From Flavobacteriales bacterium (lineage in GTDB: Bacteria > Bacteroidota > Bacteroidia > Flavobacteriales_D > Crocinitomicaceae): a DNA stretch of 34,793 nucleotides. The stretch covers positions 1-34,793 of the forward strand of contig CANCQX010000014.1 in NCBI GenBank assembly GCA_947380375.1, read 5' to 3'. Every line of letters begins with the position of its first letter. Position 1 is the stretch's first letter. Of the stretch, positions 1 through 34,793 are shown in pieces. A program made the position numbers and the translations under genes. Below the pieces are notes generated by a model. The model was not told where the DNA came from and did not search any database. It worked only from the letters and a program-made list of their open reading frames with translations.

Positions 1-441
1 CTTTATGAGGTTGAAACACGTATTTTAAATCAAGCTGTTAAAAGAAATTTAGATATTTTTCCTGAAGACTTTATGTTTCAATTAACAGAAGAAGAATGGA
101 ATATTATGTCATCACAATTTGTGATGACATATAAATCTAAAAGACCGAAAATAGCTTTACCTCTTGTTTTTACTGAACATGGAGTTGCAATGCTTTCTAA
201 TATTCTAAAAAGTAAAAAAGCAAGACAAACAAGTATTTTAATTGTTAGAGCTTTTATCAAATTCAAAGAGTTTGCCTTTAATTATATTGAACTATCAACC
301 CAACTAAAACAACTAGAATTAAAATACGATAAACAGTTTGATGACATCTTTGAAGCTATTAATTACCTTCTAAAAAAAGACAACCAAATAAAACAACAAG
401 CCGAACGTAAAAAAATTGGATTTAAAAGTGACAAACTTTGA
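1..441 (+). CDS. ORF6N-domain protein (phage antirepressor-like), 5' end cut by window
   Basis: The reading frame is open from base 1 and ends with TGA at 439-441, giving 146 residues. The ATG at 73 is internal, because the codons before it encode the typical ORF6N stretch LYEVETRILNQAVKRN and FPEDFMFQLTEEE. The middle contains SQFVMT and the hallmark LPLVFTEHGVAMLSNIL, followed by an IVRAF helix. The C-terminal third is a Lys/Gln-rich, probably coiled-coil tail. ORF6N domains belong with KilA-N/Bro-type DNA-binding modules of phages and are common as stand-alone genes in Bacteroidota chromosomes; the cellular role is usually unknown. About 20 N-terminal residues probably lie outside the window. 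No other phage gene is seen beside it, so it may be a solitary cargo gene rather than part of a prophage. Family assignment is confident; function is not. Confidence 0.85.
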   Translation, partial: LYEVETRILNQAVKRNLDIFPEDFMFQLTEEEWNIMSSQFVMTYKSKRPKIALPLVFTEHGVAMLSNILKSKKARQTSILIVRAFIKFKEFAFNYIELSTQLKQLELKYDKQFDDIFEAINYLLKKDNQIKQQAERKKIGFKSDKL

Positions 442-463
442 GGTTTCAATTTGCAACCTCAAA
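437..463. terminator. Hairpin spanning the ORF6N stop codon (possible terminator)
   Basis: TTTGAGGTT at 437-445 pairs perfectly with AACCTCAAA at 455-463 around a 9-nt loop. The TGA stop codon lies inside the left arm. No T-tract follows on either strand, so this is a weak candidate terminator for the ORF6N gene and for the convergent gene ending at 515. Confidence 0.45.
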
Positions 464-514
464 CAAAAATGGAATAGACTATTATAATATTTCCGATATA
501 AACAATCTATAAAC

Positions 515-1018
515 TCACTCTTCTAAAACAAAGCAATAAATTTTTTCATCTAAACGATAAAAAAATTCTGAAATATTACGCCATTCTTCTGTTTTATTAA
601 CGATAATTTTTTTAACGGCAATAACATATTTGCCATCATAAGCTACCACTTGCATCTCTTTCACAAAATCTTCGTTGAGTAAAATACTTGGGTCTTCCTT
701 AAAACATTCAATTTTCCGATCACCAGTATTATCCCCCGTTATTGAATCCAAAGTTTCAGTATAAATATATGATGAAGTATAAATATGTTTGTATTTTTTT
801 GAAAAATCAATAGTTTGATCGATCGGTAAAAGCTTTAATTTATTAAGGAATTCACAAATTTCATTTGTCAACGAATCATTTTCTTTCATGTAATAGGGAA
901 GTTTATCACATTTATGATTAAAAAATAATAATTTAGGTCTATCATTTTTATGTTCATTCGTTTGACTAAATACAGAAAAAGTAAAGAGTAGAAAAAAAGA
1001 AGATAGAATGAAATTCAT
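515..1018 (-). CDS. Unknown secreted protein, 167 aa
   Basis: Not recognised. The first 18-19 residues form a signal peptide (FILSSFFLLFTFSVFSQ), with cleavage expected after FSQ, so the mature protein of about 148 residues is probably periplasmic. There is no lipobox. The mature part carries three cysteines, near residues 37, 54 and 105, plus one close to the C-terminus (YCFVLEE), which could form disulfides. It is alone on its strand between the convergent ORF6N gene and the end of the O-antigen ligase gene, with 193 bp upstream. A TAnnTTTG-like box (TATATTTA, 1044-1051, one mismatch) lies 25 bp before the ATG. It is most likely a lineage-specific Bacteroidota protein; no function can be assigned. 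Confidence 0.6.
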   Translation of the reverse strand: MNFILSSFFLLFTFSVFSQTNEHKNDRPKLLFFNHKCDKLPYYMKENDSLTNEICEFLNKLKLLPIDQTIDFSKKYKHIYTSSYIYTETLDSITGDNTGDRKIECFKEDPSILLNEDFVKEMQVVAYDGKYVIAVKKIIVNKTEEWRNISEFFYRLDEKIYCFVLEE

Positions 1019-1149
1019 AGTTTTATATTTTGGATTCGTTTCTTAAATATAAAAATAATTTGATATTGTTGAATTAAAAAAAGACAAGAATTACATAACT
1101 ATTTTTTTTTCAACTGCTTGCAGTTTTTTCCGCATACTTATCAATCCAA

Positions 1150-1206
1150 CTTTTGTGAAACTTAGATCGCTTCCTTTTGTGACATCTACACAGTAGAACT
1201 TTTGTG
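1150..1206. repeat. Three copies of CTTTTGTG at 24-25 bp spacing
   Basis: The octamer CTTTTGTG occurs at 1150-1157, 1174-1181 and 1199-1206, so starts are 24 and 25 bp apart. The array ends six bases before the stop codon of the O-antigen ligase gene. The spacing is close to two or two and a half helical turns. It could be a protein-binding array, a remnant of a degraded gene, or chance in AT-rich DNA. Confidence 0.3.
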
Positions 1207-1211
1207 TTAAA

Positions 1212-2636
1212 TCACTTGTTCGCTCGATTCAACCTCATTTCTAACGCAATAAAACAAGCACAAAATCCCCAAATTGGAACGGCTGCTTTGTCTGTATCCA
1301 AGAAATTATTCAAGAAAGCGTGAACGAAATAGGTAACTAGAGATAGAATCATCATCAGAATTAAGGTTTTCATTTCTGAATCCGTTTCTGGCCATTTGTA
1401 GTACAAGGTTATTCCTTTGTAAAATATCGATGTAACGATCAATAACATCGCGATTAAGCCCATAAATCCCATTTCAGCCATTGGACCTAAATACTCGCTG
1501 TGTGCGTTTCCTGCATCCCCGAAATTAGTTGAAATAATTGTTAAGTTCTCCGGCTCTTGAAAGCGAGCATATTCAAACGAATAAGTTCCTGGACCATAAC
1601 CAAAAAATGGACGATCTTCAAACATACTCATCGCACACGACCAACGATTTAAACGCTCTAAATTGGATGCATCTGTAGTTACGTTTGTTGCACTTTCTAA
1701 CTTCTTCCCAAAATCTTCCGTTGTATGTTCCGACTTATTTCGAGCCATATCCATTTGAATAGCATCCCAAGAAAAGAAAAGCGCAATACCAATAATAGCT
1801 GTAGCCGAAGCAAGTAAACTAAATTTAACTCTAAAATGAATTAACGCCCAAACACCCACAGCGGCAAAAACACTCAACCAAGCTGCACGTGTATAAGAGA
1901 AATACAATCCAAATAAATTCAAAACAATGAAAAACAACAAGATAGCTTGAATTAAAGGGGAATGTTTTTTTGAAAAATACAATCCAAAAACCATTGGAAC
2001 AGTAAAGGCAACCATCGCTCCATAAATCGTGTGATCTTTGAAAAATGGCCACATTACCCAATGCCCCTCTTTTTCACCAAAACCATACGAAGCATGAACA
2101 ACAAGAGTATAAGCAATCGCAATCATCATCCCAATAACATACAACCATACAAAAGTTCGAATGTTTTTAGCTTTCTGAAAAACAAGTGGTCCATACAATA
2201 ATAGCGGAACCATAAACCACAAACGAGCCAATAAAAATTTAAAGGATATAATTGATTGTGAACTAGTTATGGAAGTAACAAATATCCATAAAACATAGAA
2301 AATAACCGCCCAAATAATCGGGTTTTTCCAAATTTCAACGGGGAATAATTGCTTTCGAATGTTCATCATTAACAACAAAACCATCATTCCAAAAAGTAAC
2401 GGTTCTGTTGGAATATATAATCCAAAACTTTGTGTATATTCTTCAATATTGATTGATAAAGGAGTTAGAAAAGCAATCGATAAAAAAGTGAAATCAGTGT
2501 AAAAAATGGCCGCATAAACAGCAATTAATCCAATAGAAGCAAGCGAAAAATAAGCTTGATTATTCCAAACGAAATAAAGCGTAAGGAGGATATAAACTGC
2601 TCCAAATAAGAGGATTATGCTATTTTTCTTAAACAA
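1212..2636 (-). CDS. O-antigen ligase/polymerase family membrane protein (WaaL/Wzy-like)
   Basis: A 474-residue polytopic inner-membrane protein with about 11-12 hydrophobic segments. The family hallmark is the large periplasmic loop, here about residues 292-390, with FFGYGPGTY (344-352) and AHSEYLGPMAEMG, which includes His379. Arg250 in SYTRAAWL matches the conserved Arg of the WaaL fold. Such proteins either ligate O-antigen from undecaprenyl-PP to lipid A core or polymerise repeat units; sequence alone does not separate WaaL from Wzy. It is the second gene of a two-gene operon: the upstream Wzz-like gene ends 12 nt before this ATG, which suggests a polymerase with its chain-length partner. 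No sugar transferase or flippase lies next to it, so the rest of the pathway is elsewhere. Confidence 0.8.
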   Translation of the reverse strand: MFKKNSIILLFGAVYILLTLYFVWNNQAYFSLASIGLIAVYAAIFYTDFTFLSIAFLTPLSINIEEYTQSFGLYIPTEPLLFGMMVLLLMMNIRKQLFPVEIWKNPIIWAVIFYVLWIFVTSITSSQSIISFKFLLARLWFMVPLLLYGPLVFQKAKNIRTFVWLYVIGMMIAIAYTLVVHASYGFGEKEGHWVMWPFFKDHTIYGAMVAFTVPMVFGLYFSKKHSPLIQAILLFFIVLNLFGLYFSYTRAAWLSVFAAVGVWALIHFRVKFSLLASATAIIGIALFFSWDAIQMDMARNKSEHTTEDFGKKLESATNVTTDASNLERLNRWSCAMSMFEDRPFFGYGPGTYSFEYARFQEPENLTIISTNFGDAGNAHSEYLGPMAEMGFMGLIAMLLIVTSIFYKGITLYYKWPETDSEMKTLILMMILSLVTYFVHAFLNNFLDTDKAAVPIWGFCACFIALEMRLNRANK

Positions 2637-2648
2637 AATTTAGAAGTA

Positions 2649-3644
2649 CTAAGCTTGTTTTTTCAACTCTTTGAATTTCTCGTTGATCAACAATAAGAAA
2701 ACCATAAAAACAAACGTTCCCATTGCTGCTAAAAGCACGATGATTAAACGCTTTGGCTTGTCTTTTTTATCAGCTACAACTGCTCTTTCCACGATGAATT
2801 TATGAGTAAAATTAGCATACGCATCCGATTCAGCTTGTTCGTATGAATCTAAGAACTTCTCTAATTTCACGATTTTCTCATCACGCATTTGCTCCAATCC
2901 ATCAAAACGAGCACCGTATAATAAGTTTACATCAATTTGTTTTTTCAAAAACTCTCTGTCTTGTGCTGATTTAGCCTCAACAAAAGCCGTATATAAATTC
3001 GTTCTTCCTTCTATTGAAATTACTCCTTTTTCAGCTAAAGTATCCAATTGAACTAATATCGTTTTTAAATCTTGGTCTAATAAATCTCTTTTACGTTTAT
3101 TTACCTCAAAAGCCGGCATTGTACGTTCATTGATCATCGTATTTTTAACCGTATCGATTAAGTCTACAATTTTGTTTGCTATTTCAGCAGCTAATTCAGG
3201 ATTTTCATCTAAAACATCAATTGAAATAGAACCATAACGTGTACGTGTGAAACTGATATGTCCTTCGTATTCCTTCATCATTTTGAAGTTTTTATTGACA
3301 TCAGTAGAATCAATACCATAATGATTCATCAATCCAAATTGAGTAATCACTTTTTCTCTAATTCGAGACGATTGAAGAATTTGAACCAATTGTTCTGCTT
3401 GTTCTTCCTCTCCAAAATCCATTGAAGAAGCTTTTGCATTACGTTGTTCTGAGAATGAAACAGAACTAGTTGCAGCAGGGAAAACGATGGCTGTAGAAAG
3501 AAACAACGGTTTCATTAACATCGCTACAACTAAAGCTAAAACAGATGCTATACCAGTTACAACGATAATAGGTTTACGCTTTTTCCAAATGAATAGCAGT
3601 AAATTCTGTCTTTCTTTTTCAATTTCTATTTGTTCGTGCTCCAT
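2649..3644 (-). CDS. Wzz-like polysaccharide chain-length determinant / co-polymerase
   Basis: A 331-residue protein with the polysaccharide co-polymerase layout: a short charged cytoplasmic N-terminus, TM1 at about 23-44, a long helical periplasmic domain (about 45-297) and TM2 at about 298-322 followed by a Lys-rich tail. The segment after TM1 (PLFLSTAIVFPA) resembles the Wzz N-terminal domain, in which a substrate-chain consensus of this kind is normal. There is no C-terminal tyrosine kinase domain with Walker motifs, so it is the kinase-less type. Its role would be to set the modal length of the polysaccharide made by the ligase/polymerase that follows 12 nt downstream. The start is the ATG at 3644, preceded by an A/T-rich leader. 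Transcription diverges from the glycosyltransferase at 3886. Confidence 0.78.
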   Translation of the reverse strand: MEHEQIEIEKERQNLLLFIWKKRKPIIVVTGIASVLALVVAMLMKPLFLSTAIVFPAATSSVSFSEQRNAKASSMDFGEEEQAEQLVQILQSSRIREKVITQFGLMNHYGIDSTDVNKNFKMMKEYEGHISFTRTRYGSISIDVLDENPELAAEIANKIVDLIDTVKNTMINERTMPAFEVNKRKRDLLDQDLKTILVQLDTLAEKGVISIEGRTNLYTAFVEAKSAQDREFLKKQIDVNLLYGARFDGLEQMRDEKIVKLEKFLDSYEQAESDAYANFTHKFIVERAVVADKKDKPKRLIIVLLAAMGTFVFMVFLLLINEKFKELKKQA

Positions 3645-3774
3645 AGTTTTAGTGTAATCTCGCGAAATTAATCAAAATTTAGTTTGAATGGTTGAAAGAA
3701 CGTTCTAGATCGGATTTTATTGTTTGAGTTTGAGAATGAAAAGATTAATTTTCAATCAAATAGATAAAACACAT

Positions 3775-3800
3775 TATATTTGTCCTTATACTAAGTATAA
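3775..3800 (+). promoter_or_regulatory. Candidate promoter and overlapping palindrome before the GT-C gene
   Basis: TATATTTG at 3775-3782 is an exact Bacteroidota -7 element. It is directly followed by the inverted repeat TTATAC-TAA-GTATAA at 3786-3800, which would cover the transcription start. The leader to the ATG at 3886 would be about 95 nt. No clear -33 TTG is present at the expected distance. The operator reading is inference. Confidence 0.4.
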
Positions 3801-3885
3801 AATGAATTAGTTAAATCAAAGACCTTTTTTCATAATGGAAGATTATAATTTCAACAAAATCAAATAAATATATTTAAAAGAGCAT

Positions 3886-5109
3886 ATGCGTAATATTATT
3901 TCTATTGGCTATAAATGGTTCAAAAACAATAAAAAGTCGGTTTATTTATTCATTATTTTATTTGCTATTATAAAGTTTATATATCTAAATTATTTAAACT
4001 GGAATTATGGAACACTTTGTACTGGATATGGAGGTATTCAATATGGCTGTGATTCTAAAAGATATCTTGAAGGAGCAGAAAATTTAATCCAAGGAAAAGG
4101 GATTATGGGGTATCGAAATGCGTATGTTGGGTATATGTCAATCATCGCATTAGGACGTGTTTTAGGTCTAGGATTAGAATTTACACTTGCTTTTCAAATA
4201 ATTGTAACACTCTTGGCTTCCATCGCTTTTTATGATCTTATTAAATCAATTACGAAGAGTAAAACTGCTGGAATTTTAGGCGCTAGTTTTTATTTTAGCA
4301 GTCCTTATATAGTTACTTGGGTTTTGTTCATCCATACAGAATCCCTCTATTCTTCGATGCTCATCATCTCAGCTTGGGCTTTGTATAAATTAATTCAAAA
4401 ACAAACCTTTAGACACTATTTTATTATATTAATTATAGTAATTTTCACTACAACTTTGAGACCTAATGGTTGGGTATTGATCCCGATTTCTCTCTTTTTT
4501 ATTATTCAATATTATAATCTTCTTTTTCGTTCAAAAATTATCATCTATCTGTCCTTATTTGTTGGTTTTATATTTATAATGAATTATTCACCATGGTTTT
4601 CTAAAAATAGAGAATTAGATGGATTACACCAACTAATAATGAAGGGCCAAATAATTTGTGATAAAGAAACCTTTCACCTTTCAATGCCCAAAGAAAATTT
4701 TTCAAACAAAAATGATCTAGTTGAAAGTGTTACATATATTGTTAAACATCCCTTTGCCTTTACTAAGTTGGCTTTTTTAAGAATAGCAAGCGAACTTTTC
4801 CCTATTTATCGTCCATGGCTTACAATTAAATTTATTATTCGATTTAATTTATGGATGCTCCCAACCTACTTTTTTACATTAGTTAGTTTATATTTCATAA
4901 AACAACAACGAGGATTAAAAATAATATTAACGTTTCTATTCGCTCATTTACTGATAATTGCCTTTTCCTTCTCAGAACGAGAATTTAGATTTTTAACACA
5001 GATACTACCTCTATTTTATTTAGCTGGGACTTGTGGATTTTATTTTATGGTTAAAAAATTTATTTTAAAAAACAAAGGCGATAAACTTGAAGTTGAGGTT
5101 TCAAATTAA
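3886..5109 (+). CDS. GT-C fold membrane glycosyltransferase (PMT/ArnT-like), uncharacterised
   Basis: A 407-residue protein with about 9-10 membrane segments. After TM1 comes a periplasmic loop with CDSKRYLEGAENLIQGKG, which matches the acidic first-loop motif (D...Y...A..L) of PMT/GT39-type enzymes that use polyprenyl-phosphate sugars. Further family-like features are the TESLYSSMLIISAWALY segment and LRPNGW (about residues 191-196). The C-terminal region has EREFRFLTQILPLFYLAG, typical of these proteins. The likely role is transfer of a sugar from a lipid carrier onto a glycan, protein or lipid on the outer face of the inner membrane; donor and acceptor cannot be told. It runs divergently from the wzz/ligase pair, fitting a surface-polysaccharide neighbourhood, and ends at a hairpin terminator. 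Confidence 0.65.
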   Translation: MRNIISIGYKWFKNNKKSVYLFIILFAIIKFIYLNYLNWNYGTLCTGYGGIQYGCDSKRYLEGAENLIQGKGIMGYRNAYVGYMSIIALGRVLGLGLEFTLAFQIIVTLLASIAFYDLIKSITKSKTAGILGASFYFSSPYIVTWVLFIHTESLYSSMLIISAWALYKLIQKQTFRHYFIILIIVIFTTTLRPNGWVLIPISLFFIIQYYNLLFRSKIIIYLSLFVGFIFIMNYSPWFSKNRELDGLHQLIMKGQIICDKETFHLSMPKENFSNKNDLVESVTYIVKHPFAFTKLAFLRIASELFPIYRPWLTIKFIIRFNLWMLPTYFFTLVSLYFIKQQRGLKIILTFLFAHLLIIAFSFSEREFRFLTQILPLFYLAGTCGFYFMVKKFILKNKGDKLEVEVSN

Positions 5110-5120
5110 TTAAACAAAAA

Positions 5121-5148
5121 ATCCCCAAGTAAATAAATACTCGGGGAT
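5121..5148. terminator. Bidirectional hairpin terminator between GT-C and ALDH genes
   Basis: ATCCCCAAG (5121-5129) pairs with CTCGGGGAT (5140-5148), with one mismatch and a 10-nt loop. On the minus strand the stem is followed by TTTTTG, a proper U-tract for the aldehyde dehydrogenase transcript. On the plus strand the following sequence is only moderately T-rich. The two genes converge here. Confidence 0.75.
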
Positions 5149-5174
5149 ACAATCAATTTTTAACTTCCGTCAGG

Positions 5175-5200
5175 CTTAACCTTAACCTCAGTCTTAACCT
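5175..5200. repeat. Short TTAACCT repeat tract
   Basis: TTAACCT occurs at 5176-5182, 5182-5188 (sharing one base) and 5194-5200, with CAGTC between copies two and three. It sits just past the stop codon of the aldehyde dehydrogenase gene. A similar CTCAACCT-type low-complexity tract lies inside mnmE at 11311-11343. Confidence 0.5.
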
Positions 5201-5204
5201 ATTT

Positions 5205-6761
5205 CTATAATTCAAACTTAATTCCTTGTGCTAAAGGTAAACTATCTGAATAGTTAATTGTATTTGTTTGACGCCTCATGTATACTTTCCAAGCATCAGA
5301 TCCAGACTCACGTCCACCACCTGTTTCTTTTTCACCACCAAATGCACCACCAATTTCAGCTCCTGAAGTTCCTATGTTTACGTTAGCGATTCCACAATCA
5401 GAACCATTGTAAGATAAGAACATTTCAGCTTCTTTTAAGTTATTTGTCATAATTGCAGAAGACAATCCTTGAGGAACACCGTTTTGAATTTTGATAGCAT
5501 TTTCAACACCACCAGAATATTTCATAATGTAAAGAATTGGTGCAAATGTTTCATGTTGAACAACTGCAAAATGATTTTCAGCTTCAACAATTGCAGGTTT
5601 TACATAGCATCCAGACTCATATCCTTCACCTTCTAAAACACCACCTTCTACAATAATTTTACCTCCTTGCACAACTGCTTGCTCTAAAGATTCAAGGTAT
5701 AATTTAACTGCATCTTTATCGATAAGCGGTCCAACATGATTTGTTTCATCCAATGGATTACCAATACGAAGTTGACCGTATGCTTTTGCAATTGATTCTT
5801 TTACTTTATCATAAATATCTTCGTGCACAATTAAACGACGAGTTGAAGTACAACGTTGACCCGCTGTTCCAACTGCACCGAATACTGCACCTGGGATAAC
5901 CATTTTTAAGTCACAACTTGGAGCCATAATGATTGCATTATTTCCACCTAATTCTAACAATGATTTTCCTAAACGTGCTCCAACAGCTGCTCCAACAGAT
6001 TTACCCATGCGAGTAGAACCTGTAGCAGAAATCAAAGGAACACGAACATCTTCAGCCATTAATTTTCCAATTTCAGCATTTCCGATAATTACACAAGAAA
6101 CTCCTTCAGGAACATCATTTGCTTCAAAAACTTCTCTTGTAATTTGTTGACATGCAATTGCAGTCAAAGGAGTTTTTTCGGATGGTTTCCAAATACAAAC
6201 ATCACCACAAACCCAAGCAAGTGCTGTATTCCAATTCCAAACCGCAACTGGGAAATTGAAAGCAGAAATAATCCCTACAATTCCGATTGGGTGGTATTGC
6301 TCGTACATTCTATGTCCTGGACGTTCAGAGTGCATAGTTAAACCGTATAATTGACGAGATAAACCAACTGCAAAATCACAGATGTCGATCATTTCTTGAA
6401 CTTCACCTAAACCTTCTTGCAACGATTTCCCCATTTCATAAGAAACTAATTTCCCTAATGAATCTTTGTGAAAACGTAAACGATCTGCTAATTGACGAAC
6501 AATATCTCCTCTTTTAGGCGAAGGTACTTTTCTCCATACTTTGTAAGCTTCTTGCGCTTTTAAAACAGCAGCTTCATAATCAACTTCAGTTGCAGAATTT
6601 ACGGAAGCAATTAATTTTCCATCAACTGGAGAATATGAATTGATTCTTTCACCTCTAGTTTTTAACCATTTACTTCCTAAAGAAGCTCCATTATTAACTT
6701 CCTCAATTCCAAATTGAGTTAAAATTTCTTGTATACCAAGGTCTTGCAATACTTCCGCCAT
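5205..6761 (-). CDS. Aldehyde dehydrogenase, family 7 (aminoadipate-semialdehyde dehydrogenase type)
   Basis: A 518-residue NAD(P)-dependent aldehyde dehydrogenase. Landmarks are SAFNFPVAVWNWN with Asn169, ELGGNNAIIM with the general base Glu270, and GTAGQRCTSTRR with the catalytic Cys304. The C-terminal FGGEKETGGGRESGSDAWKVYMRR block is the signature of the ALDH7 (antiquitin/AmaB/Pcd) group, which oxidises alpha-aminoadipate semialdehyde to aminoadipate in lysine breakdown. The substrate is inferred from family only; no lysine-catabolism gene is adjacent. The length and N-terminal extension match the family. A -7 box TAATTTTG (minus strand, 6784-6791) is 22 nt before the ATG, and GGAG lies just upstream of the start, an unusually good ribosome-binding site for this window. 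The gene is monocistronic and ends at the 5121-5148 terminator. Confidence 0.92.
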   Translation of the reverse strand: MAEVLQDLGIQEILTQFGIEEVNNGASLGSKWLKTRGERINSYSPVDGKLIASVNSATEVDYEAAVLKAQEAYKVWRKVPSPKRGDIVRQLADRLRFHKDSLGKLVSYEMGKSLQEGLGEVQEMIDICDFAVGLSRQLYGLTMHSERPGHRMYEQYHPIGIVGIISAFNFPVAVWNWNTALAWVCGDVCIWKPSEKTPLTAIACQQITREVFEANDVPEGVSCVIIGNAEIGKLMAEDVRVPLISATGSTRMGKSVGAAVGARLGKSLLELGGNNAIIMAPSCDLKMVIPGAVFGAVGTAGQRCTSTRRLIVHEDIYDKVKESIAKAYGQLRIGNPLDETNHVGPLIDKDAVKLYLESLEQAVVQGGKIIVEGGVLEGEGYESGCYVKPAIVEAENHFAVVQHETFAPILYIMKYSGGVENAIKIQNGVPQGLSSAIMTNNLKEAEMFLSYNGSDCGIANVNIGTSGAEIGGAFGGEKETGGGRESGSDAWKVYMRRQTNTINYSDSLPLAQGIKFEL

Positions 6762-6783
6762 TTCTCCGTTTTTTATCTTCCTA

Positions 6784-6791
6784 CAAAATTA
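6784..6791 (-). promoter_or_regulatory. TAnnTTTG -7 element of the aldehyde dehydrogenase gene
   Basis: On the minus strand this reads TAATTTTG, an exact match to the Bacteroidota consensus, 22 nt before the ATG at 6761. A GGAG ribosome-binding site sits between. No convincing -33 TTG was found. Confidence 0.5.
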
Positions 6792-6919
6792 ACTCAAAAA
6801 AGTGAATTCTATTAATATTTTGACCTAAGACTTTGTTTTTAAGAAAAATTGTGAACTTTTTAGTTAAAATTTGAATTGATAAATCACCTCTTTTTCATCT
6901 CTCGAAAATATAATTTCCC

Positions 6920-6927
6920 TATTTTTA
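6920..6927 (+). promoter_or_regulatory. Promoter-like TATTTTTA four nt before the dxr ATG
   Basis: TATTTTTA matches TAnnTTTG at all but the last base and is separated from the ATG by only CAAC. The same arrangement (TATTTTTA-CAGT-ATG, after CCC) precedes mnmE. Transcription would start at or next to the ATG, giving a leaderless mRNA. Confidence 0.5.
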
Positions 6928-6931
6928 CAAC

Positions 6932-8086
6932 ATGAATGTAAAAAAGGGCATAGCAATTTTAGGATCAACGGGTTCTATCGGTACACAAGCGTTAGAAGTA
7001 ATTGGTGCATATCCAGATATTTTTGATTTACAAGTCATCACCGCTCATTCAAATGCTGATTTATTAATTGAACAAGCAATAAAACATCTTCCAAATGCTG
7101 TCGTAATAGGAGATGAGACTTTATATGAGAAAGTGAAACAATCACTTTGGGATTATGACATTACTGTTTATTCTGGTGAAGCCGCACTGTCTCAAGTAGT
7201 TGAATTTCACGAAATACATACTGTATTAACAGCATTAGTTGGTTATGCAGGATTAAAACCGACATTGGCTGCAATCAGAGCGAAGAAAACGATTGCCTTA
7301 GCGAATAAAGAGACATTGGTTTGTGCAGGAGAATTAGTAACAAAATTAGCTAGAGAAAACGGGGTAAATATTTATCCGGTTGATTCTGAACATTCAGCTA
7401 TTTTTCAATGTTTAGTTGGTGAGTTTCATAATAAAATAGAAAAGATTTACCTTACAGCTTCAGGAGGACCTTTCCGTGGTTGGTCTACAGAACAATTAAA
7501 AACGGTTACTCTCGCTCAAGCTTTGAAGCATCCAAATTGGGCAATGGGAGCTAAGATTACCATTGATTCTGCAACGATGATGAATAAAGGTCTTGAAGTT
7601 ATCGAAGCAAAGTGGCTCTTTAGTTTAAAAGCCGAACAAATAGATGTTATTGTACATCCTCAATCTATCGTTCATTCTTTAGTTCAGTTTGAAGATGGTA
7701 GTATGAAAGCGCAAATGGGATTACCAGATATGAAATTACCTATTCAATTTGCTTTGACATATCCTGATCGTTTGAAAACAGATTTCCCCCGTTTCAATTT
7801 TATGGACTATCCACAATTGACATTTGAGAAAGCTGATAAAGAAACCTTCAAAAATTTAGATTTAGCTTATAAAGCAATGGAAATGGAAGGTACAGCTGCT
7901 TGTATATTAAATGCAGCAAATGAGGTTGCCGTTGATGCTTTTTTAAATGAGAAAATTAGTTTTTTAGACATCGCACGTATAAATGAGGAAACCTTGAATA
8001 ACTGTATTTCTATTCAGAAACCAGAATACGAAGATTTTGTTGAAAGTGATCGTCAGGCAAGAGAATTTGCGAAATCTTTAGTTTAA
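6932..8086 (+). CDS. dxr: 1-deoxy-D-xylulose 5-phosphate reductoisomerase
   Basis: A cytosolic 384-residue enzyme of the MEP isoprenoid pathway that converts DXP to MEP with NADPH and a divalent metal. It begins with the dinucleotide-binding GSTGSIG (residues 11-17). Next come ALANKETLVCAGELV, PVDSEHSAIFQ (metal-binding Asp/Glu), ASGGPFR, HPNWAMGAKITIDSATMMNKGLEVIEA and VIVHPQSIVHSLVQF, all in the family order. Length is normal. The ATG sits four bases after a promoter-like TATTTTTA, suggesting leaderless translation. In many Bacteroidota rseP follows dxr, but here dxr stands alone and faces a BlaI-type gene across a structured intergenic stretch and terminator. Function is secure. Confidence 0.97.
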   Translation: MNVKKGIAILGSTGSIGTQALEVIGAYPDIFDLQVITAHSNADLLIEQAIKHLPNAVVIGDETLYEKVKQSLWDYDITVYSGEAALSQVVEFHEIHTVLTALVGYAGLKPTLAAIRAKKTIALANKETLVCAGELVTKLARENGVNIYPVDSEHSAIFQCLVGEFHNKIEKIYLTASGGPFRGWSTEQLKTVTLAQALKHPNWAMGAKITIDSATMMNKGLEVIEAKWLFSLKAEQIDVIVHPQSIVHSLVQFEDGSMKAQMGLPDMKLPIQFALTYPDRLKTDFPRFNFMDYPQLTFEKADKETFKNLDLAYKAMEMEGTAACILNAANEVAVDAFLNEKISFLDIARINEETLNNCISIQKPEYEDFVESDRQAREFAKSLV

Positions 8087-8154
8087 GAAAAAAATATTAA
8101 TACTAAAAGTTTTTATTGTAAAAATTTATTAGAACTTTAGTATTGAAATAAAAG

Positions 8155-8400
8155 TAGATGCGAAGCTAGCTTTCAATAGGTCTTTCTTTAGAAGAAAAAG
8201 TGTAACTTTTGAAGACCAAACGTAAGTGCTGGGAGTAAATTTTTCCGTAACCGCGTTTCGCATTTTCGCGAAAGAAAGCGTGTAGGAAAGTATTTACCTG
8301 AGATTTTACATAAAGTAATGAAGTAAAAAATTCCTAAGAAAGTACCTTGATTTTTGCTTACTTTTCATCAAGGAAAAGTGAGAAGGATGAAATTAAAACC
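8155..8400. other. Structured intergenic element between dxr and blaI-like gene
   Basis: The 356-bp gap 8087-8442 has no credible ORF but contains several hairpins and is locally richer in GC than other gaps. GGTCTT (8179-8184) pairs with AAGACC (8212-8217) around an inner AAAAGT/ACTTTT hairpin. GTAAATTTTTCC (8235-8246) pairs with GGAAAGTATTTAC (8285-8297), with a small internal mismatch, enclosing TTTCGC/GCGAAA (8256-8261 with 8268-8273). CTTACTTTTC (8357-8366) pairs with GAAAAGTGAG (8373-8382). It could be a non-coding RNA, a dispersed intergenic repeat, or a long dxr 3' UTR. Confidence 0.45.
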
Positions 8401-8432
8401 AAAAAAGCAGCTAATTTTTTAGCTGCTTTTTT
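8401..8432. terminator. Strong bidirectional terminator between dxr and blaI-like gene
   Basis: AAAAAAGCAGCTAA (8401-8414) is perfectly complementary to TTAGCTGCTTTTTT (8419-8432) with a TTTT loop. The A-run and T-run flanking a GC-containing core make it work in both directions. It ends 10 bp before the stop codon of the minus-strand gene at 8443. Confidence 0.92.
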
Positions 8433-8442
8433 GTTAATTTTA

Positions 8443-8754
8443 TTATAAAATTTCATTGATCTTTTGAATCAGAAGCGATTTATCTTCATCAAAATAATTT
8501 ATAACTAAATAATTAATCAGATAAGCTCCGTATTCTTCTTTTGAAATCTTCGGAAGATAAATGTAACCTCTACCTTTTGCCTTGTGTTTTACAAACTTTT
8601 TTTTCTCTAGAATTCGAATTATTGTCGAAGTCGTATTGTAGGCAGGTACCTGCTTCAAATCTTGGTAAAGTTCAACTATCTCTTTAACAGATGCCTTTTC
8701 CAATTTCCATAATCGAAGCATAACTTGCTCTTCTGCGGGCGTTAATCTGTTCAT
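8443..8754 (-). CDS. BlaI/MecI/CopY-family transcriptional repressor, orphan
   Basis: A 103-residue winged-helix regulator. MNRLTPAEEQVMLRLWKLEKASVKEIVE is the classic BlaI N-terminus, followed by the recognition-helix region PAYNTTSTIIRILEKKKFVKHKAKGRGYIYLPKISKEEYGAY, where NTT(S)T..R.LEKKGF.. and GR.Y.Y are family hallmarks. The C-terminal dimerisation helices are short; family members are usually about 115-130 residues. Classic BlaI/MecI repressors are cleaved when a BlaR1/MecR1 sensor peptidase, normally encoded next door, is triggered. No M56 peptidase gene is present here, so this is an orphan or is paired in trans. A perfect 14-bp palindrome lies 19 nt before the start and overlaps a weak promoter, which fits autorepression. 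The target genes are unknown. Confidence 0.85.
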   Translation of the reverse strand: MNRLTPAEEQVMLRLWKLEKASVKEIVELYQDLKQVPAYNTTSTIIRILEKKKFVKHKAKGRGYIYLPKISKEEYGAYLINYLVINYFDEDKSLLIQKINEIL

Positions 8755-8772
8755 AATTGTAGGATTTAAATC

Positions 8773-8786
8773 AATTTACGTAAATT
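8773..8786. promoter_or_regulatory. 14-bp perfect palindrome, candidate operator of the BlaI-like repressor
   Basis: AATTTACGTAAATT is self-complementary over all 14 bases. On the minus strand it overlaps a weak -7 box (TAAATTGA) with a TTG 20 nt upstream of that box, so binding would block the promoter. BlaI/MecI operators are dyads with TAC/GTA half-sites, and TTTAC/GTAAA fits that style. Confidence 0.55.
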
Positions 8787-8843
8787 TTTTATTCTTTACA
8801 ACTAAATTTTTAATAAATCTTACAAAAAGCAAATAACCATTAA

Positions 8844-10049
8844 TTACAAGCCTATTTTCTTTTTAACAGACGACTGAATACCATCTCTGTGCAAGAAAAT
8901 ATTCATTGTTTTATACTTAAAATAGCTTTCAGAAACATAGAAAAATCCTTTTGGATAATTATCCGTTCCCCAAGAGTTTTTAACTAAGAAAAATCGTGTT
9001 CCATTTTGGTCTTTGTATAGTCCAACTATGTGCATTCCATGATCATCTGTAGTTGTTTTAGTATCGTATGCTTTCTGACGTAATTCAGGTGTGATTACCA
9101 ATTCTTTTACAGGTTGTAAAAATGCATTTGATTTCTTTTCAGCACCACCATCTGAGAAATTTTTATTGCTTTTACCTTTCACTTGAATAGAAGAAGGGTC
9201 TTCTGGAACTATAGCAATACCTTCATTCCAACTAAATCCTTTTTCAGAAACATCTGCTCCCCAAGCTACAGTATAACCTGTTTTCAAAGCATTTTCTGTG
9301 ATATCCATCATATCATTTAATTCAACGTTGTAGCTTTCATTCCAAATCCAGTTATCAGGAACTTCAATTAAACATTTTTTGTTGTATGGAGAATTTGCAA
9401 ATGAAGTAACAGAAACGTATTCATCCATATTTAAACCTAAAGATGCTGCATACGTTTTAGGAGTATATTTTTTTCCATTGAATTCAAATTCTTTAATATC
9501 TGTTCCGAAGTAAGCATCTAAAACACCACTAAGAGCTGGTTTCCAAGATGTAGAAATACCATTGTTTCCCATATCTTTCATATATCCTAACAAACCTGTT
9601 ACAGCTCCATTCAATACACTGAACATTTCGCTGTGGTCATAAACATCATTTCCATCTTTTAATCCTGTATATACAGATTGAGGAACAATACCATAATTTT
9701 TAATTACGAAAGGAATATCATGAAAAGCTCCACCTTCAGAAAAATTACCTTTTCCGTCTAAACGAATGTATTTCTCAGCTTTTGACTCATACGCTTTTCG
9801 AGAAATAAACATTTGAGATAAAATAGCTGGATTTTTGTTTCCTTTTCTTATCATTTCGGACTCAAAAAACGACAAAGAAGAAAAACTCCAACAAGTTCCT
9901 GTATGACCTTGACTCAAAACAGGGGTCGCATCTAAATGAGCAACTTTGGTAAATTTGTATTCACTATTTTCAGCATTTGTAGTAGTTTCTTGAGCAAAAA
10001 CTATAGTTGAAAACCCTACAAAAATGAAATTAAATATTGTTTTTTTCAT
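8844..10049 (-). CDS. Secreted C1-family cysteine peptidase, bleomycin hydrolase/PepC-like
   Basis: A 401-residue papain-fold peptidase. Residues 1-19 form a signal peptide (cleavage near VFAQ), so unlike cytosolic bleomycin hydrolases it is exported. The oxyanion Gln47 and nucleophile Cys53 lie in SQGHTGTCWSFSSLSFFESE, His340 in DDHGMHIVGL, and Asn358 in LVKNSWGTDNYPKGFFYVSE, so the triad is complete. The long stretch between Cys53 and His340 is characteristic of the C1B group, which often acts as an aminopeptidase or oligopeptidase. The very C-terminus (SSVKKKIGL) may reach the active site, as it does in bleomycin hydrolase, but this is inference. It has its own TATATTTG promoter 21 nt before the ATG. 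The BlaI-like gene lies downstream in the same orientation, 89 bp away, with its own candidate promoter. Confidence 0.85.
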   Translation of the reverse strand: MKKTIFNFIFVGFSTIVFAQETTTNAENSEYKFTKVAHLDATPVLSQGHTGTCWSFSSLSFFESEMIRKGNKNPAILSQMFISRKAYESKAEKYIRLDGKGNFSEGGAFHDIPFVIKNYGIVPQSVYTGLKDGNDVYDHSEMFSVLNGAVTGLLGYMKDMGNNGISTSWKPALSGVLDAYFGTDIKEFEFNGKKYTPKTYAASLGLNMDEYVSVTSFANSPYNKKCLIEVPDNWIWNESYNVELNDMMDITENALKTGYTVAWGADVSEKGFSWNEGIAIVPEDPSSIQVKGKSNKNFSDGGAEKKSNAFLQPVKELVITPELRQKAYDTKTTTDDHGMHIVGLYKDQNGTRFFLVKNSWGTDNYPKGFFYVSESYFKYKTMNIFLHRDGIQSSVKKKIGL

Positions 10050-10070
10050 AATTTATATCATTTGTTTTTT

Positions 10071-10078
10071 CAAATATA
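10071..10078 (-). promoter_or_regulatory. TAnnTTTG -7 element of the cysteine peptidase gene
   Basis: The minus strand reads TATATTTG, an exact consensus, 21 nt before the ATG at 10049. The region 10079-10220 upstream separates it from the divergent mnmE promoter. Confidence 0.55.
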
Positions 10079-10220
10079 AGAAATGTATTTTAAGGTTAAA
10101 ATTATTTTGTTCTACTGATAAGTATATTTTTATTTTTTATCATTTTGAAAACTTAAATCTGAATTTGAAAATTAGAGCTACATTGTATGAATGACTATCA
10201 CCTCAAAATAAAATAATCCC

Positions 10221-10228
10221 TATTTTTA
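10221..10228 (+). promoter_or_regulatory. Promoter-like TATTTTTA four nt before the mnmE ATG
   Basis: TATTTTTA followed by CAGT and ATG copies the dxr arrangement, including the preceding CCC and a nearby AATAAT. It implies a leaderless mnmE transcript. Confidence 0.5.
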
Positions 10229-10232
10229 CAGT

Positions 10233-11651
10233 ATGATTAACATTGGACAACAAAACGATACAATTTGCGCTCTTTCAACAGCAAATGGAATAGGTGCAAT
10301 TGGATTAATTCGTATTTCAGGGAAAGAAGCAATATCAATTGTTTCGAAAATGGCCTCTAAAAATTTAGTTGGAAAAGAATCTCATACCGCACATTTTGCA
10401 ACAATAAAAAATAAAGTAGGGGAGATTATCGACGAGGTTTTAATTACTATTTTCTCAGAAGGTAAAAGTTTTACGGGAGAAGAAATCGCTGAAATTGGTT
10501 GTCATGGTTCGCCTTTTATTCAACAACAAATTATTCAATTATTATTGGATAATGGTTGTAGAATGGCTGAACCAGGAGAATTTACGATGCGTGCTTTTAT
10601 GAATGGTAAAATGGATTTGTCTCAAGCAGAGGCAGTTGCGGATTTAATAGCATCTCAATCTAGAAATGCTCATAACATAGCAATGAAGCAAATGCGTGGT
10701 GGTTTTTCTAATGAGTTGAAAGACATCCGTGAAAAGTTAATCAATTTTGCTTCCTTAATAGAATTAGAATTAGATTTTGGAGAAGAAGATGTTCAATTTG
10801 CAGACCGAACTCAGTTGAATAAAATGGTCAACGATGTTCTTTTATATATTGGTCGTTTAGCCAAATCATTTGAATTAGGAAATGCTATTAAAAATGGTGT
10901 GCCAGTTGCAATAGTTGGTGCTCCAAATACAGGAAAAAGTACACTTTTAAATACACTTTTAGGAGAAGATAGAGCAATAGTAAGTAATATCGAAGGAACA
11001 ACTAGAGACGTAATTGAGGAAACTCTAAATATCAATGGAATTCTTTTCCGATTAATTGATACAGCAGGAATTCGTGAAGGAGCTGAAACAATTGAAGCGA
11101 TGGGAATTGAACGTTCATTAGAAAAAATTAAATCGGCTCAAATCGTTTTAGTAATGAGTGATTTCAGTGAAGAAGGTTCAAAAGCTGAAGGTCACGCTTC
11201 AATGGATACGAAAACTGCTACCGAATGGGTAGAAAAACTTCAAGAAGAATACCCAGAAAAGAAATTTTTATTGATAGGCAATAAATCCGACTTAAGAAAA
11301 TCCTCCGTAAACTCAACCTCAATCTCATCCTTAAGTTCAACCTTTCAAGCAATAAGTGCTAAGGAAGGCAAGGGAATAGATGAGCTTCGTAAATGGATGG
11401 AAGAACAAGTACTTGGAAATTTCGATTTAGCTAACGAAACGATTGTATCAAATGTTAGACATTTTGATGCTTTGACAAAAACAGAAGCCTCTTTACAAAG
11501 TGCTAAAGAGGGTTTAGAAGCGGATGTGAGTTCTGACTTCGTTGCCATGGATATTCGTCAAGCAATGTATCAGTTGGGAAGTATTACAGGGGATATATCT
11601 AGCGATGAGATTTTAGGTAATATTTTTAGTAAGTTTTGTATTGGGAAGTAA
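10233..11651 (+). CDS. mnmE: tRNA uridine-5-carboxymethylaminomethyl modification GTPase MnmE
   Basis: A 472-residue cytosolic GTPase that, with MnmG, installs the cmnm5 group on the wobble uridine of certain tRNAs. The N-terminal folate-binding domain starts with DTICALSTANGIGAIGLIRISG. The helical domain carries the inserted G domain with G1 GAPNTGKS (229-236), GTTRD, DTAGIRE and NKSD. The protein ends in FCIGK, with the essential C-terminal Cys (residue 469). Between NKSD and SAKEG there is a Ser/Thr-rich, low-complexity stretch (KSSVNSTSISSLSSTF) encoded by a CTCAACCT-like tract at 11311-11343, which is longer than most homologues there. The gene converges on the CoA-transferase gene with only 27 bp between stops. 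The ATG follows a promoter-like box by 4 nt. Confidence 0.97.
   Translation: MINIGQQNDTICALSTANGIGAIGLIRISGKEAISIVSKMASKNLVGKESHTAHFATIKNKVGEIIDEVLITIFSEGKSFTGEEIAEIGCHGSPFIQQQIIQLLLDNGCRMAEPGEFTMRAFMNGKMDLSQAEAVADLIASQSRNAHNIAMKQMRGGFSNELKDIREKLINFASLIELELDFGEEDVQFADRTQLNKMVNDVLLYIGRLAKSFELGNAIKNGVPVAIVGAPNTGKSTLLNTLLGEDRAIVSNIEGTTRDVIEETLNINGILFRLIDTAGIREGAETIEAMGIERSLEKIKSAQIVLVMSDFSEEGSKAEGHASMDTKTATEWVEKLQEEYPEKKFLLIGNKSDLRKSSVNSTSISSLSSTFQAISAKEGKGIDELRKWMEEQVLGNFDLANETIVSNVRHFDALTKTEASLQSAKEGLEADVSSDFVAMDIRQAMYQLGSITGDISSDEILGNIFSKFCIGK
11311..11343 (+). repeat. Low-complexity CTCAACCT-like tract inside mnmE
   Basis: The bases contain CTCAACCTC, CAATCTCATCC and TTCAACCT, resembling the TTAACCT tract at 5175-5200. 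They encode a Ser/Thr-rich segment in the G-domain loop before SAKEG. This may be an in-frame expansion or insertion of a simple repeat at a tolerant loop. Confidence 0.4.
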
Positions 11652-11678
11652 ATTTAATTTAAACTTTTTTTCTCGTTT

Positions 11679-12929
11679 TCAAAATGCCGTTTTCAAAAGC
11701 CATTCTCTATGTTTTGGATGTGCTATACTTGCTAATAATTTTGAACGTTCGTCTATAGATTTTCCATATAAATTTATAGCTCCGTATTCTGTTACTACCC
11801 AATGAACATGCGCGCGCGTTGTAACTACTCCAGCACCACTTTTTAGAAAAGGAACAATTTTAGATTCTCCATTTTTTGTTGTAGAAGCTAACGCAATAAT
11901 TGGTTTTCCGCCTTCTGATAATGAAGCGCCACGAATGAAGTCCATTTGACCACCTACACCAGAGAACATTTTACCTCCAATTGAGTCCGCACAAACTTGT
12001 CCACTTAAATCTATTTCAATAGCACTATTTATAGCTGTTACTTTTGGGTTTTTACGAATTACTTCTACATTATTAACGTAGGAAAAATCGAGCATCTTTA
12101 TAAATGGATTATCATCAATGAAATCGTATAATTTTTTTGATCCAATAGCAAAAGAGCCAACAACAGAATTTCTATGTTTTTCCTTGTTGGAGCCATTAAT
12201 AACACCAGATTCAATTAATGGTAAAATACCATCCGAAAACATTTCGGAGTGAATACCTAAATCTTTATGATTCGTTAAACAAGATAGAACAGCATTTGGA
12301 ATTGCACCTATTCCCATTTGAAGTGTGGCGCCATTCTCAATTAAATTCGAAATGTTTTTCCCAATTTCTTTTTCAATTGCTGAAATTGGATGAGAATTTA
12401 TTTCTGGTAAAGGAATATCTTCTTCAATAGCAAAATGAATTTTTGAAATATGAATAAAACCATCTCCATGACTTCTTGGGACATATTTATTGATTTGAGC
12501 AACAATAAATTTAGCAGATTGAACAGCTGCAAGTGATATATCCACTGAAGTCCCCAATGAGCAAAAACCATGTTTATCAGGAGGTGAAACAGAAATAAGA
12601 GCAACATCCAATGGAATACTTCCATTTCGAAATAATGAAGGAGCTTCACTTAAAAAAATAGGAATATAACTACCTCGACCAGATTGAATATTTTCTCGAA
12701 TATTTTGTCCAATAAAAAAAGGATTTACGATAAAGGAACCTTCCATCTTTTTATCTGCATAGGGAGCTTCTCCTTCCGTATGCATAGAATATATCCTCAC
12801 GTTTTTTAATTCAGAATATCTATCCGTCATAGCTTGCACCAATTTTATTGGTACTGCAACTGCTGAATGAATAAATACTCGATTATTTGAGTTAATACAC
12901 TTTACAGCCTCTTCTGGAGTTGTTATCAT
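11679..12929 (-). CDS. Acetyl-CoA hydrolase/transferase family protein (4-hydroxybutyrate CoA-transferase-like)
   Basis: A 416-residue cytosolic enzyme of family I CoA-transferases. Matching landmarks are the N-terminal IHSAVAVP loop, ALISVSPPDKHGFCSLGTSVD, GIGAIPNAV, and LGIHSEMFSDG, whose Glu229 is the expected residue that forms the gamma-glutamyl-CoA intermediate. The C-terminal region has FSGVGGQMDFIRGA, GAGVVTTRAHVHWVVTEYGAINLYGKSIDERSKLLASIAHPKHRE, typical of the AbfT/Cat2/Ach1 group. It could transfer CoA between acetyl-CoA and an organic acid, or hydrolyse acetyl-CoA. The substrate cannot be read from the sequence, and no 4-hydroxybutyrate or butyrate genes are nearby. It is monocistronic on the minus strand and converges with mnmE. 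No consensus promoter was seen upstream; a near match TATTATTG is present. Confidence 0.88.
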   Translation of the reverse strand: MITTPEEAVKCINSNNRVFIHSAVAVPIKLVQAMTDRYSELKNVRIYSMHTEGEAPYADKKMEGSFIVNPFFIGQNIRENIQSGRGSYIPIFLSEAPSLFRNGSIPLDVALISVSPPDKHGFCSLGTSVDISLAAVQSAKFIVAQINKYVPRSHGDGFIHISKIHFAIEEDIPLPEINSHPISAIEKEIGKNISNLIENGATLQMGIGAIPNAVLSCLTNHKDLGIHSEMFSDGILPLIESGVINGSNKEKHRNSVVGSFAIGSKKLYDFIDDNPFIKMLDFSYVNNVEVIRKNPKVTAINSAIEIDLSGQVCADSIGGKMFSGVGGQMDFIRGASLSEGGKPIIALASTTKNGESKIVPFLKSGAGVVTTRAHVHWVVTEYGAINLYGKSIDERSKLLASIAHPKHREWLLKTAF

Positions 12930-13009
12930 ATTCTAATTATTTCATTAATAATTACAATAATAATAACTTTAAACAATCTTTAGACAATGACTGTTATCAT
13001 AATATTCGT

Positions 13010-13038
13010 AATTAATACAAGCAATATTTGTATTAATT
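13010..13038. terminator. 11-bp perfect hairpin over the stop codon of the small lipoprotein gene
   Basis: AATTAATACAA (13010-13020) is fully complementary to TTGTATTAATT (13028-13038), with a 7-nt loop. The TAA stop of the minus-strand gene (13033-13035) lies inside one arm. No U-tract follows. It probably marks the 3' end of the barrel-lipoprotein operon. Confidence 0.5.
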
Positions 13039-13419
13039 CTTTTTGAAGGCGAATGTATTATTATTTCTGTCTTGTGTCAAAGTAAGATCAGTACTTGAAG
13101 TATTTGTAAAATCATAAACTTCCGTTTCATATCCTGATCCGTATGCATTGTTTGGGAAAGCTATTGAGATAGAGTTGGTTTTAATGAGTGCGTAAATTCC
13201 TTTTTTTATTTCAGTTTTATTATCGCTAACCGTCGTATATATTACATCACCACCTTTACCATCTTTTGAAAAAGTGATTTTTTTAGAATAATTTGCGTCT
13301 ATTTTTTCTCCATTTACACTAACTAACGACCATTCTCCATCTAATTTTCTGTTTAGCATATTCTCAGGGCTACAAGATGCGAATAGTAGAATTAAAAATA
13401 AAGTATAAAATGTTTTCAT
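13033..13419 (-). CDS. Small lipoprotein, lipocalin-like
   Basis: A 128-residue protein with a type II signal peptide: hydrophobic FYTLFLILLF followed by lipobox FASC (Cys at residue 16), so it should be lipid-anchored. The mature part opens with LDGEWSLVSVNGEKID and continues through alternating beta-strand-like segments (KITFSKDGKGG, EIKKGIYALIKTNSISIAF, VYDFTNTSSTDLTLTQDRNNNTFAFKKN). This is the pattern of the small lipocalin-like domain of Bacteroidota lipoproteins. The ligand is unknown. It starts 29 nt after the stop of the outer-membrane barrel gene and is very likely co-transcribed with it. The lipocalin assignment is by pattern only. Confidence 0.65.
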   Translation of the reverse strand: MKTFYTLFLILLFASCSPENMLNRKLDGEWSLVSVNGEKIDANYSKKITFSKDGKGGDVIYTTVSDNKTEIKKGIYALIKTNSISIAFPNNAYGSGYETEVYDFTNTSSTDLTLTQDRNNNTFAFKKN

Positions 13420-13448
13420 CGTAAAATGTTTAGAGTATAAATAATAGT

Positions 13449-14303
13449 TTATTTCTTATCTTTTTTAGTGTTAAATCGATAACCAAAAACAATATTTGAT
13501 TCTAAAAATGTAAAGCTTTGTTTAGCAATATCTGTTTTAAACATTGTAGTTCTAATTGATGGCATTTTAATATAACCTGCTTTAAATTCTGTTTGAATAA
13601 AGAAGCGATTGTAAAAATCAATGTTTAATCCAACCAATACATCGAAACCAAATCCGGCTAAATGAAATTGGTCATAACGTGGATTTCCTAGAAGTGTACA
13701 ATTTGTTCGAGGCATTACTACGCCAGTTCCAGCACCTGTTAAAAAATTTAGTGCAATCTTTCCTTTTTCTAATAATTTATCATTTCTTCTTAGTTCAGAA
13801 TTAATGTAATTTAGCCCGTCTGTATGTTCAAACATTAAAAAATCCGGTTTTATAACAAAAGGAGTATTAGAATACACACCATCATACTCGGCGCCGTATT
13901 TTGAAATTTCACCAGTTATAGTTGAAGGTTGATAGGCGCGCATCACATATTTCATATGATCTACACCAACGGAGATTTCGTACTTATAATTTAAAACATA
14001 ACCAATTCTTAAATTATATTGAGGTATTGTAATGGTTCCAGGATTAAGGTATAATTTTAAATCAAATGGACTTTGGCGATCCGTCGCAGCAACATCATAT
14101 AAAGTAAAATCGTAATTATTCCCTTTAAATGAAATATCTGAAGATGAATACATTGATGTATTCCATCCCCAATAGGCATAAAAACTACCCTTTTTAGATT
14201 TTGGTATAATTGGATTTGCTTTATCTTCCTGTGCAAATGATACCGAACAAATAATTAAAAATGATACTAAAATATTTTTCATTATAAGCTTTGACAATTT
14301 CAT
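13449..14303 (-). CDS. Outer-membrane beta-barrel protein, function unknown
   Basis: A protein of about 284 residues with a signal peptide (ILVSFLIICSVSFAQ) and an amphipathic strand pattern (GSFYAYWGWNTSMY, NLRIGYVLNYKYEISVGVDHMKY, FFIQTEFKAGYIKMPSI) ending in SNIVFGYRF, as expected of an outer-membrane barrel. I chose the ATG at 14303. A frame opening at TTG 14309 is unlikely, because that TTG is part of the exact -7 element TATCTTTG (14307-14314); the ATG follows that element by three bases. A further in-frame ATG at 14282 would also leave an intact signal peptide. It shares an operon with the downstream lipoprotein. Its closeness to the Feo genes hints at a metal or envelope role, but nothing in the sequence shows a substrate. 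Confidence 0.72.
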   Translation of the reverse strand: MKLSKLIMKNILVSFLIICSVSFAQEDKANPIIPKSKKGSFYAYWGWNTSMYSSSDISFKGNNYDFTLYDVAATDRQSPFDLKLYLNPGTITIPQYNLRIGYVLNYKYEISVGVDHMKYVMRAYQPSTITGEISKYGAEYDGVYSNTPFVIKPDFLMFEHTDGLNYINSELRRNDKLLEKGKIALNFLTGAGTGVVMPRTNCTLLGNPRYDQFHLAGFGFDVLVGLNIDFYNRFFIQTEFKAGYIKMPSIRTTMFKTDIAKQSFTFLESNIVFGYRFNTKKDKK

Positions 14304-14306
14304 ACT

Positions 14307-14314
14307 CAAAGATA
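14307..14314 (-). promoter_or_regulatory. TATCTTTG -7 element of the barrel protein gene; decides its start
   Basis: The minus strand reads TATCTTTG-AGT-ATG. The TTG within the box has the reading frame of the protein but should not be transcribed, so translation must begin at the ATG at 14303 or later. It is a leaderless-type arrangement. Confidence 0.6.
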
Positions 14315-14341
14315 CAAAATGTTAACCTCATAAGTTGACAT

Positions 14342-14384
14342 TTATCATAAATTATCATAATTAATATCATTTTATTGATATTAA
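14342..14384. promoter_or_regulatory. Direct repeats plus inverted repeat upstream of the barrel gene
   Basis: TTATCATAA occurs at 14342-14350 and 14352-14360, a 10-bp period (one helical turn). Directly next to it, TTAATATCA (14361-14369) and TGATATTAA (14376-14384) form a perfect 9-bp inverted repeat with a 6-nt spacer. Relative to the inferred start of transcription this is about -40 to -85, where an activator or iron regulator could bind. The TGATAAT half-site on the minus strand resembles a Fur half-box. Confidence 0.45.
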
Positions 14385-14466
14385 ATTGATATTAACCTTA
14401 AAAAGGATTATAAATAATTTTTAGTAGTGGTATTTGGTTGGTTTTAATTCATACTAAAAACAATTT

Positions 14467-14607
14467 TTAAAACTCATTTTTTTCTAGTTCTTTATTTAAG
14501 CTACAACCGTCACACTTCTTTTCTTTTCCGAAAAATCGTTTATAAAAGTTTATCGCTAAATAAGAAAGAGCTATTAAAATTGTTGAAATTGTTAAGAATA
14601 GTTGCAT
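14467..14607 (-). CDS. FeoB-associated Cys-rich membrane protein, 46 aa
   Basis: A very short gene, read on the minus strand from ATG 14605-14607 to TAA 14467-14469. The protein has one membrane helix (LFLTISTILIALSYLAINFY, residues 3-22), a basic stretch KRFFGKEKK, then the CDGCSLNKEL motif with Cys32 and Cys35. This is the layout of the small FeoB-associated Cys-rich proteins (single TM plus C-x-x-C) found after feoB in many bacteria. They may serve the role of FeoC or hand over ferrous iron. It starts three bases after the feoB stop (TAG-ACT-ATG), so it is surely co-transcribed and probably translationally coupled. It is short enough to be missed by automated length cut-offs. Confidence 0.88.
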   Translation of the reverse strand: MQLFLTISTILIALSYLAINFYKRFFGKEKKCDGCSLNKELEKNEF

Positions 14608-14610
14608 AGT

Positions 14611-16566
14611 CTAACTAAAAAGAGTGAAGGCTATATATGCACCTATGTATGCAAATACTCCCATAAATGCAATTTGAAAAAGTGGCCATTTCCAACTTTT
14701 CGTTTCACGTTTCACAACTGCTAAAGTTGCCATACATTGCATAGCATATACGTAAAAAACCATCAGAGAAACACCTGTTCCAAGTGTGTAGACTTTTGTC
14801 CCGTTTTCTTTTTTCTCATCTCTTAATCGGTTGAGTAATGATTTGTTTTCACCCCCGTCATCCTGAACCGCATAAATCGTAGCTAATGACCCAACAAAAA
14901 CTTCTCGAGCAGCAAATGAGGTTATTAGTGATATTCCAATTTTCCAATCATATCCTAACGGACGAATTACAGGTTCAATACTTTTTCCTATAATTCCAAT
15001 GTACGAATTTGCTAATTTTTCAGCTGAAATTTTATGTTCTTGGTCCTCCTTTGAAAGTTGATTAAATGAAGACTGTTTCTCTAAATTAGAAATTGCATTA
15101 TCCATTTTATTTCCCGGTCCAAATGTGGCAAGTGCCCATAGAATTATTGAAATAGCTAATATAATCTTACCTGCTTGTGAAACAAATACTTTGACTTTTT
15201 CTAGAACATTTAAACCAATGTTTCCAATTCTTGGTATTTTATAAGTTGGCATTTCTAATAGTAAGAAACTTTTATCAGTGGATTTGATAAATAAATTCAT
15301 AATAACAGCCATTAATAAGGCAGAAATTAACCCCAATGCATACAATGCAAATAAAACAAGACCTTGTAGATTAATAAAACCAAGAATAGTTTTAGAAGGA
15401 ATAACCAAAGCGATTAATAAGGTATAAACGGGTATTCGAGCACTGCAACTCATTAAAGGCGCAACTAATATTGTAATCAATCTTTCTTTCCAACTGCTAA
15501 TGGTTCTTGCAGCCATAATTCCTGGAATAGCACAGGCAACACTAGATAATAATGGTACTACACTTTTTCCATTTAATCCCAAAGGTCGCATTAATCGATC
15601 CATTATAAATACTACCCTTGCCAAATATCCACTTTCTTCCAAAATGGATAAAAAGAAAAAAAGTAAGGCAATTTGGGGTACGAATACAACTACTCCTCCA
15701 ATTCCAGGCACAATTCCTTGACTTATTAAGTCTGAAAAAAGTCCGGTCGGTAAAACATCGTGTAGCCAATTACTTAAGTTTGAAAAAGAATTATCAATTA
15801 AATCCATTGGTAATGCTGCAAAAACATAGATAAATTGAAACAATACAAACAATACCAGAGTAAATAGAAGGTATCCTAAAATAGGATGAACTAATATTTT
15901 ATCTAAACGATTGCTATTGGAGTCTTTTGTTACTTCTTTTTCAGTTACAATGTTTGTAAGAACTTTTCTTATTTTTTTATATCTTTTTTCTGTGTCAATA
16001 GTTTGATTATCAAAATCTTCTATTGATAATAACTGAAAATCGTTTATGAATTTAGCTGTTACTTCTGTTTTTTTAAATGAGGTAATTGATTGTTTAAGTC
16101 GATCTATTCCTAAACCAACTCTCGCACTTGTTTCAATTATTTCAATACCGGGAAATTCTTTTTTTAGTAATTCAATGTTAATTATTTTGCCTCGTCTATT
16201 TGCAATATCTGACATATTTAATACCAAGATTATTGGAATTTCAAGGTCATATATTTGTGTAAATAAGAAAAGATTACGTTCCAAATTAGAGGAATCTACG
16301 ATAACAACTGCTAATTCTGGATATTCAGGGTGTGTTTTATCAGAAAGAACTTTGTAGACAATTTCTTCGTCTTTTGAATGTGGGTATATGCTATAAGTTC
16401 CAGGAAAATCTGTTAATTTATGTTTTTGGTTGTTATAGTTAAATTCTCCAACTTTCTTATCTACAGTTACCCCAGGAAAATTTCCAACGTGTTGCCTTAA
16501 TCCAGTCAACAAATTAAAAATAGTACTTTTACCAGTATTTGGATTTCCTAAAAGGGCAATGTTCAT
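14611..16566 (-). CDS. feoB: Ferrous iron transporter FeoB
   Basis: A 651-residue inner-membrane Fe(II) importer. The N-terminal G domain has G1 GNPNTGKS (7-14), switch I with VGNFPGVTVDKK, G3 DFPGTYSI and G4 NMSD. A helical linker leads to a membrane part with about 10-11 helices. It includes SVACAIPGIMAARTI and APLMSCSARIPVYTLL, the two gate repeats with conserved Cys, and a C-terminal FAAREVFVGSLATIYAV block. It is shorter than E. coli FeoB (773 residues) but normal for Bacteroidota. It lies 36 nt downstream of feoA and 3 nt upstream of the FeoB-associated gene, forming a feoA-feoB-small protein operon. Iron regulation is expected, but I could not identify a definite Fur box. Confidence 0.96.
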   Translation of the reverse strand: MNIALLGNPNTGKSTIFNLLTGLRQHVGNFPGVTVDKKVGEFNYNNQKHKLTDFPGTYSIYPHSKDEEIVYKVLSDKTHPEYPELAVVIVDSSNLERNLFLFTQIYDLEIPIILVLNMSDIANRRGKIINIELLKKEFPGIEIIETSARVGLGIDRLKQSITSFKKTEVTAKFINDFQLLSIEDFDNQTIDTEKRYKKIRKVLTNIVTEKEVTKDSNSNRLDKILVHPILGYLLFTLVLFVLFQFIYVFAALPMDLIDNSFSNLSNWLHDVLPTGLFSDLISQGIVPGIGGVVVFVPQIALLFFFLSILEESGYLARVVFIMDRLMRPLGLNGKSVVPLLSSVACAIPGIMAARTISSWKERLITILVAPLMSCSARIPVYTLLIALVIPSKTILGFINLQGLVLFALYALGLISALLMAVIMNLFIKSTDKSFLLLEMPTYKIPRIGNIGLNVLEKVKVFVSQAGKIILAISIILWALATFGPGNKMDNAISNLEKQSSFNQLSKEDQEHKISAEKLANSYIGIIGKSIEPVIRPLGYDWKIGISLITSFAAREVFVGSLATIYAVQDDGGENKSLLNRLRDEKKENGTKVYTLGTGVSLMVFYVYAMQCMATLAVVKRETKSWKWPLFQIAFMGVFAYIGAYIAFTLFS

Positions 16567-16602
16567 AAAACAAATTTAATCACTTTTTACCGAAAAGCCG
16601 AT

Positions 16603-16827
16603 TTAATAAGATACATTAATTAAACGTGCTTCATCCAAGCGAAGAGATAAGATATATCCACCTAAATCAATTGCAATAGGGTCTCCAAAAGGAGCTTTAA
16701 ACAGCACTTTCAATTTTTTTCCAGCAATTAATCCCATTTCCATTAATTTTGGCTTTAATGATGAATCAACCAAATTGGAAATAGTGACAATTTCACCAGT
16801 ATTTACTATAGAAAGAGATTTATCCAT
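16603..16827 (-). CDS. feoA: Ferrous iron transport protein FeoA
   Basis: A 74-residue SH3-like cytosolic protein: GEIVTISNLVDSSLKPKLMEMGLIAGKKLKVLFKAPFGDPIAIDLGGYILSLRLDEARLINV matches FeoA, including the LMEMGLIAGKKLKVL core, the PFGDPI turn and the LRLDEA helix. FeoA is thought to bind FeoB and support Fe(II) uptake. It is the first gene of the feo operon, with feoB starting 36 nt after its stop. An exact -7 box (TAACTTTG on the minus strand, 16847-16854) lies 19 nt before the ATG, and a large inverted repeat lies upstream of that. Confidence 0.94.
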   Translation of the reverse strand: MDKSLSIVNTGEIVTISNLVDSSLKPKLMEMGLIAGKKLKVLFKAPFGDPIAIDLGGYILSLRLDEARLINVSY

Positions 16828-16846
16828 ACAATTTTTATTCTATGAA

Positions 16847-16854
16847 CAAAGTTA
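16847..16854 (-). promoter_or_regulatory. TAnnTTTG -7 element of the feo operon
   Basis: TAACTTTG on the minus strand, 19 nt before the feoA ATG. The upstream inverted repeat 16868-16909 begins 14 bp further upstream, so its near arm covers the -33 zone. Confidence 0.55.
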
Positions 16855-16867
16855 GAGAAGTTAGATG

Positions 16868-16909
16868 AAAATTACACTCACTCTTTTGAGGTATTTTAAG
16901 TGTAATTTT
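16868..16909. promoter_or_regulatory. 11-bp inverted repeat between the PH-like gene and feoA
   Basis: AAAATTACACT (16868-16878) and AGTGTAATTTT (16899-16909) are perfect complements separated by 20 nt, and the spacer itself contains CTC-TTTT-GAG. The outer A4/T4 runs would suit a bidirectional terminator for the gene ending at 16931. The near arm also overlaps the feoA -33 region, so an operator is equally possible. Confidence 0.5.
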
Positions 16910-16930
16910 ATATTTGTCGATTTTTCTTTT

Positions 16931-17395
16931 TTAACAAGCTATTTTTAAAATAGTTTTTATTATTTCATCATTTTTAAGGTGTTCCGAATCAATTTTTTGA
17001 ATAATCCGTATTGAATATTTTGTTCCATCTAATTTATAAGTAACTTTTGTAAAGTCTACATTAAATAGTGTTTTTGAAGAAATTGATTTGATGCTTTTTA
17101 TCGATGTTATTTTTTTAGTGTTAAATATGTTTTTTGTAATTAGCATTTCATCTTTTATAGATGCTGAAACGTATTCTTTTAACTGAACTATAAATAGGAG
17201 ATATACAATTAAAAATGTGAAAATTAGTAAAATAGATTCGATTTTAATTTTGAAAAAGTAGAGAATCAAACCTACAGAAATCAAGCTTAATAAAGAAACA
17301 ATAATTGCAGTCAATTTCACAAATTCACTACTATTTGAAAGTGTAATCTGTTCTTTGTTTTCTATTTTAATATTTAATCTTTCTTCTTTTGTCAT
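16931..17395 (-). CDS. Small membrane protein with PH-like C-terminal domain, unknown function
   Basis: Not assigned to a named family. The 154-residue protein has a charged N-terminus, two closely spaced membrane helices (about 26-47 and 53-71) and a C-terminal beta-rich domain. In that domain EYVSASIKDEMLITKNIFNTKKITSIKSIKSIS resembles the strand pattern of bacterial PH domains (bPH) in short two-helix proteins. An exact -7 box TAGTTTTG (minus strand, 17409-17416) lies 13 nt before the ATG, so it has its own promoter. It sits between the solute-binding lipoprotein and feoA, all on the same strand, and may belong to the iron block by location only. Confidence 0.5.
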   Translation of the reverse strand: MTKEERLNIKIENKEQITLSNSSEFVKLTAIIVSLLSLISVGLILYFFKIKIESILLIFTFLIVYLLFIVQLKEYVSASIKDEMLITKNIFNTKKITSIKSIKSISSKTLFNVDFTKVTYKLDGTKYSIRIIQKIDSEHLKNDEIIKTILKIAC

Positions 17396-17408
17396 TCAAT
17401 CTTTTTTA

Positions 17409-17416
17409 CAAAACTA
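17409..17416 (-). promoter_or_regulatory. TAnnTTTG -7 element of the PH-like membrane gene
   Basis: Minus strand TAGTTTTG, exact consensus, 13 nt before the ATG at 17395. Confidence 0.5.
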
Positions 17417-17489
17417 AAAAAGTAGTTTTTAATAGTGAGATGATTATTTTATTTTTATTCCTTATTGTTTGTTGATAACTAGCTTTTCT

Positions 17490-18509
17490 TTAATTCTTTA
17501 CTTTTTTAAGTGTTTTATTTAATTGTTTGTAATTTATTAATGTTTGGTTTATTGAGCAAGGATAGATTTTGAAAAATGTATTTTGGTATGCATAATTATG
17601 TTTTCTTTTATGAAGTCCAATTGGAAATGTTTTCCATAAATTATTTAATTTTTCATTAGTTGAATTTGTTGAGATATATTCGATTAAAAGTTTTGCATTT
17701 TCATAGTTTCGAGCTTGTTTTACAATTCCTGTACAATGTAAATTGAAAAATGTACCTTTTTTTGTTTGGTTTGAAAAGATTAATTTAAGTTGAGAATCCA
17801 AGCTATCATTTCTTTCAGACATTTTTACAAAAGACCCATAAGTGGTAAGTAATACATCCGTTGTCATTTTAGGAATTCCATTTTTATCTTTTTTGTTTTG
17901 ATCTTGATGTTGAAATTTTGTAAAATCTCTCATCCAATCTAGAGATTCACTTCTTTTTTTGTTTTGTAAAATTGGTGCAATTAATGGAATCAATTCAGAA
18001 GAGTTCTCTAAATCTGTCGACCATTTATCCTGATTTTTTTGATAAAGTAAGTCTCCAATTGAGTTTAATGTAGAAATTGTGTCATTTTTAGCTATAAAAA
18101 TATAAGGTTCAATTCCAATTCCAAACCAAGTATTCCTTGGCGACTTAAAGTTTTTATTTACAAGCTCATTCATCTTCCAAGATTTCCAAGGTTGAAAGAG
18201 ATCTGCTTTTTGAGCTTTGTAAATTCCAAATAATGATTTTAAAATTACTACATCAGCTGTTGTATTATATTGATCTTTTTTTAGTTTGTTTATAATACTA
18301 TCAGTTGGTAAATTAATAATCTTTACACTAATTTTTTGTTTTTTTCTAAATGACTTGAATAGGTGAAGATCTTTTGAGTTTAAACAATCTGAATAAACAA
18401 CCACAATTTGTTTTTTTGGAACTTTAGCAGTTTTCACCATACACGAAGAAACACTTAATATAAGTGCTATATAAATGATGAATTTGATATTTATTTTTTG
18501 AGTAAACAT
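17490..18509 (-). CDS. Iron(III)-type ABC solute-binding lipoprotein (FbpA/FutA-like), diverged
   Basis: A 339-residue lipoprotein: signal peptide FIIYIALILSVSSC with the lipobox Cys at 23. The mature part follows the ferric-binding-protein (FutA/FbpA) pattern: VVVYSDCLNSKDLHLFKSFRKK, then TADVVILKSLFGIYKAQKADLFQP, then TWFGIGIEPYIFIAKND, later VLLTTYGSF, KGTFFNLHCTGIVKQARNYENAKLLIEYIST and WKTFPI near the end. Typical members have YSxRH near the N-terminus and an iron-ligating Tyr pair. Here the first motif is YSDC without His, and only one Tyr (Tyr224) is kept in TTYGSF, so the ligand set looks altered. No permease or ATPase gene is adjacent; instead feoA/feoB lie downstream on the same strand. 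It may bind iron or another ion. The promoter TATATTTG is only four bases before the ATG. Confidence 0.72.
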   Translation of the reverse strand: MFTQKINIKFIIYIALILSVSSCMVKTAKVPKKQIVVVYSDCLNSKDLHLFKSFRKKQKISVKIINLPTDSIINKLKKDQYNTTADVVILKSLFGIYKAQKADLFQPWKSWKMNELVNKNFKSPRNTWFGIGIEPYIFIAKNDTISTLNSIGDLLYQKNQDKWSTDLENSSELIPLIAPILQNKKRSESLDWMRDFTKFQHQDQNKKDKNGIPKMTTDVLLTTYGSFVKMSERNDSLDSQLKLIFSNQTKKGTFFNLHCTGIVKQARNYENAKLLIEYISTNSTNEKLNNLWKTFPIGLHKRKHNYAYQNTFFKIYPCSINQTLINYKQLNKTLKKVKN

Positions 18510-18513
18510 ATTA

Positions 18514-18521
18514 CAAATATA
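18514..18521 (-). promoter_or_regulatory. TATATTTG -7 element four nt before the solute-binding lipoprotein ATG
   Basis: The minus strand reads TATATTTG-TAAT-ATG. The expected start of transcription falls at or next to the ATG, so the mRNA should be leaderless or nearly so. Confidence 0.6.
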
Positions 18522-18608
18522 TCTATAATTTTAATTTTTTTAAATCATCTTTTATCCATTTAATCAGATCTTATTTACTAGTCACGATTTCATTTTTAGA
18601 ATTTTAAT

Positions 18609-18616
18609 TACTTTTG
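18609..18616 (+). promoter_or_regulatory. TACTTTTG -7 element of the helical-repeat protein gene
   Basis: Exact TAnnTTTG match 19 nt before the GTG at 18636, supporting that start. The diverging lipoprotein promoter lies 87 bp to the left. Confidence 0.5.
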
Positions 18617-18635
18617 ATAAAAAATAGATCTTAAG

Positions 18636-19205
18636 GTGGAAAATTCGAATAATTTTGATAAAAAAAATAGTTTAAAAATCAATCAATTATTGCTTGATTT
18701 AAATAGTGGAATTCCAACAAAAATAAGTTCATCTCTGAAAGCTTTTCAAGTAAATGGAAATATTTCTATTTTGAGACCTTTAGCTGAATTATTAAAAACG
18801 GATTTGACTCTTGATTCTGAAAATGAGGTTCTTGAATTTTTAGGTGATTTGAAGTCTACCCAAGTCAAAGAAGAGATTATTTCAATCTTAAGGGATGAAA
18901 AATTTTTAAATCAACGACAAAAATTATTAACCACGATTTGGAATTGTAAAGTTGATTATTCAGATTACATTGCTGAATTTGTTGAAATTGCTTGTGATGG
19001 TAATTTTATGGAAGCATTTGAATGTTTGACAATTTTGGAAAATTTAGATGGACCTTTTCAAGAACAACATATATTAGAATGTCATCTTCATTTGAAAGAA
19101 TATATTGAAGACACTACTACTGCTAAAGATCCTCAAAAAGCTCAAATAATGAGTGAAATTGCCTTATTAATTAGAGATTTTGATTTAAATACAGATGAAG
19201 ATTAA
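18636..19205 (+). CDS. Acidic helical-repeat (HEAT-like) protein, unknown function
   Basis: A 189-residue soluble protein with no signal peptide or membrane segment. It appears all-helical, with pairs of amphipathic helices (SILRPLAELLKTDLT, ENEVLEFLGDLKSTQVKEEIISILRDEKF, RQKLLTTIWNCKVDYSDYIAEFVEIA) reminiscent of HEAT repeats, and an acidic C-terminus (FDLNTDED). Such proteins usually act as scaffolds. The start is GTG at 18636; no in-frame ATG lies nearby, and an exact -7 box ends 19 nt before it. It is flanked by the divergent solute-binding lipoprotein and the convergent SPOR-domain gene, with only 35 bp to the latter, so it stands alone. The HEAT call is from helix pattern only. Confidence 0.6.
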   Translation: MENSNNFDKKNSLKINQLLLDLNSGIPTKISSSLKAFQVNGNISILRPLAELLKTDLTLDSENEVLEFLGDLKSTQVKEEIISILRDEKFLNQRQKLLTTIWNCKVDYSDYIAEFVEIACDGNFMEAFECLTILENLDGPFQEQHILECHLHLKEYIEDTTTAKDPQKAQIMSEIALLIRDFDLNTDED

Positions 19206-19240
19206 TTGTTACTGAATAATTAATCTTTCTAAAACTATAG

Positions 19241-19636
19241 TTAATCTATTCTTGGTAAATTAATTAACTCTTTAACAATGTAATTTGTTGGAAAATCTTT
19301 GTCGATAGATATTTTTACTTTTTCTGCCTCTAAATGTGTTCTAAAATTCCCAACTTTTAATAAATAATTTGGAGCATTATATATTAAATATGTTTCTACT
19401 TTTGGAAAACTCGATATAAATTTGATTCGAGCGTCATCTACCATTTTCTTATCCGTATCAAAAAATAATTGTATCCTGTAACCATTTATTTGAGGAACAG
19501 TAGCAGGTGGTATTATTTTACTTTGTTCCCTAACTAATACATCAATTTTATCATCTTTAATTATTTCAATATTTTTTTGAGCAATTGTCGTTATTGCAGA
19601 TGTACATATTAAGTAAAAGGAAATAAAATTTTTCAT
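19241..19636 (-). CDS. Exported SPOR-domain protein
   Basis: About 131 residues. Signal peptide FISFYLICTSAITTIAQ is followed by a short linker and a C-terminal SPOR-type domain: GYRIQLFFDTDKKMVDDARIKFISSFPKVETYLIYNAPNYLLKVGNFRTHLEAEKVKISIDKDFPTNYIVKELI. The GYRIQLFF strand, the YLLKVGNFRTHLEAEK strand-helix and the final YIVKE strand are the standard SPOR landmarks. SPOR domains bind glycan strands lacking stem peptides at sites of cell division or remodelling. I chose the ATG at 19634-19636. The longer frame begins with TTG at 19652-19654, but that TTG is inside the exact -7 element TACATTTG (minus strand, 19652-19659), so it should not be in the mRNA. Confidence 0.8.
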   Translation of the reverse strand: MKNFISFYLICTSAITTIAQKNIEIIKDDKIDVLVREQSKIIPPATVPQINGYRIQLFFDTDKKMVDDARIKFISSFPKVETYLIYNAPNYLLKVGNFRTHLEAEKVKISIDKDFPTNYIVKELINLPRID

Positions 19637-19651
19637 TTTTCTAATTTTATT

Positions 19652-19659
19652 CAAATGTA
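19652..19659 (-). promoter_or_regulatory. TACATTTG -7 element of the SPOR gene; decides its start
   Basis: Exact consensus on the minus strand. It contains an in-frame TTG which would be an upstream start but lies before the transcription start. The ATG at 19636 is 15 nt downstream. Confidence 0.6.
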
Positions 19660-19836
19660 TTAAATTTATAAATAGCTTTTAATCTTTTATGAGGAATGAT
19701 TTTGAATAATTTCTGCTTGATAATTTTATTTTTTTTAATCTACTTTCTATTCCATTTGTATTTTGGCTATATTTTCCATAACTCGGTGCAAATCAATATT
19801 AAATATATTTTTTATACAAATCTGTTATTTAGAATC

Positions 19837-19866
19837 ATTTTAAACTAGTGTTTTTTAGTTTAAAAT
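19837..19866. promoter_or_regulatory. 11-bp perfect inverted repeat upstream of the ACIII-oxidase operon
   Basis: ATTTTAAACTA (19837-19847) and TAGTTTAAAAT (19856-19866) are exact complements with an 8-nt loop GTGTTTTT. It lies about 50-80 bp before the start of transcription inferred from the -7 box at 19902. This position suits an activator or repressor of the respiratory operon. No T-tract follows directly, and the nearest upstream plus-strand gene ends 630 bp away, so a terminator is less likely. Confidence 0.5.
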
Positions 19867-19901
19867 TGTCATATAAATGTCACGTAATAAATCAAATCTT
19901 A

Positions 19902-19909
19902 TAATTTTG
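19902..19909 (+). promoter_or_regulatory. TAATTTTG -7 element of the act-cox operon
   Basis: Exact TAnnTTTG match, three bases before an ATG (19913-19915) that opens a 12-codon reading frame, and 58 bp before the chosen actA start. No clear -33 TTG at 19-21 bp. Confidence 0.5.
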
Positions 19910-19967
19910 TCAATGTCAAATAGTGTCTTTTTTAACGTTATTTGGCGATAGATTAACAGTTTTTCAC

Positions 19968-21311
19968 ATGAAAATATCTAATAATCAGATGTTTAAAAAT
20001 TTTAACAAGTGGTGTTTTGGAATCTTATCAACGATGCTTTTCGTTGGTTCATTCAATTCAAATGCCCAAGGCGAAGCTCTTTTCAAAGCGAAATGTGCAA
20101 GTTGTCACCAACCACACAAAAATGGTACTGGACCAAAATTGTTTCAAGTAAGAACAAAATGGGCTGATGGTGGCGCAAAAGAAGGTTCAATTTACCAATG
20201 GGTAAATAATTGGCAAACTGCTGTTGCAACTGATCCTTATGCTCAAACTGTTTCTACGTGGTCTCCAACTGCGATGCAAGCATTTCCTGAGTTGAAAAAA
20301 GAAGATATAGATGCTATCTTAACTTGGGTTGATGAGCAACCAGATCCTGCTGCGGCTAATGCTGATGCAACTGGTGCAATGTCAACTGAAGCTATTGGTG
20401 AAGAAGGTGTTGAAGAAGACTCAAATACTTGGGTATGGGTTATGTTAGCTATTATATTTATTACTATCATAATGGCAGTAGGAGGTGTAAGACGTCAATT
20501 AAAAATAGTTACAGATGAAAATGTAAAACAAGGCGAAACATATACTGACGAATTCCGCTCTTGGGCTTGGAAAAACAAAAAATCAGTAATGATTGGATGT
20601 TTAGTGATATTTATCTCACTTTGTGTATCAGGTATTTTAGGCTTATCTACTATCGGTGTTGTTGAAGAATACCAACCATCTCAACCTATTGCATTTCCTC
20701 ACGCAATTCATACAGGAACAAATGGTATTGATTGTAAATACTGTCATAATTCAGTTACTAAATCAAAAAGTGCTGGTTTACCAACTGTTAACGTTTGTAT
20801 GAATTGTCACAAACAAATTAATGGACGAACTCCTGCACAACAAGAACAAATTGCTAAAGTATACGAAGCAGCTGGTTGGGATGCTGGAGGAATGAAATAT
20901 ACTGGTAAAACAAAAGAAATAGTTTGGAATAAAGTTCACGTTTTACCTGATCATGTTTATTTTAATCACTCTCAACACGTTGTAGTTGGTGGAGTAGATT
21001 GTAAACAATGTCATGGTGATATGACTAAGCAAGTTGAAACTGCTCAAGTGAAAACTGTTGCTGAATTAAACAAAATAGAAGGTAACGTTGTTCTTACTAG
21101 ACCTACTTTAACAATGGGATGGTGTATAGAATGTCATGGTGAAAAAGAAATCACTACTGGTTCTATCGATACAAAAGGAGATGGTTATTATAATGAAATT
21201 CACAAACGTTTATTGAATAATGATAAAAAATTATATAGTAAATACTTGGACGACGGTAAAGTAACTGTGAAAGAACTTGGCGGATGGGAATGTGCTAAAT
21301 GTCACTATTAA
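19968..21311 (+). CDS. actA: Alternative complex III subunit A, multiheme cytochrome c
   Basis: About 447 residues from the ATG at 19968 (another ATG at 19989 also fits; a GTG at 19923 would add 15 unlikely residues before the signal peptide). A signal peptide (CFGILSTMLFVGSFNSNAQ) leads to a monoheme cytochrome c domain with CASCH (Cys43). A Glu/Ala-rich linker and two membrane helices (about 156-174 and 206-232) follow, then the multiheme domain with CKYCH (256), CMNCH (277), CKQCH (345), CIECH (386) and CAKCH (442). That makes six c-type haems, one more than the pentahaem core. ActA carries electrons from the ActB Fe-S chain towards the oxidase. It is the first gene of the operon; actB follows 30 nt downstream. 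Confidence 0.93.
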   Translation: MKISNNQMFKNFNKWCFGILSTMLFVGSFNSNAQGEALFKAKCASCHQPHKNGTGPKLFQVRTKWADGGAKEGSIYQWVNNWQTAVATDPYAQTVSTWSPTAMQAFPELKKEDIDAILTWVDEQPDPAAANADATGAMSTEAIGEEGVEEDSNTWVWVMLAIIFITIIMAVGGVRRQLKIVTDENVKQGETYTDEFRSWAWKNKKSVMIGCLVIFISLCVSGILGLSTIGVVEEYQPSQPIAFPHAIHTGTNGIDCKYCHNSVTKSKSAGLPTVNVCMNCHKQINGRTPAQQEQIAKVYEAAGWDAGGMKYTGKTKEIVWNKVHVLPDHVYFNHSQHVVVGGVDCKQCHGDMTKQVETAQVKTVAELNKIEGNVVLTRPTLTMGWCIECHGEKEITTGSIDTKGDGYYNEIHKRLLNNDKKLYSKYLDDGKVTVKELGGWECAKCHY

Positions 21312-21341
21312 TTTACGCATAGAAAAACTTCAAATAAGCAC

Positions 21342-24300
21342 ATGGGAACAAATAAAAAATATTGGAAAGGTATTGAAGAGTTAAATCAAACTCCAGAATT
21401 CCTTGAGACGATAGATAAAGAATTTGCTCAAGAAATGTCTGTTCAAGAATTTCTTGGAGACGACAATCTAGCAGAATCTTCGACTAATCGTCGTGATTTC
21501 ATGAAATTTTTAGGATTTAGCGTTGCTGCAGCTACTTTAGCTGCTTGTGAAGCTCCTGTTACGAAAGCAATTCCTTACGTAATTAAACCTGAAAACGTAA
21601 CTCCAGGTATGCCGACTTGGTATGCTTCAACTTACTATGATGGTAATACGTATGCTAGTATTCTTGTGAAAACTAGAGAAGGTAGACCAATTTATATTAA
21701 AGGAAATGCTGATTATGGTGTTTCTAAAGGGGCTGTTAATGCTCAAATTATTGCATCCGTTTTAGGATTGTATGAAGGTTCAAGACTTCAAAATCCTACA
21801 ATAAATGGAGTTGATAAAGATTGGTCAAAAGTTGATTCAACTATTAAAAGTGAATTATCTGCAATTGCTGCTAAAAAAGGTAAAATTGTATTAGTTTCTG
21901 ATACAATTATAAGTCCTTCTATTCAAGGTAGTATAGCAAGTTTGGCTACATCATTAGGTTCTACTGTTGAATCTCCTGTTTTTGAACACGTTCAATACGA
22001 TGCTGTTTCATATTCAGGTATTAGATTAGCTAATTTAGCTTCATTTGGATTAAATGTTATTCCTGATTATAATTTTGCAAATGCAAAAACAATTGTTAGT
22101 ATTGGAGCCGATTTCTTAGGTTCTTGGTTACTTTCAACTCAATATCAATCAGAATACTTAATAAATAGAAATCCAGATGCTGAATGGATGTCAAGACATT
22201 TCCAATTTGAAACGGTAATGTCATTGACTGGATCAAATGCTGATTATAGAGCAATGATTAAACCATCAGAACAAGCAAATGTTTTAGCATATATCTTAAA
22301 AGGTTTTGGAGTTGATTCAGGTGTTTCTTCTAAGTTATCAGATGATGTTCGTAAAAAAGCAGACGAAGCAATTAGATCATTAAAAGCTTCTAAATCTGAA
22401 TCATTAGTTGTTGCTGGATCGAATAATAAATCAGTTCAAATTTTAGTTAATAAACTGAATAGTCATCTTGGTGCTTATACAAAAACTATAAACATTAACA
22501 ATCCAGTTAATTTATTCAAATCTGAGGATGAGAAAATGAATAAATTGGTTCAGGATGTTATAGCTGGAAAAGGTCCTGATGCAATCTTGTTTTATGGAGC
22601 TAACCCTGTTTATACATTGTCAAATGGTGAACAATTTTCAAAAGCTTTATCTAAAATTAAATTAACGGTTTCTTTTGCATCTCATGCCGATGAAACTGCT
22701 TCAAAATGTAAATTTGTTTGTCCTGATCACCATGCGTTAGAATCTTGGAATGATTACAATCCAAAATTAAATCATTACGCAGTTGCTCAGCCAACTATTA
22801 GACCTTTATACAATACTGCTGCTTTTGCTGAATCTTTATTGGTTTGGGCTGGTAAATCTACTAGAGGTGGAAAAGATTCTAAAGTTGTTTACGATGCAAT
22901 GCAAGCTAATTGGGAATTAACAGGTTTCCCAATGCAAACTGAGTACAAAGATTTCCATACTTATTGGAGTATGGCTATTCATAATAGTTGTGTAGAAACA
23001 ATTGTTGTTCCTGCTTCAGCACCTTTATTTATTGAAGGATCTTTAGCTGGTTTAACAAGTAATTTACCTAAAGGTAATGGTACTGAAATCGTTCTTTACC
23101 AAAAAATTGGTATAGGTTTAGGTGTTCAAACTAATAATCCTTGGTTACAAGAGTTACCAGATCCAATTTCTAAAGTTACTTGGGATAACTATATTACGAT
23201 GAATCCTTCAGAAATGAAAGGAACTTATCAAACTATTTTTGATCAAGAAACAGGTTTGAATATGGCGACTGTAAAAGTTGGTTCAAATCAAGTTTCATTA
23301 CCAGTTTATCCTTCACCAGGACAAACTCCAGGTACAATTGGTATTGCACTTGGTTATGGTAGAGGAGCTAACGGAGAGAAAATCGGTAAAGCAGCATTTC
23401 AAACAAAAGAATACGGTGGACATGTAATGAATGAAAATGGAAATCCTGCTCCAATTGGTGCAAATGTTTTTCCATTCACTAAATTTGAACATGGTACATT
23501 AAGTCATGATATTTCAGGTTCTTTAACAAAAATTGAAGGTTTATATCCAATTGCGGCTACTCAAATTCACCATACGGTGATGGGACGTTACTCAATTGTA
23601 CGTGAAACAACTTTCGATATATATAAATCTAAAGATAGAACAGCTTTTAATCCTGAGCATTTATTATCTGTAATGGATAAAGATGGTAATCACGTTAAAA
23701 TGCCTGTTGGTGAAGCAGATCTTTGGGAAGCTCATCCTGTTGAACATATTGGTCACCGTTGGGGAATGACAATCGATTTGTCTTCTTGTATCGGTTGTGG
23801 ATCTTGTTTGGTTTCTTGTCAATCTGAAAATAACGTTCCAGTTGTTGGTAAAGATGAAGTAAGAAGAGGGCGCGAAATGCACTGGATTCGTATTGACAGA
23901 TATTTCGCTTCTGATGAAGAAGTAGCTGTAGGTACTAGAAAAGGTGAAATAGATTACCACAATGCTGAAATTGCTTCAGTTAATCCTAAGGTAGTTCATA
24001 TGCCTATGTTGTGTCATCATTGTAATCATGCTCCTTGTGAGACTGTTTGTCCTGTTGCTGCAACAAACCATAGTAATGAAGGTTTAAATCAAATGGCTTA
24101 TAACAGATGTATTGGTACAAGATATTGTGCAAATAACTGTCCTTATAAAGTACGTCGTTTTAACTGGTTTAATTATCCTTCTTATAAAAAATTCACAGAA
24201 GTTAATCCTGCACAAGATGATTTAGGTCGTATGGTGTTAAATCCTGATGTTACTGTTCGTACACGTGGAGTTATGGAGAAATGTTCTTTCTGTGTTCAAA

Positions 24301-24626
24301 GAATTCAAGCTACTAAATTAGAAGCTAAAAAAGACGGTACTCCTGTTCAAGATGGATCACTTGCTACTGCTTGTTCAGAGTCTTGTCCTACTAACGCAAT
24401 AATCGTTGGTGACTGGAATGATATTCAATCAAAAGTTCGTAAAAGTTCTACAGATGATCGTGCTTATCAAGCATTAGAAGAAGTAGGTACTAAACCTAAT
24501 ATCTGGTATAAAGTGAAAGTTAGAAACGAACACAATCCGGAATTAAATACTCTTCAAAAAGAAACTGAGGTTGCACACCATGGTGGAAAAGTTGAAGGAC
24601 ATGGAGAAAAAAAGAGTCATCATTAA
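21342..24626 (+). CDS. actB: Alternative complex III subunit B, molybdopterin-enzyme-like plus Fe-S domains
   Basis: A 1094-residue peripheral periplasmic subunit. The N-terminal region has a twin-arginine motif RRDFMKFLGF (Arg50-Arg51) followed by a hydrophobic stretch ending in a lipobox-like LAAC (Cys69), pointing to Tat export and lipid anchoring. The large middle part resembles a molybdopterin oxidoreductase; in known ACIII this domain holds no cofactor. The C-terminal ferredoxin-like part has CIGCGSCLVSC (816-826), CHHCNHAPCETVCP (891-904), CIGTRYCANNCPYKVRRFNW (923 on) and CSFCVQR plus CSESCPTNAI, enough for the expected 3Fe-4S/4Fe-4S set. It takes electrons from the quinol site in ActC and passes them to ActA. 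The protein ends in a His-rich tail (AHHGGKVEGHGEKKSHH). Confidence 0.95.
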   Translation: MGTNKKYWKGIEELNQTPEFLETIDKEFAQEMSVQEFLGDDNLAESSTNRRDFMKFLGFSVAAATLAACEAPVTKAIPYVIKPENVTPGMPTWYASTYYDGNTYASILVKTREGRPIYIKGNADYGVSKGAVNAQIIASVLGLYEGSRLQNPTINGVDKDWSKVDSTIKSELSAIAAKKGKIVLVSDTIISPSIQGSIASLATSLGSTVESPVFEHVQYDAVSYSGIRLANLASFGLNVIPDYNFANAKTIVSIGADFLGSWLLSTQYQSEYLINRNPDAEWMSRHFQFETVMSLTGSNADYRAMIKPSEQANVLAYILKGFGVDSGVSSKLSDDVRKKADEAIRSLKASKSESLVVAGSNNKSVQILVNKLNSHLGAYTKTININNPVNLFKSEDEKMNKLVQDVIAGKGPDAILFYGANPVYTLSNGEQFSKALSKIKLTVSFASHADETASKCKFVCPDHHALESWNDYNPKLNHYAVAQPTIRPLYNTAAFAESLLVWAGKSTRGGKDSKVVYDAMQANWELTGFPMQTEYKDFHTYWSMAIHNSCVETIVVPASAPLFIEGSLAGLTSNLPKGNGTEIVLYQKIGIGLGVQTNNPWLQELPDPISKVTWDNYITMNPSEMKGTYQTIFDQETGLNMATVKVGSNQVSLPVYPSPGQTPGTIGIALGYGRGANGEKIGKAAFQTKEYGGHVMNENGNPAPIGANVFPFTKFEHGTLSHDISGSLTKIEGLYPIAATQIHHTVMGRYSIVRETTFDIYKSKDRTAFNPEHLLSVMDKDGNHVKMPVGEADLWEAHPVEHIGHRWGMTIDLSSCIGCGSCLVSCQSENNVPVVGKDEVRRGREMHWIRIDRYFASDEEVAVGTRKGEIDYHNAEIASVNPKVVHMPMLCHHCNHAPCETVCPVAATNHSNEGLNQMAYNRCIGTRYCANNCPYKVRRFNWFNYPSYKKFTEVNPAQDDLGRMVLNPDVTVRTRGVMEKCSFCVQRIQATKLEAKKDGTPVQDGSLATACSESCPTNAIIVGDWNDIQSKVRKSSTDDRAYQALEEVGTKPNIWYKVKVRNEHNPELNTLQKETEVAHHGGKVEGHGEKKSHH

Positions 24627-24645
24627 TTGAATAAATACAATTGTA

Positions 24646-26088
24646 ATGCATAAGGAAGCGGCAATTAGAGAACCCCTCATTTTAGGACACAAATCGTATC
24701 ACGATGTAACGGAAGACGTTTGTAAGTCAATTGAGGACAATGCACCAAGAATGTGGTATATACTTTTTGGTATTGCTTTAATTATTGGTCTATACGGAGT
24801 TGGATGTATCGCCTACCTTTTAGGTACTGGTATTGGTGTCTGGGGATTGAATAAAACTGTTGGATGGGCGTGGGATATCACGAACTTCGTTTGGTGGGTT
24901 GGTATTGGTCATGCTGGTACCTTAATTTCTGCAGTATTGTTATTATTCCGTCAAAAATGGAGGATGGCGATAAACCGTTCTGCAGAGGCGATGACTATTT
25001 TCGCTGTATTTATGGCGGGTACATTTCCTTTGATTCACATGGGCCGTTTATGGGTTGGTTATTGGACAATGCCTTTGCCGAATCAATTTGGTTCACTTTG
25101 GGTAAACTTTAATTCACCTTTACTTTGGGACGTTTTTGCAATATCTACTTATTTATCTGTATCACTTGTTTTTTGGTACATTGGTTTAATTCCTGATTTT
25201 GCTACAATTCGTGATAGAGCGAAAAGACCTATTCCTAAAAGAATGTATAGTATGCTTGCATTTGGTTGGTCAGGTAGAGCTAAAAACTGGAATCGTTTTG
25301 AGTTAGTTTCTTTAGTTTTAGCTGGTGTTGCTACTCCTTTAGTATTCTCAGTTCACTCTATTGTATCTTTTGACTTTGCTACATCAGTTATACCTGGATG
25401 GCACACAACAATTTTCCCTCCATACTTTGTTGCTGGTGCGGTATTCTCTGGATTTGCTATGGTTCAAACTTTGATGCTCGTGATGAGAAAAGCTATGGGT
25501 TTAGAAGCTTATATTCATGTTCGTCACGTTGAGTACATGAACATTGTAATTATGGTTACTGGTTCTATTGTAGGTGTTGCTTATTTAACTGAATTATTTG
25601 TTTCTTGGTATTCAGGTGTTGAATATGAGCAATATGCTTTCATTAATAGAGCTACTGGACCTTACTGGTGGGCTTACTGGTCGATGATGACTTGCAACGT
25701 AATTTCTCCTCAATTAATGTGGATTAGATCATTGAGAAGAAGTTTAGTTTTCACTTTTATTATTTCTATTGTTGTAAATATCGGTATGTGGTTTGAACGT
25801 TACGTTATTATCGTTACTTCATTACACAGAGATTATTTACCATCTTCTTGGACAATGCATTTCCCAAGTCATATTGATTTAGGTGTTTATGTTGGAACAA
25901 TAGGTTTATTTTTTGTATTCTTTTTATTGTTTGCTCGTTTCTTTCCTGTGTTGGCTTTAAATGAGGTTAAAACAATTTTGAAATCTTCAGGTGAATCATA
26001 TAAAAATGCACCAAGTCATGGACATGATAATCATGGTCATTCAGATCACGGACACATAGAAGATAATACTAATTCAAACAATCAATAA
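24646..26088 (+). CDS. actC: Alternative complex III subunit C, NrfD-like quinol-binding membrane protein
   Basis: A 480-residue polytopic protein with about 10 membrane helices. It starts with REPLILGHKSYHDVTEDVCKSIE, the usual ActC N-terminus. It shows NrfD/PsrC-type features: WDITNFVWWVGIGHAGTLISAVLLLFRQKWR and GWHTTIFPPYFVAGAVFSGFAMV. In known ACIII, ActC holds the menaquinol oxidation site beside the ActB Fe-S cluster and may contribute to proton translocation. A His-rich C-terminus (HGHDNHGHSDHGH) follows the last helix. It starts 19 nt after actB and ends 7 nt before actD. The length and order match Bacteroidota act operons. Confidence 0.94.
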   Translation: MHKEAAIREPLILGHKSYHDVTEDVCKSIEDNAPRMWYILFGIALIIGLYGVGCIAYLLGTGIGVWGLNKTVGWAWDITNFVWWVGIGHAGTLISAVLLLFRQKWRMAINRSAEAMTIFAVFMAGTFPLIHMGRLWVGYWTMPLPNQFGSLWVNFNSPLLWDVFAISTYLSVSLVFWYIGLIPDFATIRDRAKRPIPKRMYSMLAFGWSGRAKNWNRFELVSLVLAGVATPLVFSVHSIVSFDFATSVIPGWHTTIFPPYFVAGAVFSGFAMVQTLMLVMRKAMGLEAYIHVRHVEYMNIVIMVTGSIVGVAYLTELFVSWYSGVEYEQYAFINRATGPYWWAYWSMMTCNVISPQLMWIRSLRRSLVFTFIISIVVNIGMWFERYVIIVTSLHRDYLPSSWTMHFPSHIDLGVYVGTIGLFFVFFLLFARFFPVLALNEVKTILKSSGESYKNAPSHGHDNHGHSDHGHIEDNTNSNNQ

Positions 26089-26095
26089 TTCAGAC

Positions 26096-26632
26096 ATGGC
26101 AGAGAAAGTTATTTATGCAATGTATGACGATGATGATGTACTTAAAGATGGTGCAAAATTATTAGTCGCAAAAGGGGTAAAGGTATCTGAAGTATTTTCT
26201 CCATTTCCAATTCACGGTATTGATCCGATTATTGGAGTTAAGCAAACACGTTTAGGTATTGTTGCTTTCCTTTTTGCAATCACTGGTACATTATTAGCAA
26301 CATATGGAATGCGTTTCTTTATGATTACTGATTGGCCGATGAATATTGGTGGTAAACCAAATGGTACATATTTAGACAATATGTTAGCTTTTGTTCCAAT
26401 TACATTTGAGTTTACAGTTTTGTGTGCAGCTCATGGTATGGCAATTACTTATTTGTTAAGAAATAAAATTTTGCCTGGTATGCCAGCACAAAATCCAGAT
26501 CCTCGTACAACTGATGATAAATTTGTTATTGAATTAAGACAATCTGAAAATTCTCAATTTTCAGAAGATGAATTACTTTCAATGTTGAAACAAACTGGAA
26601 TAATAGAAATTGATCAAAAAGAAATTAATTAA
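26096..26632 (+). CDS. actD: Alternative complex III subunit D (DUF3341 membrane protein)
   Basis: A 178-residue protein. The N-terminal soluble part begins EKVIYAMYDDDDVLKDGAKLLVAKGVKVSEVFSPFPIHGID, a conserved ActD feature. Two membrane helices follow (about 58-78 and 100-122), with GMRFFMITDWPMNIGGKPN between them, and a hydrophilic C-terminal tail ends the protein. ActD is a small structural subunit placed next to ActC; it has no cofactor. It is seven bases downstream of actC, so translational coupling is likely, and 56 nt upstream of actE. A small hairpin lies in that gap. Confidence 0.92.
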   Translation: MAEKVIYAMYDDDDVLKDGAKLLVAKGVKVSEVFSPFPIHGIDPIIGVKQTRLGIVAFLFAITGTLLATYGMRFFMITDWPMNIGGKPNGTYLDNMLAFVPITFEFTVLCAAHGMAITYLLRNKILPGMPAQNPDPRTTDDKFVIELRQSENSQFSEDELLSMLKQTGIIEIDQKEIN

Positions 26633-26641
26633 TTTGCCATA

Positions 26642-26657
26642 AACACTGAGAAGTGTT
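26642..26657 (+). other. Small hairpin between actD and actE
   Basis: AACACT (26642-26647), loop GAGA, AGTGTT (26652-26657). This is the widest gap in the operon (56 nt), and the stem could slow RNases or mark a processing point. There is no T-tract, so it is not a terminator. Confidence 0.35.
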
Positions 26658-26688
26658 GTGTCTGACAAAATTAAACTTATAAAGACAG

Positions 26689-27426
26689 ATGAAAATTAAA
26701 TTCAAGGCAATAGCAAGTTTAGCACTAGTTGCAGCGTCTACATTTATTTTAGGCTCTTGCACTTCTAATGCTGATAGCTCTGGAACAGAGTATATGCCAG
26801 ATATGTATAGATCTCCAGCTATTGAACCATATGTAGATTATGGTGAAATTAGAGGAAAAGAGAATGAAGGTGTAAAAGGTAGAATATCTGCTTTAGTACC
26901 TCCTGCAAATACAATACCTTATTATGGTACTGACTCTGCAAAAGTTCATTTAATGTTACCATATTTCCGTAAGGCAAATGAAGCATTTAAGTTAACTCAC
27001 GGAATGTACGGATCTCGTTTATCTGCTAACGATGAATATCTTATGGCGGTTAATGATTTAAATCCTTACAAATTAACTGCTGATAATTCGGAAGCTATCT
27101 TCAAAAAAGGAAAGGAACTATTTACTGCAAATTGTGCTCATTGTCATGGTGAAAAAGGAGATGGTAATGGTCCTATGGTTGTAAGTGGTGCTTATGCAGG
27201 TGTTCCTAATTATACAACTGTATTAGCAACTGAAGGTCAAATGTTTTATTCTATCTATTATGGAAAAGGTGCAATGGGTTCTCATTCTTCTATGTTGGAT
27301 AAAAAAGAAATATGGACATTAGTTCATTATGTTAAGAAGTTTCAAAATTCAGCTTATGGAACTTTTGCAGCAGATGGTTCTACTGTGGCTACAGCTGTTG
27401 TAGCTGATACTACTAAAAAATTATAA
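26689..27426 (+). CDS. actE: Alternative complex III subunit E, monoheme cytochrome c lipoprotein
   Basis: A 245-residue lipoprotein: a signal peptide followed by LGSC with the lipidated Cys24. One haem motif CAHCH (Cys149-His153) lies in ELFTANCAHCHGEKGDGNGPMVVSG, and a Met near residue 196 in YYGKGAMGSHSSML is the likely sixth ligand. The preceding region (YGTDSAKVHLMLPYF, YGSRLSANDEYLMAVNDLNPYKLT) is typical of ActE. It is held to the membrane by its lipid and shuttles or passes electrons from ActA towards CuA of the oxidase. The operon position between actD and actF is the usual one. Confidence 0.93.
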   Translation: MKIKFKAIASLALVAASTFILGSCTSNADSSGTEYMPDMYRSPAIEPYVDYGEIRGKENEGVKGRISALVPPANTIPYYGTDSAKVHLMLPYFRKANEAFKLTHGMYGSRLSANDEYLMAVNDLNPYKLTADNSEAIFKKGKELFTANCAHCHGEKGDGNGPMVVSGAYAGVPNYTTVLATEGQMFYSIYYGKGAMGSHSSMLDKKEIWTLVHYVKKFQNSAYGTFAADGSTVATAVVADTTKKL

Positions 27427-27459
27427 GCTACTCAAAAATTAACACATTAACGAAAGAAG

Positions 27460-28662
27460 ATGGAATTCAAAATATCAAATAAATCTAAGACGCTAACAAA
27501 TGTCCTTTTAGGAGTAGGTGTTTTATTTACTGCAATTGGGATATTTTCAAATGTAGGAGAGCATAATCTTGTTCAACGTATTATGGCGAACGGATTAATT
27601 AATGGTTTTTATTTCTTTGCTATTGGTTTAGGAGCTTTATTTTTCCTTGCTTTACAATATGCAACAGAAACAGGATGGTATGCATCAATTAAAAGAGTTA
27701 TTGAAGCTGTAGCTGGTTTCTTACCTTATGGTATGGGTATTTTAGCCGCAGTACTTCTTATAATAACTTTTATGGATGGGGCTCATATTTATTTATGGAT
27801 GGATCCTGAAACTACAAATCCAGCATCTCATCATTATGATGAAATAATTGATGGTAAGTCTGCTTATTTGAATAAATTGTTTTTCTGGATTAGAACTGCA
27901 GCTTATTTTACAGTTTATTTTATTTATTGGAGAGGTTTCAGAAATCGTTCATTACAAGAAGATAAAGTTGGAGGTACTGAAATTCACTTTTTGAATTATA
28001 GAAAATCAGCTGTTTTTTTAGTTTTCTTTGCTGTATTCAGCTCTTCTTCTGCTTGGGATTGGTTAATGTCAATTGATGTTCATTGGTTTTCTACATTGTA
28101 TGGATGGTATTGTTTTGCAGGTATGTGGTGTTCAGCAATGACTGTTTTAGTTATGTTAACTATTTTTCTTAAGAAACAAGGTTATTTACCAAATGTAAAT
28201 GATAGTCATATACATGATTTAGGTAAATGGACATTTGCTACTTCTTTCTTATGGTCGTACTTATGGTTTTCTCAATTTATGTTGATTTGGTATGCTAATT
28301 TAGGTGAAGAGGTTGTTTATTACATGACACGTATCGAGCATTACAAATTCTTATATTTTGGAATGTTCTTCATTAACTTTGCATTTCCAATGGTTGTTTT
28401 AATGTCTAGAGAAGCTAAACGTCATGCTGGAATTTTAACTTTTGTTGGTGTAATAATTTTAATAGGTCATTGGTTAGATGTTTATATTCTTGTTTCTGCA
28501 GGTTCTATGGGTGCTAAAGCTTCTATAGGATTCTTAGAAATTGGTTTAGCTTTAGTTGGAGCTGGTTTTTTTATTCGCACAATTTTGAAAAATTTAACTA
28601 AAGCACCTTTAACACCGGTTAATCACCCGTTCTTGGACGAGAGTATTCACCACGAGATTTAA
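27460..28662 (+). CDS. actF: Alternative complex III subunit F, NrfD-like membrane protein
   Basis: A 400-residue protein with about 10 membrane helices, homologous in pattern to ActC but shorter. Characteristic segments are NGFYFFAIGLGALFFLALQYATETGWYASIKRV, the loop with YLWMDPETTNPASHHYDEIIDGKSAYLNKLFFWIRT, SSSAWDWLMSIDVHWFSTLYGWY and WSYLWFSQFMLIWYANLGEE. In ACIII, ActF packs against ActC; quinol is thought to be oxidised at ActC, while ActF may contribute a proton path. It is 33 nt after actE and 28 nt before coxB. Confidence 0.94.
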   Translation: MEFKISNKSKTLTNVLLGVGVLFTAIGIFSNVGEHNLVQRIMANGLINGFYFFAIGLGALFFLALQYATETGWYASIKRVIEAVAGFLPYGMGILAAVLLIITFMDGAHIYLWMDPETTNPASHHYDEIIDGKSAYLNKLFFWIRTAAYFTVYFIYWRGFRNRSLQEDKVGGTEIHFLNYRKSAVFLVFFAVFSSSSAWDWLMSIDVHWFSTLYGWYCFAGMWCSAMTVLVMLTIFLKKQGYLPNVNDSHIHDLGKWTFATSFLWSYLWFSQFMLIWYANLGEEVVYYMTRIEHYKFLYFGMFFINFAFPMVVLMSREAKRHAGILTFVGVIILIGHWLDVYILVSAGSMGAKASIGFLEIGLALVGAGFFIRTILKNLTKAPLTPVNHPFLDESIHHEI

Positions 28663-28690
28663 TAGTATATTTATCACAGTCAAATAAATA

Positions 28691-29938
28691 ATGATGGGAA
28701 GCAAATTAATTGCATTGATCGTAATAGTACTTGGAGTTATAGCAATAGCACAATTAGTACGTCTATATGAACTTTCTTCTAAGTTAAGAAATGAAGGAGA
28801 ACATGAAACTAACAGTCGTGATAACAGGTTGAATGCTCGTATGATGCTTGTTTTTATGGGATTCTTATTTTTAGGATTCATTTATTTAATGTTAAAATAT
28901 GGTTGGACAGGTATGGGTGAAGCTGCATCTGTTCATGGTAGAGAAACTGATTGGCTATTAAACATTAATTTTATATTAATAATTGTTGTTTTCTATATAA
29001 CTAACGCTCTTTTATTTTCTTTCGCTTATAAATATATTCGTAAGCCAGGTGTTAAAGCATTCTATTTTCCTCATGATAATAAATTAGAAATGATTTGGAC
29101 AGTTGTTCCTGCAATTGTTTTAGCTATTATTATCATTTTAGGTTTACGTAGTTGGAATACAATTACTGATGAAGCTGTTAAAGAATCTATTAATATTGAA
29201 TTATTTTCTAAACAATTTGATTGGACTGCACGTTATTCAGGTGATGATAATACGTTAGGAAAATTTGATTATAAATTAACTACTGATAATAATGAATTAG
29301 GTTTAATGACTACTAATACTATTGATACTGCAATTTTTCAAATGGAGAATGGTGTTTCAGGTATTAAAGTTTTAGAGAATAAAATTAATGATAAGAAAAT
29401 CATTTTAGTTCCTGAGGAGCGTCAAAAAATGATTGTTGATTTGGAAAGAAAATCTCGTCTAATTCGTATTCTTTATCAAATGAGAGGTCATCATGATTCT
29501 AAAATAGATAAATTTGCTTGGGATGATATTATTCAAAAAGATACATTGTTTCTTTCAGAAAATCAAGAGTACGAATTTAATTTCCGTGCTAAGGATGTAA
29601 TTCATTCTGCTTATTTCCCTCATTTTAGAACACAGATGAACACTGTGCCTGGATTAACTACTCGTTTTAAATTTACTCCTGATATCACTACAAAAGATAT
29701 GAGAGTTAAAATGAATGATTCAAAATTTAATTATGTTCTTTTATGTAATAAAATTTGTGGTAGTGCTCATTATAAAATGAAAATGATAGTTGTTGTTTTA
29801 GGTAAATCTGAATTTAAAAATTGGATGGCATCTAAGAAAAAATCTTCTACTTTTAAACAAGTTTACTTCCCCGTTGTAGCACCTGCTTCACCATTAGCGG
29901 AAGTTGTAGCTGATTCAGCAGTTGTAGAAAAAATGTAA
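28691..29938 (+). CDS. coxB: Cytochrome c oxidase subunit II (CuA subunit)
   Basis: A 415-residue protein with four predicted membrane segments (about 5-25, 52-72, 85-115 and 133-157), of which the last two correspond to the usual helix pair, followed by the cupredoxin domain. CuA ligands are His305 in VIHSAYFPHFR, then Cys352, Cys356, His360 and Met363 in CNKICGSAHYKM. The residue corresponding to the Glu of the classic C-x-E-x-C, which binds Mg in mitochondrial-type enzymes, is Lys354. There is an insertion of about 100 residues between the first CuA-domain strands and His305, and no C-terminal haem motif, so the enzyme is aa3- rather than caa3-type. Electrons must come from ActA/ActE or another c cytochrome. 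It is co-transcribed with the act genes. Confidence 0.94.
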   Translation: MMGSKLIALIVIVLGVIAIAQLVRLYELSSKLRNEGEHETNSRDNRLNARMMLVFMGFLFLGFIYLMLKYGWTGMGEAASVHGRETDWLLNINFILIIVVFYITNALLFSFAYKYIRKPGVKAFYFPHDNKLEMIWTVVPAIVLAIIIILGLRSWNTITDEAVKESINIELFSKQFDWTARYSGDDNTLGKFDYKLTTDNNELGLMTTNTIDTAIFQMENGVSGIKVLENKINDKKIILVPEERQKMIVDLERKSRLIRILYQMRGHHDSKIDKFAWDDIIQKDTLFLSENQEYEFNFRAKDVIHSAYFPHFRTQMNTVPGLTTRFKFTPDITTKDMRVKMNDSKFNYVLLCNKICGSAHYKMKMIVVVLGKSEFKNWMASKKKSSTFKQVYFPVVAPASPLAEVVADSAVVEKM

Positions 29939-29970
29939 TTAATTGAATTTAAATTTAAACACAAAATAAA

Positions 29971-31794
29971 ATGGCGGCAGTAGCGCACGAAGCACACGGA
30001 CATCACGATTCTCATGGTCATCATGAGGCTCATGGACACCATGAAGAAAGTTTTGTTTCAAAGTATATTTTTAGTCAAGACCATAAAATGATTGGTAAAC
30101 AGTTTTTATTAACTGCTATCTTTATGGGTATTGTCGCAATGTTATTATCGATACTTTTTCGTATTCAATTGGCTTGGCCTGGTGAAAGTTCTGATTTTTT
30201 AACTTTCTTTCTTGGTGAAACATGGGCTCCTGGAGGAATTATGAAAGAAGATATGTATTTAGGACTTGTTACTATACATGGTACAATCATGGTTTTCTTT
30301 TTATTAACTGGTGGTTTATCAGGTACTTTTTCTAATATGTTAATTCCTTTGCAAATTGGAGCTAGAGATATGGCTAGTGGTTTCCTTAATATGCTTTCTT
30401 ATTGGTTCTTTTTACTTTCATCTATTATAATGTTAGTTTCTTTATTTATAGAAACTGGACCAGCTATGGCAGGTTGGACAATTTATCCTCCTTTATCTGC
30501 TTTACCACAAGCTATTGGTGGTTCTGGATTAGGTATGACATTATGGTTAGCTTCTATGACAATATTTGTTGTATCTTCATTATTAGGTTCTCTTAATTAT
30601 ATAGTTACAATTTTAAATTTACGTACAAAAGGGATGTCAATGACTAGAATGCCTCTTACAATTTGGGCTTTCTTTGTTACTGCTATTTTAGGTGTACTTT
30701 CTTTCCCAGTATTATTTTCTGCAGTATTGTTATTAATGATGGATAGATTAGCTGGTACTAGTTTTTATTTATCTGATATTATTGTTGGTGGTGAAATGTT
30801 AGCTAATCATGGAGGTTCACCAATTTTGTACCAACATTTATTTTGGTTCTTAGGTCACCCTGAGGTTTACATTGTATTATTACCTGCTTTAGGTTTATCT
30901 TCTGAAATTATTTCTACTAATTCTCGTAAACCTATTTTTGGTTACCGTGCGATGATTGGATCTATTTTAGCGATTGGTTTCTTATCATTTATTGTTTGGG
31001 GTCACCACATGTTTATTACTGGTATGAATCCTTTTATCGGAAGTGTATTCGTTTTTACAACTTTATTAATTGCTATTCCATCTGCTGTAAAAGTATTTAA
31101 TTACATTACTACATTATGGAAAGGGTCAATTGTATTAACTCCAGCAATGATGTTTGCAATTGGTTTGGTTTCTACTTTTATTACTGGAGGTGTTACTGGT
31201 ATTATTTTAGCAGATTCAGCTTTAGATATCGCAATTCATGATACGTATTTTGTTGTTGCTCACTTTCACATTGTAATGGGTATGTCTGCAGTATTTGGAA
31301 TGTTTGCTGGTGTATATCATTGGTTCCCTAAAATGTATGGTAAAATGTTAAATAAACGTTTAGGATATGTTCATTTTTGGATTACAATATTTGGTGCTTA
31401 TGGTGTTTTCTTTCCTATGCATTTCGTTGGTTTAGCTGGTGCTCCTCGTCGTTATTATGATTATTCAGTTTATGGAGAATTCAATACTAGTTCTCAAGAA
31501 ATGATGATGGATTTAAATGTAATAATTACAATTTTTGCTATCATTGCCGCTTTAGGTCAGTTAGTTTTCTTGTTTAATTTCTTCTATAGTGTTTTTAGAG
31601 GACCTAAAGCAATACAAAATCCTTGGAGATCGAATACTTTAGAGTGGACAACTCCAGTTGAACATGTTCATGGTAATTGGCCAGGTGAATTACCAACAGT
31701 TCATAGATGGCCTTATGATTATTCTAAGCCAGGTGCTGAGGATGATTTTATTCCTCAAACTGTTCCTTTAGCTGATGGTGAAATTGAACATTAA
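29971..31794 (+). CDS. coxA: Cytochrome c oxidase subunit I (haem-copper oxidase, A-type)
   Basis: A 607-residue subunit with 12 core helices that reduces O2 to water and pumps protons. Signature sites are IHGTIMVFFLLTGG (low-spin haem His), LGHPEVYIVLLPALG (CuB His with the cross-linked Tyr and the Glu of the D-channel, so A1-type), WGHHMFITG (two CuB His) and AHFHIVMG (haem a3 and haem a His). The first 28 residues contain ten His in HGHH-type repeats before the first helix; this tail is outside the conserved core. No subunit III or IV gene follows; the operon ends 20 nt later at a strong terminator, so these subunits must be encoded elsewhere. Confidence 0.96.
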   Translation: MAAVAHEAHGHHDSHGHHEAHGHHEESFVSKYIFSQDHKMIGKQFLLTAIFMGIVAMLLSILFRIQLAWPGESSDFLTFFLGETWAPGGIMKEDMYLGLVTIHGTIMVFFLLTGGLSGTFSNMLIPLQIGARDMASGFLNMLSYWFFLLSSIIMLVSLFIETGPAMAGWTIYPPLSALPQAIGGSGLGMTLWLASMTIFVVSSLLGSLNYIVTILNLRTKGMSMTRMPLTIWAFFVTAILGVLSFPVLFSAVLLLMMDRLAGTSFYLSDIIVGGEMLANHGGSPILYQHLFWFLGHPEVYIVLLPALGLSSEIISTNSRKPIFGYRAMIGSILAIGFLSFIVWGHHMFITGMNPFIGSVFVFTTLLIAIPSAVKVFNYITTLWKGSIVLTPAMMFAIGLVSTFITGGVTGIILADSALDIAIHDTYFVVAHFHIVMGMSAVFGMFAGVYHWFPKMYGKMLNKRLGYVHFWITIFGAYGVFFPMHFVGLAGAPRRYYDYSVYGEFNTSSQEMMMDLNVIITIFAIIAALGQLVFLFNFFYSVFRGPKAIQNPWRSNTLEWTTPVEHVHGNWPGELPTVHRWPYDYSKPGAEDDFIPQTVPLADGEIEH

Positions 31795-31813
31795 TTAATA
31801 AATATTTTACTAG

Positions 31814-31847
31814 AAGCCTCTCCATTTGGAGGGGCTTTTGTATTTTT
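31814..31847 (+). terminator. Strong terminator at the end of the act-cox operon
   Basis: AAGCCTCTCC (31814-31823) pairs with GGAGGGGCTT (31828-31837), ten pairs with one G-U, loop ATTT, then a T-rich run (TTGTATTTTT). It ends at the called ruvB start codon, so ruvB needs its own promoter or read-through. Confidence 0.88.
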
Positions 31848-32886
31848 GAATAAAACATATACATTGGAAGATTCATTTGATTACAGAGACGAAGCTGAAA
31901 ATACAGGCGAAAAGGATTATGACAAAGTTCTTCGGCCTAAGATGTTGGGTGATTTTTCAGGTCAAGACAGTGTTGTTGAAAATCTAGATATTTTTGTTCG
32001 TGCTGCTAAGTTAAGAGGTGAACCTTTGGATCACGTTTTATTGCATGGACCTCCAGGACTTGGTAAAACTACTTTAGCAAATATTATCGCTAACGAATTA
32101 GGTGTTGGTTTTAAAGTTACTAGCGGACCTGTATTAGATAAAGCAGGAGATTTAGCTGGTCTTTTAACTAATCTTAATACTGGTGATGTTCTTTTTATTG
32201 ATGAAATTCACCGTTTAAGCCCCGTTATTGAAGAATATTTGTATTCTGCAATGGAAGATTATGTAATTGATATAATCATTGATTCTGGACCAAATGCTCG
32301 AACCGTTCAAATTACTTTAAATCCGTTTACTCTTATTGGAGCTACTACTCGTTCTGGTTTATTAACATCACCTTTAAGAGCTCGTTTTGGTATTAATTCA
32401 CGTTTGGAGTATTATGATTCTAAAGTTCTAACTTCTATTATTGAAAGATCTTCAAATTTATTAGATATTCCTATTGATGAAACTGCTGCTTATCAGATTG
32501 CTACTAGAAGTAGAGGCACACCTCGTATTGCAAATTCATTGTTAAGAAGAGTTAGAGATTTTGCTCAAATTAAAGGAAATGGGACTATTACTCTTGAAAT
32601 AACTAAGTTGGCTTTAAAAGCTTTGAATGTTGATGAGAGTGGTTTAGATGAAATGGATAATCGTATATTATCAGCGATCATTGAAAAATTTGCGGGTGGA
32701 CCTGTTGGTTTGACTACTATTGCTACGGCAATTGGTGAAAATGCAGGTACATTAGAAGAAGTCTACGAACCTTTCTTAATTCAAGAAGGATATTTAATGA
32801 GAACTGCTAGAGGTAGAAAAGCTACTGAAAAGGCTTTTAAACATTTAGGAAAATCAGCTGGTTGGACTCAGGGTGGTCTTTTCTAA
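31846..32886 (+). CDS. ruvB: Holliday junction branch migration helicase RuvB
   Basis: A 346-residue AAA+ motor that, with RuvA, drives branch migration. It shows [13 protein letters not shown], Walker A GPPGLGKT (68-75), Walker B DEIH (119-122), GATTRSGLL (sensor 1), [20 protein letters not shown] (sensor 2) and a C-terminal winged-helix domain ending GGLF. The N-terminus before RP (30 residues) has the expected length when TTG 31846 is used. However, this TTG is the end of TATTTTTG (31841-31848), an exact -7 element, so either the box is chance or translation starts at the in-frame TTG 31864. No upstream ATG exists in frame. The stop TAA directly abuts the queG ATG, so the pair is co-transcribed. 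Confidence 0.95.
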
Positions 32887-33813
32887 ATGAATTTACAAGA
32901 GAAGTATACAAAATTGATTAAAGATAAATCCAAAGAATTGGGTTTTTTCTTTTGTGGAATTTCTAAAGCTGATTTTTTAAGTGAAGAAGCGCCTCGTTTA
33001 GAAAATTGGTTGGCTGAAAAACGAAATGGTAAAATGGACTACATGTCAAACCATTTTGATATGCGATTAGATCCTCGTTTATTGGTCGATAATGCAAAAT
33101 CTGTTGTTTCACTTTTATTAAATTATTACCCTTCAACTATTCAAACTGAAACAGATTCTCCTAAGCTTTCTAAATATGCTTATGGTGAAGATTATCATTA
33201 TGTAATTAAAGATAAATTAAAGGATTTATTTAGATTTATTAAGGATGAAATTGGAGAAGTAGGAGGAAGGGTTTTTGTCGATTCTGCTCCTGTTATGGAT
33301 AAAGTTTGGGCTAAGAAAAGTGGTTTAGGTTGGATTGGTAAAAATTCCAATTTAATTCATCCCAAGCACGGTTCTTTTTTCTTTATTGCTGAACTTATTT
33401 TGGATTTAGAATTAGTTCCTGACGGACCAATGAAAGATTATTGTGGTTCTTGTACTCGATGTATTGATGCTTGTCCAACAGATGCTATAATTGAACCTTA
33501 TGTAGTAGATGGTTCAAAATGCATTTCTTATTTAACAATTGAATTGAAAGATCAAATTTTACCTTCTGAATTCAAGGGGAAGATGGATAATTGGATGTTT
33601 GGATGTGACATTTGTCAAGATGTTTGCCCATGGAATCGTTTTTCTAAACCTCATACCGAACCTAAATTTAATCCCCACGATCAATTATTAAAAATGTCAA
33701 AAGCCGATTGGGAAGATATATCTGAAGAATTATTCCGAGAACTTTTTAAAAATAGTGCTGTTAAACGAACAAAATTTGATGGTTTAAAAAGAAATATTGA
33801 TTTTTTGAAATAA
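32887..33813 (+). CDS. queG: Epoxyqueuosine reductase QueG
   Basis: A 308-residue cobalamin-dependent iron-sulfur enzyme for the last step of queuosine synthesis on tRNA. Two 4Fe-4S motifs are visible: [12 protein letters not shown] (Cys186, 189, 192, 196) and CDICQDVCP (Cys240, 243, 247), with Cys212 in [51 protein letters not shown] is the catalytic region, with the expected general-acid Asp132. It is shorter than proteobacterial QueG (about 380 residues) because the C-terminal helical-repeat part is missing; the short form is common in Bacteroidota. Its ATG begins immediately after the ruvB stop codon, with no spacer, so translation is probably coupled. Confidence 0.96.
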
Positions 33814-33848
33814 CATTTCTCAAACATATAAAATTTATATTTTTATAC

Positions 33849-33866
33849 GACCTATTTTTTTAGGTC
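33849..33866. terminator. Hairpin over the stop codon of the GLPGLI gene
   Basis: GACCTA (33849-33854) and TAGGTC (33861-33866) pair around six T. The TAG stop of the minus-strand gene is at 33852-33854. No downstream U-tract is seen on either strand. It lies between the convergent queG and GLPGLI genes. Confidence 0.4.
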
Positions 33867-34526
33867 TTCAATAGAATTAATATTATACCCTTTAGGGATT
33901 TTTAAATCAAATAACTTTTTTTTGACTTTATTATCAAAAGCAATAGCAGTATATTTATATGAAATATCTTCACCATTTAATTCAAATTCCAACGGAAATC
34001 CAGGAAGTCCGAAATTTAAACAAAAATGACCAGATATAGCAACAATTAAATCTGTTGTGTACCAAAATATTGAACGGTTTCCCTTTTTATCGATACGCAC
34101 TGCCTTTTTACAATTATAATTAAGAATGGTTTTAGTTTCAGACTCCAATTGAAGAATTGAAGTAGTATCAACACTTATAATTTTTGACATTTCAGTAATC
34201 GACGTTTTAACGGCATTCGTTTTTCCGTTAATACAAAGTAAAGAATCAATATCTATATCTGAAATAGTTACGTAATCTCTTAAAAATAAAAAAGTTAATT
34301 CCGAACGTGTTTTGTTTTTAGAAAAATATACATCCATTTTTGAACCTTTATACACTGATTCCTCCATACTTTCAGTAACTTCAGGCGTAACATTACAATT
34401 CGAACAACCGTTCACTTCATTAATAAAAACATCAACTGTTATAGAATAGGATATGTGACCTTTTGAAATTTGAGAGAAAGAATACAAATTTAAAAACAAA
34501 ATAATTGTGTAAAATAAAGATTTCAT
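33852..34526 (-). CDS. GLPGLI-family exported protein
   Basis: A 224-residue protein with a signal peptide (FYTIILFLNLYSFSQ) and then KGHISYSITVDV, which opens the GLPGLI family. The defining motif is near the C-terminal third as FGLPGFPLEFEL, preceded by KKAVRIDKKGNRSIFWYTTDL. The family is abundant in Bacteroidota as exported proteins of unknown function. Between the two parts a CSNC pair (GCSNCNVTPE) and two further Cys could form disulfides. The gene is alone on the minus strand, convergent to queG. No strong promoter was recognised upstream (the best is TACTTTAA, two mismatches). Confidence 0.82.
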   Translation of the reverse strand: MKSLFYTIILFLNLYSFSQISKGHISYSITVDVFINEVNGCSNCNVTPEVTESMEESVYKGSKMDVYFSKNKTRSELTFLFLRDYVTISDIDIDSLLCINGKTNAVKTSITEMSKIISVDTTSILQLESETKTILNYNCKKAVRIDKKGNRSIFWYTTDLIVAISGHFCLNFGLPGFPLEFELNGEDISYKYTAIAFDNKVKKKLFDLKIPKGYNINSIEDLKK

Positions 34527-34649
34527 AATAAAGAATTTTGAATTAAAGTAAGAATAATTAAGAAATTACCAACTTAAAAATAGACTTAATGCAAATTGGA
34601 ATAGTTTATCTGCAAAAGGGGTAAAATAATCTTTGAAATTTAATTGAAA

Positions 34650-34793
34650 CTAAGAAACTTCAGGTGAAACAACCAATTCTTGAATCTCATACAACCTCTC
34701 AAAGCCTTTTTTCAGATTGGTAATGTCGGTGTATATAATTCTTAATCGGTCATTGGCTTCACTAAAAGAACAATTTTTTGGATTCTTTTGAAT
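34650..34793 (-). CDS. C-terminal end of an unrecognised protein (cut by window)
   Basis: On the minus strand the frame is open from the window end to TAG at 34650-34652, giving 47 residues: it starts IQKNPKNCSFSEANDRLRII and ends LYEIQELVVSPEVS. The residue mix (amphipathic DRLRIIYTDITNLKKGFERLYEIQELV helix) and uninterrupted frame look like genuine coding sequence rather than chance. No family can be named from this fragment. The gap 34527-34649 between it and the GLPGLI gene holds no other recognisable signal. Confidence 0.55.
   Translation of the reverse strand: MQKNPKNCSFSEANDRLRIIYTDITNLKKGFERLYEIQELVVSPEVS

Follow-up and report, generated by a model that had tools for sequence, protein, structure and literature searches.

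The gap downstream of dxr in the window (the whole stretch of 34,793 nucleotides that was analysed) is best read, with a probability of roughly 85%, as an old, decayed copy of a dispersed non-coding mobile element (a MITE) with a structured core that occurs alone in other genera. The gap lies between dxr (6932–8086, + strand) and a convergent gene for a BlaI/Penicillinase_R-like repressor (8443–8754, − strand). The sequence-only reading had described 8155–8400 as a multi-hairpin stretch without an ORF, of higher local GC and followed by a strong terminator. This description largely stands: there is no ORF of 90 or more amino acids between the two genes, GC content is 0.35–0.41 in 100-base segments of 8150–8349 against 0.21–0.27 in the flanking gap, and a perfect 15-bp stem at 8400–8433 is terminator-like from both strands, which suits the convergent gene pair. 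None of the 22 further copies of the element in the alignment shows this stem at the corresponding position; it is local, lies outside the element and is not part of the dispersed sequence. Folded without the terminator, 8155–8400 does moderately better than shuffled sequence (z = −2.7 on the + strand, matched by 4 of 200 shuffles, and z = −2.9 on the − strand, matched by 1 of 200), and folding of 8120–8445, terminator included, gave z = −5.3 (0 of 100 shuffles as good). Elsewhere in the window, co-directional genes at 19923–31794 with multihaem cytochrome c, Fe–S and COX1 domains look like a cluster for alternative complex III and an oxidase.

Among the possibilities raised by the sequence-only reading was that the gap holds one member of a dispersed family of extragenic repeats, to be checked by a search for copies in the genome and its relatives, and this search bore it out. 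A covariance model built from 20 copies found at least 15 places in the window's own genome (best 51 of 3407 candidates scored) and at least 38, 29 and 29 places in the congeners G001, G002 and G004 (best 51 candidates per genome scored). Among the other eight genomes of the genus, again with 51 candidates scored in each, six had no match and two had two weak matches each. By blastn, the query 8087–8442 gave 14 matches in its own genome at 12 or more distinct places (best 12 of 121 candidates scored); of these matches, one is the reverse complement of the terminator itself and two belong to a single copy. The three congeners gave 12–14 blastn matches each, centred on 8235–8383, and a match in G016 spans just the terminator surroundings. 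A pattern for the last hairpin of the core (H3, below) occurred with up to three mismatches at 11 own-genome places, and its reversed control at none. We examined the context of 59 copies, chosen from the loci compared (at least 111 copies were found in the four genomes), with a crude ATG-only ORF caller; 58 lie outside ORFs of at least 100 amino acids, and the core is inside such an ORF in one. Where both neighbours were called (31 copies), 17 copies lie between convergent genes, 13 between tandem genes and 1 between divergent genes, these being raw counts without a baseline that include some orthologous copies. The contexts fit insertion tolerated at the 3′ ends of genes. The element is short, non-coding and multicopy in the manner of MITEs, though complete copies exceed 70–300 bp.

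Complete copies in G001, G002 and G004 are MITEs that carry terminal inverted repeats of the form GGATCAA...CAAAA.TTG. Among 21 aligned copies from G004 and G002, 11 have a left inverted end of the kind GGATCAATACCAAAAGTTGGGGAG, eight have a different left flank (AGTAGAAACCGAATCC...), one is unclear and one is cut by a contig end. On the right, five of these copies end in the kind GGGTTTGATCC / CCCCACAACATTCGGGTTTGATCC and four in TTCTGATCC or alike, the remainder being weaker or other. The left-end pattern, with up to three mismatches, matched 12, 12 and 11 times in G001, G002 and G004 and had no match in the own genome. The right-end pattern matched at 31 places in four of the six genomes searched (1, 7, 10 and 13 in the own genome, G001, G002 and G004), the lone own-genome match having three mismatches. 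Reversed controls of both patterns gave no matches. The different left flank, with AGTAGAAACCGAATCC-like repeats, was seen at L060, L061, L157, L161, L162, L058, L170 and L171, and is perhaps another mobile sequence or a recombination product.

Target duplications of 8 bp, the length usual for the ISL3 family of insertion sequences, are exact in 6 of 16 end pairs of these relatives and have at most one mismatch in 8 of 16; the flanks of 8 of 16 pairs differ at two or more positions. (Seventeen end pairs were listed, and a second L147 row, with four mismatches, was dropped.) Control cross-pairs of flanks gave 0 of 240 exact and 1 of 240 with one mismatch. Copies with exact duplications are 349–389 bp long, with one of 460 bp, and none of the six is located in the own genome. 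The joined flanks of six insertions were compared with eight genomes. Empty sites with one intact 8-mer were found for L214 (GGAAATTC, in G004) and for L144 (GTTGTTAG, in contig C88 of the own genome and contig C154 of G007). Sites for L022 and L202 ran on without interruption, though with a degenerate 8-mer; the same holds for further L214 matches in G005, G006 and G003, and the joined flanks of L055 and L146 had no spanning match in the loci compared. Target duplications and empty sites were found for relatives, and neither was found for the window copy itself. Among the orthologous dxr gaps, within the flanks compared, only the own genome has a BlaI-like gene close to dxr, and the window copy therefore has no readable empty site; about 500 bp downstream of dxr in G001 there is a further copy of the element. 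A candidate for a larger autonomous element, on contig C5 of G002, was rejected, its two parts being taken as independent of each other because the gene between them looks like what we take to be an isoaspartyl-peptidase gene.

In the window the element reaches left of 8155, to about 8094. A decayed left terminal inverted repeat at 8094–8116 (+ strand) aligns with the left ends of other own-genome copies; by hand comparison, 14 of the 22 letters at 8094–8115 are as in GGATCAATACCAAAAGTTGGGG, with eight mismatches. The left arm of the MITE follows at 8117–8178 (+ strand), has low conservation in the alignment with other copies and ends GATGCGAAGCTAGCTTTCAATA. Another own-genome copy (L042/L021) is 81% identical to the window over 8137–8383. 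After 8385 we saw no right inverted end, and no target duplication was recognisable for this copy. It also holds a nested second repeat, R1 (GAAGAAAAAGTG...GACCAAACG...GTGCTGGGAG), at 8191–8234 (+ strand), whose border with the closing stem of the core (P0, below) is approximate. R1 is at this position in 2 of 23 aligned copies, the window's and L042. R1-like matches without the element occur, among 59 genomes, in G006, G008, G017, G019, G020, G023 and G034, and in G005 one copy of the element has R1 (L192) and another does not (L193). More widely, R1 (about GAAAAAGCACTGCTTTTGAAGACCAAACGTTAGTGCAGGGA) is nested at differing places in the element (the window, L042, L044, L040, L192, L007 and others), also stands alone, and is in tandem once (L007). 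The first of three stems proposed by the sequence-only reading, 8179–8217 (GGTCTT/AAGACC), does not survive this comparison: it is not conserved, and its 3′ arm lies inside R1 and so is found there in the same 2 of 23 copies. The stem pairs MITE sequence with R1 sequence and is an artefact of the nested repeat.

Judged by their letters, the MITE ends match those of ISAon1-group insertion sequences (ISL3 family), which are candidate autonomous partners. At L290, two MITE-like ends 1431 bp apart enclose ISAon1 proteins (512.4 bits against a cut-off of 250 and 151.2 bits against 55; also PF01610), and no target duplication was seen around this insertion sequence. An end-pattern scan of named genomes gave at least 120 stretches; among the matches listed, most records are from Bacteroidota and many lie near contig ends. 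In the own genome, contig C67 starts in a frame that is 31/37 identical to the C terminus of the L290 transposase (PF01610 score 22.8, just below the cut-off of 23), followed by GCTCCCCACAACAATTAGACTTGATCC, and C88 has the same letters; by hand count, 22 of 27 letters of this right end are as in the MITE right end. Contig C168 carries the left end GGATCAAGTCTAAAACTTGTGGGG at its contig end, ahead of an ISAon1-upstream-like frame that starts there and is truncated by the contig end (24.6 bits, cut-off 55). Similar ISAon1-type pieces are present in G004. An ISL3 search of the own genome found no intact ISAon1 copy and returned short contig-end pieces with scores under the family cut-offs, which are explained by the pieces on C67, C88 and C168. 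Through these pieces, the MITE shares its ends with an autonomous type of insertion sequence in the same genome. Doubled ISAon1-type inverted ends were also observed, in part near the 3′ end of L402 (GGATCAAGTCTAAAACGGATCAAGTCTAAAACTTG) and as two complete, consecutive ends in L277 and L372. A search of open-licence PMC papers found none that names ISAon1.

Within the element, all on the + strand of the window, lies a folded core. The two other stems of the sequence-only reading were upheld, namely 8235–8297 with its nested TTTCGC/GCGAAA hairpin (H1; outer stem 8235–8246/8285–8297, inner stems 8252–8254/8278–8280 and 8257–8261/8268–8272) and 8357–8366/8373–8382 (H3, 8357–8382, with the loop ATCAAG). 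That reading had missed hairpin H2 (8304–8328, stem 8304–8309/8323–8328) and the closing stem P0, a duplex of −10.6 kcal/mol between 8179–8191 (GGTCTTTC.TTAG) and 8334–8346 (CTAAGAAAGTACC, the conserved partner of GGTCTTTC about 150 nt downstream). Between P0 and H3, the motif CTTGAT (8346–8351) is complementary to the H3 loop (8367–8372).

Covariation was tested on 20 copies and on a three-genus set, and compensatory changes were found. In the 20 copies, 7 of 36 pairs had double-sided changes against 2.9 in shuffles, with 23 double-changed cells against 6.2, and 0 of 500 shuffles reached either value; further pair types numbered 16 against 14.0 (39 of 500 shuffles as high). Versions of the structure slid along the same alignment had at most three double-changed pairs and four cells. 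Both sides had changed among these copies in four pairs of H1, and one pair of H2 is U–A in 11 copies and C–G in 8. The three-genus alignment held 13 copies, six from the window's genus, four from G057 and three near-identical tandem units from G017. In it, RNAalifold recovered inner H1 and H3 but neither H2 nor most of outer H1; there were 45 double-changed cells against 15.0 (0 of 500 shuffles), 10 double-changed pairs against 7.0 (11 of 500) and 18 further pair types against 21.8 (499 of 500 as high). Since the MAFFT alignment of P0 was off by one column between genera, this stem was tested by swapping duplex strands among 22 copies (12, 4 and 6 from the three genera; 16 distinct). Native duplexes had a mean of −11.5 kcal/mol, compared with −8.2 for swaps within a genus (174 swaps), −3.8 for swaps across genera (288, one of them as good as the native mean) and −2.9 with shuffled 3′ strands. 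We conclude that the core stems are supported by compensatory changes.

Of 22 aligned copies, 16 have a CTTGAT motif and an H3 loop that are full six-base complements; mismatches number one in L181b and one or two in L427, in L429 and in each of the three L179 units. A motif scan for CTTGAY/RTCAAG gave 111 distinct, non-independent contexts, with T/A in 100, C/G in 9, C/A in none and T/G in 2, and admitted TTGAY with RTCAA only, so that it omits L181b, L427, L429 and the L179 units. The two T/G contexts look unrelated. A full pseudoknot of CTTGAT with H3 would be strained, because the H3 loop has six bases and there is no linker; a switch between H3 and a CTTGAT–ATCAAG hairpin is as possible.

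Outside the genus, a second covariance model matched in at least 30 of 199 genomes of the order, the own genome included, and in at least 18 of 55 genera. The survey covered genomes at least 90% complete, and these counts are lower bounds because 15 candidates per genome were scored. Among the candidates scored, only three genera (g1, g7 and g42) have matches that exceed 60 bits; by model score, the best matches in the other 15 genera reach 40.7–57 bits, and several of them clearly retain the CTTGAT–H3 end. Four copies in G057 resemble one another between the P0 strand and H3 and differ on either side, and in G147/G216 and in G168 the likeness stops at or just past H3. Two other genera with strong matches have the core without detected MITE ends. 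A scan for MITE end pairs at loci L179–L195 (13 of 17 from other genera) found no pair, which is weak evidence for their absence because the same scan missed the decayed window copy too. Tandem arrays of the core or of CTTGAT–H3 units were seen in three other genera (L179, L184–L186 and L457), with units in G017, G040 and G097 of ~311 nt, ~250 nt and 464 nt, respectively. That these arrays are attC-like sites was considered as a conceivable reading. The window had no Rfam match at the gathering threshold, and the only match in 12 core-copy loci was a cobalamin riboswitch, which does not overlap the core, at L428; 43 weak matches at a permissive threshold were set aside, as most overlap the AT-rich terminator and none is at its family's gathering score. 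None of the titles and abstract openings surveyed among open-licence PMC papers describes the element. We tentatively suggest that the core (P0–H1–H2–CTTGAY–H3, loop RTCAAG) represents a structured Bacteroidota element that has yet to be catalogued and spreads by itself as folded RNA or single-stranded DNA, being sharp-bordered and alone in some genera (the four G057 copies, P0 strand to H3), tandem in others and enclosed by a MITE in the window's genus, with the CTTGAY–loop pairing acting as a functional pseudoknot or switch. We give this a distinctly less than even chance, since no more than three genera have strong core matches.

Alternatively, the core might be a repeat of the REP/BIME kind that is mobilised by a REP-associated tyrosine transposase (RAYT; Y1, HUH type). 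In the own genome, a RAYT gene (NF047646, 97.9 bits against a cut-off of 80) does lie between left and right pieces of the element, with R1 units beside it, and passages of PMC6006769 describe Bacteroidetes subclass 2.6 TnpA-REP genes flanked by atypical structures that are found elsewhere in the genome. However, across the 30 RAYT loci compared, adjacent pieces of the element were seen next to the own-genome gene and next to a broken relic in G004 but nowhere else, and what recurs with the gene is GGATTTGCAATCC palindromes. We consider this origin unlikely and keep RAYT only as a rival carrier, since the element's pieces do not accompany this gene in other genomes. The own-genome gene (L063, contig C191, 147–1109) has NHIH and YIHNNP motifs and GGATTTGCAATCC palindromes at its borders; it sits between pieces of one copy of the element, and the palindromes recur by related RAYT genes in other genomes.

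Less probable still is an sRNA ending at 8400–8433, the other possibility raised by the sequence-only reading, whether as a trans-acting sRNA with a gene of its own or as an sRNA processed from the dxr 3′ untranslated region. Compensatory changes in several stems and the strong terminator immediately downstream would suit such an RNA, but each of four genomes has 15 to 38 copies of the element or more, in differing contexts, no such terminator is visible in the 22 other aligned copies, and the window copy contains a nested repeat and decayed ends. Promoters in 7900–8900 are at chance level (4 found against 3.9 expected), in addition to the Rfam result above; read-through from dxr into the gap is likely, as a prediction. 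An origin of the hairpins as inverted repeats that arose by chance in AT-rich intergenic DNA, for which the z-score of only about −2.7 without the terminator might speak, is scarcely credible: the genus and two further genera share a conserved architecture with compensatory changes.

A decayed MITE around a structured core suggests the following history. The core (P0–H1–H2–CTTGAT–H3) would be older than the MITE ends, since other genera have it with no detected ends; a MITE would have enclosed this pre-existing core in the window's genus. Complete copies may have been moved in trans by an ISAon1-type transposase recognising their ends, to judge from the similarity of those ends. The core itself may act as a folded single strand, either as read-through RNA or as single-stranded DNA in replication or transposition. 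The window copy would now be immobile, in the 3′ untranslated stretch of dxr ahead of a local terminator, and was presumably tolerated in its gap because it sits between convergent genes.

On this account an apparent sRNA candidate becomes a mobile-element fossil, which calls for caution over sRNA calls in such gaps. The covarying fold has MITE ends in one genus, lacks detected ends in two and has weaker matches in 15 more, with no Rfam match to it in the loci tested, and is a tractable system in which to ask whether small non-coding elements are sustained by selection on folded RNA or single-stranded DNA. Among known systems, the STAXI motif, in the outline given in PMC2864571, is a pseudoknot unit in tandem repeats that has been discussed as RNA or single-stranded DNA; the resemblance is one of kind, by description rather than sequence. 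With REP/BIME sequences and their RAYTs the element shares extragenic palindromes in many copies, but it is larger, has a closing stem around two hairpins and has no consistent RAYT linkage. It shares the ends GGATCAA...CAAAA.TTG.GGA with the ISAon1 group of the ISL3 family (NCBIfam NF049916/NF049917, PF01610) but is without a transposase, its right end agreeing in the 22 of 27 letters noted above with the own-genome piece. MITEs, in the summary of PMC3733652, are non-coding, 70–300 bp long, with inverted ends of 15–30 bp, and are often transcribed and folded; MITEs of Bacteroidota have already been published, for example in what is outlined in PMC4596501 and PMC9769881. Like the MITEs so summarised, the element is non-coding, multicopy, folded and mostly intergenic, with inverted ends and a target duplication. 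Unlike them it is longer (349–389 bp, one 460), and it encloses a core that is found without detected ends in other genera.
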